Part shown: positions 1-64,000 of the stretch, piece after piece
Layout: every line of letters starts with the position of its first letter
Numbering within the stretch: position 1 is the stretch's first letter
Assembly (NCBI RefSeq): GCF_007750395.1
Contig: NZ_CP036281.1
Location: 4,053,001 to 4,117,000 of the forward strand
Direction of reading: 5' to 3'
DNA length: 64,000 bases
DNA from: Polystyrenella longa
Lineage (GTDB): Bacteria; Planctomycetota; Planctomycetia; Planctomycetales; Planctomycetaceae
Made by a program: the position numbers and the translations under genes
The notes under the pieces: model-generated
What the model was told of the DNA's origin: nothing
Database searches by the model: none
The model's input: only the letters and a program-made list of their open reading frames with translations

Positions 1-1
1 C

Positions 2-2884
2 TACTACCGCATCTCCTGTAAGACGGTAGAAGGGCAACAGAACAGAAACCCGATGACGTTTCGTTACCGCGTGAGACCAGATGAAGCGCCTGTAGTCCGC
101 CTGTACGATCCATCCGAAGACATCGAAAGCCCTGCAAACGCGACGGTCCCGTTGATGTTCAAAGCCGAGGATCCCGACTTCAAATTGAGCCGAGTCCGCA
201 TCTTCGTCGAAAAAGAAGGCGAAGAGATCTACCGTGAAACGATTCTCGATCAGCCCCAGAAAATGATCGAAGGACGATATCTTCTGTCACTTAAGAACCT
301 GGCGCTCAGTCCGGGTGATGTCGTCAGTTACTACATCGAAGCGGAAGACAACAAACAACCAGAGCACAACAAATCAACTACAGGTAGTTTGAAAATCACC
401 GTTGTAGACCGTGTTCCAGAACGTGAAGCGGAAAAACAACTCGACGAACAGAAGAAACAACAGGATCAGCTCCGTGAAGAACTGCAGGAGCAACAGGAAC
501 AAGAACAACAGCAGGAGGGCCAACAACAAAACGAAGAAGGGGGCGAGCAGCAACAAGATGGTGACTCGCAGCAGGGTGGGGAGCAGCAACAGGGAGCGGA
601 TGGCCAGCAGGACCAACAGCAGCCTGACGCGGAAGGGGCAGAGCCTCAACAAGACAATCAACCGGGCAATGAGGAAGGACAATCCTCAGAGAATTCGGCT
701 GAGAACAATCCTCAACAGGAAAATAGCCCCCCAGAAAACCAACAGCCAGGGGAACAACCCAAAGGGGATAGCACAGATCCTCAGAATGGACCAAATGGAG
801 CTCAGAATCAGCAACAGAAAAACGAGGCCGACCCCAATTCCAAACAAAACCAGGCGGAGCAGGACCCAAACGGGAAGCAAAATCCTGACAAAAATCAACC
901 CGCTCCTGAACAAGGGGATCAGCAGACCAGAAATAATGATCCGAACGACGCCCCCGGCAAAGGTGAACAGAACCAATCCCCTTCCGACTCATCACCAATG
1001 GGGTCCGATGAAAAGTCGGAAGGCGCTGAAGATCCGCTGAACCCCGACAGCGAAGAAGATCAGGCGGAATCTCTCAAACGATTGCTGGATCACTTCAACG
1101 AAGAGAATCAGAAGCAGGATAAGTCGTCTAAGCAAGACAAGCAGAGTCCGCAGAAAGAACCATCAAAACAATCCGAGACACCCCAGTCCAAACAGGAACA
1201 ACAGCCCGAAGAAAACGAGGACGGTAAGACTCCCAAAAACGATCCTCAAAAAGAACGTAAAGAAGATTCGTCAGAAGAACAGAAAGCAAACGAGAAAAAA
1301 CCAGAACCTGGCTCTGAACAACAACAGGATCAACCCGCTTCCAAAACAGAACCAGATAAAGGGGTGCAGAAAAACCAACCCGCAGAACAGCAAACTCCTG
1401 CCGAAGATGCCCAGAAACAACAACAGGGCGAACCGGGTGCTAAAAAGCAGGAACAGCCCGGTGCAAAGTCGGACGAGCAGAATCAGCTGGAGTCTGCGGC
1501 CAACGACGAAAACGGTCCTGACGAAAAGCAGGATCCGTCAAATAACTCTGCCGCGGAACAGCAAAACTCACCGGACAATCAACAACCCGGCGAGCAACAA
1601 CCAGGCGATCAGAAACCGAACGAGCAACAGCCGGGTGAGCAAAAGCAGGGTAAAGAGCAACAAGGCGATCTACAGAAAGAACAGCGGAAGAAATCGGATT
1701 CCCCATCTTCTACCGAGCAGTCTAAAAATTCCGAGCAATCACCGGACGGCTCCGAACAACAGAATCCGCAAGGACAATCTGAACCCAAAGAGCAGGGACA
1801 GAAACCGAACGACCCGAATTCCCCTGATCAAAATGAAGGGGGGAAACCTCAGTCATCTGATTCGAAACCGAGTGGAGATCAACAAAAAGAAAAACCGGAC
1901 AGCGATCCGGCAGATCAACCCTCTCCAGATCAACCCTCTCCAGATCAACCCTCTTCAGATAAACCACCTTCAGATGAAAAGCCGTCAGGTCAACAACAAC
2001 CGGGTCAAAAACCGTCTGACGACCAACCGCAAAACGGAGAAGCCGATAATAAAAAGAATGACGCTACTTCTCCGAAGTCGAAATCAACTGACCAGAACGA
2101 AATAAAATCCGAAGACCAGAATAATTCGGACAGAGAGGACTCAGCCGAAAAACAGGACCAACAGGGCGAACAGCAGAAAAATCAGGACGGTTCCCAAAAG
2201 GGTGAACAACAGCAGAAAGAAGGTCAGAAACCTGACCAACCGCAACAGGGCAATCAACCCGCTCAGGGGGCAGGTGCACAAAAACCTGAGGGGGGTGACC
2301 AACCACAACAGGGTAAGGGAGAGAGTCCCTCTTCAGATCAAAGCAAACAACCGCCGCCGGAGCAGAATCAGCCTGGGAATAAAGAATCAACCAGTAATTC
2401 TACGAAACCACCAACAACCGGTGGAGGTTCTGGATCAGGGAGCGCTGCCAATGGTTCTGGTGAAGGAGAAACGGCAAGCGATACGGTCCCTTCTGAAGTG
2501 AATGCCGAAGATGCAAAAGAGGCGGCGGAACTTGTTCTTAAGAAACTGGACAACCAAATCAAACGGGGCGAAGTCGATCAGGACCTGCTCGAAAAACTAG
2601 GATGGACCGAATCTGAACTGCAACGGTTTACGGAGAACCTGAAGAAACAACTCTCCCAACCCGCAGCGGAGACGCCGCGTGAACGCGCGCGTCAAACCCA
2701 ATTTGAAGAGATGCTGAAATCACTCAATCTCAAAAATGAATCGCGTTCCAGCTCAGGAGATCAAATCCGCAAATACAACCAGACTGGGATTAACATTCAG
2801 CGTACTCCCGTCCCCGATCAATACCGGGAACGGTTCGAAGAATTCAACCGCAGCCAGTCGCGGAGCAAAACACCGAAGCCGTAA
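2..2884 (+). CDS. Giant Gln/Glu/Pro-rich DUF4175-like protein, 5' truncated by window
   Basis: The frame is open to the first bases of the window, so the Met at 53 is probably internal and the N-terminal part lies outside. Counting from that Met, residues 1-120 form a beta-rich Ig/FnIII-like domain of the kind found in planctomycete DUF4175-type proteins. Residues about 120-150 are a charged helix. Residues about 150-820 are an extreme low-complexity tract dominated by Gln, Pro, Glu, Asn, Asp, Lys and Ser, surely disordered. The last 120 residues return to ordinary helical sequence. Bases 1911-1970 are a 15-nt tandem repeat that encodes a repeated DQPSP. Family context suggests the cell envelope and a MoxR/VWA-type neighbourhood, but that lies outside this window and is inference. 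The next gene is convergent. Confidence 0.85.
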   Translation, partial: YYRISCKTVEGQQNRNPMTFRYRVRPDEAPVVRLYDPSEDIESPANATVPLMFKAEDPDFKLSRVRIFVEKEGEEIYRETILDQPQKMIEGRYLLSLKNLALSPGDVVSYYIEAEDNKQPEHNKSTTGSLKITVVDRVPEREAEKQLDEQKKQQDQLREELQEQQEQEQQQEGQQQNEEGGEQQQDGDSQQGGEQQQGADGQQDQQQPDAEGAEPQQDNQPGNEEGQSSENSAENNPQQENSPPENQQPGEQPKGDSTDPQNGPNGAQNQQQKNEADPNSKQNQAEQDPNGKQNPDKNQPAPEQGDQQTRNNDPNDAPGKGEQNQSPSDSSPMGSDEKSEGAEDPLNPDSEEDQAESLKRLLDHFNEENQKQDKSSKQDKQSPQKEPSKQSETPQSKQEQQPEENEDGKTPKNDPQKERKEDSSEEQKANEKKPEPGSEQQQDQPASKTEPDKGVQKNQPAEQQTPAEDAQKQQQGEPGAKKQEQPGAKSDEQNQLESAANDENGPDEKQDPSNNSAAEQQNSPDNQQPGEQQPGDQKPNEQQPGEQKQGKEQQGDLQKEQRKKSDSPSSTEQSKNSEQSPDGSEQQNPQGQSEPKEQGQKPNDPNSPDQNEGGKPQSSDSKPSGDQQKEKPDSDPADQPSPDQPSPDQPSSDKPPSDEKPSGQQQPGQKPSDDQPQNGEADNKKNDATSPKSKSTDQNEIKSEDQNNSDREDSAEKQDQQGEQQKNQDGSQKGEQQQKEGQKPDQPQQGNQPAQGAGAQKPEGGDQPQQGKGESPSSDQSKQPPPEQNQPGNKESTSNSTKPPTTGGGSGSGSAANGSGEGETASDTVPSEVNAEDAKEAAELVLKKLDNQIKRGEVDQDLLEKLGWTESELQRFTENLKKQLSQPAAETPRERARQTQFEEMLKSLNLKNESRSSSGDQIRKYNQTGINIQRTPVPDQYRERFEEFNRSQSRSKTPKP
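1911..1970 (+). repeat. 15-nt tandem repeat, four units, in the low-complexity tract
   Basis: Four successive 15-nt units start with CAGAT and encode DQPSP-like pentapeptides. Units one and two are identical, three differs by one base and four by several. The unit is a multiple of three, so copy-number changes keep the frame, as expected for slippage in a disordered protein segment. Confidence 0.9.
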
Positions 2885-2920
2885 AATAGGCAGCGGCAAA
2901 TTAGAAAGTAGCCTCGATAC

Positions 2921-3775
2921 TTAGAAGGAGGGAGCCCGCTGGGCAGGTTTCGGTTTATCTTTCTTCCCCGAATCAGGATTCTCTTCTTTAACAACCTCTT
3001 CAGGATCGTCAGAGTCCGTGTCGCTGGTTTTACGGATGCTTAAAGTCTGTAACGTTTTCGTAACACTGTCGGTCAGCTCTCTCGATTCTCGCGAGCTAAG
3101 TCCACCGGCGGGTAATACCCACATGATCACTACCGACTTGCCATCTTCGGTTCGGGCATTAAGTTGAATCTCAACACCGCTCGACGCAAAACCGTTTACA
3201 GCAACACCGGGTGAGAACCGCATCTCGTTATAGTCGATCGCTCGTGTGTACAAATCCCGCCCGGGGTAAGATTCTGCCAGCCAGGAATTTGCACTTTCAA
3301 CGCTCATGTCAGCAGCGAGGCGATTGTACACGATATCTCGAAACGGAAGATCATTCCCTTCTTCACCAAAAGAGGTTTGGCCCAACACGTATAAGCGGAC
3401 TGTGAATTCCTGAGATCCATCTCCCGCCAGACTGACTTCATAGTTTCTTTTCCAAGCCCCCAGCACGCCCGGAAGTTCTCCCTGATAAAAGCCGGGAATA
3501 TTGATCGGTTGTCGTTCATCCACTCCCTCAGAAATGATATTTCCGTCCTCGTCTTCTTCCTGGGTAGGTGCAGATATCTTCTTGAATCCTTTCGGTGGAC
3601 GAATCTGAATCCCTTTCAGGGGCTCACGGCTTTTCCATTCGCCATCCAGCAGAGCTTCCGTTTCGTTGATATAGGCATAGTAGCCGGAAGTTTCATTCAA
3701 CCGGGCATCATAGGTAGCCTGTCCGCACCCCAAGGTGGCAAAACAGAAGGCAAACAGCAGAAGTGAACGGAGCAT
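2921..3775 (-). CDS. Planctomycete lipoprotein of unknown function
   Basis: This is a predicted lipoprotein of 284 residues. I start it at the ATG at 3775 rather than 3832, because that gives a short hydrophobic signal (MLRSLLLFAFCFATLGCGQ) ending in an LGCG lipobox, with a GGGA ribosome-binding site just upstream; the longer form would add 19 polar residues before the signal. The mature protein has a beta-rich central part and a Lys/Asp/Glu/Pro-rich C-terminal tail. I recognise no enzyme motif. It is convergent with the Gln-rich gene, 36 bp away. Its role is unknown. Confidence 0.8.
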   Translation of the reverse strand: MLRSLLLFAFCFATLGCGQATYDARLNETSGYYAYINETEALLDGEWKSREPLKGIQIRPPKGFKKISAPTQEEDEDGNIISEGVDERQPINIPGFYQGELPGVLGAWKRNYEVSLAGDGSQEFTVRLYVLGQTSFGEEGNDLPFRDIVYNRLAADMSVESANSWLAESYPGRDLYTRAIDYNEMRFSPGVAVNGFASSGVEIQLNARTEDGKSVVIMWVLPAGGLSSRESRELTDSVTKTLQTLSIRKTSDTDSDDPEEVVKEENPDSGKKDKPKPAQRAPSF

Positions 3776-4049
3776 AGTTATCCCGTGAGGTATTTGACCC
3801 GAATGGTTTTTTGTAAGAAGGGAAATCATCACAACCGATATTGCAAAGAGACAGGAAAGATACAGGCAAATCGATTCCGCAGTCGGTCGCTTTTACAGCT
3901 GAAGGGATAGGCTTTTCAGAACAAACTGAAAGTTGTCCTGACAAACAGGAACCCAGACCACATATCAACAGCTGGAAGAAATCCAACAGTCGTCTTGATT
4001 ATAAACGGAGAAAAGCGGCAGGATAAACACCTCACCTCTGTTTTCGTTC

Positions 4050-4649
4050 TCAGATTCCGAATTCATCTTCGATTTCGCGTATCCAGTTTTCCTGCTTTCC
4101 CTGAGGCTTCCGTGTCTTTTTCAGGTGATCCGCCTCCGGAATGTCGCCAAACTCGGCTAGCCACATATCGACTTCCTCTTCTGGTACAGCTCCGGCACTG
4201 CCAGTCGATTCAGAGTGCCGCATGACTCCATCCTGATGAATTTCGCGTTTTTCCAACCAAGGGACAAAGTCTTCGCTGTCGATCGCGATCCCTTTCCGTT
4301 TGCGAATTGCCTTGTGCAATCGATGATCGCTGGAGATGACCTGAATCTGTCGTGGTGCGGAATGTTCGGCAACGAGTTCTTCGATCAACGTGTCGGCATC
4401 TTTATTTGACGCCGCATAGATCACCTTCATTCCCTGAAACATCTCCTGATGATCATTTCGATGTCCGGCTGATTGGGCGTCAAAGACGAGCGTTGCTGTA
4501 GCCAACTCGGAAGTGGCAAGATGCGAGGCCAGCCAGGTAATAAAGCGGTTACGGAATCTCTCCAGATCGCCCGGACCATAGCGTTCTCGCGCCATGCCGG
4601 CGGCGTGCATCAGGTTGTACCCGTCGATCAGCCGATAGGTTTTTGCCAT
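4050..4649 (-). CDS. NYN-domain (YacP/Rae1-like) ribonuclease
   Basis: This 199-residue protein is a PIN-like NYN domain of the YacP family, whose Bacillus member Rae1 is a ribosome-associated endoribonuclease. The N-terminal RLIDGYNLMHA motif, the LVFDAQ strand near residue 58, the DADTLIEELV helix and the VISSDHRLHKA strand supply the conserved acidic residues expected at the metal site. The C-terminal 60 residues are charged and less conserved. It lies downstream of the pyrB-pyrC-like pair on the same strand after a 112-bp gap, so co-transcription is possible but not shown. Fold assignment is secure; cleavage of translated mRNA is family inference. Confidence 0.85.
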   Translation of the reverse strand: MAKTYRLIDGYNLMHAAGMARERYGPGDLERFRNRFITWLASHLATSELATATLVFDAQSAGHRNDHQEMFQGMKVIYAASNKDADTLIEELVAEHSAPRQIQVISSDHRLHKAIRKRKGIAIDSEDFVPWLEKREIHQDGVMRHSESTGSAGAVPEEEVDMWLAEFGDIPEADHLKKTRKPQGKQENWIREIEDEFGI

Positions 4650-4761
4650 CGTGATTGTCTCCCGACAGCTATTTCAGTCTGGAGTCTATCCTGAAACAGA
4701 GGTTTAGTTGATCTCGAATCGACAAGATTGAGTAAGACCCGCCAGAGGGTTTCAGGACAGC

Positions 4762-6036
4762 TTACAAAGTGCGTGGTAATCCATTGACGATTATTGTCTT
4801 GATTCTACCGCGCAGCTCCCATCCGGCGAAAGGACTGTTTTTACTGAGCGTTTTGAACTTGGTCACATCTACTGTCCATTGCTCGTCCGGATTGAAAATC
4901 GTCACATCGGCATCTGCTCCGTCGCGTAACGTTCCTTTTTGTTCCAAGTTCAAAATCCGGGCCGGCCCTGCAGTCAGTTTATCGATCAACTGCAGCCAGG
5001 TCAGATGTCCCGGATCGATCAAGGTTTTGATACAGAGAGACAAAGCCGTCTCCAGGCCCACAATTCCAAACGGAGCCTGATCTACCTCGACATGCTTCTT
5101 CTCATCAGCATGAGGTTGATGGTCGGCCGTGATGGCTTCAATGGTGCCATCCTGCAGCCCCTCAATCAGTGCCGCTATTTGATCTTTATCCCGCAAAGGA
5201 GGTGATACTTTGTAGTTTGTATCGAACTTTTCCATTTCAGCATCGGTTAACGCGAGATGGTGGGGGGTGACATCGGCAGAGATAGCGATGCCAGCCCGCT
5301 TCGCATCTCGAATATGTTCCACCGCAGCGCGGGTCGAGATGCACATTTCATGAACTCGCCCCCCCGTAAGTTCCACCAGGGCGATATCGCGAGAGACCAT
5401 GATTTCTTCTGCGGCATTAGGCATACCACGCAGTCCGAGTTTCATCGAGTGAAAGCCTTCATGCATCACCCCCGATTCCACCATCTCCGGAACCTGTGGG
5501 TGATGAAAAATCGGTCGATTGAACATCCGCGTGTATTCCAGCGCGCGTCGCATGATCTCACTGTTCGCAACTGATTTTTTACCATCTGTGAACGCGAGCA
5601 CGCCGCCATCGACAAGTTGGCCAATTTCGGCCAACTCTTCGGAGTCGTTGTTCTTGGTAATCGCTCCCAGAGGAGAAACATGGCAGTACCCTGCCCGCTC
5701 CGCTTGGAGATGAATAAACTCCGCCGCAGCCCGATTATCCACAACCGGTTGAGTATCGGGCAAAGTGCAAATCGTGGTGAACCCCCCGTGTATCGCGGCG
5801 TTCGAAACTGAGGCAACCGTTTCGTCCTCTTCATCGCCCGGTTCACGCACAGCGACATGCGTATCAATAAACCCCGGCGTGACAATGCAGCCCGCCGCTT
5901 CAATCACTTCATCCGCCGCCACGTCTTCATCGAGAATCCGGGTAATTTTTCCATTCTCAATGAACAGGTTCGCCGTTCGATCCAGCTTTTGTGAAGGATC
6001 AATCAGTCTCCCCTGACGAATCAGAATGCTGTTCAT
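4762..6036 (-). CDS. pyrC: Dihydroorotase-like protein (probable inactive PyrC' partner of PyrB)
   Basis: The protein is a full-length class I dihydroorotase homologue of 424 residues (amidohydrolase TIM barrel). Family landmarks are present: GFIDTH, REPGDEEDE, GGFTT, DVTPHH, DTNYKVSPPLR and PFGIVGLETAL. The metal site is not intact. The canonical HxH after strand 1 reads H60-V-A62, so the second His is Ala, and the usual His before the VST segment is Cys232. His179, Asp151 and Asp305 are kept, but the residues after His179 read PQV where active enzymes usually have CED. In Pseudomonas a catalytically dead PyrC' is needed to assemble aspartate transcarbamoylase; the adjacent pyrB, 120 bp upstream on the same strand, fits that arrangement. 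An active dihydroorotase should then exist elsewhere in the genome. Confidence 0.9.
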   Translation of the reverse strand: MNSILIRQGRLIDPSQKLDRTANLFIENGKITRILDEDVAADEVIEAAGCIVTPGFIDTHVAVREPGDEEDETVASVSNAAIHGGFTTICTLPDTQPVVDNRAAAEFIHLQAERAGYCHVSPLGAITKNNDSEELAEIGQLVDGGVLAFTDGKKSVANSEIMRRALEYTRMFNRPIFHHPQVPEMVESGVMHEGFHSMKLGLRGMPNAAEEIMVSRDIALVELTGGRVHEMCISTRAAVEHIRDAKRAGIAISADVTPHHLALTDAEMEKFDTNYKVSPPLRDKDQIAALIEGLQDGTIEAITADHQPHADEKKHVEVDQAPFGIVGLETALSLCIKTLIDPGHLTWLQLIDKLTAGPARILNLEQKGTLRDGADADVTIFNPDEQWTVDVTKFKTLSKNSPFAGWELRGRIKTIIVNGLPRTL

Positions 6037-6156
6037 GAAGACAACCGTTGGTCTAAAAGGAAAGATAATGCGCGGGGTATTCCGCTTTCGATTTAAATTA
6101 AGTCTATTCGACGAATGTCTGCGAACCGGTGAACCGGTTTCAATTCAATTCTGCCG

Positions 6157-7092
6157 TTAATTATTCTGAGAGTATTCGTGTAACAGATGCAGGCAGGCCA
6201 TCCGTATCAATAAGCCATTGGAGACTTGGTCGATAATGACCGACTGATCCCCGTCAGCCACCGCGGGAGTCAGCTCAACTCCACGGTTGATCGGCCCCGG
6301 CGCGAGAATCAATGCGTCCTTTTTGGCCCGCGCGAGTCGTTCGCTATTCATTCCAAACAGATGTGCGTATTCCCGAATCGAAGGGAAAAACGCCCCCCGT
6401 TGACGCTCAAACTGAATCCGAAGGAGATTGATGCAGTCTGTTTCCGGAAGAACCTCATCGAGGTTATGAGAAACTTCGACACCCAGTTCCGTGATCCGTT
6501 GGGGAATCAAGGTCGCTGGACCGCAGACAATCACACGGGCACCCAATTTGGTCAGCCCCCAGATATTCGACCGGGCAACGCGGCTGTGGAGAATGTCTCC
6601 CACCAATGTCACTGTCAACCCGGCAAGAGAACCACGATGTTGGCGAATCGTAAAAATGTCGAGTAAAGCCTGTGTCGGATGCTCTCGAGTTCCATCACCT
6701 GCGTTGAGCACCGGAACTTTCAAATGACGGGCAAGAAGCTGAGGAGCTCCCGGAGTTCGATGGCGAACGACCACTTGGGAAACGCCCATCGCTTCGATAT
6801 TGCGAGCCGTATCGATGAACGTCTCTCCTTTAGAGAGACTGCTGCTGGCGGCAGTGAAATCGACGGTATCTGCGCTCAGGCGTTTGGCGGCCAGACTAAA
6901 ACTGGTTCTGGTGCGGGTCGAGGGTTCAAAAAACAGATTGGCGATTGCCGTTCCATTCAGAAAGTCGAGCTTGGGTTTTCCCGAATCGGCCAGAGCTTTG
7001 AACTCAGCAGCGCGGTCAAGAATAATGGTGATTTCTTCAGCAGTGAGTTCTTCCAGTCCCAGAAGATGCTTTTTCGACCAGCCTTGTGTCAT
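6157..7092 (-). CDS. pyrB: Aspartate carbamoyltransferase catalytic chain
   Basis: PyrB condenses carbamoyl phosphate with aspartate to give N-carbamoyl-aspartate, the committed step of pyrimidine synthesis. The 311 residues are the normal length for a catalytic chain. The carbamoyl-phosphate loop [12 protein letters not shown] is at residues 55-65, [10 protein letters not shown] follows near 135, and the [12 protein letters not shown] segment lies near the C-terminus. No pyrI regulatory chain is nearby; the next gene is a dihydroorotase-like protein that may serve as structural partner. A strong hairpin sits 35 bp upstream of the start codon, possibly a pyrimidine-responsive leader. Confidence 0.96.
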
Positions 7093-7412
7093 CTATTTAT
7101 CCAACGAAGGAAAAGTTCTGGGAATAGACCACCGTAAGCCTCTATTAATAAGGCCGGTGGTCCCGCGAGCCGCACGGGCTTATCGACCCGGCGAGCATCA
7201 CTCCGTTGGTCGCTGATCCTACCAAGGCCTCCCGCTTGCATCAATGATGAGCCCGACAGAGAATCGCCTGCGAATCTAATTTAGTCTGAAGGAGACTATA
7301 AACGGTCCCGAAACCCTCTATTGGGCCTCATTGAATCTAATCGTGTCGTCCAGAGATCAACCACAACCTGGTTTCAGGGCGGGCTCTCTTGGGACTTTAT
7401 ATTAGTTGATCT
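7093..7412. other. Intergenic region between pyrB and the pseudokinase gene
   Basis: This gap of 320 bp lies upstream of pyrB and downstream of the pseudokinase stop. Besides the hairpin at 7127-7162 it holds GC-rich short repeats around 7160-7200 that could form alternative pairs with the hairpin arm. I see no convincing open frame or terminator. Confidence 0.5.
7127..7162 (-). promoter_or_regulatory. Leader hairpin upstream of pyrB
   Basis: GACCACCG at 7127-7134 pairs perfectly with CGGTGGTC at 7155-7162. A further 4 bp (GCCT 7138-7141 with AGGC 7151-7154) pair inside, leaving a 3-nt bulge and a 9-nt loop. It lies 35 nt before the pyrB start on the transcript side, without a T-tract, so a leader or translational control element is likelier than a terminator. 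Function is inferred only from position. Confidence 0.5.
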
Positions 7413-9821
7413 TCAGTCGAGAGTGGGAATCGCTTCCGCATTCATTCCAGGAAGTTCTTCTGTCAAACGGGGTACACCCTGAAAAGATTCGTCCAGAACA
7501 ACCGAATTTGTTGCTCCACCATCCGTTTGACCAGTAAACTGCAGCGGAATCGCCATCACGCCATCCCACTGGTCAGGTCCCGCTTCGTAAATTCGGTCCT
7601 CGTTTTCAGCTGAGGGGCTTTTCCAAAGTGCGAATGAAAAATCCTCGTTCAGGAATGATTCATAGCCACTTACATAGAGTTCCGCACCATCGTTTCCAGA
7701 TGGGGCAACACCTGCCAGGCCGAACAGGGCAGGAGCGGGACCACTCAGTTCAATCAAAGTCTGGTCCAGTTCCAGGCCAACAGGTTGCCGAGAATCAACC
7801 GTCTCGGCTCGATGTAGCATGACGAGAGAATACATTCCCCGGAACGTCGATTTTGTCAGTTTGAGATGGAGTTCCTCTGTCTGCGACGTATAAACAAGCG
7901 GCCCCATCCCCCGCTTGAAACAATTGACCAGTTGCATTTCTCCCAACGGGCTCAGCAATTTAAAGGCAGACCGGCGGGAAGAAAACGCACAATTTTCCGC
8001 ACTGATTTTCGCCACTGAATAACTGTCCGGTGTTCCAGAACGCCAGGCAATTGCCGAAACGGGAGGTAACGATTCTGGAATCCCTTCCGAAAAGGAGCAA
8101 TCGCTCATCATCAGTTCGTCAGCTTGAACACGCACCAGTTCATTCAAAGGAGCTGAGTTCGTCTGTGAAGATTGTTTGCGTCGAAAATGGACATTCACTA
8201 AGGTCAGCTTCACTGCGGAAAAAAAGGCGGGGTTGTCTTCCACCACAATCACAGGTCGCGACTTACTCGCGCCGACGATCGTTAAGGAGCCTACACCACG
8301 CATGTCCGGTGCCCGGAACGGTCCGTTCGAGGTGAGATACAATCGACCATTCTCATCAGCAGGAGGCAACTCCAGTAGCTGGGATTGTTGATTTTCAAAC
8401 TCGGACAAACGCTCTTTCGCAGGAAACCCACTTGCGCTCGCCTGCTTGACTTCAGATTCCAGAGGAATCGTTAACGGAGTCGCTTCGATCTCAGGAAGCA
8501 ATCGTGGTTCTTTCAGACCGGCAGGACCCGTATTGCTGTTATCTGCCGTCGAGGTACGGCTTTCACTCGCAGGAGAGGTAGGTTCGATTTCCAACCCATC
8601 GAGTCTTTGCGCCAGCTCCTGCCAGACTTTCGGCATCGTGCCGTTTTCAGTCAGCACCACTGACGCCGCACCGCACACCGCAATCAACAATACAGCGGAC
8701 ACCCAGAACAGCCGTGAAGACTTTTGCTTCCAAGGTTCACCGGTCGGCACAAATGACCGAAACTGTTTGAGAAAGCAACGCACCGCACGACGACTCTGCT
8801 GTCGCACTGGCCCCAGAAGTTGCTGCAACTGAATGAACGAATGAGGACGCTCTTCAATGGTGGAACGAGTCATGTGTTGAATGATCTCTGCCAGTGGTGC
8901 CGGAGTATCGGGTGCCCACAGGCGAACATCGGGTATCGACTTCGTCTGGTGAGCGGCCAGTTTAGCGAGCGGATCCCCCGTCGGATGGGGAGGCCGCCCC
9001 CCCAAGAGCTGCCAGAGCAGACAGCCCAAAGCATAAATATCACTTTGAATGGAACAGGCATTTCCCGTCCCGATTAGTTCCGGAGCAATTCCATCGTACT
9101 GGTCGGGGGCAATTTGATCTCGCAAAACAAGTTCGGGAGAGATAGCCGGGGCGATACCGACATTGATCAACACCACCTCGCCCTGCTCGTTCAAACGGAC
9201 ATTGGATAGTCGCAAGTCTCCATGTTGCATCTGATGCTTTTCGAGCAACGCCAGGGAATCGACCAACTGACGGGCAATTTCGAGAACAACCGCCGCCGGA
9301 AATCTTCCTCGACGAGTCAGTAATTCTCCCAGATGATGCCCGGGAACATAGGAACTCAGAACAACCAACTGATCTTCACTCGGACTGAAAACCTGCCGTG
9401 GAAGTGCAAGTCCACGGTGCTGGATCGGCGCGAAATCAGAAACGGTCGTTTCGACTCGGCCTTGTATCTGCGGTAGGAATTCCTGAGGCAGTGTTATTGT
9501 TTTGAAAGCGTGCTCTTTGAACGATTTTTCGTCTGTGTTGATTGCTTTAAAAGTTCGGGTTCGTGTTCCGTAGCTCAATTCGTCGAGCAGCAACCAGGAG
9601 CCGACTTTCAGACTCGGTCCGTTCGTCTTTTCGAGAGAGCGTCCCTGAAAAGGCGTTAGCGTGCCTGTTTGAACCAGGGCATCCAGCCAGATCGAATCGA
9701 AAGCAGGCAGGTCTCGCGCGAGTCGTTTCACACGGCTCCGCGCGCGGCGAATATCTGCAGCCGTACACAGCTGCAGATCCGTCAGCGTCTGCATCAGTTT
9801 CTGAGACGGAGGGTCGATCAC
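7413..9821 (-). CDS. Membrane pseudokinase with beta-solenoid-like outer domain
   Basis: This 802-residue protein has an N-terminal eukaryotic-type Ser/Thr kinase fold (about residues 70-340), one transmembrane helix (about 370-392, FWVSAVLLIAVCGAASVVL), and a long outer part whose short repeating beta strands after residue 480 resemble a right-handed beta helix. The catalytic loop reads HGDLRLSN instead of HRDLKxxN, and the DFG position reads INVG, so the metal-binding Asp is missing; it is probably a pseudokinase. The APE-like segment (GIAPELIG) and SDIYALGCLLWQLL are conserved. A helical segment (residues 1-70) with TLTPFQ, common before planctomycete kinase domains, precedes the fold. A divergent receiver-like gene lies across the intergenic region. 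Ligand and partners are unknown. Confidence 0.8.
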   Translation of the reverse strand: MIDPPSQKLMQTLTDLQLCTAADIRRARSRVKRLARDLPAFDSIWLDALVQTGTLTPFQGRSLEKTNGPSLKVGSWLLLDELSYGTRTRTFKAINTDEKSFKEHAFKTITLPQEFLPQIQGRVETTVSDFAPIQHRGLALPRQVFSPSEDQLVVLSSYVPGHHLGELLTRRGRFPAAVVLEIARQLVDSLALLEKHQMQHGDLRLSNVRLNEQGEVVLINVGIAPAISPELVLRDQIAPDQYDGIAPELIGTGNACSIQSDIYALGCLLWQLLGGRPPHPTGDPLAKLAAHQTKSIPDVRLWAPDTPAPLAEIIQHMTRSTIEERPHSFIQLQQLLGPVRQQSRRAVRCFLKQFRSFVPTGEPWKQKSSRLFWVSAVLLIAVCGAASVVLTENGTMPKVWQELAQRLDGLEIEPTSPASESRTSTADNSNTGPAGLKEPRLLPEIEATPLTIPLESEVKQASASGFPAKERLSEFENQQSQLLELPPADENGRLYLTSNGPFRAPDMRGVGSLTIVGASKSRPVIVVEDNPAFFSAVKLTLVNVHFRRKQSSQTNSAPLNELVRVQADELMMSDCSFSEGIPESLPPVSAIAWRSGTPDSYSVAKISAENCAFSSRRSAFKLLSPLGEMQLVNCFKRGMGPLVYTSQTEELHLKLTKSTFRGMYSLVMLHRAETVDSRQPVGLELDQTLIELSGPAPALFGLAGVAPSGNDGAELYVSGYESFLNEDFSFALWKSPSAENEDRIYEAGPDQWDGVMAIPLQFTGQTDGGATNSVVLDESFQGVPRLTEELPGMNAEAIPTLD

Positions 9822-10186
9822 AGGGAACCGGAATCCTTTCCGAGTTCGTCGGGGCGGGGGAGAAGGTCGTCAGGGTCGGGAAATCGCCAGCAGGAGAGAT
9901 TCAGTTCACTGAGATCATGCTTAAAGCTCGACCACAGAGAGCAATCATCGGGAGGCCGCGAAATTGTACAAACTTCTTGAGCTGGCGCTAATCTTTTTTT
10001 AGGCGTATGCCCGGAGGATCCGGTGCAGAATCAAGGGATTCCGGCGTTTACAGCGGGAATCCAAACCTTATCGTTTCCTGCACCCCCTCTTTTAACTATA
10101 TTAGCAGTCAGCCCCTTCAAGCAAATACTGCTGTGAAGAGGACATTTCATCAACCGCTCGACTCCATCGCTGGAAAGTTTTTTCCT
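9822..10186. other. Divergent intergenic region
   Basis: This region separates the minus-strand pseudokinase gene from the plus-strand receiver-like gene and should hold both promoters. An ATG at 10007 opens the downstream frame, but the 60 residues it adds look non-coding. No clear -35/-10 pair or dyad was identified. Confidence 0.4.
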
Positions 10187-11041
10187 GTGCGAATTCTGAT
10201 TGTCATCCGCGAATCCTCTCCGCTGAACCAGTGGTTCACTGCGTCGATTGAACGGGTGCTTGCGGAAGAAAGTCAGGGCAGCCCCCAGTCGGGGCAGATA
10301 ATTCAACAAGCGTTTTTGCCGGAGGCAGCCGAACTTACCGAAATCGATCTCGTCCTGGTCGCGCTGGACTTTCCGGATCAATTCACGGGGGTAGAAATTG
10401 AACAAGCCCTCTCTTCTAACCCGCTAACTCGCTGGCTATGCGTCACCGGTCCCTGGTCCGAAGGGGATGGCCGCAATCGGACTTTCTGGCCGTTCGCTGT
10501 TCGAGTTCCCTGGCATCGATTTCCAGAACGATTCCGTCAGGAAATCGCTATCAAGGAAGATCGACTCACCGCCCTTCCCTTAACCGCTTCACGTAACGAA
10601 TGTTTTCTCTTTGAACAGCAAACGCTCGAATCGGTTGAGACAACGCTACCCGGCAATCGCCTCTCCATTGGCCTGTTAATCGACGACCCAGCCCTGCAAT
10701 TGTATTACCAGCAGTGGCTTTCCGGGTTGGGTTACAATGTTGACCGTTATTCGCTTCGAAAAGTTGAGCTCAAGACCGGTGGTCCTGAATCGTCAATCGT
10801 GGCCTCCCACTCCATCTGGATTATGGACCTCGATCCGTGGACGACTGAAAGACTACGCAAGATACCAAACATAAGGTTACAGATCGGATCCGAGTCGAGT
10901 CTTATTGGCCTCACCAACGAGATTAACCTCGAACAGTTCACCAGCATGAATCAACATGGAATCGATTCCGTGTTCCCCAAACTCATGGGTGAAACGGAGA
11001 TCTTAAGAACGATCAGATCCGTTCATCCCGTGAATCATTAA
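10187..11041 (+). CDS. Tandem receiver-like protein (degenerate REC plus C-terminal REC)
   Basis: The open frame begins at 10007, but I prefer the GTG at 10187: a GGAAAG site lies 9 nt upstream, and from there the protein begins with a receiver-like first strand, RILIVIRESS. This gives 284 residues. The C-terminal half has the receiver pattern in order: acidic pair in LLIDDPALQ, Asp in WIMDLDPW, Thr in LIGLT and Lys in VFPKLMG. The N-terminal half shows the same strand order (RILIVIRES, DLVLVALDF, RWLCVTGPW) but lacks the acidic pair and Lys, suggesting a degenerate second receiver. There is no output domain. The stop overlaps the convergent DUF1080 gene by 4 bp. Receiver assignment is my inference from motif spacing. 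Confidence 0.6.
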   Translation: MRILIVIRESSPLNQWFTASIERVLAEESQGSPQSGQIIQQAFLPEAAELTEIDLVLVALDFPDQFTGVEIEQALSSNPLTRWLCVTGPWSEGDGRNRTFWPFAVRVPWHRFPERFRQEIAIKEDRLTALPLTASRNECFLFEQQTLESVETTLPGNRLSIGLLIDDPALQLYYQQWLSGLGYNVDRYSLRKVELKTGGPESSIVASHSIWIMDLDPWTTERLRKIPNIRLQIGSESSLIGLTNEINLEQFTSMNQHGIDSVFPKLMGETEILRTIRSVHPVNH

Positions 11042-12477
11042 TTGGTCCCGGGCTGGAGAGACTGGATTTCAATCGCTTTGAAGTTCAAGTCGGTCGTCGG
11101 GTCATGCCCTTGAATGCTGATATGCCCTGCCTCAGTACGTAGCCCTTTACGAGGATTAGGATCCTCAGGGCGAGTGTCCATCCAGTCGGTCACTTGCAGA
11201 CCATTCACCCAGACAGCCAGGTGAGGACCGGAAGCGTTGAGCGTCATCTTAAACCATTCATGATCGTTCGCATTGATCCAGCGAGCGAAGTTTCGGCGGA
11301 AGATCGCCCCTGTCCCATGGTCGGCAGGTTGTGTTCGGTCTTCTTCTTTGAATCCGTTTTGAATCTGCATTTCATATCCGTTGGAAGGCGCTTCCGCCGT
11401 TCCTTTCTCTGCACGAAAGAAGATGCCACTGTTTAACGCTTCGCCATTGGTTTTCACGTCGAGTTGCAGCAGAAAATCTCCCCAGGTCTGCTCCGTTTCG
11501 AGGAACCCCCGGCCGGAATCATCGCCCCCTTTAACAGCAATGGTTCCCTCTTCAATTTCAAAACTACTATCCGAACCTGGGACGACCTGCCAACCATCCA
11601 AAGATTCCCCACTAAAGAGAGGCGTCATATCCAGCGGTTTGAGAATGATCTTCCGGAACTGAATCAGGCTTTTATTTTTCTGCAGGCCGATTCGTCCTGT
11701 CATTAGTGGATTTTCTGAATCGTCGGTGTAATCGAGTACCTTCGTTCCGTCGAGTTCGGCCTCGAGATGATTCCCTTTTGCAATGACGTGGAAAGTCTGC
11801 CATTCCCCTTCGTTGCTCACCAGTTCCAGCGGTTCAATTCGGCCGACCAAACCACCCGTTTTGAAACTGTCGTGAGAATCACAAATATTCAGTTCGTAAC
11901 ATTCGTCCGTGGGGTTAGGAGGATCTGCACTCGTTCGCAGAAATACTCCACTATTGCCTCCTTCAGCTGCTTTGAATTCACAAATAAGCTCATAGTCCGT
12001 AAAGAGCGATGTGGTGGAGAGGACGCTGATGCCTTTCGCATCCGAATCGGGTTGGATAAGGCCATCGCGAACGACCCATTCCAAGTCGTTATTACTTTCC
12101 CAACCAAACAACGTTTTTCCATCGAATAACGCGATCCACCCCTCTTCGATCTGCTCCTGAGTTAAAACCTGAGGAGGATCTTTGATCTCGAATTCCGCAG
12201 CAACAGCCAGTTCATTTCTTTTGGGTTTCTCTGCGACTGGTTCCGACTCTGGTTTCGTTTCGGGTTCTGGCTTTGGTTCTGGCACAGTTGGAGCGTTTTC
12301 TTCCGGTTCCGTTGTGGGTTGAGGGACGGGATCGGCTTCCCCGTCTGTTTCAACCGACTCTTTCTCTACTGTCTCTTTCAACGCGGGAGGTTCGGGACAA
12401 CCTGCCAGAATTGAGACAGAAGAAATCAGGAACAGCACACAGAACAACCGGCGATACAGAACGGTAGCAGGAATCAT
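11038..12477 (-). CDS. Lipoprotein with two DUF1080 (3-keto-disaccharide hydrolase-type) domains
   Basis: The ATG at 12477 gives a signal that ends in the lipobox ILAGC. A Glu/Pro-rich linker of about 80 residues with PEPKPEPETKPE-type repeats follows. Two DUF1080 (laminin-G-like jelly-roll) domains come next. The first starts at GWIALFDGKTLFGWE near residue 115 and the second at TPLFSGESLDGWQVV near 290; each has the FDGK/FSGESLxGW start and the GDF/YELxxEFK-type strand. DUF1080 proteins are greatly expanded in planctomycetes; some act on 3-keto-glycosides, others may only bind sugars. An outer-envelope carbohydrate role is likely. The two domains differ enough that only one may be active. 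Confidence 0.85.
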   Translation of the reverse strand: MIPATVLYRRLFCVLFLISSVSILAGCPEPPALKETVEKESVETDGEADPVPQPTTEPEENAPTVPEPKPEPETKPESEPVAEKPKRNELAVAAEFEIKDPPQVLTQEQIEEGWIALFDGKTLFGWESNNDLEWVVRDGLIQPDSDAKGISVLSTTSLFTDYELICEFKAAEGGNSGVFLRTSADPPNPTDECYELNICDSHDSFKTGGLVGRIEPLELVSNEGEWQTFHVIAKGNHLEAELDGTKVLDYTDDSENPLMTGRIGLQKNKSLIQFRKIILKPLDMTPLFSGESLDGWQVVPGSDSSFEIEEGTIAVKGGDDSGRGFLETEQTWGDFLLQLDVKTNGEALNSGIFFRAEKGTAEAPSNGYEMQIQNGFKEEDRTQPADHGTGAIFRRNFARWINANDHEWFKMTLNASGPHLAVWVNGLQVTDWMDTRPEDPNPRKGLRTEAGHISIQGHDPTTDLNFKAIEIQSLQPGTN

Positions 12478-12657
12478 GAGTAGGTCAGTCCGTTGAATAG
12501 GCAATAAAAGAACTGGTAATCAGCATATACCACGAAATACAGTGTGTATCACTGTGTCATCAGCAGAAGCGTTACCACCTCCCTGATGCAGTTCCTACCT
12601 TAAAGAGTGCGCGGAGCGCTTGCAAACGTCCTGGTACATTCGGATCCGCAAGGACAC

Positions 12658-14571
12658 CTATTCCGATTTCTTATCAGAATCCGCGTTCGCTTCTTCCGCA
12701 GGGGTTTCTTCAGTGACGGCAGAGATTTCGACGTTATCGGTTTCAGTCGACTCAGCCGTTTCGTCTTCGGTCTGCTCCTCGGCTTCTGGTTCCAGACTGA
12801 GGATGGGATCGTCTTTTAATGCTTCCAGAACGAGCGAACCAAATTTCCCTTCGCAACCGGGACATTTTGCTTTGGCGATACTCTTGGCTTTGGCTCCGCC
12901 GAATTTCTCGGCCGTACGCCCTTCTTCCGACATCACTAAACCGCACTTCTCGCATTGGTAACCGACAGAGATCAATTCAAAACTGCTATCTGCCTTGTAG
13001 TATTCCGGTTGATCCAGCGCAGGAACTGTCTTCGATGTGTAATGGCATTTGAAGACTTCGTAGGTGGCTTCCATAGGAATTCCAGCGTCCGCAGCGAATT
13101 CAACTAAACCGCAAACGGAACGCATTCCATTTGCAAACTGACGGAACTGCGACAGACTGAATGATAGGAACTCAAGTTCGCTGCTTTCATCCATCCGAGG
13201 CATCTGCACAGCAATACGTGCTTCACCAAACACTGGGATGTCGTGGAACAAGGATGTTTGTCCCGGTGGGCAAGGTTGTACAATTCGCAGCTCGCTGAAA
13301 TTTTCCGTTGAGAAAAAGCGATGCTTATGACAGGGGAGCTTTTCGATCGAAATTCCCTGTCTTAAATGTTCGTAAATTTCCTCACGAATCGCGGGGTTCT
13401 TTTTCGCACCGCTTCCAAACAGAGAGCCAGACTTGGTCAATTCGCAGATCAAAACGCCTTCTTTGGAGAAAGCGATTTCAGCGGGAACGAACTCTTTGGT
13501 CAAACTACCCGGGCGGAGCTTCAATCGAGAAGGATCAACCTGATGCTGACAGACGTCTTGCATCCAACCGCTGTAATCACCGGTAACGATGGTTTGTTCG
13601 TCGGTGCTACCTTCATCCAGTTTACCTTCGTTGTCTACTTCTTCCGTTGGTTTCGGTTTAGGCTCTTCCTTGGGAACATGGAACGTCGCTTTGCAAACAG
13701 GGCAACGGCCAGTGAGTCCGCGATGTTTCTCGCGTACTTTAATTCGATGGCCTTTGGGACAATAGACGATGAACATACCGGGAGCCAGCTTGTTCCTTTT
13801 CTTGCCCGACTCTCGCTCTTCTTCCAAAGCAATATTCAACAGCACATCGGCGCCGGTAGCTTCGGAATGGGATACTTCATTTTCATCACGCTTGAATGCA
13901 TCCCCTCTATTGCTGACGGGCGTTTCAGTGGGAGCGGATTCATCGGTCGACTTGGCCGCATCGTCAGAAGTGGCTTCTGCTAGTGGATAAACCGTCTCTT
14001 CTGATGCATCAACTGATTCTGGCTGCGACTCTATGTCCTCGGCGATGGGAGCATCTTCGGATTCGGTTTGTTCATGCTTCTGATCTTGTTCGGGAGTAAA
14101 ACGCTGGACGGAATTAGCCGAGATAGAAGTGGCCGAATCGGCTGCAGCAGGAGCGTTCTTTAGGCTGAAGCTGCCACTGGAAGAGACGCCGGTCGATAAT
14201 TCAAAACCTTCTTCGTCATCTTCTTCGAACTCAAATGCTTCCTGATCTGCCTGGGCTTCCTGCAGACTCTCCGGGCTGTAAATGACTTGCTGGGGGCGAG
14301 ATTTCATCTCGCGATAAGCGGCGGCAATATCTTCGCGCATAAAACCACTACAGTTCCAGCAGCGAACGAGACCCGAACGAACCATCTCTCCGCAACCTGG
14401 GCACTCGACCTCTTGGTCTTGGTCTTCGACGGATACACCTTCCAGAGTGTTCTGCCCAACCTCATTCGCATTGCCTTCATTCTGCATTACATGTTTACAG
14501 GTAGGGCAAACGGGAGTATCAGGGAGAAGCATCGACTTACAGGAAGGACATTGATTGAATGTCACCGGCAT
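12658..14571 (-). CDS. Multi-zinc-ribbon protein of unknown function
   Basis: This 637-residue protein has several zinc-ribbon pairs: C8-PS-C11 with C22-PT-C25, a second CPGC/CWNC pair near residues 55-75, a third CPKGH...CPVC ribbon near 270-300, and a C-terminal CEKC...CPGC ribbon near 540-575. Acidic, Ser/Glu-rich low-complexity sequence lies between ribbons 2 and 3 and at the C-terminus. The segment between ribbons 3 and 4 (about 330-530) looks globular. No signal peptide is visible, so it is probably cytoplasmic. Planctomycetes carry many such proteins with no assigned role; nucleic-acid or protein binding is a guess. It follows a long gap and precedes the DUF1080 gene on the same strand. 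Confidence 0.8.
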   Translation of the reverse strand: MPVTFNQCPSCKSMLLPDTPVCPTCKHVMQNEGNANEVGQNTLEGVSVEDQDQEVECPGCGEMVRSGLVRCWNCSGFMREDIAAAYREMKSRPQQVIYSPESLQEAQADQEAFEFEEDDEEGFELSTGVSSSGSFSLKNAPAAADSATSISANSVQRFTPEQDQKHEQTESEDAPIAEDIESQPESVDASEETVYPLAEATSDDAAKSTDESAPTETPVSNRGDAFKRDENEVSHSEATGADVLLNIALEEERESGKKRNKLAPGMFIVYCPKGHRIKVREKHRGLTGRCPVCKATFHVPKEEPKPKPTEEVDNEGKLDEGSTDEQTIVTGDYSGWMQDVCQHQVDPSRLKLRPGSLTKEFVPAEIAFSKEGVLICELTKSGSLFGSGAKKNPAIREEIYEHLRQGISIEKLPCHKHRFFSTENFSELRIVQPCPPGQTSLFHDIPVFGEARIAVQMPRMDESSELEFLSFSLSQFRQFANGMRSVCGLVEFAADAGIPMEATYEVFKCHYTSKTVPALDQPEYYKADSSFELISVGYQCEKCGLVMSEEGRTAEKFGGAKAKSIAKAKCPGCEGKFGSLVLEALKDDPILSLEPEAEEQTEDETAESTETDNVEISAVTEETPAEEANADSDKKSE

Positions 14572-15049
14572 CTTCGGGTCCGTTTATCAAAGCAGGGTTG
14601 AGATGAATCTGTCTGATCAGGCTGCCTCTCAGAAAAGTTAAGGCAGGAGACAGTGAGAGCGACTGAAATCGTATCTGCAGTTTTACCTGCTGTTCGCCTC
14701 CTGCGGCCCGTGATTTCATTATACCCGTGACGGGTAACCTTGTGTCACTTTCTCCTGTGAACTGAGAGATCAGAGATTGGAGTTGAGTTGAGGGAATTGC
14801 GGAAACAAAGCTGAAAACCATTATTTCAGTCCGACCACTTCAAAAAAAGTAAGGATCGATAAATTCTTATAGTTCCCCACGTTAATCTATCACAACTGGC
14901 TGGGGCAGGTGGGGCACAAATTTCGTTTTCCTGTTGATTCAGCCCTAAAAAGGAGAACACAGGCAATATAAGACGCATTTCATCCGGAGCAAAACGAGGC
15001 TGACAGCAACTGAGAAGCCTTACTGTCGTTGCTAACCCGTATAAATAGA

Positions 15050-15079
15050 AAAAACCGAAAGAGGCGGGTCCTCTTTCGG
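15050..15079 (-). terminator. Rho-independent terminator on the minus strand
   Basis: CCGAAAGAGG (15055-15064) pairs perfectly with CCTCTTTCGG (15070-15079) around a 5-nt loop. Read on the minus strand the stem is followed at once by a run of six T (15049-15054). It lies about 380 nt beyond the stop of the transglutaminase-like gene, so it ends either that mRNA with a long 3' tail or a separate small transcript. Confidence 0.8.
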
Positions 15080-15210
15080 CTTTCGGTGGCATGATGTGGT
15101 GGGGGAAGTGTTTTTAGATAGGCAGGATGCAGCCCCTCTCCAAGGGCTGACATAATCTCTCTCATTATTTCGAAGTTCGATTCAGAACCCGCATCAAACT
15201 TCGACTCTCT
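15080..15210 (-). ncRNA. Candidate structured small RNA or 3' UTR ahead of terminator
   Basis: Just before the minus-strand terminator lie two more hairpins: TCGAAGTT/AACTTCGA (15170-15177 with 15197-15204) and CAGCCC/GGGCTG (15130-15135 with 15144-15149). With the terminator they give a compact unit of about 155 nt with three stem-loops. It matches no RNA family that I can recognise from conserved motifs (tmRNA, SRP RNA and RNase P RNA were considered). It may equally be the 3' UTR of the gene ending at 15460. Confidence 0.3.
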
Positions 15211-15459
15211 CTGGATAAACCTAATTGCAGAAGGCGTGCCAAAGAGTATCCCCGGGAGAAAGTTTCACGTCACCACTAACCAACACACTCAACATAAACT
15301 CATAACACAGAGCATGTTAACGCATAATACACGTCCTTAAATTAGATGGAATGTATTTTCGAGTCAGTCCACTCATTGTAAATATTTCAAGCGAGTTGCC
15401 TGATAAATTGTAAGAGTGACAATGTAACCAAGGCCGATTCGGAGAGTTCAACCCCGTTT

Positions 15460-17283
15460 TTACGGCAGCAGTGAAGGAACCTTATCCAATAGACTCGACT
15501 TTTTCTGCGAGGGGTCGGAACTCTGCACGCTGATCGCCAGCTGATCCACTGACTTGATCAATGGTCCAAATAACTGGGAGGCAGGTTCGGATGGCGATAG
15601 ATCGGAGTGCGCCATTTTCAGATAAAGCGGATTCAGTTCCGTCTGCCCCGTTACTGCGTCAACGGGATACCAATGATTACCCAGTCGGACCTCGGTCCAA
15701 ATGTAGGGCATAAAGCAGCTGAGACCAGGATGCCAGGCAAGGCCCGACGCTGGACGGGCTGGAATCTGATTAAGTCGTAACAACGCCGTCAGTAGCAGGG
15801 CATGATCCATCGGCCCTCCTTCGGCAGACCGGATAATATCAGGAACAGGTCGCAAGGTTGTACTGATTTCAAGCTTCCGTTTCAGTATTACATTTACCAG
15901 GTCCACCAGTTGGGTGACTGTCTCGATTGGGGCCGTGATCGGATTGATCTTGCGATCAGCCATCTGAGAAACGATTGGATTGCTTAATTGCAATAAGGGA
16001 CTGTCGGCGAGAAACACTGGAGACACAGGGGCCTGGATAGGATTCTCCGGAAGCCCTGCCCGCTGGACGGTCAATCGAATCGAATTCTCTTCCGGACTCG
16101 TTTTTTCTCCCGGCTCGTAACGAATCGTCTCTACGTTGAACTTAGCGTTAGTAAGGCCTCCACCCGGTTCGAGTCCCTCCGGGCTGTATTTCGCAGCGGG
16201 ATTGATCTGCGCCTGTGGTAGTCCCGGTTGAATCAATGGAAGTTGCCCCCTCACCGAATTCGCATTGACCTGCAGCACTTCAGATTTTACGGGTTCGCCG
16301 TTATAGCGATGTCTGATTTGAAAATCGGAGTCGACAAAGAAGTCGGACACATCTTGATGTTGCATCCCGATATTGAAGGTAATCTCCTTCAATCTATCGC
16401 TCTTTTGGATAGGTTTCACCGGGATGAGGCTCAGAATCAGCTTATCCAGATCCGGACCGGCCAATAGCTCTCCCGCCTGCTCGGGTGTGACGGAGTACTC
16501 TTTCCATTCGATATCGTCGCGCCAGACATCTTTACGGCGAATCGTCCCTGTCTGATCGAAGAAAACGTAGCTGCGCAGGCGGATCGTCGGCAGATTTGAA
16601 CGAAAACTCGCTTTGGCCAACATCACTGGTGGAGAATATTCCGTCTGCATTTTGAGGGGGTTCATTAACGTGGCCTGCCGGAAATCAATATTGAGCGCTT
16701 CAGGATCGTAGAACTTCCACTTCAGTCGATCTTTGGGTTGAAAGGATTGTCCCGCCGCGACTCGAAGCGACAGAGTCTCCAGAAAGAGTGGAGACTGTAA
16801 TATTGTCTGATTAACCAGGTTTGTGTCGAAATGACGCCCATTGTTCAACGCCGAGATTTTGAGACGTCCATTGTCGACAGCCACTGTTTGCGTCCGATGC
16901 TCGCCCGTACTACTGGAAAAACGATAGTCGAAGGAGACGAAATCACCATTCTTCTGTTCAATTGTCGAGTACTCGACAATCTCCCACACTGTTTTCCCAA
17001 ATTGTTTGTATTTCAAGAACTCTTTTCGGACTGCCCGCCAGCACTTCTGTTGTTTATGCCGGCAGGGATAGACAGAGGTAAACACGTATCCAGCCGGAAC
17101 TTTGTCGATAAATCGTACCCGCCACTCTTCCTTAAGCTCCGCCGCCTGACCTGAAACCGGGTGAAGACAGACAAATAGAGTCACAAGTACCAACAGAACC
17201 AATACGCGCTGCCTGTGGCGGCGCGGAGATCGCGTTGCTGCAGGTTTTTCACCTAACTGATTCCGACAGACTGACATATTCAA
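15460..17283 (-). CDS. Secreted transglutaminase-fold protein lacking catalytic Cys and His
   Basis: A signal peptide (hydrophobic VLVLLVLVTLFVCL, then GQA) starts this 607-residue protein. Most of it is beta-rich with no named domain. Near residues 485-545 it has the bacterial transglutaminase-like core: GGPMDHALLLTALLR, NQIPARPASG, then YIWTEVRLGNHWYPVDAVTG. In active members the first segment carries the catalytic Cys where Met stands here, and the second has His-Ala-Trp where Tyr-Ile-Trp stands; only the Asp is kept. It is therefore probably not a transglutaminase or protease but a binding protein, as in many planctomycete relatives. It is transcribed away from the plus-strand run at 17.8 kb. 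Confidence 0.75.
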   Translation of the reverse strand: MNMSVCRNQLGEKPAATRSPRRHRQRVLVLLVLVTLFVCLHPVSGQAAELKEEWRVRFIDKVPAGYVFTSVYPCRHKQQKCWRAVRKEFLKYKQFGKTVWEIVEYSTIEQKNGDFVSFDYRFSSSTGEHRTQTVAVDNGRLKISALNNGRHFDTNLVNQTILQSPLFLETLSLRVAAGQSFQPKDRLKWKFYDPEALNIDFRQATLMNPLKMQTEYSPPVMLAKASFRSNLPTIRLRSYVFFDQTGTIRRKDVWRDDIEWKEYSVTPEQAGELLAGPDLDKLILSLIPVKPIQKSDRLKEITFNIGMQHQDVSDFFVDSDFQIRHRYNGEPVKSEVLQVNANSVRGQLPLIQPGLPQAQINPAAKYSPEGLEPGGGLTNAKFNVETIRYEPGEKTSPEENSIRLTVQRAGLPENPIQAPVSPVFLADSPLLQLSNPIVSQMADRKINPITAPIETVTQLVDLVNVILKRKLEISTTLRPVPDIIRSAEGGPMDHALLLTALLRLNQIPARPASGLAWHPGLSCFMPYIWTEVRLGNHWYPVDAVTGQTELNPLYLKMAHSDLSPSEPASQLFGPLIKSVDQLAISVQSSDPSQKKSSLLDKVPSLLP

Positions 17284-17828
17284 TCACTTTTGAATTGCAT
17301 CAAGGGTCAAATTGGAAATTGGGTTCCACTATAGGGATCGAATCGATGCGGCGGAGTGTAGCGATTCTGAGGGAATCTGTCTTGAGGAACTTCAAACCGG
17401 CAATCGCACCGAAGGCTTTGTAATCCTTACAACCCGAATCTCATTGCTTCGCTGATTGTCACAACCGCGAAAATCATGCAGAGCGGACCTCTTCACTAAC
17501 AGGCAATCCTTACTCTGTTCGCGACTTCCCCATAGGTGGACAGGTCGAATTCCAAAAACAACCCAAGTTGGCAGACGATTTCGACTTCCCTGTTTTTTGC
17601 ATGCTACATTTGCTTGGACGCGGTCTGTGAGACCGTGAGTATGTCGTTGAGGACATGCCGTTTTGATTGGGCCAATCATTAAATGAACTTTTGACCGTCC
17701 ACCGGTACGACAGCTGAAAGAACTTCTTTCAACGCCGGCAAACGAGGTTGCAATAACCCTCGTGGACAGGCTCAATCCAAATCAAATCTGTTCTTCCAAT
17801 GAGGACAGGTTGCAAGAGGAAACAAACA
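17284..17828. other. Divergent intergenic region with small hairpins
   Basis: The gap of 545 bp lies between divergent genes and must hold their promoters. CGGTCT/AGACCG (17621-17626 with 17630-17635) is a tight hairpin, and a weaker one follows at about 17640-17656. A 127-codon minus-strand frame here looks like chance: no ribosome site, Arg/Ser-rich and no domain. Confidence 0.4.
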
Positions 17829-18512
17829 ATGGGGTTTTTGAAACGATTTCTGAAAGAGACGAACCGCGAAGGCCACATTCCCCAGGGCCATAGCAGTTTC
17901 GGCGAAGTTTCGGAAGAACAATTGGAAACACATCTAGGTATTGCACGTTACGGATCCTACGTGCTGACAGATGCTGTTCGTCCTTCCTACGACTTGCAAG
18001 TAGTACCTAGCGCTGGTTTTCGCCACGATACTTACGAAGACCGCGAAAGTGGTATCCGTATCCCTGTTTGTATGGCTGCAGCCTCCCGAGAAGATATCAT
18101 TGATCTCTTCCTGGACCTGCTGGATCCTCTGGGCGACGAAGTCGACCTGGTTCTGGAGACAAGCCACGACAACAACCACGGACGTCACCAGGACTTGTAC
18201 CGGGAGCATATCGATATGCCCGTGCTCAAAAGCACGCTACTCGATTATGAAGACCTCCTGCTGAACGATGGGTGCACTGGCCTGGCCGTGCTGAACCCAA
18301 AAATTCCTATGGAAGTTCAGTTCGATGAGCATAAACTGCTGATCATGTACGGTCATGAGCTGGGTCCCTTTGAAGAGATCCTGCGCAGCTACAATCTGCC
18401 TTGCAGCGAAGAATTGAAATTCATCACCGAAGCGGAACACGTCCACTCCTCGACCGATGAGTTCTCGGAGCAGTTCCAGCAGATGTGCTATCGACTCGGC
18501 ATCGACGACTAA
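17829..18512 (+). CDS. Conserved hypothetical protein
   Basis: The chosen ATG at 17829 has an AGAGGA site 8-9 nt upstream; the frame is open 30 nt further but that start has no site. The product has 227 residues, is acidic, mixed alpha/beta and probably cytoplasmic. Noted segments are DLFLDLLDPLGDEVDLVLETSH, with three His and two Asn just after, and a C-terminal helix ending in RLGIDD. No family is recognised. It is first in a plus-strand run with a small membrane protein, a kinase-like protein and a metallopeptidase-like lipoprotein. Two hairpins overlap or follow the stop codon. Confidence 0.75.
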   Translation: MGFLKRFLKETNREGHIPQGHSSFGEVSEEQLETHLGIARYGSYVLTDAVRPSYDLQVVPSAGFRHDTYEDRESGIRIPVCMAAASREDIIDLFLDLLDPLGDEVDLVLETSHDNNHGRHQDLYREHIDMPVLKSTLLDYEDLLLNDGCTGLAVLNPKIPMEVQFDEHKLLIMYGHELGPFEEILRSYNLPCSEELKFITEAEHVHSSTDEFSEQFQQMCYRLGIDD

Positions 18513-18529
18513 TCTCGTCGCCGAGTCTG

Positions 18530-18551
18530 CTAATCCGGCTTGCCGAATTAG
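18530..18551 (+). repeat. Hairpin just after the 17829-18512 gene
   Basis: CTAATCCGGC at 18530-18539 pairs with GCCGAATTAG at 18542-18551, with one mismatch and a 2-nt loop. It starts 18 nt after the stop codon but has no T-tract, so it may protect the mRNA end rather than terminate. A second imperfect stem overlaps the stop itself (about 18495-18525). Confidence 0.5.
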
Positions 18552-18704
18552 TCCCAATCTGAGAAAATCGATTTCGACTGAAAACCGTTCTACTGAATGG
18601 TCTTCGGTCGATCTTTTTTGCGCTCTGCGGAAACAGCTCCCAGAACGATCCCCTTCCCCTCAGGTCACCCCCGCTTGTGACACTTCGTAAACAGGGATGT
18701 TTTC

Positions 18705-19007
18705 ATGAAACGGTTTACCTCTTTCGTTGCCGGTATTATCTTCGGTGGGGCCGCAATGTATTTCGCCTTCACCTTGATCGTCGTGCAGAGCGATTCCGGA
18801 ACGTTTGTAATTCAAAAATCCGCTCCTTCGTTGTCGGATATCGCCTATGTCGACGTCAGCAGTTGGGGTGCCGGAGAATGGGCTCAACACCTTGAGCTTC
18901 AACGCGACCTCATTGCGACTGGCCACGGCGACGTGATTATAGACTCGGCGCCTGTCGAAATGATTGAAGACGTTTTCAAAGCTGTACGAGAAGGTATGAA
19001 AAACTAA
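18705..19007 (+). CDS. Small membrane-anchored protein
   Basis: This protein of 100 residues begins with a hydrophobic helix (FVAGIIFGGAAMYFAFTLIVV, residues 7-27) that anchors it in the membrane. The remaining 70 residues include SLSDIAYVDVSSWGAGEWAQHLELQRDLIATG and an acidic helix. No family is recognised. It sits 190 bp after the previous gene and 70 bp before the kinase-like gene, so it may be co-transcribed with the latter. Confidence 0.75.
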   Translation: MKRFTSFVAGIIFGGAAMYFAFTLIVVQSDSGTFVIQKSAPSLSDIAYVDVSSWGAGEWAQHLELQRDLIATGHGDVIIDSAPVEMIEDVFKAVREGMKN

Positions 19008-19078
19008 TCTTCGATTTGGCCCTCAGCTCAATAGACAACATAGACAACGAACTCCCCGACTAGGATCTCAGGAGCGTG

Positions 19079-20713
19079 ATGGTGGTTGAGTCTTCTCCGA
19101 CAATGGTTACGCGCAGTGCGGGTTCCTGCGAGTGGACATTGGTCGCCGAAGATGCTCCGGTCTTGTTTCCTGACGAAAACCTGGCTCCCAAGTTGTTGTT
19201 AGAGCGATTTTCTCACGACGAACTGAAGTCGGGCTCCCACCGGGTCGTGTTTAAACTGCAGACAGGGAATGGTTGCTATTACTTCAAACACTACAAAATC
19301 TCCGACTGGAAATCCCGTCTCCAGAACTGGGTCCGTTCCTCTCGCGCCCGAATCGAGTGGGACCATACCTGGAAATTGATCGAACTCGGATTTGATACCT
19401 GCCTGCCAGTGGCGATCGGTGAGAAACGAAAAGGGCCTGTAGTTCGCGACAGTTATCTGATTACGAGAGAAATTCCGGACTCCGTTCAGCTCGACCAATT
19501 CGTGGAAAAGGTTCTTCCCGCTCTCCCTGAGCGAACCCGGCGGCAGCTTCGGTTCGAGCTGGCTCGTCAATTGGGAATCGTGACGGCGCAGCTGCATCTA
19601 AAAGGGGTCCAACATCGCGACTATCACGCGGGCAATGTCCTTGTCAGCTGGGACGAAACCTCGTTGAAACTTAAGCTCTGGTTGATCGATCTACACCAGG
19701 TCAGCTTCGGAAGTAAATTGAAGACCAAACAATGTTTGCGAAACCTGGCCCTGCTGAACAGCTATTTCTCCAATCGAGGAAACGCTTCCGATCGTCGTCG
19801 TTTTTTTCGATCGTACTGGCAAACATTCCAGACAAAGAAGAATGGCCGACCAAGAGGTTTTCAGGAATACAAATCAACCCTGCTGACCATCGAAGAATTC
19901 TGCGATCAGAAGATGTGGAAAGAGTTCGCCCGGGCCGACCAGAAGTGGGAACGAGGCAATCGGCGACTAGTCATTCTCGAAGGTGAATCCGAACAGAATG
20001 CCTGCCGGGGTGTCAGTGAGTTGGACCGAGATTTTCTGAAAGCGGTTTCGCAAAACCCACAAAACACCTTCGGACTCCCTCTGCTCAACAAGTCCGTCTC
20101 CGTAACAAAGCGGGTTACCTTGAAAGGAGAACAGGGCATACTCTCTGGGTACCTCACCGTCTGCGACAAACACTCGAAACCGAAGTTTTCAGCACGAACC
20201 GCCTGGGACATTGGACACGCTTTTATTCGACGGCGGTTATCAACACCTCGGCCCCTGCTTTTTGTGGAAGCAAAAGAGCAGCAGTGGCTGGTAACAGAGG
20301 CGATTCCGAATTCGATGCCTCTTACAGACTACGCCCAATCCTCACAGGCTCATCACCTGAACTTCCAATCTCGCCGTTTACTAACCAGGCAACTCGCTGC
20401 CCAGTTGGCCTGGCGAGATCGGTGTGGATTCCAGGACAATCACCCCACTCTGTTTAATATCCTCATCCAACCAGATTCCGACACGTTCTTTTTTCTGGGC
20501 CTCGGTTATCTGGAACAGCTTAATACACCTGTCAGCGAGAAGAAAATTATCCGAACCCTGGCGGCCTGGACTTCCGGTTCATTGCCTTTATCCGGCATCA
20601 CGCGGACCGACCGATTACGGTTTTTGAAGCGGTATTTACTGGAAAAAGAGGGCGATTGGAAACGGTATTGGAACAGAATCGATTCGAAAGTACACTCTGT
20701 TCACTCGAATTGA
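19079..20713 (+). CDS. Tandem WaaP/Kdo-kinase-like protein, second domain degenerate
   Basis: The 544-residue product contains a lipopolysaccharide-kinase (Kdo/WaaP) type domain: a YYFKHYK Lys strand near 66, HRDYHAGNVL near 180 and LWLIDLHQ near 203. These supply the catalytic Asp and the metal-binding Asn and Asp. The second half repeats the fold in poor form: FQDNHPTLFNILI near 452 keeps Asp and Asn, but the DxH/DFG position reads FLGLGY without Asp. Active domain plus pseudodomain is therefore likely. Known relatives phosphorylate heptose or Kdo of the lipopolysaccharide core. The start is ambiguous: GTG 19076, ATG 19079 or GTG 19082, with AGGAG at 19070-19074; 19079 is a compromise. The next gene starts 9 bp after the stop. 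Confidence 0.8.
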   Translation: MVVESSPTMVTRSAGSCEWTLVAEDAPVLFPDENLAPKLLLERFSHDELKSGSHRVVFKLQTGNGCYYFKHYKISDWKSRLQNWVRSSRARIEWDHTWKLIELGFDTCLPVAIGEKRKGPVVRDSYLITREIPDSVQLDQFVEKVLPALPERTRRQLRFELARQLGIVTAQLHLKGVQHRDYHAGNVLVSWDETSLKLKLWLIDLHQVSFGSKLKTKQCLRNLALLNSYFSNRGNASDRRRFFRSYWQTFQTKKNGRPRGFQEYKSTLLTIEEFCDQKMWKEFARADQKWERGNRRLVILEGESEQNACRGVSELDRDFLKAVSQNPQNTFGLPLLNKSVSVTKRVTLKGEQGILSGYLTVCDKHSKPKFSARTAWDIGHAFIRRRLSTPRPLLFVEAKEQQWLVTEAIPNSMPLTDYAQSSQAHHLNFQSRRLLTRQLAAQLAWRDRCGFQDNHPTLFNILIQPDSDTFFFLGLGYLEQLNTPVSEKKIIRTLAAWTSGSLPLSGITRTDRLRFLKRYLLEKEGDWKRYWNRIDSKVHSVHSN

Positions 20714-20722
20714 GGTTTCATT

Positions 20723-21700
20723 GTGGTCTATCCCCAATTGAACCTGCGAGATCAATCCAGTCACCTCCTCTGGACAATCGAATTCACCCGGACAAGGATG
20801 TCCCTGTTGAACCCTTTCCGATCCCCGCGATGCGTGCCCAACTTCCTCTACGCTTTTATGCGGTCTGGGGCGAAGGTACTTGCATGCCTGCTGATTTGCA
20901 GTCTCTTGACGGGGTGCCTATGGTCGGCGAAGAATCAAACAGCCGGTCTTCCCGCACAGTACCGGGTTAAAACGGGGCAACTTCTACTGCTGAGCGACTT
21001 CAAACTGAAAGAATCGCATCCCCTCGTTGACGAATTGCAGATGCTGCGAGCCGAAGTGAACGAAACGCTCGAACTGCCTTACCAGAAAACGCCCATCACC
21101 GTTTATTTGTTCGAAGACGAAGCTACCTACCAGAAATACTTGGCCAAGCACCATCCTGAACTTCCCCATCGTCGCGCCTACTTTGTGCAACAGGGAACGG
21201 AATTCGCCGTCTATACTTTCTGGGGCGAGCAAATTCAAGAAGACCTGATGCACGAGTACACGCATGGGTTACTGCACTCGAATTTGCACGGACTTCCGCT
21301 GTGGCTGGATGAAGGACTGGCGGAGTATTTCGAAGTTGATCGAAAAACAGAAGGTCGGCTGCACCCCCAATATACTCACCAACTCAACCGGCAGATTGCC
21401 GAAGGTTGGCAGCCGGATATCAAGCGGCTGGAACAAATCACCGAGTTTTCTGATTTGAAACTGGCCGACTACCGGGAATCCTGGGGCTGGGTCCACTTCA
21501 TGCTGCATGATTCTCCCGAATCCAAACAGGTTCTGCTCGACTACCTGCATGGTTTCCAAACCGAGAACCAGAAATGGTCACCATCGCTTCCGCTCAGTGA
21601 CTCCCTCGCCAAAATGAATCCGGCTTATAAAGAACGACTACAGAAATACCTCGCCGTCCTGCCCGACGAATATGGTGAAGAACAACACGCTGCTCGCTAA
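20723..21700 (+). CDS. HExxH metallopeptidase-like lipoprotein
   Basis: The protein carries HEYTH near residues 176-180 followed 18 residues later by WLDEGLAEYFE, the HExxH-E pattern of gluzincin peptidases. A hydrophobic segment ending in LLTGC (Cys 65 from this start) is a lipobox. The start is uncertain. GTG 20723 has GAGG 7 nt upstream, overlapping the end of the kinase-like gene, but leaves an unusually long N-terminal region. ATG 20858 would give a typical 19-residue lipoprotein signal but has no ribosome site. The close link to the kinase-like gene suggests one operon for an envelope function. The substrate is unknown. Confidence 0.8.
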   Translation: MVYPQLNLRDQSSHLLWTIEFTRTRMSLLNPFRSPRCVPNFLYAFMRSGAKVLACLLICSLLTGCLWSAKNQTAGLPAQYRVKTGQLLLLSDFKLKESHPLVDELQMLRAEVNETLELPYQKTPITVYLFEDEATYQKYLAKHHPELPHRRAYFVQQGTEFAVYTFWGEQIQEDLMHEYTHGLLHSNLHGLPLWLDEGLAEYFEVDRKTEGRLHPQYTHQLNRQIAEGWQPDIKRLEQITEFSDLKLADYRESWGWVHFMLHDSPESKQVLLDYLHGFQTENQKWSPSLPLSDSLAKMNPAYKERLQKYLAVLPDEYGEEQHAAR

Positions 21701-21733
21701 CAGACAAAGCTGCAAACAAACGCGTGATTTGCT

Positions 21734-23218
21734 TCACTCCTTGCCACTCCAATCCGGGTTCTCACTGGGGTATTGCGCATCGACTTCACTCAGCCAGTCG
21801 TTTAATTTTTGTTTGAGATCCGCCGTGACTTTCGGTTGAGTCGCATTAAGGTCTGTCAATTCCGAGGGATCCTGATTGAGATCAAACAGCTGATACTCAT
21901 TCGTTTCATAAAACCGAATCAGCTTCCAGTCCCCGGAACGAACGGCACTACAGGGCGTACTGATTCCACCGAAGTAATAATGAGGGTAATGGAAGAAAAG
22001 ATCTCTTGCCGGAAATTCATCGGGCTCGCCTCTTAACAAAGATAGCAGGCTCACTCCTTCTCGACTTTCGGCCTCATGATCATCCAACCGACAAACTTCA
22101 GCCAACGTCGGTAGAAAATCGTGAGTGATGACGGGCGTCTCAATTTTTGTTCCGTCCTCAACCCACCCCAGACTCTGCATGATCAACGGAACGCGAATTC
22201 CCCCTTCATACAATGAGCCTTTCCCGGAGCGGAGAGGCGCATTGTTCGTGACTTGCGATTGACCGCGATACGGCAGGGTAAACCCACCATTATCCGAAGT
22301 AAAAACCACAATCGTGTTCTTATCGTACTGTTGCTCTTTTAAAGTACGGAGCAATCGCCCTACGTTTTCGTCGAGCGATTTGACCATCGCTGAATAGACC
22401 GGGTTCGTGTGCGTCATCTCGGGTTTGACACGGCCTTCAAAGTAGGCAATATCCTGTTCTTTCGCCTCGATAGGGGTATGGACTGAGTAGTAGGAGAGGT
22501 ATAGAAAGAACGGATTGTCTCCAACCGCTTTAATCTGATCGATCGCTTTGTCTGTCAGTCGATCGGTCAAATAATCTCCCGGCTGGGACCATTCCATCCC
22601 CGGAACATAGCGAGGTTCCTGAGCGCGACCGAAGCCTCCTTTGAATGGATAGAAGAATGTCGGTGGCGCCCCCCATAATGTGCCACCAATATTGATATCA
22701 AACCCATTATTCTCAGGATAATGCGGGGCCTCACCCAGATGCCACTTACCAAAGTGCATCGTGCGGTAGCCAGCCTCTTTAAATAACTCCGCCAGAGTGA
22801 GTTCATCGAACGGAAGGTTAGGCTCGGAATATGCGTGTAGTAATTTTGTTTTCGGATTCTCAGGTGGGCTGGCAGCGGATTCATGCCAGATGGTCATGTT
22901 CAGACGGGCCGGGCTTTTGCCCGTCATGAGTGCTGCCCGAGTCGGTGTGCAAACGGGCGCAGAAGCATAGGCAGTTGTGAATTGAATCCCCTGACGGGCA
23001 AGTCCATCAATGTTCGGCGTCTCATGTAGATCGGCACCGTAACAACCGAGATCATGGGCCCCCAGGTCATCGGCAACGATGAACAAGACATTGGGAGGTT
23101 TTCGTTCCGCCGCACCAGTCGAACTGCCTGACAATGCGAAGGTGGGAAAAAGGAGAGATACTAAAACGATCCGTTTTGATATGAACCATTGCATGCGGCA
23201 CGACATCCTTTTCAACAA
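21734..23218 (-). CDS. Sulfatase, Cys-type, secreted
   Basis: This family S1 sulfatase hydrolyses sulfate esters, probably on algal or host polysaccharides. After a signal peptide, NVLFIVADDLGAHDLGCYG gives the first metal ligands and PVCTPTRAALMTGK gives the Cys-x-Pro-x-Arg motif in which Cys becomes formylglycine. Later TSDNGGF and GKGSLYEGGIRVP are the usual C-terminal landmarks. At 494 residues it is full length. A maturase of the anaerobic type is encoded at 36.6-38.0 kb. The gene starts 18 bp after the plsY stop, so both may share a transcript. The substrate cannot be told from sequence. Confidence 0.95.
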   Translation of the reverse strand: MLKRMSCRMQWFISKRIVLVSLLFPTFALSGSSTGAAERKPPNVLFIVADDLGAHDLGCYGADLHETPNIDGLARQGIQFTTAYASAPVCTPTRAALMTGKSPARLNMTIWHESAASPPENPKTKLLHAYSEPNLPFDELTLAELFKEAGYRTMHFGKWHLGEAPHYPENNGFDINIGGTLWGAPPTFFYPFKGGFGRAQEPRYVPGMEWSQPGDYLTDRLTDKAIDQIKAVGDNPFFLYLSYYSVHTPIEAKEQDIAYFEGRVKPEMTHTNPVYSAMVKSLDENVGRLLRTLKEQQYDKNTIVVFTSDNGGFTLPYRGQSQVTNNAPLRSGKGSLYEGGIRVPLIMQSLGWVEDGTKIETPVITHDFLPTLAEVCRLDDHEAESREGVSLLSLLRGEPDEFPARDLFFHYPHYYFGGISTPCSAVRSGDWKLIRFYETNEYQLFDLNQDPSELTDLNATQPKVTADLKQKLNDWLSEVDAQYPSENPDWSGKE

Positions 23219-23236
23219 TTCAGCCTTTTCGGCAAT

Positions 23237-23935
23237 TCAGCGTTGATCGGCTTCTGATTCAGTCTCGGTTTCTTGTTCGATTTCAGCTTCCATTTTCGGA
23301 TCAATCTTCCCGCTGACGAAGGCTTTTTCTTCTCCACGGATCAAGCGGACAATATTGCTACGATGTCGCCAGATTATCAACAACGGAGCGGCGATGGCAA
23401 ACAGCGACAGGCTCCAATAGACAGAAGAAAAGGCTTCTTTTCCAATCACGCAGAAGTGAGTAATCCCGAAAGCGAGGACGGCAAAGATGGAGGCAATCGA
23501 AACGATTCGTTTCCAGGCAAACACAATTCCAAATGCGACCAGCGCCCCCAATGAGGCATAAGGTGAAAGCACCAGAACCACGCCCAACGCCGTGGCAACT
23601 CCTTTGCCTCCTTTGAATCCCAACCAGACGGGGCACATATGGCCCAGAATGGCGGCGACGGCGGCGATGACTTTGAGATGAACAAAGTCGGGGGCATCGG
23701 CATCGGTAAATAGCGGAGGCAGTAACAGAACCGGCAGTAAACCTTTTAATGCATCCAATACCAGAACGCAGATTCCCCAGCGGGCTCCCATCGTGCGACC
23801 GATGTTTGTCGCCCCGACGTTCCCGCTACCGACAGTGCGGATATCGATTCCACCAATCCATTTCCCAATCAGCCAGGCGAAAGGGATCGAACCGCAGATG
23901 TAAGCAAACAGCCCGATCAGAAGCGCATCGAACAC
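23237..23935 (-). CDS. plsY: Acyl-phosphate glycerol-3-phosphate acyltransferase
   Basis: PlsY is an inner-membrane enzyme that transfers acyl groups from acyl phosphate to glycerol 3-phosphate, the first step of phospholipid synthesis. The signature GSGNVGATNIGR is near residue 36, and the second conserved segment GHMCPVWLGFKGGKGVATALG near 100 contains the glycine loop. Five to six membrane helices are visible. The C-terminal 25 residues form a Glu/Thr-rich tail. The length of 232 is slightly above average because of this tail. It lies before the sulfatase on the same strand. Confidence 0.95.
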   Translation of the reverse strand: MFDALLIGLFAYICGSIPFAWLIGKWIGGIDIRTVGSGNVGATNIGRTMGARWGICVLVLDALKGLLPVLLLPPLFTDADAPDFVHLKVIAAVAAILGHMCPVWLGFKGGKGVATALGVVLVLSPYASLGALVAFGIVFAWKRIVSIASIFAVLAFGITHFCVIGKEAFSSVYWSLSLFAIAAPLLIIWRHRSNIVRLIRGEEKAFVSGKIDPKMEAEIEQETETESEADQR

Positions 23936-24144
23936 GAATAGACTTTCCGGTTATCAAGAACTTGCCGGGTATGAGAACGTGAGCGTGCCGTCTACAGACA
24001 AACATCCTTGTGGAAAGGGGCACGTCCTGCATCATAACCATGTCGGGAATGCGAAACCACTCCGCCGGGAAAGCTGGCAGTTGCCACTCCACATCAGAGA
24101 ATCAAACCCCAAACCCACACCAGAGGATCCTCCTCTGGCTAGAC

Positions 24145-24948
24145 CTACCAGGCGGTCCAGCCACCATCAACGAGCAAGTTCTGGCCGGTGATGTAGCTCC
24201 CCGCTTCGGAGGCGAGCAAGATGGCGGCTCCTTTTAACTCGTGGGGATGCCCCATCCGTTTCATCGGGTTTTTGGTTTCGAGTCGTTTGATCATTTCTGC
24301 AGGAGCGATGTCAAAATTAGGGAACGGTCCCGGACTGAGGCAATTCACGCGCACCCCATCTTGTGCCCAGTAAGCGGCGAGATGGCGGGTCATATGGATG
24401 ATGCCCCCTTTGAGTGCGTGATATCCAACCGGACTGGCATTGCAAACACCTTCATACGCATCGGGATACGAAGCGACGACGCCGTACATCGAACCTATAA
24501 GAATCAGACTGCCCGTCGTTTTCCGTTCGACGATATGATTCCGGAATTCGCGGCCCAGTACAAAATAGCCGGCTGAGTTTTCCACCTGCGTTACGAATTG
24601 CTCGTAGGAAACGTCGTTCCAATCGTGCCCGTCTCCCTGAGTTCCATTGTTAAACAGGACATCCACTTTCCCTGCCAGTTCACAGGCGGATGCAAAAGCC
24701 GACTTGATCGACACTTCGTCTTTCTGATCCATGACAACCGCGTAATGCTGTTGATTTCCCTCGACAGGTAACGTAGCGGCGAATTCATCGCCCCGTTCCT
24801 GGGAGCGACTGGACACGACGACATTTGCGCCTGCTTCCGCAAGGGCGCGGGCCATGGCCGAACCGAGATACCCGGTTGCACCACTGATGAAAGCGACTTT
24901 CTCTTTCAAGGAGAAGAGTTCATGAATTGTCGGTTCCGGGGTCGTCAT
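24145..24948 (-). CDS. SDR-family oxidoreductase
   Basis: A classical short-chain dehydrogenase/reductase of 267 residues. The Rossmann motif reads SGATGYLG in FISGATGYLGSAMARALAEAGANVV, the middle motif is FNNGTQG rather than NNAG, the catalytic Ser is in ILIGSMYG, and the YHALK motif supplies Tyr and Lys. RVNCLSPGPF and the C-terminal YITGQNLLVDGGWTAW agree with 3-oxoacyl-reductase or gluconate-dehydrogenase relatives. The substrate is unknown; the neighbouring sialidase-like and Gfo/Idh/MocA genes suggest a sugar. The gap to the upstream gene is 79 bp. Confidence 0.9.
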   Translation of the reverse strand: MTTPEPTIHELFSLKEKVAFISGATGYLGSAMARALAEAGANVVVSSRSQERGDEFAATLPVEGNQQHYAVVMDQKDEVSIKSAFASACELAGKVDVLFNNGTQGDGHDWNDVSYEQFVTQVENSAGYFVLGREFRNHIVERKTTGSLILIGSMYGVVASYPDAYEGVCNASPVGYHALKGGIIHMTRHLAAYWAQDGVRVNCLSPGPFPNFDIAPAEMIKRLETKNPMKRMGHPHELKGAAILLASEAGSYITGQNLLVDGGWTAW

Positions 24949-25027
24949 ATTTCTATTCCTGTGAGACCAGTCTGGTCAGATTCACGATTATTGATTCAAA
25001 GCAGATGCTTAATATAGCAGCCATCCT

Positions 25028-26212
25028 TTATTCGGAGACTTCCTCTTTGGCAGGTAACGCAGCGCCCCAATAAATGACGTCGTGGCGATTATAATCAAAT
25101 ACAAAGTGGATGAACTTCTCTTCGGGGTCTACTTCTCCATCGGGATAAGCAAGCATTCCGGGGAAGTCGGTTAATGTTCGTTGATAGCCCCAGGTCTGGA
25201 GGTCATCTTTGGAGATCCACAACGCCATTGGATTGCGGACGACGTTCGCCTGCCGTTTGGAATTTTTGCTGGATGTTTTTGAATTCGGATTATGAACCAG
25301 GGCGATGCGATCACCAGACAGATTGAACAATCGAAACTTACTTCCCGGATTAGGAATTTTTGTCGCCACTCGCTCAGACCAGGTTCGTCCCCGGTCGGAT
25401 GATTCATGTCGATCAAGATGCCCTTTACCGTCAGCTCGAACCAGCATGACGAGGCGACCGTCAGTTAGTTCGGCCACATTGTTTTCACCCCAACCCGCCA
25501 GAGGTTCAGTCAGTTTTGATTGGGTCCAGGTTTTCCCTTGATCATTACTGATGAGTACTCCATTCCGGCAAAGCATCGGTTTGGTTTGAAAGATGGACTT
25601 CGAGGCATCTCCATCGAAAGCATACGTTTGAAATGGCAGGATCCACTCTCCCCAGGAGGCACGATACAGGTTGCGAATGAATGTCTTGCGTGGAAGCGGA
25701 GTAAAGGGTTGCAGCTCTCCCCAAGTCTGTCCATTGTCTTCGCTGGCAATCGTATGCACCGTCCAGTTTTCGAATCGGCCATCATGCACACTCACGAAAA
25801 GAGTAATCGTGTCTTCATGCACGATCGCTTCGGTTAACAGACAAGCTTTGTCCTTTAACTTGAGAACTTCTTCGTCGCGCAACCAGGTCTCCCCCTGATC
25901 GCTGGATCGGCAGAGTCGGATATGATTGTTAACGTCGGGCTCGAACGTTCCCCCAGTGACGAAGAAGACGCCCATTTCGCCATTAGGCAGATATCGCAAC
26001 ACCTGATCCACGCAGCAATGGTTGGGCGGAATCCCCTTGTAGACGAGACTCTTCCGATCAACGGAAGGAAATCCTTCTGCACGTAGCGGGGCAGTTATTG
26101 TTCCGCTCAGAACAATAACTGCCATCATCAGCAGGACAATCGAACGGGCTACGTGAGTCCGTAGAATTTTCGTTAAGCACATGGAATCAATTCGCGTTTC
26201 ATCGAAGTTCAT
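25028..26212 (-). CDS. Secreted sialidase/BNR-repeat protein
   Basis: The 394-residue protein has an N-terminal signal (IVLLMMAVIVLSGTITAPLRAEG) and Asp-box repeats: SSDQGETW, SEDNGQTW, SNDQGKTW and SSDRGRTW, typical of the six-bladed sialidase fold. An ELTDGRLVMLVR segment lies between boxes 3 and 4. Planctomycete relatives are usually labelled exo-alpha-sialidase, but many BNR proteins are not sialidases, and the Arg triad cannot be assigned reliably by eye. A second Met at residue 11 may be the true start. It is flanked by SDR and Gfo/Idh/MocA genes on the same strand, suggesting a sugar catabolic set. Confidence 0.85.
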   Translation of the reverse strand: MNFDETRIDSMCLTKILRTHVARSIVLLMMAVIVLSGTITAPLRAEGFPSVDRKSLVYKGIPPNHCCVDQVLRYLPNGEMGVFFVTGGTFEPDVNNHIRLCRSSDQGETWLRDEEVLKLKDKACLLTEAIVHEDTITLFVSVHDGRFENWTVHTIASEDNGQTWGELQPFTPLPRKTFIRNLYRASWGEWILPFQTYAFDGDASKSIFQTKPMLCRNGVLISNDQGKTWTQSKLTEPLAGWGENNVAELTDGRLVMLVRADGKGHLDRHESSDRGRTWSERVATKIPNPGSKFRLFNLSGDRIALVHNPNSKTSSKNSKRQANVVRNPMALWISKDDLQTWGYQRTLTDFPGMLAYPDGEVDPEEKFIHFVFDYNRHDVIYWGAALPAKEEVSE

Positions 26213-26223
26213 ATTAGAGGTTT

Positions 26224-26265
26224 GCAGTTCGCACTCCGCAGTTTGTAGTCCGCAGTCTGTAGTCC
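26224..26265 (-). repeat. Three 14-nt tandem repeats in a short intergenic gap
   Basis: Three units of 14 nt beginning GCAGT and ending TCC run head to tail (26224-26237, 26238-26251, 26252-26265). They differ at a few positions. They fill most of the 64-bp gap between the Gfo/Idh/MocA stop and the sialidase-like start. Confidence 0.85.
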
Positions 26266-26276
26266 ATTGAACTGGC

Positions 26277-27266
26277 TCAGCTCAGTTTTTGCCAGTTGGT
26301 TGAGTCGAGTGCATTCAGAATGGCCAAATTCGCTTTCAGTGTTTGGTACCCGTCTTCCAGAGAACAAAGAGGTTCCGCTTTGCCTTCGCACAGATCAACA
26401 AACGCCTCTGCCTGAGCGACGAATCCATCGTCCCGTTCCATCGGTGGGAACTCTACGTGGGTCCAATGCCCCGCCGGATCGACCTGCCACGACCAACGGA
26501 ACTCAGTCGGTTCGTACCTTAGGGTTCCCTCTGTACAGGCGACGGTGAGGACCATGTCGTTGGGGGCCTGATACTGATTTAACGTGTAACTGGCCATGAC
26601 ATTATTATGCCGCGCGATGACATGCACCGTGTCTTCGACTTCAACACCTTCGAGAACCTTATGGTCTGCGTCCGCGACTAACTTCGTGATGGGTCCAATC
26701 AACCATTCACAATAGTTGAGCCCATGCGTGAGCGCATCCTGAATCGCGCCTCCTCCTGTCGCTCGGTTGTTGTAATAAATTTCTTTATACGCAGGGCGGT
26801 AGAAGGGAAAATGCTGGCCACTGGTAAAGACGAGTTGCACCGGCTTGCCAAATCGTTCCGATTGAATTGTTTTACGAAAATCCTGAAGGATCGGATTGGC
26901 GCGGGTGACATAGGCAACTGCGACGGGAAGGTTCTTTTCTTTGACCGTGGTAATTAGTTTGTCGATACCGTCGAAGTTGGTACTGAGCGGTTTCTCAATC
27001 AGCACGGGAATACCACGATCGGCGCAGGCTTGTGCCATGGGAATGTGCAGATGGGCGGGAGTGCAGATCACAACCATGTCGGGCTTAGAGTCGAGCGCCT
27101 TGTCGAAATCGGTGAAGCAGTCGCCGAGTTTATATTTTTCTTTCAAACTCGCCACTAATGATTCATTCACATCACAGATACTGGCGGTCACCCGGCTAGT
27201 ATCAAGAAAGCAGCGGAGGTGACGTTCCCCAATGGAACCGCCACCAACTATAAGAGCCTGTTTCAT
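26277..27266 (-). CDS. Gfo/Idh/MocA-family oxidoreductase
   Basis: NAD(P)-dependent sugar or inositol dehydrogenase family, 329 residues. The N-terminal Rossmann domain begins ALIVGGGSIGERHLR; the VVICTPAHLH strand and the PVLIEKPLSTN motif, with the conserved Lys, follow. The C-terminal alpha/beta domain contains HGLNYCEWLIG, where the catalytic His is expected. Substrate is unknown; family members oxidise sugars, sugar acids or sugar-nucleotide derivatives. It opens the minus-strand run that continues into the sialidase-like and SDR genes. Confidence 0.92.
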   Translation of the reverse strand: MKQALIVGGGSIGERHLRCFLDTSRVTASICDVNESLVASLKEKYKLGDCFTDFDKALDSKPDMVVICTPAHLHIPMAQACADRGIPVLIEKPLSTNFDGIDKLITTVKEKNLPVAVAYVTRANPILQDFRKTIQSERFGKPVQLVFTSGQHFPFYRPAYKEIYYNNRATGGGAIQDALTHGLNYCEWLIGPITKLVADADHKVLEGVEVEDTVHVIARHNNVMASYTLNQYQAPNDMVLTVACTEGTLRYEPTEFRWSWQVDPAGHWTHVEFPPMERDDGFVAQAEAFVDLCEGKAEPLCSLEDGYQTLKANLAILNALDSTNWQKLS

Positions 27267-27480
27267 GGAATTGTCTTCAATATCAGATGATTGTCAGATT
27301 GGATTTAGACGCAATAACCGGATACAGTATCAAAACTTCGGACATCGACCGGTCCTATTTTCGGTTGCTTACAATCGATGTACTCCTGACGAATTATGAT
27401 CTTTTCTCTCTCAGTATTCAATTTCAAATAACGAGACAGCCGATCATTATTCAAGACTAATTACTTAGAAAGCTCTCATC

Positions 27481-27879
27481 GTGCGTGCGGCAATCGGAAT
27501 TGTAGTGACCTACTTTTTGACGATGATCGTTTACGGGTTGATTTACGGCCTGAATTTCCTGTGGCCACTTTCTGTCATCGGTTTAAGCATTGTCACCTAT
27601 GGAGTTTTCTGGTGGGATAAACGAAAAGCCCAAAATAACGAATGGCGAACTCCAGAGAAGACATTACAGACGCTTAGCGTTCTGGGTGGCTGGCCAGGCG
27701 CATTATTGGCTCAGTGGCATATTCGCCATAAGAATCGCAAAATGTCGTTTCAAGCCGTTTTCTGGTTGATGGTTGTCTTGAACCTGGTGATCTCCGCCAA
27801 GCTTTTCATGCCCGCCTGGTCTGGCTGGCTCGGAGATGTGGAACTTCCTTCGATTGAAGAAATCCAAAAGAGCTTATGA
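27481..27879 (+). CDS. DUF1294 family small membrane protein
   Basis: This protein of 132 residues has two N-terminal membrane helices, the loop FWWDKRKAQNNEWRTPEKTL, and GGWPGALLAQWHIRHKNRKMSF followed by a third helix. This is the DUF1294 pattern, with Trp-Asp-Lys-Arg and the Arg-His-Lys segment conserved. The start is GTG. No biochemical role is established for the family. It lies between divergent neighbours and appears monocistronic; the next gene is convergent, 39 bp away. Confidence 0.88.
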   Translation: MRAAIGIVVTYFLTMIVYGLIYGLNFLWPLSVIGLSIVTYGVFWWDKRKAQNNEWRTPEKTLQTLSVLGGWPGALLAQWHIRHKNRKMSFQAVFWLMVVLNLVISAKLFMPAWSGWLGDVELPSIEEIQKSL

Positions 27880-27917
27880 CTTCGGCACAATCGCGAATGT
27901 TTCTTCAAACAGGCAGA

Positions 27918-28778
27918 TCACTTCTTACGGTAACGGGGTTGTCCGGCCCATCCCAGTTTGCGATTCAGAATGCTGTAGTAGTGATGTCCCGGCAACCGCG
28001 CGAGCTTGCACGAGACCGACGCTTTTCGTACATGCACCTTGTCTCCCGAAACGATTGGACGATGAATCTGGCCGTCGATGCTGAGCATGACCCCTTCTTT
28101 AACGGTATCCATTTTCATGGTGTAACATCGATCGGCAGAATCGACGACGGGACGAATCGTCATTGTATGAGGGCAAATCGGTGTGATGACAAACACCGCC
28201 AAATCCTGTTGTAGGATTGGCCCCCCCGCCGAAAGACTATGAGCAGTGGAACCAATCGGCGTGCTGATAATGAGCCCGTCGCCACTATAAGTGGTGACCC
28301 GTTCCTGATCGATCCGTAAATTGATATCCAACATGCCCAGTGAACCCGCCGCTGAAACGACGACTTCGTTCAAGCCGAGAAACTTTTCTGAACTACCGTC
28401 CTGATGTTCCAGTTCGCATTCAAACATCAAATGATCGACGACGTCAAATTTTCGCTGCTCGATCTCATCGTATCGGCTTATAAGATCACTGGCGGAAATA
28501 TCGGCCAGAAATCCGAGTCGTCCAAGATTGACCCCCAGCAACGGAAGCTGCCTCGAGCCCAACTGTCGGCAGGCTCGCAATATCGCACCGTCTCCTCCCA
28601 GCACAATCACGATGTCGGCCTGATGGTGGTCGAGTTCCAGATCTTCCGTCACGGCTGCGGCTACGAGTCTGGTTTTTTCTCGCGCATCGAGAAAGCGGTG
28701 GATCTCCTGCCAGGCTTCCTGCACCAACTTACTCTGGTCTCGCGCAAGAATGATTAAATCGAGTTCGGAGTCGCTCAT
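27918..28778 (-). CDS. nadK: NAD kinase
   Basis: NadK phosphorylates NAD to NADP. The 286 residues include the signature IVIVLGGDGAILRACRQL near 55 with the GGDG loop, LGVNLGRLGFLADI, the LNEVVVS segment and TPIGSTAHSLSAGGPI, all family hallmarks. The C-terminal 25 residues extend beyond most relatives and are basic. A perfect hairpin lies 56 nt upstream of the start. The gene is divergent from the AcpH-like gene at 29.15 kb. Confidence 0.95.
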   Translation of the reverse strand: MSDSELDLIILARDQSKLVQEAWQEIHRFLDAREKTRLVAAAVTEDLELDHHQADIVIVLGGDGAILRACRQLGSRQLPLLGVNLGRLGFLADISASDLISRYDEIEQRKFDVVDHLMFECELEHQDGSSEKFLGLNEVVVSAAGSLGMLDINLRIDQERVTTYSGDGLIISTPIGSTAHSLSAGGPILQQDLAVFVITPICPHTMTIRPVVDSADRCYTMKMDTVKEGVMLSIDGQIHRPIVSGDKVHVRKASVSCKLARLPGHHYYSILNRKLGWAGQPRYRKK

Positions 28779-29151
28779 GAATCAATGGCATTCAGGATAA
28801 AGTTCTGCTTAGAAGTAGTTCCAAAACCCTCTGATGGGTAACGCTTACCCATTTTTGTAGGGTCTCGAACTGCCACAACCGGTTTTTGAAATGGCCTCTA
28901 CGAAGACCGGTATCTCGTTGGAGCAGCGGCTGGCAGGCTTGAAGAGAGAGGAGTATACTTAGCCTCCAGCCGGATTGTCAGTACCAGATGATCCAGAATT
29001 GAATCGGGAACGGCAAGAGAAAATCATTCCCACGCCCTAATTCTTCACAAGAACCGGCGGACGTCAATGTATTAGACTTCTAGTGTCCTCCTTATATCTT
29101 ACCACTCAATCGTCCACGCGCCGCATCTGAATCTTCGGGAATACAATCCAC
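28779..29151. other. Divergent intergenic region between nadK and the AcpH-like gene
   Basis: Besides the dyad at 28834-28852, this 373-bp stretch shows no open frame or recognised RNA. It should contain both promoters; AT-rich sequence around 28940-29100 is a possible site but gives no clear -35/-10 pair. Confidence 0.4.
28834..28852. promoter_or_regulatory. Perfect hairpin/dyad upstream of nadK
   Basis: ATGGGTAA (28834-28841) and TTACCCAT (28845-28852) are exact inverted repeats around a 3-nt loop. On the plus strand five T follow, so it looks like a terminator for rightward transcription, but no plus-strand gene ends nearby. Seen from nadK it is an upstream dyad, possibly an operator or leader hairpin. 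Confidence 0.5.
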
Positions 29152-29814
29152 ATGAATTTCTTTGCTCATGGTATTCGTTTTCTGGACGAGCCTTATTTTC
29201 TGGTGGGTACAGCGATTCCTGACATGCTTTCTGTCGCTGATCGTAAAGTTCGGATGCGGTCACGTCTGGTCGAACCTCATGTTGACGGCTCGGGCTCCGA
29301 GGTGGACCTCGTCGCGCGGGGCGTGCTCCAGCACTTGAATGACGATGACTGGTTCCATACGACGCTCCCCTTCTACGACCTATCCGGTAAACTCAGCCTG
29401 ATGTTTCGCGAGTTGCAGCCTCCTTCCGACAAGTTTTATCCTGGTTTCCTGGGACATATCGTCACCGAGATGTTGCTGGATGCGGTTCTCATTGAACAGT
29501 TCCCTGGAAAAATCGAACAGTATTACCATGCGTTCGAAGAGATCGAACCGGGGAAAATCGAAGAGGTTGTCAATCTGATGGGAACGAGACAAACGGATCG
29601 ACTCGCTCCGTTAATCCCTCGATTCTCACACGAACGATTCCTGGAAGACTATCTCGACCTCTCGAAAATGCTCTATCGCTTGAATCAAGTGATGAGAAGG
29701 GTCACACTGGCACCATTACCCGACGAGACTGTCGAACTGTTGATCGAGATGAAGATCATGGTGGAACGGAACTGGCGAGGGCTTCTGCCGGAAGATCGGT
29801 TTGTCATAACCTGA
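29152..29814 (+). CDS. Conserved protein, possibly AcpH-like (HD-type) hydrolase
   Basis: This 220-residue all-helical protein begins MNFFAHGIRFLDEPYFLVGTAIPD, close in pattern to the start of acyl-carrier-protein phosphodiesterase (MNFLAH...GNxxxD). It then has GVLQHLNDDDWFHTT and GFLGHIVTEMLLDAVL, giving His and Asp residues spaced like those of metal-dependent HD-related hydrolases. The similarity is partial, so the function is uncertain. No signal peptide is seen. It is followed by a sugar epimerase gene 165 bp downstream. Confidence 0.75.
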   Translation: MNFFAHGIRFLDEPYFLVGTAIPDMLSVADRKVRMRSRLVEPHVDGSGSEVDLVARGVLQHLNDDDWFHTTLPFYDLSGKLSLMFRELQPPSDKFYPGFLGHIVTEMLLDAVLIEQFPGKIEQYYHAFEEIEPGKIEEVVNLMGTRQTDRLAPLIPRFSHERFLEDYLDLSKMLYRLNQVMRRVTLAPLPDETVELLIEMKIMVERNWRGLLPEDRFVIT

Positions 29815-29979
29815 ATTTGTGACTGAGCCTTCAATTGCTCAAGATTCAGGAGCCTGGGTTTCAACTAATGCCAGAAAGAGTCCGGAAGTTCTTCACTGGT
29901 AGAAACCGAAAGGGAATACAAGCAAATTATCCACTCTCAATACCAAACCTATATCAATACAACGACTTGAGGATGAACC

Positions 29980-30822
29980 ATGAAATACGGCTTGAATATG
30001 CTGCTGTGGACCGCCGATGTAACGGAAGAGCACGATGGATTGCTCGAACAGATTAAAGACTGGGGCTACGACGGCATTGAGTTTCCAATTTTCGGAACTG
30101 ATGAATCGCAATTCAAACGGATGGGCGATCGGTTAGACGCACTCGGCCTTGGTCGTACTGCCGTCACCGTCTGCAACGCGGAGGCTAATCCGATTTCTCC
30201 CGACCCTGCCAACCGGGAACGGGCAGTTGAGTATTTAAAGAAAGTAGTCGACATGGCCGCCGCTGGTGGTGCAACCCACATCTGCGGTCCGATTCATTCC
30301 GCACTTGGTGAATTCTCTGGTGCAGGTCGCACGGAAGAAGAATGGAACTATGCCAAAGAGACCCTCTCCAAAGTCGCCGATCACGCTCAAGCGAACGATG
30401 TCGTTTTAACTGTCGAATACCTGAACCGATTCGAATGTTACTTCCTCAATACCGCCGCCGATTGTGCCCGCTTCATCGATGAAGTGAATCATCCCAACGT
30501 GAAAATGATGTACGATACATTCCATGCCAACATAGAAGAAAAAGATATCGCCCAGGCAATCAAGGCATGTGCCAACCAGACAGTGCATGTTCACATTTCT
30601 GAGAACGACCGCTCGACTCCGGGAGAGGGACACGTTCATTGGGACACCACTTTCCAGGCACTCAAAGAGACAGGCTACGATGGCTGGATGACGATTGAAG
30701 CCTTCGGTCTGGCTCTTCCTGACCTGGCTGCCGCTACCCGTATCTGGCGGAAAATGTTCCCCAGCGAAGAGTATCTGGCAAAAAACGGTCTCGCATTTAT
30801 GAAACAACGAGTGGAAGGTTAA
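29980..30822 (+). CDS. Sugar phosphate isomerase/epimerase (D-tagatose 3-epimerase-like)
   Basis: The 280-residue TIM barrel belongs to the xylose-isomerase-like AP-endonuclease 2 superfamily. The metal ligands expected for D-psicose/D-tagatose 3-epimerases are visible in order: Glu in LTVEYLNRFE, Asp in KMMYDTFHAN, His in VHVHISEND and Glu in MTIEAFG. The first strand, YGLNMLLWTADV, matches this subfamily. A GAGG site lies before the ATG. The exact sugar is not known. The gene is followed by a 0.9-kb non-coding stretch. Confidence 0.88.
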   Translation: MKYGLNMLLWTADVTEEHDGLLEQIKDWGYDGIEFPIFGTDESQFKRMGDRLDALGLGRTAVTVCNAEANPISPDPANRERAVEYLKKVVDMAAAGGATHICGPIHSALGEFSGAGRTEEEWNYAKETLSKVADHAQANDVVLTVEYLNRFECYFLNTAADCARFIDEVNHPNVKMMYDTFHANIEEKDIAQAIKACANQTVHVHISENDRSTPGEGHVHWDTTFQALKETGYDGWMTIEAFGLALPDLAAATRIWRKMFPSEEYLAKNGLAFMKQRVEG

Positions 30823-30960
30823 TACCGAACAGAAACAACCTCCCGAACAGGTCGGCTCTGGTTCTAAGGAATTTATCAGTCCTAACAGTCGTGACGTTCA
30901 TATTCAATCTCGTTCGATCTCAGATTGATCGGGGTATTGATTTTGGAACTCGGGTCTAGG

Positions 30961-31014
30961 CTGTCCCTGGACAGGCAGGTATAATAGAGCCGTTGACGAG
31001 ACAGATTTGTCTCG
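30961..31014 (+). promoter_or_regulatory. Possible promoter with operator-like dyads
   Basis: A perfect TATAAT is at 30980-30985. Five bases before it ends the palindrome CTGTCC-CT-GGACAG (30961-30974), where a repressor could block a -35 region; no good -35 hexamer is seen. Downstream is a hairpin CGAGACA/TGTCTCG (30997-31003 with 31008-31014). Promoter identity is inferred from the -10 box only. Confidence 0.35.
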
Positions 31015-31344
31015 CAGCGGTTTTATTCATATCATTAAAGCATTTCCAAGCCTGACATTCGTCAGCTTATTTGATTCCAGACGGTTTATCAGTTATCCAC
31101 CGTCCTGCCCATCTTTAGAATCAGCTCCGCCAAGGTCACTAAACTCGACAGACTTCGTCGAGGTTGATCGTCCTCATTTCTTTCTATTCCGAATGACAAT
31201 ATTCGTCCGCAATCATTTGGTGGTTTGGTCCTGCTCAGTATTCCTTAAAATACCAGTTCTAACGTGATTCGCCTGTTTTTAAGTAAAAAGAGACGGATCT
31301 GATCCGGGAATTTCGCGGGAAACGACTATCGGCTACGTATATTA

Positions 31345-31359
31345 ATAGTGGGCCACTAT
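31345..31359. promoter_or_regulatory. 15-bp palindrome
   Basis: ATAGTGG and CCACTAT flank one central G, preceded by the AT-rich GTATATTAAT. A second small palindrome CGGATC-T-GATCCG is 39 bp upstream (31294-31306). Both have the size and symmetry of dimeric regulator sites. They lie 360-430 bp before the 31722 start codon. Confidence 0.4.
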
Positions 31360-31721
31360 CTCATTACTCGGAATCACGGTACGACCGAGCAAAGCCTCGT
31401 TTAAACGGGTTTTCGTCTCATCAAGCCGCTACAAAAGACAGTGACCGGTTCTAGCGAGATCCCAGAGGATACGTTAAAGTGGGATTCGGCAAGTTCCTGT
31501 CGAGAGATCTATGCGTTTCTTTGATGATCTGAACAGGTTTTACAAACATGCCTGTGAGGAACTTTTCAGGGATCCACTCGGTTCTGAAACTGACTTGCAC
31601 ACAATTAATTGGGCCGCTCACATCACTAGCCTTGTTCCCTTTGACTTTATGATTCTCACCGGGGAACGGACTCACTCTATTCATGTCTGAGTTCATGACT
31701 CACTGAGGAACCTGAACATCT

Positions 31722-34277
31722 ATGGATCTTCGTTTTTGTCCTGAATGCAAACAATCGGTGTTGGATGACGACGTCGAGGAATGCCCTTTCTGTGGGGCAT
31801 CCATGTCTGGCAATTCTTCCACTGGAAAAACACCGGCCCAGCCTCCGAAAAAGAAGCGCGGGCTCACTCCGCGCAGCGAAGCTAAGTCTCCTCCCAAATC
31901 GGCCCCACCTGCAAGTCCTGAGAAAAAAGCGGCTCCTCCAGCTAAAGAGAGGAGTAGCGCGGGACGCCCCGGCTTCCTGAAAGACTTTGGGGGCGCTTCT
32001 GCCCCAGCGGACGATTCCGAGATTTTCAATTTCGACACGAGCCGCCTGCGGAAGGCATTTCAATTACGCCCAAAACCGCAACGAGGCTGCACCTATCGTG
32101 TGATCTGTCCGATGTGTGAAACAGCCGGATTTGCTCCGCACAAAATAGCGGGCAAAGAAGTCCGTTGCCGAAATAAAGACTGTATGGTTCCCGTGTTCGA
32201 AGCTCCCAAAGTGGGGGGCGATCGACGAAATAATGCTCAAGAAGAGACTCGAGCCAATCCAATCCTGATCGTGGCCATCGTGACGATCGGTGTGGTGCTG
32301 CTGGGGGGCGGACTTTTCTACTGGATGTCCCGTCCTTCCAGTTCGGACAACCTTTCGCAGGGTAATCCGAATCTGGCTAATATCACCAATACTGATTCAA
32401 ATGAAGGAGATAAGACTCCTCAAGTTGATGAACAGGAGAAGTTTGTCGATCCGTTTCAGGGTCAGAAAGATGTCCTGAGAGAAGCTCAGGTAAAACAGGC
32501 CCGTTATGTCGGCGACTACACCAATAATAGAAGTCTGGCCGACTGCCGCCGTATGTCAGCCGAGATTCATGCCCTGATCCAACAACCTGAGAAAATGCAG
32601 GACGATCTGGATAAACTAAAAGTAGTTGGTCGACAATTCCCCTATTACGCGATTCCCGCGTTAACGGAATATGGTTGGCAATTACTACAGGCAGGCGACC
32701 AGCAGCAGACTTTCGACGAGAACTTCAAAGCGATCCAGGATTTAATGGGAACGCTCCCCGGTCGAGGCCGTTTTAGAATTGAATGCGCGATCCGCTTTGC
32801 AGCGCTTGCATATGCGTCTGATAATAAAGAGATAGCAAAACAGCTGGCTCAGAAATTTGACCAACGCGACGATGAAGCGCTGCTCAGTTCGGCGATGTAT
32901 ATCTCTGAAAGGCTGGATACATGGGACATTGATGTCCTGCTCTTCCGAAACCTGAGCCAACCTTGGACATCCCCGCTCTATAGCGCTGTGACGATTGATC
33001 TGGTCACTCGGTTGAAACGAGATCTTGGATTGGAATGGGCACTCGCAGCGCGTGAAAATGACGTACGGTCTGATTGCATCGTCGATTGGATACGAACTGT
33101 GCTCCAAACTCCGGAAGCGAACAGCACAATTACTGACGAGACTCTCAAGCAGCTTGTTTCTTCAGTAAAAAACCCAGCTCATCCTGTACGGGTATACGCC
33201 GCTATGTATTTAGGCTTGTACCCACAGGGTGAAGAAGCCTCTCTCGGCTATCTTAAACAGGCTGAAGAAGCGGCCAGCAAATATACAATTCCAGATCCGT
33301 TACCTGTAAGATCGATGAAAGATATATTAGAAGTCAACTTACGTTCACTCCCTTCTATCGAAGATTGCCTGTTGGAAATGCAGGCGTTTGCGGAACTGTC
33401 GCGGGCGGAGTCGATAGCGAAAAAGAAAGATGAATCCTGGACCTACCTGAAAAAGAGTCTGCAAATCGGGAGGAATATCTCTCCGAATCCTAAACTGACT
33501 CGCAGTTTCCGAGAAGCAATCGAGTCGAATTCGACGCGAGCACAACAGCAACTTTTCCGGGAAATCAATCTCAATGCGGCATCGGAATTGTCCATCAAGT
33601 TTGCTCAATACGATCGAAACTTGAAAGTCCTGGAAGAACGTGCCGAACGTAGATTTCGTGCTCAATGGACGATCCTTGCCCGAGGCCTCAACTGGGGACT
33701 CCAATCTGAAGTCTGGCAAGCCGTCACCAGTAATGACGCGTCGGGGTCATCCGCGGACATGGAACCTTATGTCAGTACACCACTACTCCAGTTGTTAGAG
33801 AACCGCTTTACTGAATTGGGCCAAAAACAATTCGCCGACAACGTTAACGCCCTGTTGAGCCGACAGGATTTGCTTACGGAACCGACAGCGGTGCTGGTGG
33901 AAGGGTTGGCCGTTAATCTGGCTTACGACGACATCCGCGCGGCCTCTTCCATTATTAATGATTCGAAAGTCTCTGTAGCGGAAAAAGAACTGATCACCTT
34001 GTACTTTATTAATCGACTTGTCCGCAAAGAAAAACTCATTCAGGCGATCGATCTCACCAAGCGGATTGAAGATCCTCTAATGCAAGAAGAGGCTTGGAAG
34101 GTCATGTCCGGCCACGCAGTCGCTTCCGCTCAGACGGAAAAGTATTGGGCCTTAATGCGTCGTGAGGATTTGACACCGACACGATGGTTGTCGGTCTGCC
34201 GTGGCGTCATTCCGGAGTTGGTTGGATTCTTTGCACTACTCGAAGAAGAGCTCCCGACGCCTGATTCTGCCCCCTGA
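31722..34277 (+). CDS. Large zinc-ribbon, single-pass membrane protein
   Basis: The 851-residue protein begins with a zinc ribbon (C6-PE-C9 and C21-PF-C24), continues with a Pro/Lys/Ala-rich linker to about residue 90, and has a second Cys cluster (CPMC...CRNKDC, about 127-155). One membrane helix follows (ILIVAIVTIGVVLLGGGLFYW, about 178-199). The remaining 650 residues are helical, with pairs of helices that resemble TPR/HEAT-like solenoid sequence, and no catalytic motif. Topology is probably N-terminal ribbon inside and solenoid outside. It looks planctomycete-specific. An adaptor or scaffold role is a guess. Confidence 0.8.
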   Translation: MDLRFCPECKQSVLDDDVEECPFCGASMSGNSSTGKTPAQPPKKKRGLTPRSEAKSPPKSAPPASPEKKAAPPAKERSSAGRPGFLKDFGGASAPADDSEIFNFDTSRLRKAFQLRPKPQRGCTYRVICPMCETAGFAPHKIAGKEVRCRNKDCMVPVFEAPKVGGDRRNNAQEETRANPILIVAIVTIGVVLLGGGLFYWMSRPSSSDNLSQGNPNLANITNTDSNEGDKTPQVDEQEKFVDPFQGQKDVLREAQVKQARYVGDYTNNRSLADCRRMSAEIHALIQQPEKMQDDLDKLKVVGRQFPYYAIPALTEYGWQLLQAGDQQQTFDENFKAIQDLMGTLPGRGRFRIECAIRFAALAYASDNKEIAKQLAQKFDQRDDEALLSSAMYISERLDTWDIDVLLFRNLSQPWTSPLYSAVTIDLVTRLKRDLGLEWALAARENDVRSDCIVDWIRTVLQTPEANSTITDETLKQLVSSVKNPAHPVRVYAAMYLGLYPQGEEASLGYLKQAEEAASKYTIPDPLPVRSMKDILEVNLRSLPSIEDCLLEMQAFAELSRAESIAKKKDESWTYLKKSLQIGRNISPNPKLTRSFREAIESNSTRAQQQLFREINLNAASELSIKFAQYDRNLKVLEERAERRFRAQWTILARGLNWGLQSEVWQAVTSNDASGSSADMEPYVSTPLLQLLENRFTELGQKQFADNVNALLSRQDLLTEPTAVLVEGLAVNLAYDDIRAASSIINDSKVSVAEKELITLYFINRLVRKEKLIQAIDLTKRIEDPLMQEEAWKVMSGHAVASAQTEKYWALMRREDLTPTRWLSVCRGVIPELVGFFALLEEELPTPDSAP

Positions 34278-34883
34278 TTCTGGTGAATCTGGCCCCCAAA
34301 CCGGACCCGCATGTACATTTTCGAATTGGATATTCGTGTTCACAGGAGTACACGACGCACAGCGAAAAAGATGTCCAAGCGGCAAACTCGCGACAGAATT
34401 CCATAAATGCTGCGTAAACTACTGTACTTTCGCTGATTACGACGCATTCCTTGCTTTCCTAACTTTGGGGGAATCTATAGAATCACGATAGTAGAACTTC
34501 GAGAAGCAGGCTGGTTAATTCTCGAATTTCAGGCAAGAAAGGGAATCCACGAGCGAAAGAAGTGGGCCCCTTCGTGCATCAACGTTGGCATGAGGAACCA
34601 ATTTGTTCGTGATGTCGTGATACACGTATACGTCTGCTAGAGTCCTGAACGGATTCTGACAAGATCGCGTTGCTGTGAAATGTCCGGCGAGGGGACTGAT
34701 TTCAGTCCGGGAACCTCAAAGTTCCACTTCTCTGCCAAGCCTGTGACCATCCGAAGTAACTCGCTCTTATCTGGCGACCTGTATCAAGGCAATTCTCACC
34801 AGAAATCTCTGCACCTGCGAGCGTAAGCCTCACCTCCGCAGTGTAAGAAATCCAACCGAAGATCAACATTCAAGGAGTTCGAG
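34278..34883. other. Intergenic region with a cluster of hairpins
   Basis: No gene-like frame is found in 606 bp. Stems are TTCGAGAA/TTCTCGAA (34498-34505 with 34519-34526), GGACTGA/TCAGTCC (34693-34699 with 34702-34708) and GGAAC/GTTCC (34710-34714 with 34721-34725). A long leader or a small RNA upstream of the secreted-protein gene is possible. Confidence 0.4.
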
Positions 34884-36548
34884 GTGTCGAAAACCTTATT
34901 CGCTATCATCGTGTGTACCCTGACGATGGGGTTTGCCAAAAGTCTGCCTGCCCAGACCGATTTGTATCTGGCCCTTTCCAGTCCCCAACGAGTCGTCGAC
35001 GACGTTAAAGCCATTCTGGATCTCACGACTCCAGAAGAACAGGAACAGAAAGAAGTTCTGAACGACTACTTTGACCTACTACTGGACGGAATCGATCAAA
35101 GTCTGATTCTGAAACTGGATGTTATTTCTGAACCCCAAGAAGCTCGTTACCGAATCTTCTTTCCCGTCACTCAGAAAACTCGTGACTTCCGTGAGAATCT
35201 GAAGGGATACGATTTCATCTCTCGACGAGATCGCAAAAATCCATCTCTTTATACAGTTGCTGGTGAATACACAGGATTTTTACTGTTCGATATTCCCTAT
35301 GCGATCCTTGTAAAACAGCAGGTCGATCTGGAAACGATCCGAGTTGGAGCGATGAATGCCTTTTCAACTCATGAAAAGTTAAACGATCTGCCCGAGGTCG
35401 ACGTAATTCTCAGCCTCAAAAACGAAGGGGGCGATGTCGAAGAACGTCATGCCAAGTTTGGCGGAATTGAAGAACTCATCAAAGCGTACGTTACTCGCCG
35501 CGAGGGAGAATCGGCTGAAGATTTCGCTGTCCGAGAAGGCATGGCTAACATCCTTATCGATGAACTCGAACGAGTGTATGCCGAAGGAAAAAGCATGCTG
35601 ACCACGTGGAGCTTGCCCGCTCCAGTCGAGAATGGGCAATTCACGACGCTTATCGACCCCATTGCGGAAACCAGCCTCGCTGCCACCGTCAATCAACTGA
35701 AGGAACATCCCAGCCAGTTCGCCGGTATCCCAGAACGGGAAGATGCGATTCTGAAACTCCGCATTTTGTTACCTCTGGACGAACTTCGTCAGAAGAATCT
35801 GAGCGAATACAGCAAAGTGATGCAGGCGGCGATCGTAAAAACCATCACCGATGATGCCGAGAAATCAGAAGATTCCAAACAAGCATTCAACAGCGCGTCA
35901 GACCTGTTTTTTGCCATGCTGGATGAAAGCATCAAGTCAGGCTGGCTCGATACAGTAGCTCAGGTCTACAACAACGATGCCGGTCGCGTTTCTCTCGGTG
36001 TGATGAACGCCGTTAATGGAGAAGAAGCTCGCAAAATCCTGGAACTGGTTCCCAAGACAGCCGAAGGACGAGCCATTGAATTCGACATCGACAAACAGGG
36101 CGACGTTTCCATACACAAACTGACCTTCGAAGAAGGAGCACTGCAAAGTCTGCAAGGTTTCTTCGGCGATGATGTAGTCGTCTACGTTGGCACCTCCACA
36201 AACGCCTTCTGGATTTCTGCCGGAGCAAATGCGGTCGAAGAACTGAAATCTGCCATTACTCAGGCGGAAGCAGAACCGGCAAAGCCCACCGAGACTCATC
36301 GGTTCGTGGATTTGAAACTAGCTGTTGGTGCATGGGTCGAAACGGTGCATAAAGCCCGCGGCGAATCTGGCAACGACAAGTTATACAACTTCGCCAAATC
36401 AGCCTTCGAAGAAGGGGCCGATGCGATTACGTTGCAATTGAATCAGAAAGGTGATGTCATCGATGGCGAACTGAATATCGAGCAAGGCGTCTTACGTCTG
36501 GCAGGTAAACTGATCGCCGACTTCTCTGCAGAAAATCTGGAAGAGTAG
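34884..36548 (+). CDS. Secreted protein of unknown function
   Basis: Translation starts at GTG 34884, with AAGGAG 9 nt upstream. A signal peptide (TLFAIIVCTLTMGFAKSLPAQ) starts the 554-residue protein. The mature part is acidic, mixed alpha/beta, without cysteines or a familiar motif. Several segments have the form of a repeated alpha/beta unit (for example VVVYVGTSTNAFWISAGANAVEELKSAI). Planctomycete genomes carry many such secreted proteins. It ends at a strong bidirectional terminator and is convergent with the sulfatase maturase gene, 43 bp away. Confidence 0.82.
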   Translation: MSKTLFAIIVCTLTMGFAKSLPAQTDLYLALSSPQRVVDDVKAILDLTTPEEQEQKEVLNDYFDLLLDGIDQSLILKLDVISEPQEARYRIFFPVTQKTRDFRENLKGYDFISRRDRKNPSLYTVAGEYTGFLLFDIPYAILVKQQVDLETIRVGAMNAFSTHEKLNDLPEVDVILSLKNEGGDVEERHAKFGGIEELIKAYVTRREGESAEDFAVREGMANILIDELERVYAEGKSMLTTWSLPAPVENGQFTTLIDPIAETSLAATVNQLKEHPSQFAGIPEREDAILKLRILLPLDELRQKNLSEYSKVMQAAIVKTITDDAEKSEDSKQAFNSASDLFFAMLDESIKSGWLDTVAQVYNNDAGRVSLGVMNAVNGEEARKILELVPKTAEGRAIEFDIDKQGDVSIHKLTFEEGALQSLQGFFGDDVVVYVGTSTNAFWISAGANAVEELKSAITQAEAEPAKPTETHRFVDLKLAVGAWVETVHKARGESGNDKLYNFAKSAFEEGADAITLQLNQKGDVIDGELNIEQGVLRLAGKLIADFSAENLEE

Positions 36549-36575
36549 TCGCGAAGATTGACCTGAAAACCAATG

Positions 36576-36609
36576 AAATGCTGTGGAGTCATCAGGCTCC
36601 ACAGCATTT
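36576..36609 (+). terminator. Bidirectional terminator between convergent genes
   Basis: AAATGCTGTGGAG (36576-36588) pairs perfectly with CTCCACAGCATTT (36597-36609) over 13 bp, with an 8-nt loop and a T-run completing the plus-strand side. It ends the secreted-protein gene. The stop codon of the minus-strand maturase gene (36592-36594) lies in the loop. Confidence 0.88.
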
Positions 36610-37983
36610 TTTAAATTTACGCCCGGAACCACAGGTACAGGGATCGTTCCTTCCTGGAAGTTGTCCCGGAGCCATGCCTTGGATAACGGCAGGCTTTCCA
36701 ACTGTAGACTTGGCTGATGCCCTCTGCGATTTCCCTGAATTCCGTTTCATCTGCATCACATTCGCTGGCGATCGATCTGCTTTGATCTCGCCCACCATCG
36801 CCTTCATCACTGGGTCAATATGATTGAAGAACTGCTTATATCCCGCGCAAAGGTAGTTTAAACCATCTTCCCCGCTGGGCGTCGATATAAATCGATTCTT
36901 GGGACAACCTCCGTTACAGACAAAACGGACTTCGCATTCTCGACAAAATGGAGGCAGAGTCTTTTCCTTATCAGACCCGAACTGTTCTTGACGCTCGGAA
37001 TTCGCCAGTACTGGCAATAACGTTTCCTGAATGTTTCCCAGTTTCCAGTCGGGGTCAACAAAATGATCGCACGAGTAAAGATCCCCATTGTGCTCGAGCG
37101 CTAAAGCACGTCCACATTTTTTCCGAAATATGCACAGACCCGGTTCGTATCCCATCCAGGCAGAGAGCGCCTGATCGAATATCTGCACGAAGACTTTTCC
37201 AATATCACGGCGACTCCATTCGTCAAACACGTCGACGAGAAACTGGCCATATTGCTCGGGTAGCACAGATCGTTCCGAGACATGCTTTCCCCATGGATGC
37301 AATTCACATTCCTGTTTCTGTTCGGATTCTATTCGTTCGACTTCTGTCTGTTCTTGGTTCTCTTTCTCAACAATAGGGATGAACTGTATATGTTCCGCTC
37401 CATTGTCTCGCAGGTAGGTGTAAACTTTCTTGCCCAGTCGGGCGTTCACCCGATTCACGACCACGAGGACATTGAATTCGACTTCATTTGATTTCAGGAG
37501 GTGCAACCCTTGCATCACTTTTTCGAAGGTCGGATTCCCCTTTTTGTCATAGCGATAATGGTCATGTACTTCCGCGGGGCCATCTATCGAAATGCCAATC
37601 AAAAAGTTTTCTCGTTTGAAGAACTGGCACCATTCGTCTGTCAGCAGAACACCATTCGTCTGCAATGTATTTGCGTATTGTAAACCTGGGGGAGCATGCT
37701 TTTTCTGGACTCGCACAACTGCCTCAAAGAAATCGAGCCCCAGTAAGGTTGGCTCGCCCCCCTGCCAGGCAAAGGTGACCTCGGGGATTTCCGCTGGTTG
37801 CGCTGCAAAATATTGTTCGATAAATGATTCAAGCAGTTCCAGCGACATCCGCCACCGTTCACCTGACGGATAAAGTTCTTCTTTCCGCAAGTAATAGCAG
37901 TATTCGCAATCGAGATTGCAGATGGGGCCGATCGGCTTCACCATCACGTGCAAACCCTGATGTTCGAATGGAATGACGGTCAT
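36592..37983 (-). CDS. Anaerobic sulfatase-maturating radical SAM enzyme with SEC-C tail
   Basis: This enzyme family turns the active-site Cys or Ser of sulfatases into formylglycine. The radical SAM motif is C22-NLD-C26-EY-C29, followed by TFAWQGGEPTLLG. A SPASM-type Cys-rich region follows: CIFRKKC, LYSCDHFVDP, and CRECEVRFVCNGGCPKNRF. The last 20 residues, NDPCTCGSGRKFKKCCGA, are a SEC-C zinc motif best known from the C-terminus of SecA; its presence here is unusual and may mediate ribosome or secretion contact. The length of 463 is above most anSMEs because of this tail and a linker. The Cys-type sulfatase at 21.7 kb is a likely substrate. Confidence 0.93.
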   Translation of the reverse strand: MTVIPFEHQGLHVMVKPIGPICNLDCEYCYYLRKEELYPSGERWRMSLELLESFIEQYFAAQPAEIPEVTFAWQGGEPTLLGLDFFEAVVRVQKKHAPPGLQYANTLQTNGVLLTDEWCQFFKRENFLIGISIDGPAEVHDHYRYDKKGNPTFEKVMQGLHLLKSNEVEFNVLVVVNRVNARLGKKVYTYLRDNGAEHIQFIPIVEKENQEQTEVERIESEQKQECELHPWGKHVSERSVLPEQYGQFLVDVFDEWSRRDIGKVFVQIFDQALSAWMGYEPGLCIFRKKCGRALALEHNGDLYSCDHFVDPDWKLGNIQETLLPVLANSERQEQFGSDKEKTLPPFCRECEVRFVCNGGCPKNRFISTPSGEDGLNYLCAGYKQFFNHIDPVMKAMVGEIKADRSPANVMQMKRNSGKSQRASAKSTVGKPAVIQGMAPGQLPGRNDPCTCGSGRKFKKCCGA

Positions 37984-38140
37984 GAGGCAGACTGAATTCT
38001 GGCGGTTTGTGTTCAGGAATATTTACTCACTGTAAATCAATTATACCCGCTGCAAAGCTGCGAAACATCAAGTCACGCCGAGAACCAGTCGATTCAAGTG
38101 GAAGCCGAGGCATTTTATTCGATCAGTACTAACAACTGAC

Positions 38141-39322
38141 CTACGCAAGCACGTTTAATTTAAGCGGGCGTTCATCGCGACGGTCGTTCCATTTTTCGTC
38201 GTAGAATCCGACCGGTTCTTTGGGTTTTCCCAACCATTCCTGCACGATCCGAGTCGTCTTGAGAGCGTGTACTTTCCAGGAGGTCATTGGCGTACAGACG
38301 AACCGGCAGGTCGTGAAGGTTTCATTACGAAGACAAGTGGCAACGCTACCCCAAGTGGTGGGGATCATGATATTCAGATCGCCGCGGCGGCAACTGTCTT
38401 CCAGCAACATTTTCATCAGCACAAGTCGCGATTCCATTGGCCACCCTACCCGTGATGACAGCGAGAGCATTTCCAGGCGACCCTGATGCGCCAGTCCATA
38501 GGCTGCCGCTATTGGCTCATCATCCACGTATAGCACGGACCAGTCTGCCACTGCCTGACCTACGGCTGCATTATGAATCCGACTGATGAATTCACTATTA
38601 CGAGTGCCACGACGTTCCTTGGTTTTTCCAATCGGGTTCGCCAGATTTTCAGAAAGAATTTTCTGCAGATGCTGATAGATCAAGTTTTCACCAGGTTCAT
38701 CGACTTGGTTCTCGGCAATCGATCGGCAACGCATCAGGCGTAGTCGTCCCATGCCCTGTAATCGACGTTCCATGGAGTGAGCAGTCTGACGCATTTCGGC
38801 GTCCGCATTCGTCCAGAAAGAGTACCACCCCTTCTCCAGGTTAATGACAGAACATTCGCGGCTGGAATGCTGTTCCATTTTCATTCCATGCAGAATTCCT
38901 GCCGTTTCCAACCGTTCTTTCTCGCGACCTTGTTTCAACAAACCGGTCCAGTCGAGATAGTCCCAATTGCGATCCGATTTTTTAAGATGCTTAATCGCGG
39001 CCTGCAGAATGATCGTTTTATGTGGACCAATGGTATTATAAAATGAGAACCACTCCTCCATGGGAAAAGTGAGCACTCGCAATGTCCCGAGCGAAGTCTC
39101 CATTGGCCGTATCACAAACGGGACAAATCCAATCGGTTTCCCCATCAGCGAAACCATCAGAACTTTCAAGTCATCTCGCAATCCAGTCAGTGCGCAAGTC
39201 GCCTCGAACGCTTCGTAAGAATGTAGGAAACTCGAATCAGGAGTCTGACTCCAAAGTCGATTCCAGACATCGGAAACGGTTTTCAGTTCTTCTAAGTTGT
39301 GGTACTCAGTTACAATCAACAT
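38141..39322 (-). CDS. GNAT-fold acetyltransferase (CelD/FemAB-like)
   Basis: I place the start at ATG 39322, with GGAG 7 nt upstream; the frame is open 64 codons further but that stretch looks non-coding. The 393-residue product resembles the BioF2/CelD-like double GNAT family: a first half with SSFLHSYEAFEATCAL and IGFVPFVIR, and a second half with LYVDDEPIAAAYGLAHQGRLEMLSLS and SRLVLMKMLLEDSCRRG. Such enzymes act on envelope polysaccharides or peptidoglycan-like acceptors in related bacteria. Acyl donor and acceptor are not predictable. No neighbour is clearly in the same pathway. Confidence 0.85.
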   Translation of the reverse strand: MLIVTEYHNLEELKTVSDVWNRLWSQTPDSSFLHSYEAFEATCALTGLRDDLKVLMVSLMGKPIGFVPFVIRPMETSLGTLRVLTFPMEEWFSFYNTIGPHKTIILQAAIKHLKKSDRNWDYLDWTGLLKQGREKERLETAGILHGMKMEQHSSRECSVINLEKGWYSFWTNADAEMRQTAHSMERRLQGMGRLRLMRCRSIAENQVDEPGENLIYQHLQKILSENLANPIGKTKERRGTRNSEFISRIHNAAVGQAVADWSVLYVDDEPIAAAYGLAHQGRLEMLSLSSRVGWPMESRLVLMKMLLEDSCRRGDLNIMIPTTWGSVATCLRNETFTTCRFVCTPMTSWKVHALKTTRIVQEWLGKPKEPVGFYDEKWNDRRDERPLKLNVLA

Positions 39323-39691
39323 GTTGATGCTCCACGGATGAGACCGGCTCGACTCGGTTGGAAACCTGTTAATGCCAAACAGCCTCGGCTGTCGAAGTAA
39401 GACTCGCATAGAACAGGATTTCGGGCTTCTACTACTAATGCAAGCGGTGTGCCCGAGCACTTTCATTCCGAGCCAAATTGCGTTAACCTGTTGATGCACA
39501 ACAACTAACAACATACAGCCATTAATTATTTAATGATGCCGATTCGAGTCGATTTCACCCTGAATGATGCCGGAATACAACATGAAATTGATCGTCGCAA
39601 CTCGTTTTTAAAGGGCGATAGACGGAGCAACTAACAGCTTTCCCCGATCCCCCGACCTAACATTGTTTGCTCCTTTTTCCCGGCGAACCGC
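39323..39691. other. Divergent intergenic region before fhcC
   Basis: The gap carries promoters for the GNAT and fhcC genes. A small palindrome CATTAA-TTAT-TTAATG (39520-39535) is in an AT-rich part that could be a promoter. Nothing else is recognised. Confidence 0.4.
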
Positions 39692-40516
39692 ATGCCCCTA
39701 ATCCTGGAACCGAAAGCAGAATTGACACTCTCGATCGAAGTCGATTCGATTCGGATGGAAAAAGTGCGGACAATGCCCATTGCCGAAATTGCTGAGTTAC
39801 TGGTGCAACATGGGAGACAGCAGGTACCACTCGGAACTTTTTTTGACGTCTCTGGATCTGCGAAGGACGATGAAACGATAATTTGGCGGGGCGACTGCTC
39901 CCGGGTGAAACGAATCGGAGTCGAGCATTCAGGGGGAACGATTCGGGTCGAAGGAGACGCCGGCAATCATATCGGTGCCGAAATGTCCGGAGGACGAATT
40001 GAAGTCACAGGCGACGTGTCTCACTTCGCGGGAGCCGAAATGACAGGAGGGCTCCTCCTGATCGGCGGCAACACAGGTCACTCGCTGGGCGCTGCATACC
40101 GCGGGGCGAAAAAAGGAATGCGTGGAGGAGAGATCTTTGTGCGAGGCAATGCCGGAGACGAAGTCGGTCATTCCATGCGGAGGGGGTTTATTGCGGTTCA
40201 AGGCAATGTCGGTGATGCCGCCGGTTTCAAAATGCTGGCGGGCTCACTGTTGCTGTTTGGGAATTCTGGAGCCCAATTGGGTGCAGGTATGAAACGGGGT
40301 TCCATCGTCTGTTTCCAATCCGATTCAACTACTCGACTCCTCCCGACCTTCCTTCCCGCCAGCACTTATCGTCCATTGTTCCTCCGTTTCTATCTCAAAC
40401 GGTTACAGGATGAGGGCTGGATAATAACGGACGACATGTTCCGCCTTCTTTTCACTCGCTATTGTGGTGACTTCGTGGCGACGGCTCGGGGCGAGATACT
40501 ACTGGCGATGAGTTGA
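39692..40516 (+). CDS. fhcC: Formylmethanofuran dehydrogenase/formyltransferase-hydrolase subunit C
   Basis: The product resembles subunit C of the formyltransferase/hydrolase complex (FhcC, FwdC/FmdC) of tetrahydromethanopterin-linked C1 metabolism, known from methylotrophs and planctomycetes. A repeating glycine-rich beta-helix unit is clear: SGGTIRVEGDAGNHIGAEM, then SGGRIEVTGDVSHFAGAEM and TGGLLLIGGNTGHSLGAA. The 274 residues are the expected length. Subunits A, B and D are not in the window; the neighbours are a GNAT gene and oleC. A role in formaldehyde or formyl oxidation depends on those other subunits being elsewhere in the genome. Confidence 0.9.
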   Translation: MPLILEPKAELTLSIEVDSIRMEKVRTMPIAEIAELLVQHGRQQVPLGTFFDVSGSAKDDETIIWRGDCSRVKRIGVEHSGGTIRVEGDAGNHIGAEMSGGRIEVTGDVSHFAGAEMTGGLLLIGGNTGHSLGAAYRGAKKGMRGGEIFVRGNAGDEVGHSMRRGFIAVQGNVGDAAGFKMLAGSLLLFGNSGAQLGAGMKRGSIVCFQSDSTTRLLPTFLPASTYRPLFLRFYLKRLQDEGWIITDDMFRLLFTRYCGDFVATARGEILLAMS

Positions 40517-40581
40517 ACCAAGTCCCAACAATAAACCAAACCCGCTTTTTCTTCACCATATTAGACTCGAATGCCTGAGAC

Positions 40582-42258
40582 ATGTCTCTTCTCCTGAATA
40601 CTGCGGATCGGTTGCGAAAAAATGCTCAGGCCTTTCCTGACCAGGCAGCGATCCTGGAGGCAGTACCGAGGAAACGAACGTCAGAAGGCCAGCTCGTCTT
40701 CAACGAAACCAGCTTTCGAGAACTAGACGATGAAAGCGAACAGCTTGCGTTTGGATTTCGTGAACTGGGGGTTCAACCGGGCGACAAGTTAACCTTGATG
40801 GTTCCCTACAGTGCCCGCATGTTGAAACTGACCTTTGGTATCGTCAAATCGGGAGCCACTGTCGTGCTTGTCGACCCGGGGATGGGTCGTACGAATATTC
40901 TCAACTGTCTGGAACAAGTAAACCCCGAAGGCTTTATTGGCATCCCGATCGTGCAAGTGGCTCGCATGTTGAACCGACGGCGGTTTTGTAATGCCCGATT
41001 CAATGTCACCGTGGGAAAACGCTGGTTCTGGAGTGGACCGACTTACGACTCCGTTTTGAAACGTGGACGCGAGAGCTCGCTGAAACCGTACGCGACCAAC
41101 GCTACCGATCCGGCGGCGATCATCTTCACCAGCGGAAGCACCGGCCCTCCCAAGGGAGTCCTGTATGAACACGGCATGTTTGATGCTCAAATCGGAATGC
41201 TGCAGGAACATTTCCAGATTAAACCAGGTGGCATCGATTTGGCCGCTTTTCCGTTGTTTGGTTTGTTTAATACTGGACTGGGTGGGACGACCGTCATCCC
41301 CGAGATGGATCCGACCCGTCCTGCGGATGTCGACCCCGCATTGATGGTCAAGACGATTGAGCAACTGGGCGTCACTCAGGCATTTGGTTCTCCTGCATTC
41401 TGGAACCGAGTCGGGCGATACTGCGAGGAACATCATTTGCAGTTTCCCACGTTAAGGTGTGCTTTGTCCGCAGGGGCTCCCGTTCCCGTCCATGTATTGA
41501 AGCGCGTTATGAAATTTTTCACTCAACCGGAAGACGACATTTTTACGCCTTACGGAGCAACGGAGTCATTGCCGATTTGCTCCATTGGTGGCCGCGAAGT
41601 GCTTAACGAGACAGCGCAAAAGACAAGCAGGGGAGCGGGAACATGCGTCGGTAAACCGTTAGACCGAGTCCAGTTGAAAATCATTCGCCTCACGGATGAA
41701 CCCATCGCCAACATGGATGAGATCGAAGAGTTACCCACTGGTGAAATCGGCGAAATCATCGTCCAGGCTCCGACGACAACCAAAGAGTACTTCCATCACC
41801 CTGAGGGCACGAAACAGGCCAAGATCAAAGAAGGCGATATCGTCTGGCATCGCATGGGGGACACGGGTTATCTCGATGAACAGGGACGTGTCTGGTTCTG
41901 CGGAAGGAAAGCACATCGTGTGCTAACGGAATCCGGAACGCTTTACACTATTCCGAGTGAATCGATACTCGCTGAACATCCACAGGTTTATCGATGTGCT
42001 CTGGTGGGAATCGGTAAACCGGGGGAACAAGTCCCGGTTCTTATCGCTGAACCAGAAGAAGGGAAGTTCCCACAGTCACTCGAGGGACAACAGCAGTTAC
42101 TTAGAGAACTACAGGAAATCGCCGCCGCCCACGAATTGACGCGTTCGATCAAGCACTTCCTGTTGCACGAATCGTTGCCCGTCGACACGAGACATAACGT
42201 TAAGATCTTTCGGGAAAAGCTCGTCCCCTGGGCGGCTTCGCAACTGAAGCGATCCTGA
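40582..42258 (+). CDS. oleC: OleC-type AMP-forming ligase (olefin beta-lactone synthetase)
   Basis: OleC activates the 2-alkyl-3-hydroxy fatty acid with ATP to give a beta-lactone in long-chain olefin synthesis. The AMP-binding motif IIFTSGSTGPPKGV is near residue 178, TPYGATESLPICSIG near 320, RMGDTGYLDEQGRVWFCGRKAHRV near 427, and the C-terminal PVDTRHNVKIFREKL has the catalytic Lys. RHNVKIFREKLVPWA and PLFGLFNTGLGGT are specific to the OleC branch. The 558 residues fit. It is convergent with oleD, 18 bp away. OleA and OleB are absent here. Confidence 0.92.
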   Translation: MSLLLNTADRLRKNAQAFPDQAAILEAVPRKRTSEGQLVFNETSFRELDDESEQLAFGFRELGVQPGDKLTLMVPYSARMLKLTFGIVKSGATVVLVDPGMGRTNILNCLEQVNPEGFIGIPIVQVARMLNRRRFCNARFNVTVGKRWFWSGPTYDSVLKRGRESSLKPYATNATDPAAIIFTSGSTGPPKGVLYEHGMFDAQIGMLQEHFQIKPGGIDLAAFPLFGLFNTGLGGTTVIPEMDPTRPADVDPALMVKTIEQLGVTQAFGSPAFWNRVGRYCEEHHLQFPTLRCALSAGAPVPVHVLKRVMKFFTQPEDDIFTPYGATESLPICSIGGREVLNETAQKTSRGAGTCVGKPLDRVQLKIIRLTDEPIANMDEIEELPTGEIGEIIVQAPTTTKEYFHHPEGTKQAKIKEGDIVWHRMGDTGYLDEQGRVWFCGRKAHRVLTESGTLYTIPSESILAEHPQVYRCALVGIGKPGEQVPVLIAEPEEGKFPQSLEGQQQLLRELQEIAAAHELTRSIKHFLLHESLPVDTRHNVKIFREKLVPWAASQLKRS

Positions 42259-42276
42259 TTTTTCAATCGACGTGAG

Positions 42277-43281
42277 CTATTTTGAATCGCGATACTGCTT
42301 CAATTCGCTCTTCCACCTCTTCATGCCTTCCTCGATCGAAACGATGGGAGTGTAGTTGAAATCACGTTGGGCTTTCTCGATCGAGTAATAGTGCGACTGA
42401 CTCAATTGCGACGCCATAAATCGGGTCATCGGTGGTTCCCCCTTGAAAGGCAGGAAAGTGTACATCATTTCGAGCATTCTCCCCGCCCGGTAAGCCGTCT
42501 TTGCCGAAACCGATTTTTTCAAAGGAGACACACCTGACTCTTTCAGCAGGTTGTCAATCCAATCCCAGAGTTTGACCGGTTCAGGGTCGTTGATGAAATA
42601 TACCTGCCCGGCCGTTGGAGAGCCCTCATGCAATGAATCCGCCAGTTGAAGATGAGCGGCGGCAACATTCTCGACGTAGGAGACGGAGATCAGGTTCTCT
42701 CCGTCACCGACGCGGCGAAGTTTCCCCTTGGTTGCTTTCTCGATGACACGCGGGGTCAAGCTTTGATCGCGCGGCCCCCAGACAAGGTGCGGTCGGATCG
42801 CTGCCGTCAACAGGCCCCCCTGCCCGTTTGACTCTAGTACCAGTTGTTCACCCATGGCTTTGGTATGCGAGTAATGACAAAGATGCTCTGTCGGATAGGG
42901 ACATGTTTCATCGACGTTCTCGTGCGATGATCCATCAAAGATCACACTTGGAGAGCTCGTGTAGATCAACCTTGGTACGCCATTCTCCTGGCACGCCTTG
43001 ATGATCTCACGCGTGCTTTGCACGTTGACCTGATAAAACTTCCGCCACGGCCCCCAGATACCGGTCATCCCCGCGACGTGAAAGACGACGTCGACACCTT
43101 TGACCGCAGAACGAATGAGTTCACTGTTACTGAGATCGCCCGCGATATGTTCGATGCCTAACTGTGCGAACTCGGGTAATGTACGCCGAGAAAGAACACG
43201 AACATCGACCCCGTTCTGAACGAGTTGTTCGACCATATACAAACCAATGAATCCACTTCCGCCGGTTACCAGTGCCTTCAT
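42277..43281 (-). CDS. oleD: OleD-type NAD(P)-dependent 2-alkyl-3-ketoacid reductase
   Basis: An SDR of the extended 3-beta-HSD type. The first motif, VTGGSGFIGLYMVEQL, is near residue 5; DVVFHVAGMTGIWGPW, IYTSSPSVIFDG and the YSHTKAMGEQLVL motif with catalytic Tyr and Lys follow; AAIRPHLVWGPRDQSLTPRVIEKA and VSYVENVAAAHLQLA match OleD enzymes closely. It reduces the OleA product to the 2-alkyl-3-hydroxy acid. It is the last gene of the minus-strand series after glpD, with 75 bp between, and is convergent with oleC. The two together make the Ole assignment stronger. Confidence 0.9.
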   Translation of the reverse strand: MKALVTGGSGFIGLYMVEQLVQNGVDVRVLSRRTLPEFAQLGIEHIAGDLSNSELIRSAVKGVDVVFHVAGMTGIWGPWRKFYQVNVQSTREIIKACQENGVPRLIYTSSPSVIFDGSSHENVDETCPYPTEHLCHYSHTKAMGEQLVLESNGQGGLLTAAIRPHLVWGPRDQSLTPRVIEKATKGKLRRVGDGENLISVSYVENVAAAHLQLADSLHEGSPTAGQVYFINDPEPVKLWDWIDNLLKESGVSPLKKSVSAKTAYRAGRMLEMMYTFLPFKGEPPMTRFMASQLSQSHYYSIEKAQRDFNYTPIVSIEEGMKRWKSELKQYRDSK

Positions 43282-43356
43282 AAGTCTTAGATCAATCAGT
43301 AGGAGAGGGAGAGTGACGTCGATTCGATTTAATACAGTTAAAAGTGAAGTACCACA

Positions 43357-45072
43357 TCAAAATACTTGTTTACCGTACATCTGGCTTAGCGTCTGGACGA
43401 GTGACTCGACTTCGCCGTCGACTTTTTCTGATGGTAGTAGTTTGGCTTCGACCATCACGTTGGCTAGTGCCACTAAGGATTCCCGCTTGAGTGGAGAATC
43501 ATACAACATCATTAAACGACGATTCACCAACCCTTCCAGGTGAGGAACCCATTCGTGTTGCAGGATCCATTTCACAACAGCCTTGGGAAAAAGCGTATCG
43601 GGAATTCTCTCGGTAAGAGTCTCCCCTTCGGCAAGGCAGGTCTCCAGCACTTTACGAACACGGGTACCAAAAAGTTCCCAAAGCATTTTGATTTCTTCAA
43701 TCTCCAGACCAAAATCAGTCGCCCACCGTTCCTGCAATTCCTGGAGCGATGACGGTGAGTAAGGATATTCTTCCGCTCCGGGATAAAGGCGGTCGCGGCT
43801 GTTCTGAGTAATCTGGATATTCAACTCTTGGCCGACCGTATTGGCAACATCTTCGGCAAGAGCGCGGCAAGTTGTCAACTTTCCTCCAATGAGGGTCAGC
43901 AACGTCACATCGCCCTGACCTGCCAACGACACCTGTTGGTGATGAATAGCATGCCCCCGCGAGATCTCCGACGGGCTGTTTGCCGGCACATAGGGGAGGG
44001 GGCGAACTCCGCAATAAAAGAAATCGATTTCCGCAGGAGTCAGTTCGATGTGCGGAAAGAGTTCTTTGGTTAACTCCAACAGGTAATCCAGTTCTTTGGC
44101 TGTAGCCAGCGCTTTTTCAGGTGATCCTTCGATCGGAAGGTCGGTCGTTCCCACCATGATCGAGTCCCCCACCGGAAGAACAAAAACGGGACGACCATCG
44201 GATGCTTCAGCGTAGAGGGCGTCCTTTCCTATCGCTGACTTCAAGTGACGATTGCGAGTAAAGAAGTGCGAACCTTTTGTCCCTAGGAACAACTGATCTG
44301 AAGGGATATTCAAACTCTTGAGGGTGGCATCGCCCCAGGCACCAGTGGCATTGATAATCATCGGAGGTCGCCAATGATGGACACAATTCCCATGGTGATC
44401 CAACACTCTCGCTTCACCCTCTTTCAGTTCAACTCGATGATGAGAATAGACATGAAAAGGATGATTCTGTTTTGCCAGAATCTGGCGAGTGTCTTCGAGC
44501 ATCGCCAGGACGAAACGCTCCACTGCCCACATTTGACCATCATAATAACTGCAGACCCATTTATACTGCTGCGGATCAACAGGTGGGGCTTCGGCTGATC
44601 CGACTCGGTGAACTTCGTGAGCTGGAAACTGATCGTTAGCAGCAAAGGTATCGTACAATTTCAATCCGGTGCGGATGACGTATAAACCGCGATCGGGATT
44701 GCTTTCCATCCATCGTGTTAGTGGTTTGAATCCGGGTACCCGAGACAAGTTCACAAACCGCGAGAACGCGTTCATGAATCCGTCGAAACGCGAGGCCACG
44801 GGAATATGTAACCGCAGCGGCCTAATGAATTGCGGGGCGTTTTTTGCGAGCCGGTTTCGTTCCTGTAAGGATTCGCGGACGAGTTTGAAGTCGGCATACT
44901 CGAGGTACCGCAGCCCGCCGTGGATCAAACGAGATGATTTTGAAGTTGCCCCGAAGGCAATATCGTGCTCGTCGACGATGCAGCTGGGAATATTATTCAG
45001 GGCCAGCTCTCGAGCCACTGCCGTCCCGTTGATTCCAGCCCCCAGAATCAGGATGGGTGCGGATTCATTCAT
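43357..45072 (-). CDS. glpD: FAD-dependent glycerol-3-phosphate dehydrogenase
   Basis: This membrane-associated flavoprotein oxidises glycerol 3-phosphate to dihydroxyacetone phosphate. The FAD motif ILGAGINGTAVARELALN is at the N-terminus, followed by SSRLIHGGLRYLEYADF. TKGSHFFTR, VLPVGDSIMVGTTDLP and LTLIGGKLTTCRALAEDVA are typical later segments. At 571 residues it is full length. It lies 52 bp after mnmE on the same strand, and its substrate is also used by plsY, though that gene is 20 kb away. Confidence 0.95.
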   Translation of the reverse strand: MNESAPILILGAGINGTAVARELALNNIPSCIVDEHDIAFGATSKSSRLIHGGLRYLEYADFKLVRESLQERNRLAKNAPQFIRPLRLHIPVASRFDGFMNAFSRFVNLSRVPGFKPLTRWMESNPDRGLYVIRTGLKLYDTFAANDQFPAHEVHRVGSAEAPPVDPQQYKWVCSYYDGQMWAVERFVLAMLEDTRQILAKQNHPFHVYSHHRVELKEGEARVLDHHGNCVHHWRPPMIINATGAWGDATLKSLNIPSDQLFLGTKGSHFFTRNRHLKSAIGKDALYAEASDGRPVFVLPVGDSIMVGTTDLPIEGSPEKALATAKELDYLLELTKELFPHIELTPAEIDFFYCGVRPLPYVPANSPSEISRGHAIHHQQVSLAGQGDVTLLTLIGGKLTTCRALAEDVANTVGQELNIQITQNSRDRLYPGAEEYPYSPSSLQELQERWATDFGLEIEEIKMLWELFGTRVRKVLETCLAEGETLTERIPDTLFPKAVVKWILQHEWVPHLEGLVNRRLMMLYDSPLKRESLVALANVMVEAKLLPSEKVDGEVESLVQTLSQMYGKQVF

Positions 45073-45124
45073 CGTCTATTGCTTTCCCTGAATTGGAATT
45101 ACAGAACATTTTGAGTTGGAAGAA

Positions 45125-46507
45125 TTATTTACCAATACAGAACTTACTGAAGATTCGATCCAACAGGTCATCGGTGTAAACGGCTCCAACGATCTCACCG
45201 AGATGATCAATCGCCTGATGTAAATCGATCGCTATCATATCATCGCCCCAATTCGCTTCTGCCGCCTCGATCGCCTGGGTCAGTGCGGATTTTACTTTTT
45301 GCAGGCTGTTCTCTGTACGGGCAGCCGTCGAACCGAGGAATTGATGATCATGTTTACCCTGCTCTGATAGTAGTCGGCTGACTTCTTTTTTCAACAGTTT
45401 CATGTCTCCAGGTTCATGAACAGTAACGGGCAGGGAGCCAGTTTCCGTTTCCGTAAAGGACGTCTGAGACTGATGATCGGCAGCAAGGTCTCGTTTTGTT
45501 TGAATAATCAGAAGTTTACGAAATGTAGATCGATATGTGTTAAGTACCTCATCAGACCGTGTTTTTTGCTGACTGAGATCAGTACACCAGAGAACAAGAT
45601 CTGCTTCTTTGAGCAATTCATCTCTGCGTTGATGCGCATGGTCCATTAAGTCTTGCCGCGGTGTTTCCCAACCGGCGGTATCAATCAGATCAAAACTCAT
45701 ATTGTTGGTTTGGATTGTCTGGCTGATGTAGTCGCGCGTCGTCCCTTCGATTTCCGAAACAAGAGCAGCTTCATTTCCCGCCAGTGCATTGAGCAGCGTA
45801 CTTTTTCCCGCATTCGGTAGTCCGGCCAGGATGACTCGTGGTCGCGAATGAGAAGTCATTCGACTGCTTGACTGATCGAGCACTTGAGAGACATATTCGT
45901 GTGCCGATTGCAGACGCTGTATTACGTCTTCTCGCGAGATGAATTCGATGTCTTCATCGACAAAATCGAGCCCCGCTTCCATGTCAGAGACCAGATCGAT
46001 CATGTCTTCACGCAATTGGTTGAGACGACTGGAAATACCACCAGCTAACTGCTCAAGCGCGGCTTTCAGTTCAACTTGATCATCAGCGTCGATTACTCCA
46101 AGGACTGCTTCTGCCTGTACGAGGTCTAACCTTCCAGCCAGAAAGGAACGGAGGGTAAATTCGCCAGGGCGCGCGGGGCGTGCTCCGTTTTGGAAAAGTT
46201 TTACAAGTGCCGCCTCCAGTAAAGGAGGGGAACCGGGCAATTGCAATTCGGCAGCCGGCTGTCCCGTGTAGCTGCGAACGGTCGGCCAATAATAAACAGA
46301 GCAGGGGAGCGGCAAACCGGTATTCAGGTTTAATGAGCTCGTCAGCCGCGTTGCGGAAGTGAGTTGATCAAGCCGTGCCTGGTCCAGCTCCAGCGTCTCA
46401 ACGAGAACTCGTTTGACCTCGGGGCCACTCAATCGCAGCACACCTCTCCCACCAGGTCCGGGGGGAGAGCTGAGTGCCGCAATGGTTTCGTCCAGATCGA
46501 GGTTCAC
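45125..46507 (-). CDS. mnmE: tRNA modification GTPase MnmE
   Basis: MnmE, with MnmG, makes the 5-carboxymethylaminomethyl group on U34 of tRNAs. The protein has the N-terminal folate-binding domain (TIAALSSPPGPGGRGVLRLSG), a helical domain, an inserted GTPase with G1 GLPNAGKST near 231 and DTAGWE, and the C-terminal FCIGK motif whose Cys is characteristic. The G4 motif reads TKRD rather than NKxD. The 460 residues fit. It follows yidC after 86 bp, the widespread arrangement, but rnpA and rpmH are not upstream. A perfect inverted repeat sits in the gap. Confidence 0.96.
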   Translation of the reverse strand: MNLDLDETIAALSSPPGPGGRGVLRLSGPEVKRVLVETLELDQARLDQLTSATRLTSSLNLNTGLPLPCSVYYWPTVRSYTGQPAAELQLPGSPPLLEAALVKLFQNGARPARPGEFTLRSFLAGRLDLVQAEAVLGVIDADDQVELKAALEQLAGGISSRLNQLREDMIDLVSDMEAGLDFVDEDIEFISREDVIQRLQSAHEYVSQVLDQSSSRMTSHSRPRVILAGLPNAGKSTLLNALAGNEAALVSEIEGTTRDYISQTIQTNNMSFDLIDTAGWETPRQDLMDHAHQRRDELLKEADLVLWCTDLSQQKTRSDEVLNTYRSTFRKLLIIQTKRDLAADHQSQTSFTETETGSLPVTVHEPGDMKLLKKEVSRLLSEQGKHDHQFLGSTAARTENSLQKVKSALTQAIEAAEANWGDDMIAIDLHQAIDHLGEIVGAVYTDDLLDRIFSKFCIGK

Positions 46508-46528
46508 GATTTAAACCGATCTTATGAA

Positions 46529-46566
46529 CTGAGAAAACAAGCCGGTTTCTCGCCCCGTTTTCTCAG
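46529..46566. repeat. Inverted repeat between yidC and mnmE
   Basis: CTGAGAAAAC (46529-46538) and GTTTTCTCAG (46557-46566) are exact inverted repeats of 10 bp around an 18-nt loop. The T-rich end lies on the plus-strand side, where no gene is being transcribed; for the minus-strand operon it is an intercistronic hairpin that may affect mnmE level or mRNA processing. Confidence 0.7.
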
Positions 46567-46593
46567 TCTATTTTTAGAGTGCGGCATTCGGAC

Positions 46594-48804
46594 TTAGCGT
46601 TTCTTCTTTTTCTTTTTACCGTAGGGATCATTAATCTTAGAGGATTTGTCACTATCGCGCTGTAACTGCTGCTTCGCTTCGGCCGCTTCGAGGACTCGTT
46701 TCCATAAGCCGCCCACTTTACCCGGATCTTTCTCCGGTTTCTGGTCTCCATTTCGAGTTATGAGATCCTGTTTTTTGTGAGGGCGGATCGTTGAAGGTGA
46801 CTCATCAAGAACATCGGTCGGCTTGGGCGTGTGCTGGAAATCAATCATTTTCCGTTCACACAAACTCCAGATACTTGAAGTGATGAAGTAAACGCAAAGG
46901 CCGGAAGGAACGTGATAGAACATAAAACCCATGAAGACCATCATGAACTTCATCATCTTCTGCGTCTGAACAGCCATCTCGTCAGTCGGATCCGGTTGGG
47001 GCATCAGAATTTTGTTTTGGACGATGAAAAGCAGAACTGTGATCACTGGCAGTAAATTGAAGTAATAGAAATAGTCGCCCAGAAATGGCAGGTTCTGGAT
47101 TCCTAGCGTGTATAACATGTCCGGAGCCGCCAGGTTGTCGATCCACAGGAATTCAGCCAGGCGGAGGTCGATCGTACTGCGGAGTCCCTGATAGAGGGCG
47201 ATAAAGATCGGCATCTGCATAAAGACTGGCAAGCAACCGGCAAACGGATTGAAGTTATGTTCCCGGTACAGTTCCATCTGTGCCTGAGCCATTTTCTCCC
47301 GGTTGTCACCATGTTTCTTTTTCAGTTCCTGCAGCTTGGGCTGCAGTTCTTTCATCCGTTTTGCGGAGGCCATCTGCTTACGCGTGATGGGATGTAATAC
47401 GCCACGCACAATGATCGTAAGGCAGATGATGGCTAACCAATAAGGAAAGCCGAGTGACTCGTGCATGCGCGTCAGCAACCACATCATTGGCTTACTTAAC
47501 CAAGATATCCAGGACCAGACTTCCATCACATAATCGGCATTAAGTGGTTCCAGCAAGTCATCTCGCTTGGGTCCCAGGTAGACTTTGTATTGGTGAACCA
47601 ACTCACCGTCAGCTTTCAACTGATCTTCAGTTGAGAGCATACTGAAGCTGATATCGCTAAATTGAGCTTTGTCTTTATTCTCTGTCAGCGCTATTGGCTC
47701 GACCTGTTTCAGCCAGCGCTCTTGAGTTCGTTCTGCATACGGGCGTGAATCATCAATGAAAACAAGAGCGGCGAAATACTGAACATCGACGCCCACGAAT
47801 CGGAGATAGTTCGTCCAAGGTCCTGGTTTTTCGTCTTTGTCTATAATCTCGGTCGCACTGATCGTCGTTCCTTCGAAATCGTTTTCTTCGACTTCGGACT
47901 GAAATTTGATATCACGCCACTTATAAGTCGCGATCTTATTTTCAAGCGGAACACCCACCGGACCTAGCATACGATACTGAACCGTTTTGGCTTGCTGCTG
48001 TTGATTATGAATCTTCAATTCATACCGGAGCAGATAGCCTTCAGGCCGGCTGTCACGTGTCTCATGACTGTAAGGCTCGATTCCATCCTGAGTCGTCACC
48101 GCTTCCAGCCAGTATCGTTTTTCCAAAACCAGCGAACCATCTGGAACCGGATATTGGAAAACGACTTCTTTTAGAATGTCGAGCTTGTCGTCTTTAACTT
48201 CTTTGGTCACCTTCCAGTCGACTTTCGTGAGGCTGGTATTATATCCAGCCAGAAGATCATCTACTTCTTTGATAGAGACTTCGAACGATCGTCGGGCGAC
48301 ATCTGGATTTGCTCCCAGTAGACGAAGGGGTTCCGATGTGTCTTCCAGATTCATGTAACGAGGGTCGTTGAGCCATGCTCCTTCAACCGTCGCCCCCTGA
48401 GTATTCAATTCGACTTGCATATAATAGGGTGTTTCGGTCTCCAGCGTTCCCAGAACCACCTTGCGATTTGGATACTTCTCCAGCTCTTTCTTTTCCGGAG
48501 CATCTTCAGGCTCAGCGGCAGATACAGAATCTGCTTCGGCTAATGTGCCGTCTTCGCTTTCGCCGGTCGCTTTATCATTCGCAGTCGAGGCGTCGCCAGC
48601 GGCCTCTTTAGACGCGGCTCCATCGACAACGGCCTTGTCGGCATCGACTTGAGCTTCGTCAGCGACGGGCGCATTGATCTGCTGAGGAGCTTTTTTGGGT
48701 GGCTTCGGTTGTGGAACCAAACCCAATTTGGGGCCCACAATGAACCAGAAAAAAGTCACAATCGCAGACGCGATGATAAATCTGACTAGGTTACGATCAT
48801 CCAT
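46594..48804 (-). CDS. yidC: Membrane protein insertase YidC/Oxa1
   Basis: YidC inserts and folds inner-membrane proteins, alone or with Sec. The N-terminal helix (NLVRFIIASAIVTFFWFIVG) is followed by an acidic, Ala/Glu-rich linker of about 80 residues, a large periplasmic beta domain (about 110-430), and the conserved five-helix core with SASKRMKELQP-like cytoplasmic loop, NPFAGCLPVFMQMPIFIALYQGL and MKFMMVFMGFMFYHVPSGLCVYF. The C-terminal tail is Lys-rich (GKKKKKKR), often a ribosome contact. The length of 736 is greater than enteric YidC because of the linker. Its start is 3 bp after the metallophosphoesterase stop. Confidence 0.96.
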   Translation of the reverse strand: MDDRNLVRFIIASAIVTFFWFIVGPKLGLVPQPKPPKKAPQQINAPVADEAQVDADKAVVDGAASKEAAGDASTANDKATGESEDGTLAEADSVSAAEPEDAPEKKELEKYPNRKVVLGTLETETPYYMQVELNTQGATVEGAWLNDPRYMNLEDTSEPLRLLGANPDVARRSFEVSIKEVDDLLAGYNTSLTKVDWKVTKEVKDDKLDILKEVVFQYPVPDGSLVLEKRYWLEAVTTQDGIEPYSHETRDSRPEGYLLRYELKIHNQQQQAKTVQYRMLGPVGVPLENKIATYKWRDIKFQSEVEENDFEGTTISATEIIDKDEKPGPWTNYLRFVGVDVQYFAALVFIDDSRPYAERTQERWLKQVEPIALTENKDKAQFSDISFSMLSTEDQLKADGELVHQYKVYLGPKRDDLLEPLNADYVMEVWSWISWLSKPMMWLLTRMHESLGFPYWLAIICLTIIVRGVLHPITRKQMASAKRMKELQPKLQELKKKHGDNREKMAQAQMELYREHNFNPFAGCLPVFMQMPIFIALYQGLRSTIDLRLAEFLWIDNLAAPDMLYTLGIQNLPFLGDYFYYFNLLPVITVLLFIVQNKILMPQPDPTDEMAVQTQKMMKFMMVFMGFMFYHVPSGLCVYFITSSIWSLCERKMIDFQHTPKPTDVLDESPSTIRPHKKQDLITRNGDQKPEKDPGKVGGLWKRVLEAAEAKQQLQRDSDKSSKINDPYGKKKKKKR

Positions 48805-48807
48805 AAT

Positions 48808-49551
48808 TTATTTGCCACTACGTAGACGGTCGCCCAGATAATCATCGAGGTCTTGTTCGTCGTAGATTTTTTGTGCGGTGATTTCGAGGTCGTATTCGAC
48901 TCGTTTAAAACTGACTTTCTGGCCATCCAGAATAACGTAAGAGGATCGACTATCGCCGTTACGTGGTTGCCCAACCGAGCCAACGTTGATGAGTGTCTTA
49001 CGCTGGTCGAGGGTGTGTTCGAAATTGATTTCTTCGGGAGACTTAAAACCGTAATCGTCGGTAAAGACACCCGGAATGTGCGTATGTCCCTGGAAACAGT
49101 ACTGATCCACCAGTGCGAAGATTCGCTCCATTTTACTTTGAATGCACACATCTTCCGGGAAGACATATTCATTGAGTGGATTACGGGCCGAACCATGCAC
49201 AAACATGAAATTATCATCACGATGCATGCGAGGTCGTTCGCCGAGAAATTCCCAACGTCGTTCGTTATTCACGGGATCTCCAGATTCCAGCATTTTTCTG
49301 GTCCAGAAGATCGCCCGTTCCGCGCCGGCATTGAATCCTTCAGGATCAAACAGGGCTCCCTGATCGTGGTTCCCGAGGATTGTTACAGCACAATGTTCGA
49401 TCACCAGATCGACACATTCGCGTGGGTTAGGTCCATATCCGACAATGTCACCCAGGCAATAGATCTCGTTGATCGAATTGGATTTGATATCTTCCAGTAC
49501 AGCCTGAAGAGCTTCCAGGTTGCCATGGATGTCGCTGATGATTGCTTTCAA
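48808..49551 (-). CDS. Metallophosphoesterase (YfcE/MJ0936-type phosphodiesterase)
   Basis: This 247-residue calcineurin-like phosphoesterase shows all metal motifs: SDIHGN at residues 6-11, [27 protein letters not shown] and QGHTHIPG. Relatives hydrolyse phosphodiesters or nucleotides such as 2',3'-cNMP; the substrate cannot be fixed here. It is directly upstream of yidC with a 3-bp gap, so translational coupling is likely. Its position takes the place of rnpA and rpmH. A long hairpin lies about 100 bp upstream of the start. Confidence 0.93.
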
Positions 49552-49652
49552 CTCAATATTTCCTCTGCAGAGGCGTCTTAAACCGGGTATCGGATGGAAT
49601 CGTCAATCTAACATTACTTTCCACAAGCTTGCTCACTTAAGCAACCTGCTCG

Positions 49653-49702
49653 TGGATCGTTTCCCGCTTCGCTGTGGAAGCCGGAAGTTTTTAAACGATC
49701 CA
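49653..49702 (-). promoter_or_regulatory. Long hairpin upstream of the metallophosphoesterase-yidC operon
   Basis: The 10-bp arms TGGATCGTTT and AAACGATCCA enclose 30 nt in which GCTTC and GAAGC form an inner stem. It lies about 100 nt upstream of the start at 49551, so it may be a leader element of the operon, which includes yidC. Confidence 0.4.
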
Positions 49703-50442
49703 TCTCTATCGTATTGACGCATCACGCGCCCAACGGGCTTCGGATTTCAGCGAATACGCCGCACCACATCCACTCAGGAACGGGTACGCGAGACTTAATC
49801 TAAGCGATTATAGCCCCTGTGGTTATGTGAATCATCCCTGGTCGAGTTCAAGCAGGACAAAATGAGTCCTATTTCTACCTCATCCCGTCTTAACCTGACG
49901 TTAGAGACGCCACGTCATTACACGATCATCGCCGGAGGAATCGATGATTCCGAAATTTCAGGGAAAAACCACCCAGAATCTTCGCTCATAAACCACCTGA
50001 AAGAAGGAGATGCCGTCTCCACCTCTACTCGAAATTCGTCAGCAATCACGCAATCTTAACCGATTTGATAGCGAAGTTTAGTCGTCGCACTGGCACTGGG
50101 TCAAGTTAGCTGATTTTTTACAAATGACGACTTCGAACTGTAAGAGTTATGCCATCAACCGGACCTGTTTCTCGTTTGAAAAGTTTGCCAAATGCCGCTG
50201 CTCACGGACATCTGTATCGGTTTTCACAGTGAGGTCGAAATTCACGAGGCGTTTCCGATACCGACTGACCAAATCAGAGAAAACCACGATGATAAAAGGG
50301 GACCTCCAACTCATATTTTTTCCTGACTGACTCAAATACTTTCCCTGCCCCCAGAACAACACCAACCATAACTCTTTGAGCAGTATCCACTTAAGAAACA
50401 TTACAGTTCAAAGGAAACACGTCCTGATTTTTCAACGGTCCG

Positions 50443-50459
50443 GGCAACAACTTGTTGCC
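50443..50459. promoter_or_regulatory. 17-bp perfect palindrome upstream of the NtrC-type regulator
   Basis: GGCAACAA and TTGTTGCC flank a single C. The size and 8-bp half sites suit a dimeric helix-turn-helix protein; autoregulation by the regulator 266 bp downstream is possible but unproven. A related GCAACTTGT follows at 50465. Confidence 0.5.
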
Positions 50460-50724
50460 GACGTGCAACTTGTGACCTATGTTTGAGTGTTGGAGCCTTC
50501 ATAGTGAAAGGTCAATTTTGTACTAGACCTATCCAGACTGGCTCCTCAAAGGACGAATCTGTGGCCAGGATTTGATCCTAACCCCAGGGTTGCTCCTGTC
50601 GAGTTGGATTACGAATCATCGGCATTCAATTCTGGCGAAAGAAATTTGCGGCAAAGCTCGCTGGACGGGCACTCATCCGATTTTGCCCCAGCGAAAACAA
50701 CTGTTCAGAATATCAGGAAATCTC

Positions 50725-52125
50725 ATGGCGACTAAAAACGGCTCGTTGCTAATTGTTGATGACGACAAACATATTTGTGAGGCGATGGCCGACTACCTGC
50801 GTAGTCTTGGTTACCGCACGGAAACCGCGTCTGATTGCCAGGAAGGTATTAATCGGCTCGAGGAATCTCACTTTGATGCTGTCATTTGCGATGTGAATCT
50901 TCCAGATCAGGATGGTTTCCAACTCCTCGAGTTCGGTGTCGAAAATAAACCAGATACCGCGATCATCCTGCTAACGGGGTACGGCACAATCGAAAGTGCG
51001 ATTGAAGCGATTCGCATTGGTGCATTCGATTATCTGACGAAGCCAGTCATCGATGAAGAATTACTCCTGACGATCCAACGGGCACTTAGCCGTAAAGAGA
51101 TTGTCGAAGAAAACAAAAATCTGCACAGCCGTCTCGATGAGAAATTCGGCCTGCACAACATTATTGGACAGGACTACAAAATGGTCCGCATGTTCGATGT
51201 CATCGAAAGCGTGGCCGACACCCGGGCAAGCGTGCTCATTCTTGGTGAAAATGGAACCGGTAAAACAATCACCGCTCGCTCGATTCACCAACTGAGCAAT
51301 CGTAAAAGTAAACCTTTCGTCGAAGTCGCCTGTGGTGCTCTTCCAGAAAACCTGTTGGAAAGTGAACTCTTCGGTCACGTCCAGGGTTCGTTTACGGGAG
51401 CGACATCGAACAAAATGGGCAAGTTCCTGCAAGCAGATGGTGGCACGCTATTCTTAGATGAAATTGCAACCGCTTCGCCCAGCCTGCAAGTCAAATTATT
51501 ACGCGTCTTACAAGATCGCGAATTCGAACCCGTTGGTTCAACTGAAACACACAAAGTCGATGTCCGTCTTGTCTTCGCCACGAATTCGGATCTGGAAGAG
51601 ATGGTCCGCAATGGTGAATTTCGTCAGGACCTCTATTACCGACTCAATGTCATCTCGATCACTCAACCTCCATTGCGGGAACGAATCAGCGATATTCCGT
51701 TGTTGATCGATCATTACCTGAACATGATGAATGAACAGAATGGAAAATCAGTCGACCGATTCGATGACAAAGCGATGCAGCTGATGAGAAGTTATTCCTG
51801 GCCGGGGAATGTCCGCGAATTGGTGAACGTCATCGAGCGAGCGGTCGTCCTGAGCAAAGGAGACGTCATCCATGCGTTCGAACTCCCAGAGAATATGCAT
51901 GAAGACATGAACCATGCTGGTTTCTCTGCGAACCTCACTGAGTCCGGTTCACTAAAAACAGCGATGGCCGCTCCAGAGCGTCAGATCATCATCGACGCCC
52001 TCGATTCCAATGGCTGGAATCGTCAGGAATCAGCCAAGATGCTAGGTATTAACCGCACAACTCTGTATAAGAAAATGAAGAAGTACGATATCGACTTCGA
52101 CAAACAAATGATGATGAATCAATAG
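50725..52125 (+). CDS. NtrC-family sigma54-dependent response regulator
   Basis: ATG 50725 has AGGA about 8 nt upstream and begins at the receiver; the frame is open 51 codons further without domain sequence. The 466-residue product has REC (VDDDKH acidic cluster, phospho-acceptor D56 in ICDVNLP, Thr in LLTGYG, Lys in YLTKPV), an AAA+ domain (Walker A GENGTGKT, Walker [19 protein letters not shown]) and a Fis-type helix-turn-helix ([22 protein letters not shown]). The sigma54 loop reads GSFTGA instead of GAFTGA near 220. No histidine kinase is adjacent, so it is an orphan regulator. It should activate sigma54 promoters. Confidence 0.95.
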
Positions 52126-52159
52126 GGCTGACATAGGTAAAAGTACCTGTTTTCAAGCT

Positions 52160-53218
52160 CTACTCATCGTCTTCGATGAGTGGTCCCAGTCCTTCATTGA
52201 TGAAATCAACCATCTGCCGCAATCGACCGATAAATCGTCGATTAAATTTGAATCCCAGACGGGGAAGATCCGCCAGGTGGGCATCGTCCGCTTCAAAGCG
52301 ATGCGTGGGTACGCGTTCGATTTTCCCGGAGAGCAGAATATCGCTGAAGTTGTCATTCAGTTTCTCAATGAATTCTGCCGGTGGCTCGACGTGCAGACGA
52401 AGCACCAGTTGGTCCTTAATGAACCGCATTGAATTATAGACTGAATAGAAATTCAGAATTTCCTCAACAGCATCCTCGACATCATTGGTTCGATAGTACA
52501 GCGACATATCTTCGGGAGAGATCAGGTTCTTATCGAGCAGTTTCGACTTGATGAATTCCTCCCAGCCTTTCCAGTAGTCGCCGTCAGGTGCATCGACCAA
52601 GACGATGGGCATGAGATCCCGCTTCCCGGTCTGCACCAACGTCAATGTTTCGAACGCTTCGTCCTGCGTTCCAAAACCTCCGGCAAACAGTGCGACCGCA
52701 TGTACTTCTTTGACGAAGATCAATTTGCGGGTGAAGAAGTATTTAAGGTGCACTAGCTTAGGATCATTATTAATGATCGGGTTAGCATCCTGCTCAAAGG
52801 GGAGCAGAATATTCACTCCCATCGCAAGTTCGCGCCCGCACCCTCGATGCGCCGCTTCCATAATACCGCCGCCTGCACCCGTAAGTACCATCCATTCTTC
52901 TTCGGCCATCTGGCGACCGAATTCTTCCGCTTGCACAAAGTCAGGTTCGACATCTTTTGTGCGTGCAGATCCGAAGACGGTTACTTTGCGATGCTGACGG
53001 TAGGGGGTAAAAACTTTGAACGCATAACGAAGTTCTCGCAGCGCACGGCTCAGAATTTTCAGATCGCCTGTCGTGGCCCCGTCACGTGAGAGTTTATCGG
53101 CAGTCTCTTTGATTTCATCAATGAGTTCCTGCCGCGCCTCGGTAACTGCTTCGTGTTCCGTTGTCAGCACGTCTGTTTCTGAAACCAACGGGCGAGTCTT
53201 ACTATGTTTTTTATTCAT
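52160..53218 (-). CDS. LOG-family Rossmann protein (TIGR00730-like)
   Basis: The Rossmann-type protein has [26 protein letters not shown], and [22 protein letters not shown], the pattern of LOG cytokinin-activating phosphoribohydrolases (usually PGGxGTxxE). The 5' start is taken at ATG 53218, with GGA upstream; a TTG at 53233 is also open. N-terminal 80 residues form a charged helix and the C-terminal 120 residues are extra helical sequence, so this is the longer bacterial branch. The ligand may be a nucleoside monophosphate. It is followed upstream by a STAS gene on the same strand, 78 bp away. Confidence 0.9.
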
Positions 53219-53295
53219 ATTTCTATCCGGCAATCCTTATCCGAGAGTACTTTCCTGGCCAGTCAGAAAGCAAACCAGTCCCTTGTTTCAGAACT

Positions 53296-53670
53296 CTATT
53301 CCAAAGCTTCGAGGGCTTCTTCGCGTGTATCGTAAATCGCCCAGATCGTGTCCAGAGCCGTCACTCGTAATAACTCGCGGGCCATACTGCTGGCTCCGCA
53401 GAGAACAAGTTCTCCGCCGCGAGCTTTGACGAATTTATGACAACGCAGTAGCAGGGCAAGGAAAACTGAACCGAAGTAACTAACGTCACTCAAATCAAAG
53501 ACCACCATCGGAACTTCCAATTCTTTGAGAGGCTCCATGACAATTTCGGCCGCCTGTTCGATCAAATCCCAACGCATTGATTCCACATCCTGTGCCGGTA
53601 TGACGACAACAGTGCCTCCGTGCCACTCCAGTTGGAAATCTTCGTTTGCTTCGGCCATTACTTCTTTCAT
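53296..53670 (-). CDS. STAS-domain protein (anti-sigma factor antagonist-like)
   Basis: A single STAS domain of 124 residues: [36 protein letters not shown], and [23 protein letters not shown]. The DLS...S motif keeps the Ser that partner kinases phosphorylate, but the Asp usually just before it is Gly. Such proteins bind anti-sigma factors or act in stressosome-type systems; the partner is not in the window. It is transcribed towards the LOG gene and may be in its operon. Confidence 0.9.
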
Positions 53671-53899
53671 CCTTCGTGCAAGAGGGGCAAGCCCTCGGGA
53701 ACCCTCTGATTCAATGACTTCTGTGGAACGTCCGTCTAATGCGGAGACTCCTTTTGGTCAGGTCTTCAAGCTCGGAAGCATTTCAGGCACCTGACTTTTT
53801 GTTTCTGAATTCACTGTACACCAATCAGGGGCTGACTGTCAAAACGGCGGCGACGGACGAATGAGAATAGTTGCGAATAGGCGTCTAAGCCGGATATTC

Positions 53900-56704
53900 T
53901 TAATAATTACTTCCGCCAGTATTCATACTTGATCGAGAGGCCGTTTGTGGGGTGGGATTCCAGATTTCGTCCCACATTTTCAACTGCTGCTCATAAGGAT
54001 ATCGGGCGATATCCTGCGGGGGGGTCGTGCCGTAGGTGGTTAGTTTCTGCAAAGAATTCAGAATTTCCCTCTGCACTTGAGTCTGCTGCTCATTAATCCC
54101 CAGTTGCAGCAGCGGTTTCGCAAACCGGGTCTGCCCACTTTCTCCCATCGCTTTAATGGCTCGCAGCCGGACATTGGCCTCCGGATGTTGCCCCATGAAA
54201 ATCAATTCCTGAGTCGTTTGCTGATATCCCAGTTTGCTGGTCGCCGAAATGACTGCAAAGCGAAGCTCCGGCTCAGTTTCCTGCAGTAAGGCTAAAAGGC
54301 CCTGTTCCTGCGGCAATTGCTGTTCTGCTTTTGGGTAGCGAGGTTGGAGTAAGTTTGGGTTACGACAGTTTCCCACCAATTGGATTGCCTTGAGTCGAAG
54401 TGGACGGTTCTGCTTTTCATGCATCAATGGACGCAACCACTCCGCGTACTCCGGCTTGGGATCGAATTCGATGTACTGGCAACCGAGTAGTCGAATATCG
54501 GGCCAGGAATGGTGCAGAGCGATTCGCGCCAACTCAGCCGCCTCGGGAGTTCGGTCTCGTTGATAGGCGGCCAGCACACTTCGCCAGACCATCTGGTCCT
54601 GCTCCTTCAGCATCTGATCGCGAATCAACGCAAACAAATCGGGCGGAATCGTGCGACGTTCGGAAAGTGTCTGTAATTGAATCGCCCCACTCCGCCGATC
54701 TTCCACCTGCGTCGATTTCAACTTCTCTGCTGCCCGATAGAGTGGATGGATATCGGGCAATACCTGCGTCCGCAAAGCTTGTTGCAGTGGTGCGGGTTGA
54801 TCAGGCAGCATTTGCTCCAGCATCAGAGCATCCTGCTCCTCCAGTTCCGTCAATCGAGTCAGCTCTGCCTGATAACCGGCATCTTCCGTCGACTGATTTG
54901 ACAACAATTGCAGTCGGTTTCGCAATTCTACTTGCTGAAGTTCCCGCTCTTTCGGAATTGATGTAGTTTCGGCATCAACCGCCGCATTGAGAGCATCAAT
55001 TTGGTGAATGTTATGTCGTTCGGCCCACTGGCTAGCCATCAACCTCCGCGCCGCAACCGATACCGCTTCAACTGGGAATGTTTCATCTGTGTTGACCCGT
55101 TTTTGAATTACTTCCAGGCACAATCTTCGCGAAGTCAGAATCGGGCACTCCTGCATTCCATAAAGATAAACAGGCAACGCCAATTCATCAGGCCAGTCCG
55201 ACAGCCCTTCGACGACCGTCCGATGCAACTCGACACGCGGATTCAGGAACTGTCTGCGAATAGGAATGAGGAACGCAGCATCGTGAGTAGGTAACAGCTC
55301 TTTCAATGCCGATTGTCGAATTCGGATTTCGTCATCGTTCAAATAAGGCAATACGAGATTGAGATTAATCATAGCCAGGCCACGAATCGCGTTTTGTCGT
55401 TCGATCAGATTTTTGGATTTAGCAGCAGTTTCTAATAAGTGAATCGCATCACGAGAACCTAACAAACCCAGCCCTCGAAAAGCAGCTTCACGGGCGTTGG
55501 GATTGGTGTCCGCCATTTGACGCTGGAAATGTTTCAACGCATCCGGGTGGTTACTGTAAACCATCCAGTAGGCATACTCCGCACGGAGTTCGGCATTTTT
55601 ACTCAGTCGTAAATGATGAATTCCTTCGGGCCACAACTCGGCCTGATGTGGTTTACGCTGAGAAGCGGATTTCGATTCGTTTAAATTGTAAAAGTTCTCC
55701 CATGCATGAATCAGGCACGCATCCATCGCTGCCTGCTCTAGAATCTCTTTACCGACAACTTCCTCTGTCGGTGAAAGGGCTGCTGAGACACCGGGGATAT
55801 CTTTGGGCGATACCCATCTCGCGACACCCCGTGTCAATTCCGTTTGAATTTGTGAAGGCAGCGTTCCTGATTCCAATAACCGTCCAACAGGAGCGAGATG
55901 CTCAACTGGGTTTCCAGTTTGATGGGCAAGCAAATGGCACCAGGCTTCTGCGGCGGCCGCCCGCATGTTCATATTTAAATCGTGCTCAATCGTAGCCCGC
56001 CCCAGCCCCGTGGCTGAATCCGCGACGGACTTGAGCCAGGTCACATCTGTTTTCGGACTTTCTGGCTGAACGGAAAATGGCGTATTAGAACGTGACACCG
56101 GAGAACGTGACGCCGAAGAAGGCACCGAGGGTGATTGCCCTCGGGTGATCGTCGGAACCTGTCCGTTTGCGGCAGGCTCAGTTCGGGGTACCGGTGTTGA
56201 ATAATGACATTCGCCAAGGACGATTTTTTCGAGCACAGGTGCGACTTTAATCGCCGCTTCCGGATCGGCGTACGCCCACAGGATCGCGGCGTTCCAACCG
56301 CTTAGCGTTGATAACCGGGATAACTGGCTGATGATCGGTTCGCGAGGTCTCGCTGCTGGCCGGTTTCCATCTTCAATGGGGTCCGATGAGATGGCAATCG
56401 AGATGGTGGTCTTTGGTGTTTCCAGAAGTTGTTGCACCAAGTCCTTCGTGTTCTCAGCCGTACCATATTGCCAGCGATGCACATTAATAGATTGGCCTGA
56501 CTGCCAGTATGTTTCTACCCGCCATTCCGGATTCAGTTTCCACTGGTCCTCCTTCAGCTGACTGGAGTAGGTCGCTAGCTCAGGGGTGAAGAAAGGTTTC
56601 GCGAGCGCCAGTGTTTCCATGGGACGTACTGCGAGCCGCTGACATCCTGTCAACAGAAATGTCATCAGCAGAATCAGTAGTATTCGCAAACGGGGCGAAG
56701 CCAT
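53900..56704 (-). CDS. HEAT-repeat lipoprotein
   Basis: The signal MASPRLRILLILLMTFLLTGCQ ends in an LLTGC lipobox. The 934-residue protein is mainly helical with HEAT-like repeats, clear at about 395-450 (NPNAREAAFRGLGLLGSRDAIHLLE... then ERQNAIRGLAMINL) and near the C-terminus (EANVRLRAIKAMGESGQTRFAKPLLQLG). Ser/Pro-rich sequence lies at about 185-225. No catalytic motif is seen. HEAT lipoproteins in planctomycetes are frequent and may be scaffolds for envelope complexes. It follows a 230-bp gap after the STAS start. Confidence 0.85.
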   Translation of the reverse strand: MASPRLRILLILLMTFLLTGCQRLAVRPMETLALAKPFFTPELATYSSQLKEDQWKLNPEWRVETYWQSGQSINVHRWQYGTAENTKDLVQQLLETPKTTISIAISSDPIEDGNRPAARPREPIISQLSRLSTLSGWNAAILWAYADPEAAIKVAPVLEKIVLGECHYSTPVPRTEPAANGQVPTITRGQSPSVPSSASRSPVSRSNTPFSVQPESPKTDVTWLKSVADSATGLGRATIEHDLNMNMRAAAAEAWCHLLAHQTGNPVEHLAPVGRLLESGTLPSQIQTELTRGVARWVSPKDIPGVSAALSPTEEVVGKEILEQAAMDACLIHAWENFYNLNESKSASQRKPHQAELWPEGIHHLRLSKNAELRAEYAYWMVYSNHPDALKHFQRQMADTNPNAREAAFRGLGLLGSRDAIHLLETAAKSKNLIERQNAIRGLAMINLNLVLPYLNDDEIRIRQSALKELLPTHDAAFLIPIRRQFLNPRVELHRTVVEGLSDWPDELALPVYLYGMQECPILTSRRLCLEVIQKRVNTDETFPVEAVSVAARRLMASQWAERHNIHQIDALNAAVDAETTSIPKERELQQVELRNRLQLLSNQSTEDAGYQAELTRLTELEEQDALMLEQMLPDQPAPLQQALRTQVLPDIHPLYRAAEKLKSTQVEDRRSGAIQLQTLSERRTIPPDLFALIRDQMLKEQDQMVWRSVLAAYQRDRTPEAAELARIALHHSWPDIRLLGCQYIEFDPKPEYAEWLRPLMHEKQNRPLRLKAIQLVGNCRNPNLLQPRYPKAEQQLPQEQGLLALLQETEPELRFAVISATSKLGYQQTTQELIFMGQHPEANVRLRAIKAMGESGQTRFAKPLLQLGINEQQTQVQREILNSLQKLTTYGTTPPQDIARYPYEQQLKMWDEIWNPTPQTASRSSMNTGGSNY

Positions 56705-57150
56705 GGACGCGGACTGAAATCATCAGAGGAATAGAAACATTCAACCGCGGATAGCAGGGGAGAAGAGAGTCGCGGTCGCGGCAAAAGAATATCAGGAAGC
56801 GGCTTTTGGTCCTATACCTTTCTCATAACAGCGTCCATTTCCAGCAAGGAATGAACATCAATATTCCTGAACGTAAACGTCCCAGTGAGGCCGACGGTCT
56901 ATTGTCATTTTTACAACTCTTCAGAAGCTCCGCAGAGTGGTCTTGAGTCAAATTCAGATTTCAGTTAAAGATTCCGCCAGAAAATCTCTCTCCCCAGATC
57001 AAAGTCCAAACAGTTTTTAAATCGAAGTCGTTGGCACGACCCAATGCCACCCGGCTGCGCACATTCTGTCTGCCTTTTGCTGGTAGCGATAGCAGCGCTG
57101 TCCCCGGAAATCGACTTCACCCCGACTGGTGAACAACTGGAGTCTCTCTG
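56705..57150. other. Divergent intergenic region
   Basis: This stretch separates the HEAT lipoprotein and SH3-like protein genes. It must contain both promoters. I examined a TTGGCAC...TGCC match near 57030 for sigma54, but the spacing is off by one. Nothing else stands out. Confidence 0.4.
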
Positions 57151-58842
57151 ATGAGTCGCATTACCTTAATTGTTACAACAGTTCTCCTGAGCCTGGGAAA
57201 TCTCGTATCCGCTGCGTCCAAGTTTCCCTATGAAGCGGTGATCCAGTCCGACAGCGCCCAGGTACGCAGTCATAATAGCCAGCGATCTGCCATTACGAAC
57301 GAATTATCGTCTGGGGATCGTATTGTTGTGTATGCCCATCAGCCCGGCGGTTGGTACAAAATCGTTCCACCCGAAGGAAGCTTCAGTTTGATTCCGGTGA
57401 ACCTCGTGGAAGCACGAGCAGATCTGTCCGGTACAGGGGTTGTCCTGCAAAATAACTCTCCCGCCTACATGGGTAGCGCCGTTGGCGAAATGAACACAGG
57501 AGTTCACAACAAACTTTCGAAAAACGACGAAGTTACATTACTCGAAAAAGTATCCATCAATACCCAGCGCGGCCCCGTGGAGATGTATAAGATTGCTCCA
57601 CCCGCCTATGAATATCGGTGGATTGAAGGACACCATGTCGTTGCCGCCAGCCAACTTGGTACGCAGGAAGAGAGCAATCCTTTCGCACTGAAACAGCAGC
57701 CGGAACCTGCAGCTTACTCACCAGCCCCTCAAGAACAGGATCCGTTCGCACAGACCGCTTCTGCCACTCCACAAAAAACAACCGTACAGAAAACGACGGT
57801 GGTGAAATCACAACCCGCAGCCAGTGACAGCAAAGGCGTACGTCGTTCCGCACCTCCTGTAGCCGAAGTTCAAGCAGATCGGCAGGCCTTACGAGAACTC
57901 GACCTGGCCTTCAAAGACATGATCGAACTCGATCCCGAAGAATGGGATCTCGAAGGACTCGAAGCAGCCTACCAGGAATTGCAAAAGCAAACCCAACACA
58001 AAGCGATCGCAAGCCAAGTCGATCTTCGCTACGGGGCAGTGAAAAAATATCGCAAAATCAAAGCAGAGTACGATAGCTTCATTCAATTGACTTCGTCCAC
58101 GTCCGACCGGGAAGCGGAACTTCGTCAACAGCAGGGTCAAATCGCGACGACAAACGGAGTCGGCGACTCGACAGTCATTATGAGTAATGAGGGATATATT
58201 GAATCAGAAACTCAGCCACTGATTGGCGATGCGACATCGGGTCCTGTACTGGGAAGTTCCCTATCTGGCCCCGCAATGAATCCCGTTGAACTTGGTCCGG
58301 TGATGACTGAAGGCCCTGCATTCGGCGCTAATGCGACGGGCACGACCGTTTCGTCACCTTCACCGACCTCCGCACCTGCAACGATTGTCTCTTCACCGGG
58401 GAATTCTTTTCCTCAAGGAGACCTGATTGGTGGCCCTCAAGGTTTTGGGCCGACCATCGGAAATGCACAACCGGTCAGTGGACCGACTTTGGAAATCCCC
58501 AATTTGAGCAACCAGGAATCAGCTGCGGAACCCGTGATTTACGAAGGTCCTGACTCCATGCAGGATTCCGAACCAGTTGCTCAACAAGACAGCGGCTTGC
58601 CCGAATTTGACGGTGCGGGCATTATTCAACGGACGATCAATCCCCGGGAAGGATTGCCGACCCATGTGCTCGTTAGTCCGGAAGGGAAGATTATCTCTTA
58701 CGTTCAGCCACGTGGCGAATTGAATCTCGATGAGTATGTCGGCCAATCCATGGGAATTCAGGGGGACGTGGATTATCGCCCCGACCTGAATCGCCATGTC
58801 TTAGTGATCGACCGCATGATGCCAGTACAGCTGACGCGTTAA
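57151..58842 (+). CDS. Secreted protein with two SH3-like domains
   Basis: The signal peptide ([21 protein letters not shown]) is followed by a bacterial SH3-like domain at about 25-90 ([11 protein letters not shown]..., [22 protein letters not shown]) and a second at about 95-165 ([10 protein letters not shown]). A helical region (about 245-315) and a Ser/Pro/Gly-rich tail follow, and the last 60 residues are a small conserved-looking beta domain ([20 protein letters not shown]). The 563 residues contain no enzyme motif. Role in peptidoglycan-like or protein binding in the envelope is family inference. It ends 4 bp inside the convergent MFS gene. Confidence 0.85.
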
Positions 58843-60104
58843 ACGGTATCGCCTGACTCTTCGACCGGTTCAATATCTCGACTGACTTTGTCTTTGAACA
58901 CGAGTGCGAAGAATACGAAGACAACCGCCGATGCGATTGCAGGTACCAACCAGAGATTCTGCCAGTCAACCGGTGCATCCGCTGGTGAGAAATATCCCTC
59001 GATGTACCCGGCGACTTTCGCCCCGATCATCATGCCGAATCCCAAAGTGAACAGTACCAGCATCCCTTGTGCCTGGCCACGGATTTCGGGACCAGCCACT
59101 TTGTCGGTATAAATCTGTCCGGTTACGAAGAAGAAGTCATAACAGATACCGTGCAGTAGAATTCCGCCGATCAGCATCCAGACAGTCGGTCCGTCTGCCC
59201 CGAAGGCAAACAGGGCGTACCGGACCACCCAGGCAAGCATCCCGATCAACAACATCTTTTTGACGCCTAAGCGTTTAAAGAAGAAAGGCATCGCCAGCAT
59301 GAAGACGATTTCCGACATCTGTCCGAAGGACATCTTGAAAGCCGGGTTTTCGACACCCACAGCTCCGATATATTTCGCAGCGATCTGATAATAGAACGCG
59401 AGTGGAATACAAATCAGGAACGAGCTGACCATGAAGGCGAGGTAAGATGGTCGTTTGAGCAGGACGAGTGCGTCCAGTCCAAGTATCTCTCGTACAGAGA
59501 TTGATTTCCCTTTGGCGGGCGGTGGAGTATGCGGAAGCGTAAAGCAATAGAGCCCCATCACGATAGACGCATAACTCGCCATCCAGAAGAAATTAATTGT
59601 GCTATCCCAGTTCATGAAACTGATGAACACGCCGGGAACAATCCAACCGATTGTGCCGAAAACACGAATGAGCGGGAACGTTTTCTCCGAATCGGTGATG
59701 TTGTGCATCGCCAGTGAGTTCGTGAGGGCGAGCGTGGGATAGTAGCAGAGCATGTATCCAAAGATACAGGAAATGACGGTGGCGACCTCTGTCTCACTGA
59801 GTGTCACGCCCGCATCAACATCAACGTCAATCTTGGTGGCGACGGTGTACATCATGCCGGCTCCCAGCAGATGCAATACACCAAGCACACGTTCTGTTGA
59901 AAAGAAGCGGTCAGCAATCATTCCGACAATAAACGGGGAGAGAATACCGGCCAGCGGCCCAACGGCGTAAACGCTACCAATATCCGCGGGACCAAAACCG
60001 ACTGGCCCCAGATAGAGTGGAGCTGTCACATACCAGGCGCCCCAGATAAAAAACTGAATGAACATCATGACAGATAATCTGGCTGCCGTTGCTGTCGAAC
60101 CCAT
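58839..60104 (-). CDS. NupG-like nucleoside:proton symporter (MFS)
   Basis: The ATG at 60104, with AAGGA 8 nt upstream, gives 421 residues; the frame is open 23 codons further without a site. The product has 12 membrane helices and starts [27 protein letters not shown], which matches the nucleoside:H+ symporter start LSFLQFCLWGSWLTT of NupG-type proteins. The segments [28 protein letters not shown] and [10 protein letters not shown] support the family. Likely substrate is nucleosides, but related planctomycete members are unstudied. The 4-bp overlap with the SH3 gene is convergent. Confidence 0.88.
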
Positions 60105-60569
60105 GCGGAATTTCCTTTCACCGAACCCCGTCAGCCAAGATTGAATGCTGACCTGCTGAAAAGTGGGAAACAAGCAATGTTTCCCCGCTCAAAATGGCAC
60201 CCGAGAGACTGCCGAAAAGACAGACGGTGCCGATATACGATAAACAAGGACGTGATACGTCCAATGGCCTTCTGACCTATCAGGATAAGTCCTGAAAGGT
60301 ACTCATAGAATATGTTCAAGTACACGATCATGCCCGTAAAACGTGTCGTAAGCAACCGATACGCCCCGTTTTCTTATCTCTTTGAGATCAGCTTTTCGCC
60401 TGTATCCCTATTTATCACGTATTTCCCCAACTCAGAACGCTCCCTCTCAGTAGCGATGAACGGGGTCGAATTAATTGCCGCTATTCGTTATACCTGCTGC
60501 TGAGCACTAAATGAGCGGGGCGCCGAATGGGATTCGATGCGTCCAGAAGAGGAAGACAGGAGGTCCGGG
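60105..60569. other. Divergent intergenic region
   Basis: This region separates the MFS gene (minus) and the nuclease-like gene (plus). It is mixed in composition; small frames look like chance. A good ribosome-binding site (GGAGGT, 60559-60564) stands just before the right-hand gene. No dyad or promoter was identified with confidence. Confidence 0.4.
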
Positions 60570-61262
60570 ATGGAGACATCCTTACATCAGCAATTAAAGC
60601 AGCACTATGCTGGCGAAGGCGACCAGATAGAAGTCCGTCTGGGTGACTACATCATCGATGTCATCTCGGGCGACGAACTGATCGAAGTCCAGTGCGCCTC
60701 CCTTTCCGCTATTCGTGACAAAATCCGCGACTTATTAAGCTCACACACAGTTCGAGTGGTGAAACCTTTAGCGGCCCGAAAATATCTGGTACGCAAAAAA
60801 GCCCGGGGGAATAAAGTTCTTTCTGCCCGCTACAGCCCGACGCGACAGACATGGATCGATGTGTTCGACGAATTGGTCCACTTCGTGACCGTCTTTCCAC
60901 ATGAATCATTGATTCTCGAAATTGCGATGGTCGAACTCGAAGAACACCGGGTCCCCATGAAACGAAAAGGGTGGCGAAAGAAAGACTATCGCACCACTGA
61001 CCGGTTCCTCAAAGAAGTCACCGAGACACGGCAACTGCGAACGGCTCACGATTTATGGGACTTGCTACCCGAGACGCCGACAGGACAATTCACAACCGCT
61101 GAACTCGCGAAGGCGGTCAAGGTCCCCCGATGGAATGCTCAGAAAATCGCGTACTGCCTGCGCGAGACTGGTTGTATTCAACTCATCGGTAAACGGGGCA
61201 AAGCACTGCTGTACGAATACAGCTCGCCCGTATGCAGCCAGCCTAAACCCAAAGCGGCTTAA
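60570..61262 (+). CDS. Putative nuclease-fold protein with C-terminal winged helix
   Basis: The preferred start is ATG 60570, with GGAGGT 6 nt upstream; an upstream in-frame ATG (60537) has none. The 230 residues begin HQQLKQHYAGEGDQIEVRLGDYIIDVISGDELIEVQCAS: the Asp of YIIDV and Glu-x-Gln of LIEVQ lie as in PD-(D/E)XK folds, where the last residue is usually Lys. KIRDLLSSHTVRVVKPL follows as a helix and strand. The C-terminal half has TAELAKAVKVPRWNAQKIAYCLRETG, a winged-helix segment. Such proteins may act on nucleic acid; no partner is encoded nearby, and it is convergent with the glycosyltransferases. Nuclease activity is a guess. Confidence 0.7.
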   Translation: METSLHQQLKQHYAGEGDQIEVRLGDYIIDVISGDELIEVQCASLSAIRDKIRDLLSSHTVRVVKPLAARKYLVRKKARGNKVLSARYSPTRQTWIDVFDELVHFVTVFPHESLILEIAMVELEEHRVPMKRKGWRKKDYRTTDRFLKEVTETRQLRTAHDLWDLLPETPTGQFTTAELAKAVKVPRWNAQKIAYCLRETGCIQLIGKRGKALLYEYSSPVCSQPKPKAA

Positions 61263-61276
61263 AAGCGGTCCAAGGT

Positions 61277-62518
61277 TTATTTCAATGCATCGTGGTAAGC
61301 GGTCAGACATTGGTCGACCATCGCTTCCGCCGAGTAGATTTTGTATTTCTCGTGGGCGGCCTCACCAAACTTTTTAATATTCTCGGGCTTTTGCAACAGT
61401 TTCTCAATCGAATCTGCCATCGCCTGGAAGTCGTCTGTCTCGACGACATAACCTTGCACGCCTTGCTCTACCATCAGGGTATCGCATTGAAAACGGGTCA
61501 TCACGATAGGTAAAGAAGCGTGCGCCGCTTCCATCACCACGTAAGGGTAACCTTCGTAGCGACTGGTCATACAGAAGACATCAAAACCGGGCATGCTCCA
61601 CGCACCGGGTTGCATTCCCAGAAACCGGACCTGGTCTCCGATTTTGCTGTCGGCGACAAGCTGTTTCAATTCCGCTTCCTGATCACCACCACCAATCATT
61701 GCCAGAATGACATCGGGATATTTCTTCGCGATCAGCGCAAACGCTTTCAGAATAATCTCCGGCCCTTTCTGCGGCGAAAAGCGACCGACGAATCCGAGAA
61801 CAATCTTGTCCATTGGCAGATCATACTTCGTACGGACTTCTTCGCGGGAAGGTAGATCAATTCCATTGATTCCGTTGGGAATCATCACAACACCCGATTC
61901 GGGAATACCGAGTTCAATACAGTGCTCGGCTTCTTCCGGCGAACAGGCGACAAGACGACTTGTCATGGACCAGAGAATCCGTTCAATTGTTCCGTAGAAC
62001 TTCTTTCCTCGTTTGGAAATCATCGGGTTGATCGTACTGATCGCATTCGGTGTAAAGAAGACGGGTGTCTTCAATCCAAACGCGGCAAGCCGGGCAATAG
62101 CGCCCCCTTTGGAACTGTGTCCATGCACAATGTCGAAAGGACCTTGTTTTTTAAGGTAACGTCGTACACACAACGCGGCAGTAGAATCCGAAGGGCGAAT
62201 TTTGGCGCTGATAGGACAAGAGAAAAGTGTTGCCCCGCTCTCTTCGAACTCCCTCATCTTGCTTTCAAAGCTACCACTCATGCGTAGCGGGGAATAAATC
62301 AGATGAACGTCGACATCGCGATCAAGTAAACCTCCAACCATGTCGAGTACGTGCTGGCCAACGCCTGCGTTGGTCGCTTCCACAATGTGAGCAACCTTGA
62401 GTCTGCGCATCTTATCAGAGTTCGGTTGCCCGGAGTTCGACTGCGAAGGTTGGCTTTTATCGTCGGACTCGGTCACACCGGGTGGCACTTGAGAGGGCAC
62501 ATGGGGAGAAGTAGACAT
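61277..62518 (-). CDS. GT4-family glycosyltransferase
   Basis: A retaining GT-B glycosyltransferase of 413 residues. The N-terminal 35 residues are a polar, Ser/Pro-rich extension, so an internal start is possible. The core starts LKVAHIVEATNAGVGQHVLDMVGGL with the GxGQHV donor/acceptor loop; HGHSSKGGAIARLAAF, GFVGRFSPQKGPEIILKAF and SRYEGYPYVVMEAAHASLPIV supply the E-x7-E motif. It probably acts in surface polysaccharide synthesis. The next gene upstream is a GT4 homologue 38 bp away, and a third follows, so a tandem series is clear. Confidence 0.92.
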   Translation of the reverse strand: MSTSPHVPSQVPPGVTESDDKSQPSQSNSGQPNSDKMRRLKVAHIVEATNAGVGQHVLDMVGGLLDRDVDVHLIYSPLRMSGSFESKMREFEESGATLFSCPISAKIRPSDSTAALCVRRYLKKQGPFDIVHGHSSKGGAIARLAAFGLKTPVFFTPNAISTINPMISKRGKKFYGTIERILWSMTSRLVACSPEEAEHCIELGIPESGVVMIPNGINGIDLPSREEVRTKYDLPMDKIVLGFVGRFSPQKGPEIILKAFALIAKKYPDVILAMIGGGDQEAELKQLVADSKIGDQVRFLGMQPGAWSMPGFDVFCMTSRYEGYPYVVMEAAHASLPIVMTRFQCDTLMVEQGVQGYVVETDDFQAMADSIEKLLQKPENIKKFGEAAHEKYKIYSAEAMVDQCLTAYHDALK

Positions 62519-62556
62519 GATACTCGTATAGGGTAAAAGATTTTAGAAACGAAGAA

Positions 62557-63783
62557 TCAGGATGAGGTTAATGGAGCGTGTGCCTTTTTGTTCTGTTCAA
62601 TCATCTGTTCGACAATCTCCACGAACTTTTTACCCGTTCGGGTGATTTCAAAATTATCGAGAGCAAATTGATATCCCTGCTGGCCTATGCGCTCGCGTTC
62701 TTCGGCAGGTAAATCAATCATTTTATTGACCGCTCCAGCCAACGCCGCAGGATCGTTTTTGGGAACGATGACTCCATGCTCAAAGTCATTGAAACCAGCT
62801 GGACGACCAGAACAGTCAGTCATGATCACGGGAAGTTCAGCGCCCATCGCTTCGACAACTGAAAGTGGCCAACCCTCCCAATGGGCGGAGTGGACGTAGA
62901 TATCAGCCGATCGCAGAAGCAGGGGACAATCATTTCGCCACCCGGCGAAAAGGAAGCGATCATCCAGTTGGTGCTCTTTTAAAAACGCTTTTAATGAATT
63001 GAAATGATTCGTCATTTCGGCAGCATTGGGTCCATCGAGAACGTCGCCTACTTGAATCAACTTCGCTTTTCGACCACTGGCAATAATCTGCTGAAAGGCG
63101 CTGGTTAATACTTCCAGTCCTTTTTGAATATCGATGCGGCCAATGTTCACTAACATTAATTCATCAGGCTGGAGCTGAAACGCGTCGCGGGTTTGCTGGA
63201 TCTCTTCATCTGTCGCCTTGGGAAAGTTGAGTACATCAACTCCGTTGTACACGACACAAGTTCGTTCTTCAGGAATCGAGAACCGCTCCCGCATTTCATC
63301 TTCGACGGCAGTGCTGCTGCAGATTCCCATCGTCAGGTGATTCTGCATCGCTTTTCGGTAATAACTCTCTTTAAGACGCGGTACGAACATCGGCCCATGA
63401 AAGTGGTGCATGTTCTGTAAAGAAAGCACGCCAGGCAGCTTCAACCGGTTCGCTGTTTTTAAAGCAACCGAACGGTCCCGGGCATTCACACCAATGACGC
63501 AATCGGCACCGAACTCGCTGGCGATCTTGGCAGTCTTAGTAATGACAGAAGGAAATAACGGAAAAGCCAACTCCTCCAGCAGAACAGTCTGAATGCCCCC
63601 TTCATGCAGAGAGACCAGGAAGTTGGTCCGTTCGGTATTACTAGTATCAACCACCTTTGGTTCGGGACCATGAATCACCAGGACTTCATGACCTGCTCCA
63701 ATTAAAGCCTCGGCATAGAATTTGGCCATCTTGGAAGCGCCGGTGAAGTCCGGGAGACATAAAGTAATCGCAATACGAGACAT
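62557..63783 (-). CDS. GT4-family glycosyltransferase
   Basis: A GT-B glycosyltransferase of 408 residues. Its N-terminal strand reads RIAITLCLPDFTGASKMAKFYAEAL; VNIGRIDIQKGLEVLTSAF and SAHWEGWPLSVVEAMGAELPVIMTDCSG hold the E-x7-E nucleotide-sugar motif. The C-terminal helix QFALDNFEITRTGKKFVEIVEQM is similar to that of the next, partial gene, so the two are recent paralogues. The donor sugar and acceptor are unknown. The 113-bp gap from the partial gene and 38-bp gap to the following one indicate one operon. Confidence 0.92.
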   Translation of the reverse strand: MSRIAITLCLPDFTGASKMAKFYAEALIGAGHEVLVIHGPEPKVVDTSNTERTNFLVSLHEGGIQTVLLEELAFPLFPSVITKTAKIASEFGADCVIGVNARDRSVALKTANRLKLPGVLSLQNMHHFHGPMFVPRLKESYYRKAMQNHLTMGICSSTAVEDEMRERFSIPEERTCVVYNGVDVLNFPKATDEEIQQTRDAFQLQPDELMLVNIGRIDIQKGLEVLTSAFQQIIASGRKAKLIQVGDVLDGPNAAEMTNHFNSLKAFLKEHQLDDRFLFAGWRNDCPLLLRSADIYVHSAHWEGWPLSVVEAMGAELPVIMTDCSGRPAGFNDFEHGVIVPKNDPAALAGAVNKMIDLPAEERERIGQQGYQFALDNFEITRTGKKFVEIVEQMIEQNKKAHAPLTSS

Positions 63784-63896
63784 AATGAACGACCGAGTGG
63801 AATGGTTTCCAATACGAGAACGAAAGTGGGCTTTATTTACACGTTAAGATAATACCAACGGAAGTCAGGACCAGATAAGCCTGACCTTCCATCTCA

Positions 63897-64000
63897 TCAA
63901 CTGATTTTGGACGCCGGAGAAGTTTTTAGATTTTCTTCCACAAGCTGAACAAAACGCTGACTGGTTTTCTGGATTTCAAAATACTCGGCAGCAAACTGGA
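63897..64000 (-). CDS. C-terminal end of a third GT4-like glycosyltransferase, truncated by window
   Basis: The last 104 bp read in the minus frame give FAAEYFEIQKTSQRFVQLVEE, which aligns with the C-terminal helix of the GT4 gene just before (FALDNFEITRTGKKFVEIVEQ). The stop codon is at 63897-63899. Only the C-terminal 34 residues are present; the rest lies beyond the window. The assignment depends on this one helix and on position. Confidence 0.7.
   Translation of the reverse strand, partial: QFAAEYFEIQKTSQRFVQLVEENLKTSPASKIS

Follow-up and report, generated by a model that had tools for sequence, protein, structure and literature searches.

A predicted tandem WaaP/Kdo-family kinase with a decayed second domain is an optional member of a membrane protein-lipoprotein gene pair in Polystyrenella longa and related genomes

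Results

The window that we analyzed is a 64,000-nucleotide stretch of the Polystyrenella longa contig NZ_CP036281.1 (positions 4,053,001 to 4,117,000). It carries, all on the plus strand and in this order, genes for a small membrane protein (SM), a tandem kinase, and an HExxH lipoprotein (PEP) (Table 1). The kinase ATG at 19079 has AGGAG 4 nt upstream, and GTG 19076 is an alternative start of the same frame. The PEP frame opens with a GTG 9 bp past the kinase stop; this start is preceded by a GAGG at a distance of 7 nt. This fits the spacing proposed in a preliminary description of this DNA, but the gap is not certain, since later PEP starts are possible. The small membrane protein that the same description placed upstream is present as SM, which has matches in 107 of the 150 genomes of the order but none in Pfam or NCBIfam; its soluble part is presumably periplasmic. 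The preliminary description had also read four genes as one envelope operon. The synteny of SM, the kinase, and the lipoprotein and their envelope setting uphold this reading for three genes. A four-gene operon is ruled out, since among the loci compared, the 237-aa upstream gene matches only L064 (94% over 80 aa), L065 (88%), and the window's own DNA. Promoter and terminator scans gave counts no higher than those in shuffled sequences.

Table 1. Features of the kinase-lipoprotein locus (window coordinates)
Feature	Position	Strand	Evidence or remark
237-aa gene, outside the conserved unit	17799..18512	+	Matches restricted to two nearest relatives
SM, 100 aa, one hydrophobic segment (residues 4-29)	18705..19007	+	Homologues upstream of kinase/PEP
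Tandem kinase gene	19079..20713	+	Open frame 19076-20713, 545 aa from GTG 19076
KD1, predicted WaaP/Kdo-family kinase domain, residues 46-262	19211..19861	+	PF06293 E 4e-20; 6dfl phmmer E 9e-12
KD1 catalytic loop HRDYHAGN	19613..19636	+	Asp and Asn in 32/32 covered kinases
KD1 DFG-equivalent Asp, LIDLH	19688..19690	+	Asp in 32/32 covered kinases
Linker helix and DxKWxRGNRR segment between KD1 and KD2	19862..20101	+	D288, R296 invariant, 16/16 rows
KD2, predicted degenerate kinase-fold domain, residues 343-542	20102..20701	+	Homology to canonical KD2 of relatives; confident model
KD2 decayed catalytic loop QDNHPTLFN	20432..20458	+	HRD Asp replaced by His456
KD2 decayed DFG position	20498..20500	+	Asp replaced by Gly475
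PEP, HExxH lipoprotein, putative minimal M9/M1-like gluzincin	20723..21700	+	PF07607; fold match to VhaC collagenase
PEP lipobox Cys65, LLTGC	20915..20917	+	Invariant 25/25 and 45/45 rows
PEP zinc motif HEYTH	21251..21265	+	H177, E178, H181 invariant 25/25 and 45/45 rows
PEP Glu197 (in WLDEGLAEYFE), probable third ligand of zinc	21311..21313	+	Invariant 25/25 and 45/45 rows

The first kinase domain (KD1) scores 72.5 bits against the Pfam Kdo/WaaP family PF06293, well above the gathering cutoff of 21.3, which places it in that family. In the structure search (VIA), in which matches for the kinase cover mainly residues 14 to 288, the nearest solved structure is WaaP (6dfl; Z 20.4, 238 aligned residues, rmsd 3.8). 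The PRPK/Bud32 and RIO atypical kinases also have a kinase-like fold in common with KD1 (VIA Z 13-19), but match it less well than WaaP in both sequence and structure. The window KD1 has the beta3 Lys, the alphaC Glu, HxD, and the DFG Asp. In an alignment of 33 kinases, which includes near-copies (L035/L036, L050/L052, L055/L058, and L060/L061/L095), the Lys is found in 29/29 rows with a residue at that position and the Glu is found in 30 of 31, the exception being L054, which has a chimeric-looking N terminus. KD1 and WaaP/RfaP have in common the fold, the Lys and Glu, HRD, and a D-L-H in place of DFG. Judged from its sequence and model, KD1 is predicted to be a complete WaaP/Kdo-family kinase domain, as had been proposed from its HRD...N and LIDL motifs. 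The KD1 rows in the kinase tree form two groups, of 20 and 4, rather than one.

The second domain (KD2) had been described as a pseudodomain that lacks the Asp of the DFG position, and we find that the catalytic-loop Asp is gone as well (Table 1). The window KD2 alone has no Pfam match and falls short of the PF06293 gathering score. Against this family, the score is 70.5 bits for the intact KD2 of L078 and 55.1 bits for that of L087, and profile comparison of the window KD2 with the intact KD2s of relatives gives a probability of 100 and an E value of 3.8e-39. In the predicted structure, KD2 is confident and the order of its elements is kinase-like. The model and the profile homology together exclude an unrelated fold, an outcome that the preliminary description had left to be checked. 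With a kinase fold and lost catalytic Asp residues, the window KD2 is classed as a pseudokinase domain.

The full catalytic set of KD2 is retained in 15 of the 33 aligned kinases, and at least one residue is lost in the other 18. The best KD1 tree needs 5 changes of this state and the bootstrap trees need 3 to 5, with L059 (which has no KD1) omitted, and the well-supported branches alone force just 1. Such change counts have no direction; we read them as losses because the intact KD2s have homologous catalytic residues. The decay probably happened several times. Among the window, L064, and L065, fourfold sites are 59 to 75% different, which is near saturation, and the second codon positions of KD2 differ by 27 to 29%. 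Purifying selection still acts on the decayed KD2. A dead pseudogene segment is excluded by the open frame and by the conservation of second positions relative to the near-saturated fourfold sites in these three genomes. KD2 reads as a former canonical kinase domain, decayed but kept in frame.

PEP scores 24.2 bits against PF07607 (DUF1570; cutoff, 22) and belongs to this family. Its hydrophobic segment (residues 41 to 70) with lipobox Cys65 has the features of a bacterial lipoprotein. The fold of residues 75 to 318 is that of the M9 collagenases (VhaC, Grimontia, and ColH/G/T; VIA Z 16.5-20.1, with VhaC at 20.1), and the HExxH motif is common to both. However, identity to these enzymes is 11 to 16%, the PF01752 score of 14.5 bits is under the cutoff of 26, and PEP is a single small lipoprotein. 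Its score against Peptidase_MA_2 (PF13485) is likewise under the cutoff (25.6 versus 32.4 bits), and PEP is set apart from DUF1570/Peptidase_MA_2 proteins in general as a lipoprotein clade of its own, with links to SM and the kinase. A PDB sequence search found nothing with the single PEP protein and only a ribosomal match (E 0.89) with the PEP profile. The conserved HExxH with a conserved downstream Glu is the pattern of a gluzincin; we take the ligand role of Glu197 from the M1 motif. The 45-row invariance in Table 1 should be read with the way that this set was fetched, which was partly by patterns covering H177, E178, H181, and E197 (80 of 401 relatives, among the matches listed). The sequence indicates that the PEP active site (HExxH...E) is intact.

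PEP is present in 142 of the 150 genomes at an E value of ≤1e-60. Co-occurrence across planctomycetes, which the preliminary description had put forward as a check, is borne out for three genes in the genomes of this order, and SM, the kinase, and PEP are the conserved unit. Counting one PEP place per genome, with 6 second-copy PEP rows left out, SM adjoins PEP or the kinase in 58/142 genomes and the kinase adjoins PEP in 32/142. Both are adjacent in 16/142, with the kinase in between, and 42 of the 58 SM-adjacent genomes have no kinase at the locus. The SM-PEP pair is the more widespread arrangement, into which the kinase is optionally inserted. These counts omit the 17 weakest kinase rows (E 7e-14 to 8e-9), which by eye yield zero new adjacencies, and some genomes scored as having no kinase do carry a weak, distant kinase match. 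Where the kinase match is a strong two-domain one (30 genomes), the kinase is beside PEP in 27; of the other three, G083 is cut off by the end of its contig, and in G067 and G009 the kinase is on a contig other than that of PEP. Some of the labels that place the kinase elsewhere may stem from split contigs. Even the KD2-only variants of G058, G131, and G135 adjoin PEP. The single kinases L207 and L208 align with the KD2 portion and lie beside a glycosyltransferase gene. Recurring neighbors at the kinase locus include no outstanding glycosyltransferase family, as inspected by eye from the first residues of the clusters.

On a quick PEP tree of 113 rows, kinase presence takes 10 changes, of which the well-supported branches force 2. 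(Twelve duplicate contigs and L049 are left out of this tree, a few identical pairs stay, 3 rows are unclassified, and L070 and L071, two of the 29 rows counted as having a kinase, are KD2-only.) In an alternative reading, the kinase came to be placed between the SM and PEP genes and shares their transcript but is functionally unrelated to them. The 42 genomes with an SM-PEP pair and no kinase, the 10 changes, and the kinases found elsewhere in G067 and G009 are consistent with such hitchhiking. We consider it rather unlikely, given the 27/30 genomes in which a strong two-domain kinase is beside PEP, the adjacency of the KD2-only variants, and the form of the kinase-PEP junction. At this junction, a 4-bp overlap of the kinase stop with a PEP ATG is possible in 6 of 26 nonfused loci (three of them near-copies), and in three genomes (L048, L050, and L052) the kinase and PEP are one continuous open frame.

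These fused frames occur at two positions in the PEP tree and could also point to signaling across the envelope, with KD1 as a protein kinase that is regulated by KD2, in the manner of other kinase/pseudokinase tandems, and that is linked across the membrane, via SM or a direct fusion, to the periplasmic protease. KD1 has the loop Asn of PKA rather than the His of WaaP, PRPK/Bud32 follows WaaP among the fold matches, and a tandem JAK chain is among the Foldseek matches, but with a TMq of 0.24 and an rmsd of 23.5. However, E. coli WaaY, a sugar kinase, has the same loop Asn, and WaaP/Kdo is by far the best family for KD1. SM and PEP, from their topology, would offer almost no cytoplasmic part for phosphorylation. 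The fused frames may have internal starts, and those of L050 and L052 contain no segment above the transmembrane threshold. For these reasons, a signaling role seems unlikely to us.

The top NCBIfam match of the kinase is the RfaP model NF011703, at 91.6 bits and under the equivalog cutoff of 170; against the Kdo-kinase KdkA model NF002475 it scores 42.4 bits (cutoff, 142). A study of WaaP reports no growth for the substrate-site mutants H168A and R191A (PMC6147952). At the His168 position, KD1 has Asn in 32/32 kinases and His is absent, and at the Arg191 position, Arg is found in 2/32 only and is missing from the other 30; the window has Gln. E. coli WaaY, a heptose(II) kinase, likewise has the Asn in its catalytic loop and no Arg after D-L-x, and therefore the substrate-residue test counts against WaaP only. 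WaaY falls among the KD1 rows in the kinase tree, but on a very long branch (4.43) and with an unsure placement. It is very distant, and unlike the tandem kinase it has a single domain and lies in a waa cluster. The P. longa genome has another kinase, L062, which is located beside GT4, GT9 (heptosyltransferase), and a PfkB-plus-cytidylyltransferase gene. L062 retains the His and Arg of WaaP and groups with E. coli WaaP in the tree, unlike KD1. Given L062, the tandem kinase, which also differs from WaaP in having a second kinase domain and in not lying beside waa-type genes, is unlikely to be the waaP (heptose I kinase) of this genome.

A broader proposal is that the tandem kinase phosphorylates an LPS core sugar (heptose or Kdo), perhaps as a WaaY-type heptose II kinase with a second domain. 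The rank of RfaP among the NCBIfam matches, the residues and the unsure tree position of WaaY, and a waaA family in 39 of 40 genomes agree with this proposal. We nevertheless find it decidedly improbable: the scores are under both the RfaP and the Kdo-kinase cutoffs, the genome has L062 with its waa-type neighbors, and the SM-kinase-PEP operon contains no waa genes. The waaA family makes Kdo-lipid A acceptors plausible, and its presence in 39/40 genomes does not discriminate the kinase-bearing ones. A role in a defense system was set aside; only MkoA matched (E 0.0019, 13.9 bits, over 76 kinase residues).

Discussion

We tentatively favor the interpretation that the kinase is an optional envelope module within the conserved SM-PEP pair and that KD1 is a possible kinase of envelope glycans or glycolipids with ties to a periplasmic protease. 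KD1 would act at the inner membrane, on its cytoplasmic side, where it would phosphorylate an envelope glycan or glycolipid precursor that is probably not LPS heptose I. Sugar or lipid phosphorylation, the chemistry suggested in the preliminary description, is a candidate activity, and two residues of the WaaP substrate site are missing. KD2 may serve as a scaffold or regulator. SM and PEP would work on the periplasmic side, with PEP as a putative quality-control or processing protease, and the operon would hold the three activities together.

Several observations side with this interpretation: the Pfam Kdo score, WaaP as the nearest structure, the universal catalytic residues of KD1, the selection that keeps KD2, the synteny, overlaps, and fused frames, waaA, and the glycosyltransferase neighbor of L207 and L208. 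Others count against it: the absence of the WaaP His168 and Arg191 from KD1, the lack of outstanding glycosyltransferase neighbors, PEP doing without the kinase in 42 of 58 SM-adjacent genomes, the kinase being elsewhere in G067 and G009, and a waaA that does not discriminate.

JAKs also have an active and a decayed kinase domain in one chain. They belong to an unrelated subfamily, however, with a weak fold match, and decay of KD2 is found in only part of its homologues. The order of the active and decayed domains in JAKs is the reverse of that in KD1-KD2. A trans-envelope device, in which a cytoplasmic, JAK-like active-plus-decayed tandem is joined by operon or fusion to a periplasmic gluzincin and couples phosphorylation on the inner side of the inner membrane to proteolysis beyond it, seems distinctly unlikely to us.

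Among the titles listed by searches of the PMC open subset, we found none on an SM-kinase-PEP gene set, and for the DUF1570 family the one title listed is that of a metagenome paper. The continuous kinase-PEP frames of a few relatives are a hint that the set may be a so far undescribed system for envelope modification. Planctomycete envelopes are unusual, and to our knowledge the modification of planctomycete LPS has been little studied. Around one lipoprotein, these loci form a natural series that comprises two intact kinase domains, an intact plus a decayed domain, the KD2 type alone, fusion to the protease, and absence of the kinase. In this series, the origin of a pseudokinase domain and the reasons for its retention can be tested directly, as can a second envelope role for LPS-kinase-like enzymes beside canonical WaaP.

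Domain architecture of the kinase and lipoprotein

The anatomy of the gene set, in which a 100-residue membrane protein (SM), a tandem kinase and an HExxH lipoprotein (PEP) follow one another, is well supported. The first kinase domain (KD1) scores 72.5 bits against the Pfam Kdo/WaaP family and matches the WaaP crystal structure both by sequence (E = 9e-12 with a single sequence and 1.1e-30 with a profile) and by the fold of its predicted model (Foldseek, 6e-13; VIA Z, 20.4 over 238 aligned residues, rmsd 3.8). The kinase model is confident across both halves (mean pLDDT 87.7, pTM 0.77). No Pfam family matches the second domain (KD2) of the window or the decayed KD2 of the relative L064, and that of L095 has a single weak and unrelated match. 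KD2s of other relatives do match Pfam (L078, 70.5 bits; L087, 55.1 bits), and by profile comparison the window KD2 resembles intact KD2s (probability 100, E = 3.8e-39) and KD1 (probability 97.3, E = 1.9e-11). Its predicted model has a kinase-like succession of helices and strands.

The PEP model (pLDDT 83.8) is structurally closest to M9 collagenase peptidase domains (Foldseek, 6.8e-7; VIA Z, 20.1 over 224 aligned residues, rmsd 2.7), well above its Z of 11 against M1 aminopeptidases. The lipobox Cys, H177, E178, H181 and E197 are invariant in 25 of 25 rows gathered mainly via the neighboring kinase, as they are in all 45 rows of another set. Patterns that span the zinc motifs were used to retrieve this second set, so zinc-motif invariance there stems partly from selection; both sets include the window.

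Locations of features in the window and at other loci
Feature	Sequence	Coordinates
Two-domain kinase frame	window	19076-20713
Partial frame at window start	window	1-2884
Distant PEP paralogue (L192)	G000:C1	544316-545098
Second WaaP-family kinase locus (L063)	G000:C1	4870000-4889900
Features within L063	L063	8948-9829, 10032-11117
Degenerate tandem kinase (L056)	L056 (G009:C10)	8446-10638
ABC-ATPase-like start of a kinase frame (L054)	L054 (G091:C338)	2-400

Distribution and gene order

The window lies at C1:4053001-4117000 of a 6.13-Mb single-contig genome. Its partial first frame (960 residues, rich in Gln, Glu, Lys and Pro) contains short 15-bp repeats and is very strongly enriched in A over T (AT skew of 0.509 over the first 2 kb). 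From 401 relatives, a lipoprotein scan retained 80, of which 78 are named as planctomycetes or planctomycete genera and 2 just as "bacterium"; the nearest among the listed matches are L064 and L065, whose lipoproteins are 71 and 75% identical to that of the window. Literature searches of the open PMC subset listed no title on this gene set. PEP occurs in 142 of 150 order-sample genomes (E ≤ 1e-60) and in 40 of 40 genomes of another set, chosen partly for kinase presence. The window's own genome also carries a second, distant PEP (L192; E = 8e-59), with neither kinase nor SM found within its 20-kb surroundings.

Among the 142 PEP-bearing genomes, SM is next to the PEP unit in 58, with the kinase between them in 16 and absent there in 42. 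PEP has the kinase as its neighbor in 32 genomes (16 with SM adjacent and 16 without). In 44, an SM-like protein occurs only away from PEP, and these genomes have no listed kinase. Six SM-like proteins at other loci were examined; five are in longer frames with long tails (L195 to L199), and one is short (L205). A strong two-domain kinase match is found in 30 genomes and lies next to PEP in 27; of the others, G083 stops at a contig end, and G067 and G009 have the kinase elsewhere. Among 26 nonfused loci, 6 (L041, L044, L060, L061, L091 and L095) have a possible PEP ATG that overlaps the kinase stop by 4 bp, and L053 has such an overlap with GTG. The PEP tree holds 113 rows, 110 of them classified, and requires 10 changes in the presence of the kinase, of which well-supported branches force only 2. 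Because the slot is identical wherever SM and kinase both adjoin, a single insertion followed by repeated losses would be the simpler history. Alternatively, the kinase may merely be hitch-hiking at the SM-PEP locus.

Kinase and PEP form one open frame, with the lipobox in midframe, in L048 (784 residues), L050 (752) and L052 (758), which sit at two places of the PEP tree. These frames may have internal starts; only L048 has a segment above the transmembrane threshold set here. In L051 (G067), the KD1-tree sister of L050 and L052, the kinase ends close to the fusion point, and the SM-PEP pair is on a different contig (L206). In L054, the ABC-ATPase-like stretch was recognized by eye and sits at a contig end, which suggests an assembly chimera; L079 is the same contig.

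Decay and constraint of KD2

The HxD Asp, Asn and DFG Asp are kept in KD1 in all 32 rows that cover it, out of 33 aligned kinases including the window. The full KD2 set (Asp, Lys, Asn and DFG Asp) is present in 15 of the 33; at least one of these residues is gone in 18, and both Asp residues in 11 of those. The window has His456 and Gly475 at the catalytic and DFG Asp positions. On the KD1 tree (32 rows), KD2 state changes 5 times (3 to 5 in bootstrap trees), and well-supported branches by themselves force just 1 change; repeated loss is likely but not proven. In G058, G131 and G135, the kinase before PEP is of KD2 type only, and all three have a canonical HRDLK..N..DLD loop.

Among the window, L064 and L065, protein identity is 53 to 54% in linker plus KD2 versus 67% in KD1. 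Fourfold sites are near saturation (59 to 75% different), whereas second codon positions differ far less (27 to 29% in KD2 versus 18 to 20% in KD1), which indicates at the sequence level that KD2 is under constraint, although weaker than that on KD1.

Relation to WaaP and WaaY

In a domain tree of 58 rows, 24 KD2s and three single kinases form one well-supported group. Escherichia coli WaaP groups separately with a kinase at L062 in the window's own genome and four further single kinases. The KD1s fall outside both groups, split 20 and 4, and E. coli WaaY is placed among them on a very long branch. According to PMC6147952, WaaP has His168 where Asn is usual, and its H168A and R191A mutants did not support growth. 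The KD1 residue at the His168 position is Asn in all 32 rows, and the one at the Arg191 position is Arg in just 2 of them; the L062 kinase has both His and Arg. The L062 neighbors are a GT4 glycosyltransferase, a GT9 heptosyltransferase-family gene and a PfkB-plus-cytidylyltransferase (HldE-like) gene, an order seen again in L214. This setting and the retained His and Arg, which KD1 lacks, point to L062 as a canonical WaaP candidate elsewhere in the genome and make it unlikely that the window kinase is another heptose I kinase. WaaY, the E. coli heptose II kinase, shares both the Asn and the missing Arg with KD1, so the window kinase may instead phosphorylate a different lipopolysaccharide core sugar.

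The L063 kinase groups with KD2, has a canonical loop (HRDLKFSN) and adjoins an asparagine synthase gene; divergent to it is another protein near the Peptidase_MA_2 cutoff (32.2 versus 32.4 bits). The L056 tandem kinase lies away from PEP, divergent to a second, WaaP-type kinase.

Proposed function

Kdo-transferase family genes are present in 39 of 40 genomes tested, and PMC3422733 cites planctomycete genes for lipid A and Kdo; together these suggest that glycolipid acceptors exist. Based on its family, the likeliest chemistry of the kinase is glycan or glycolipid phosphorylation, with protein signalling a possible alternative. We infer that the kinase acts at the cytoplasmic face, with the pseudodomain in a supporting role, and is tied to a periplasmic SM-PEP pair.
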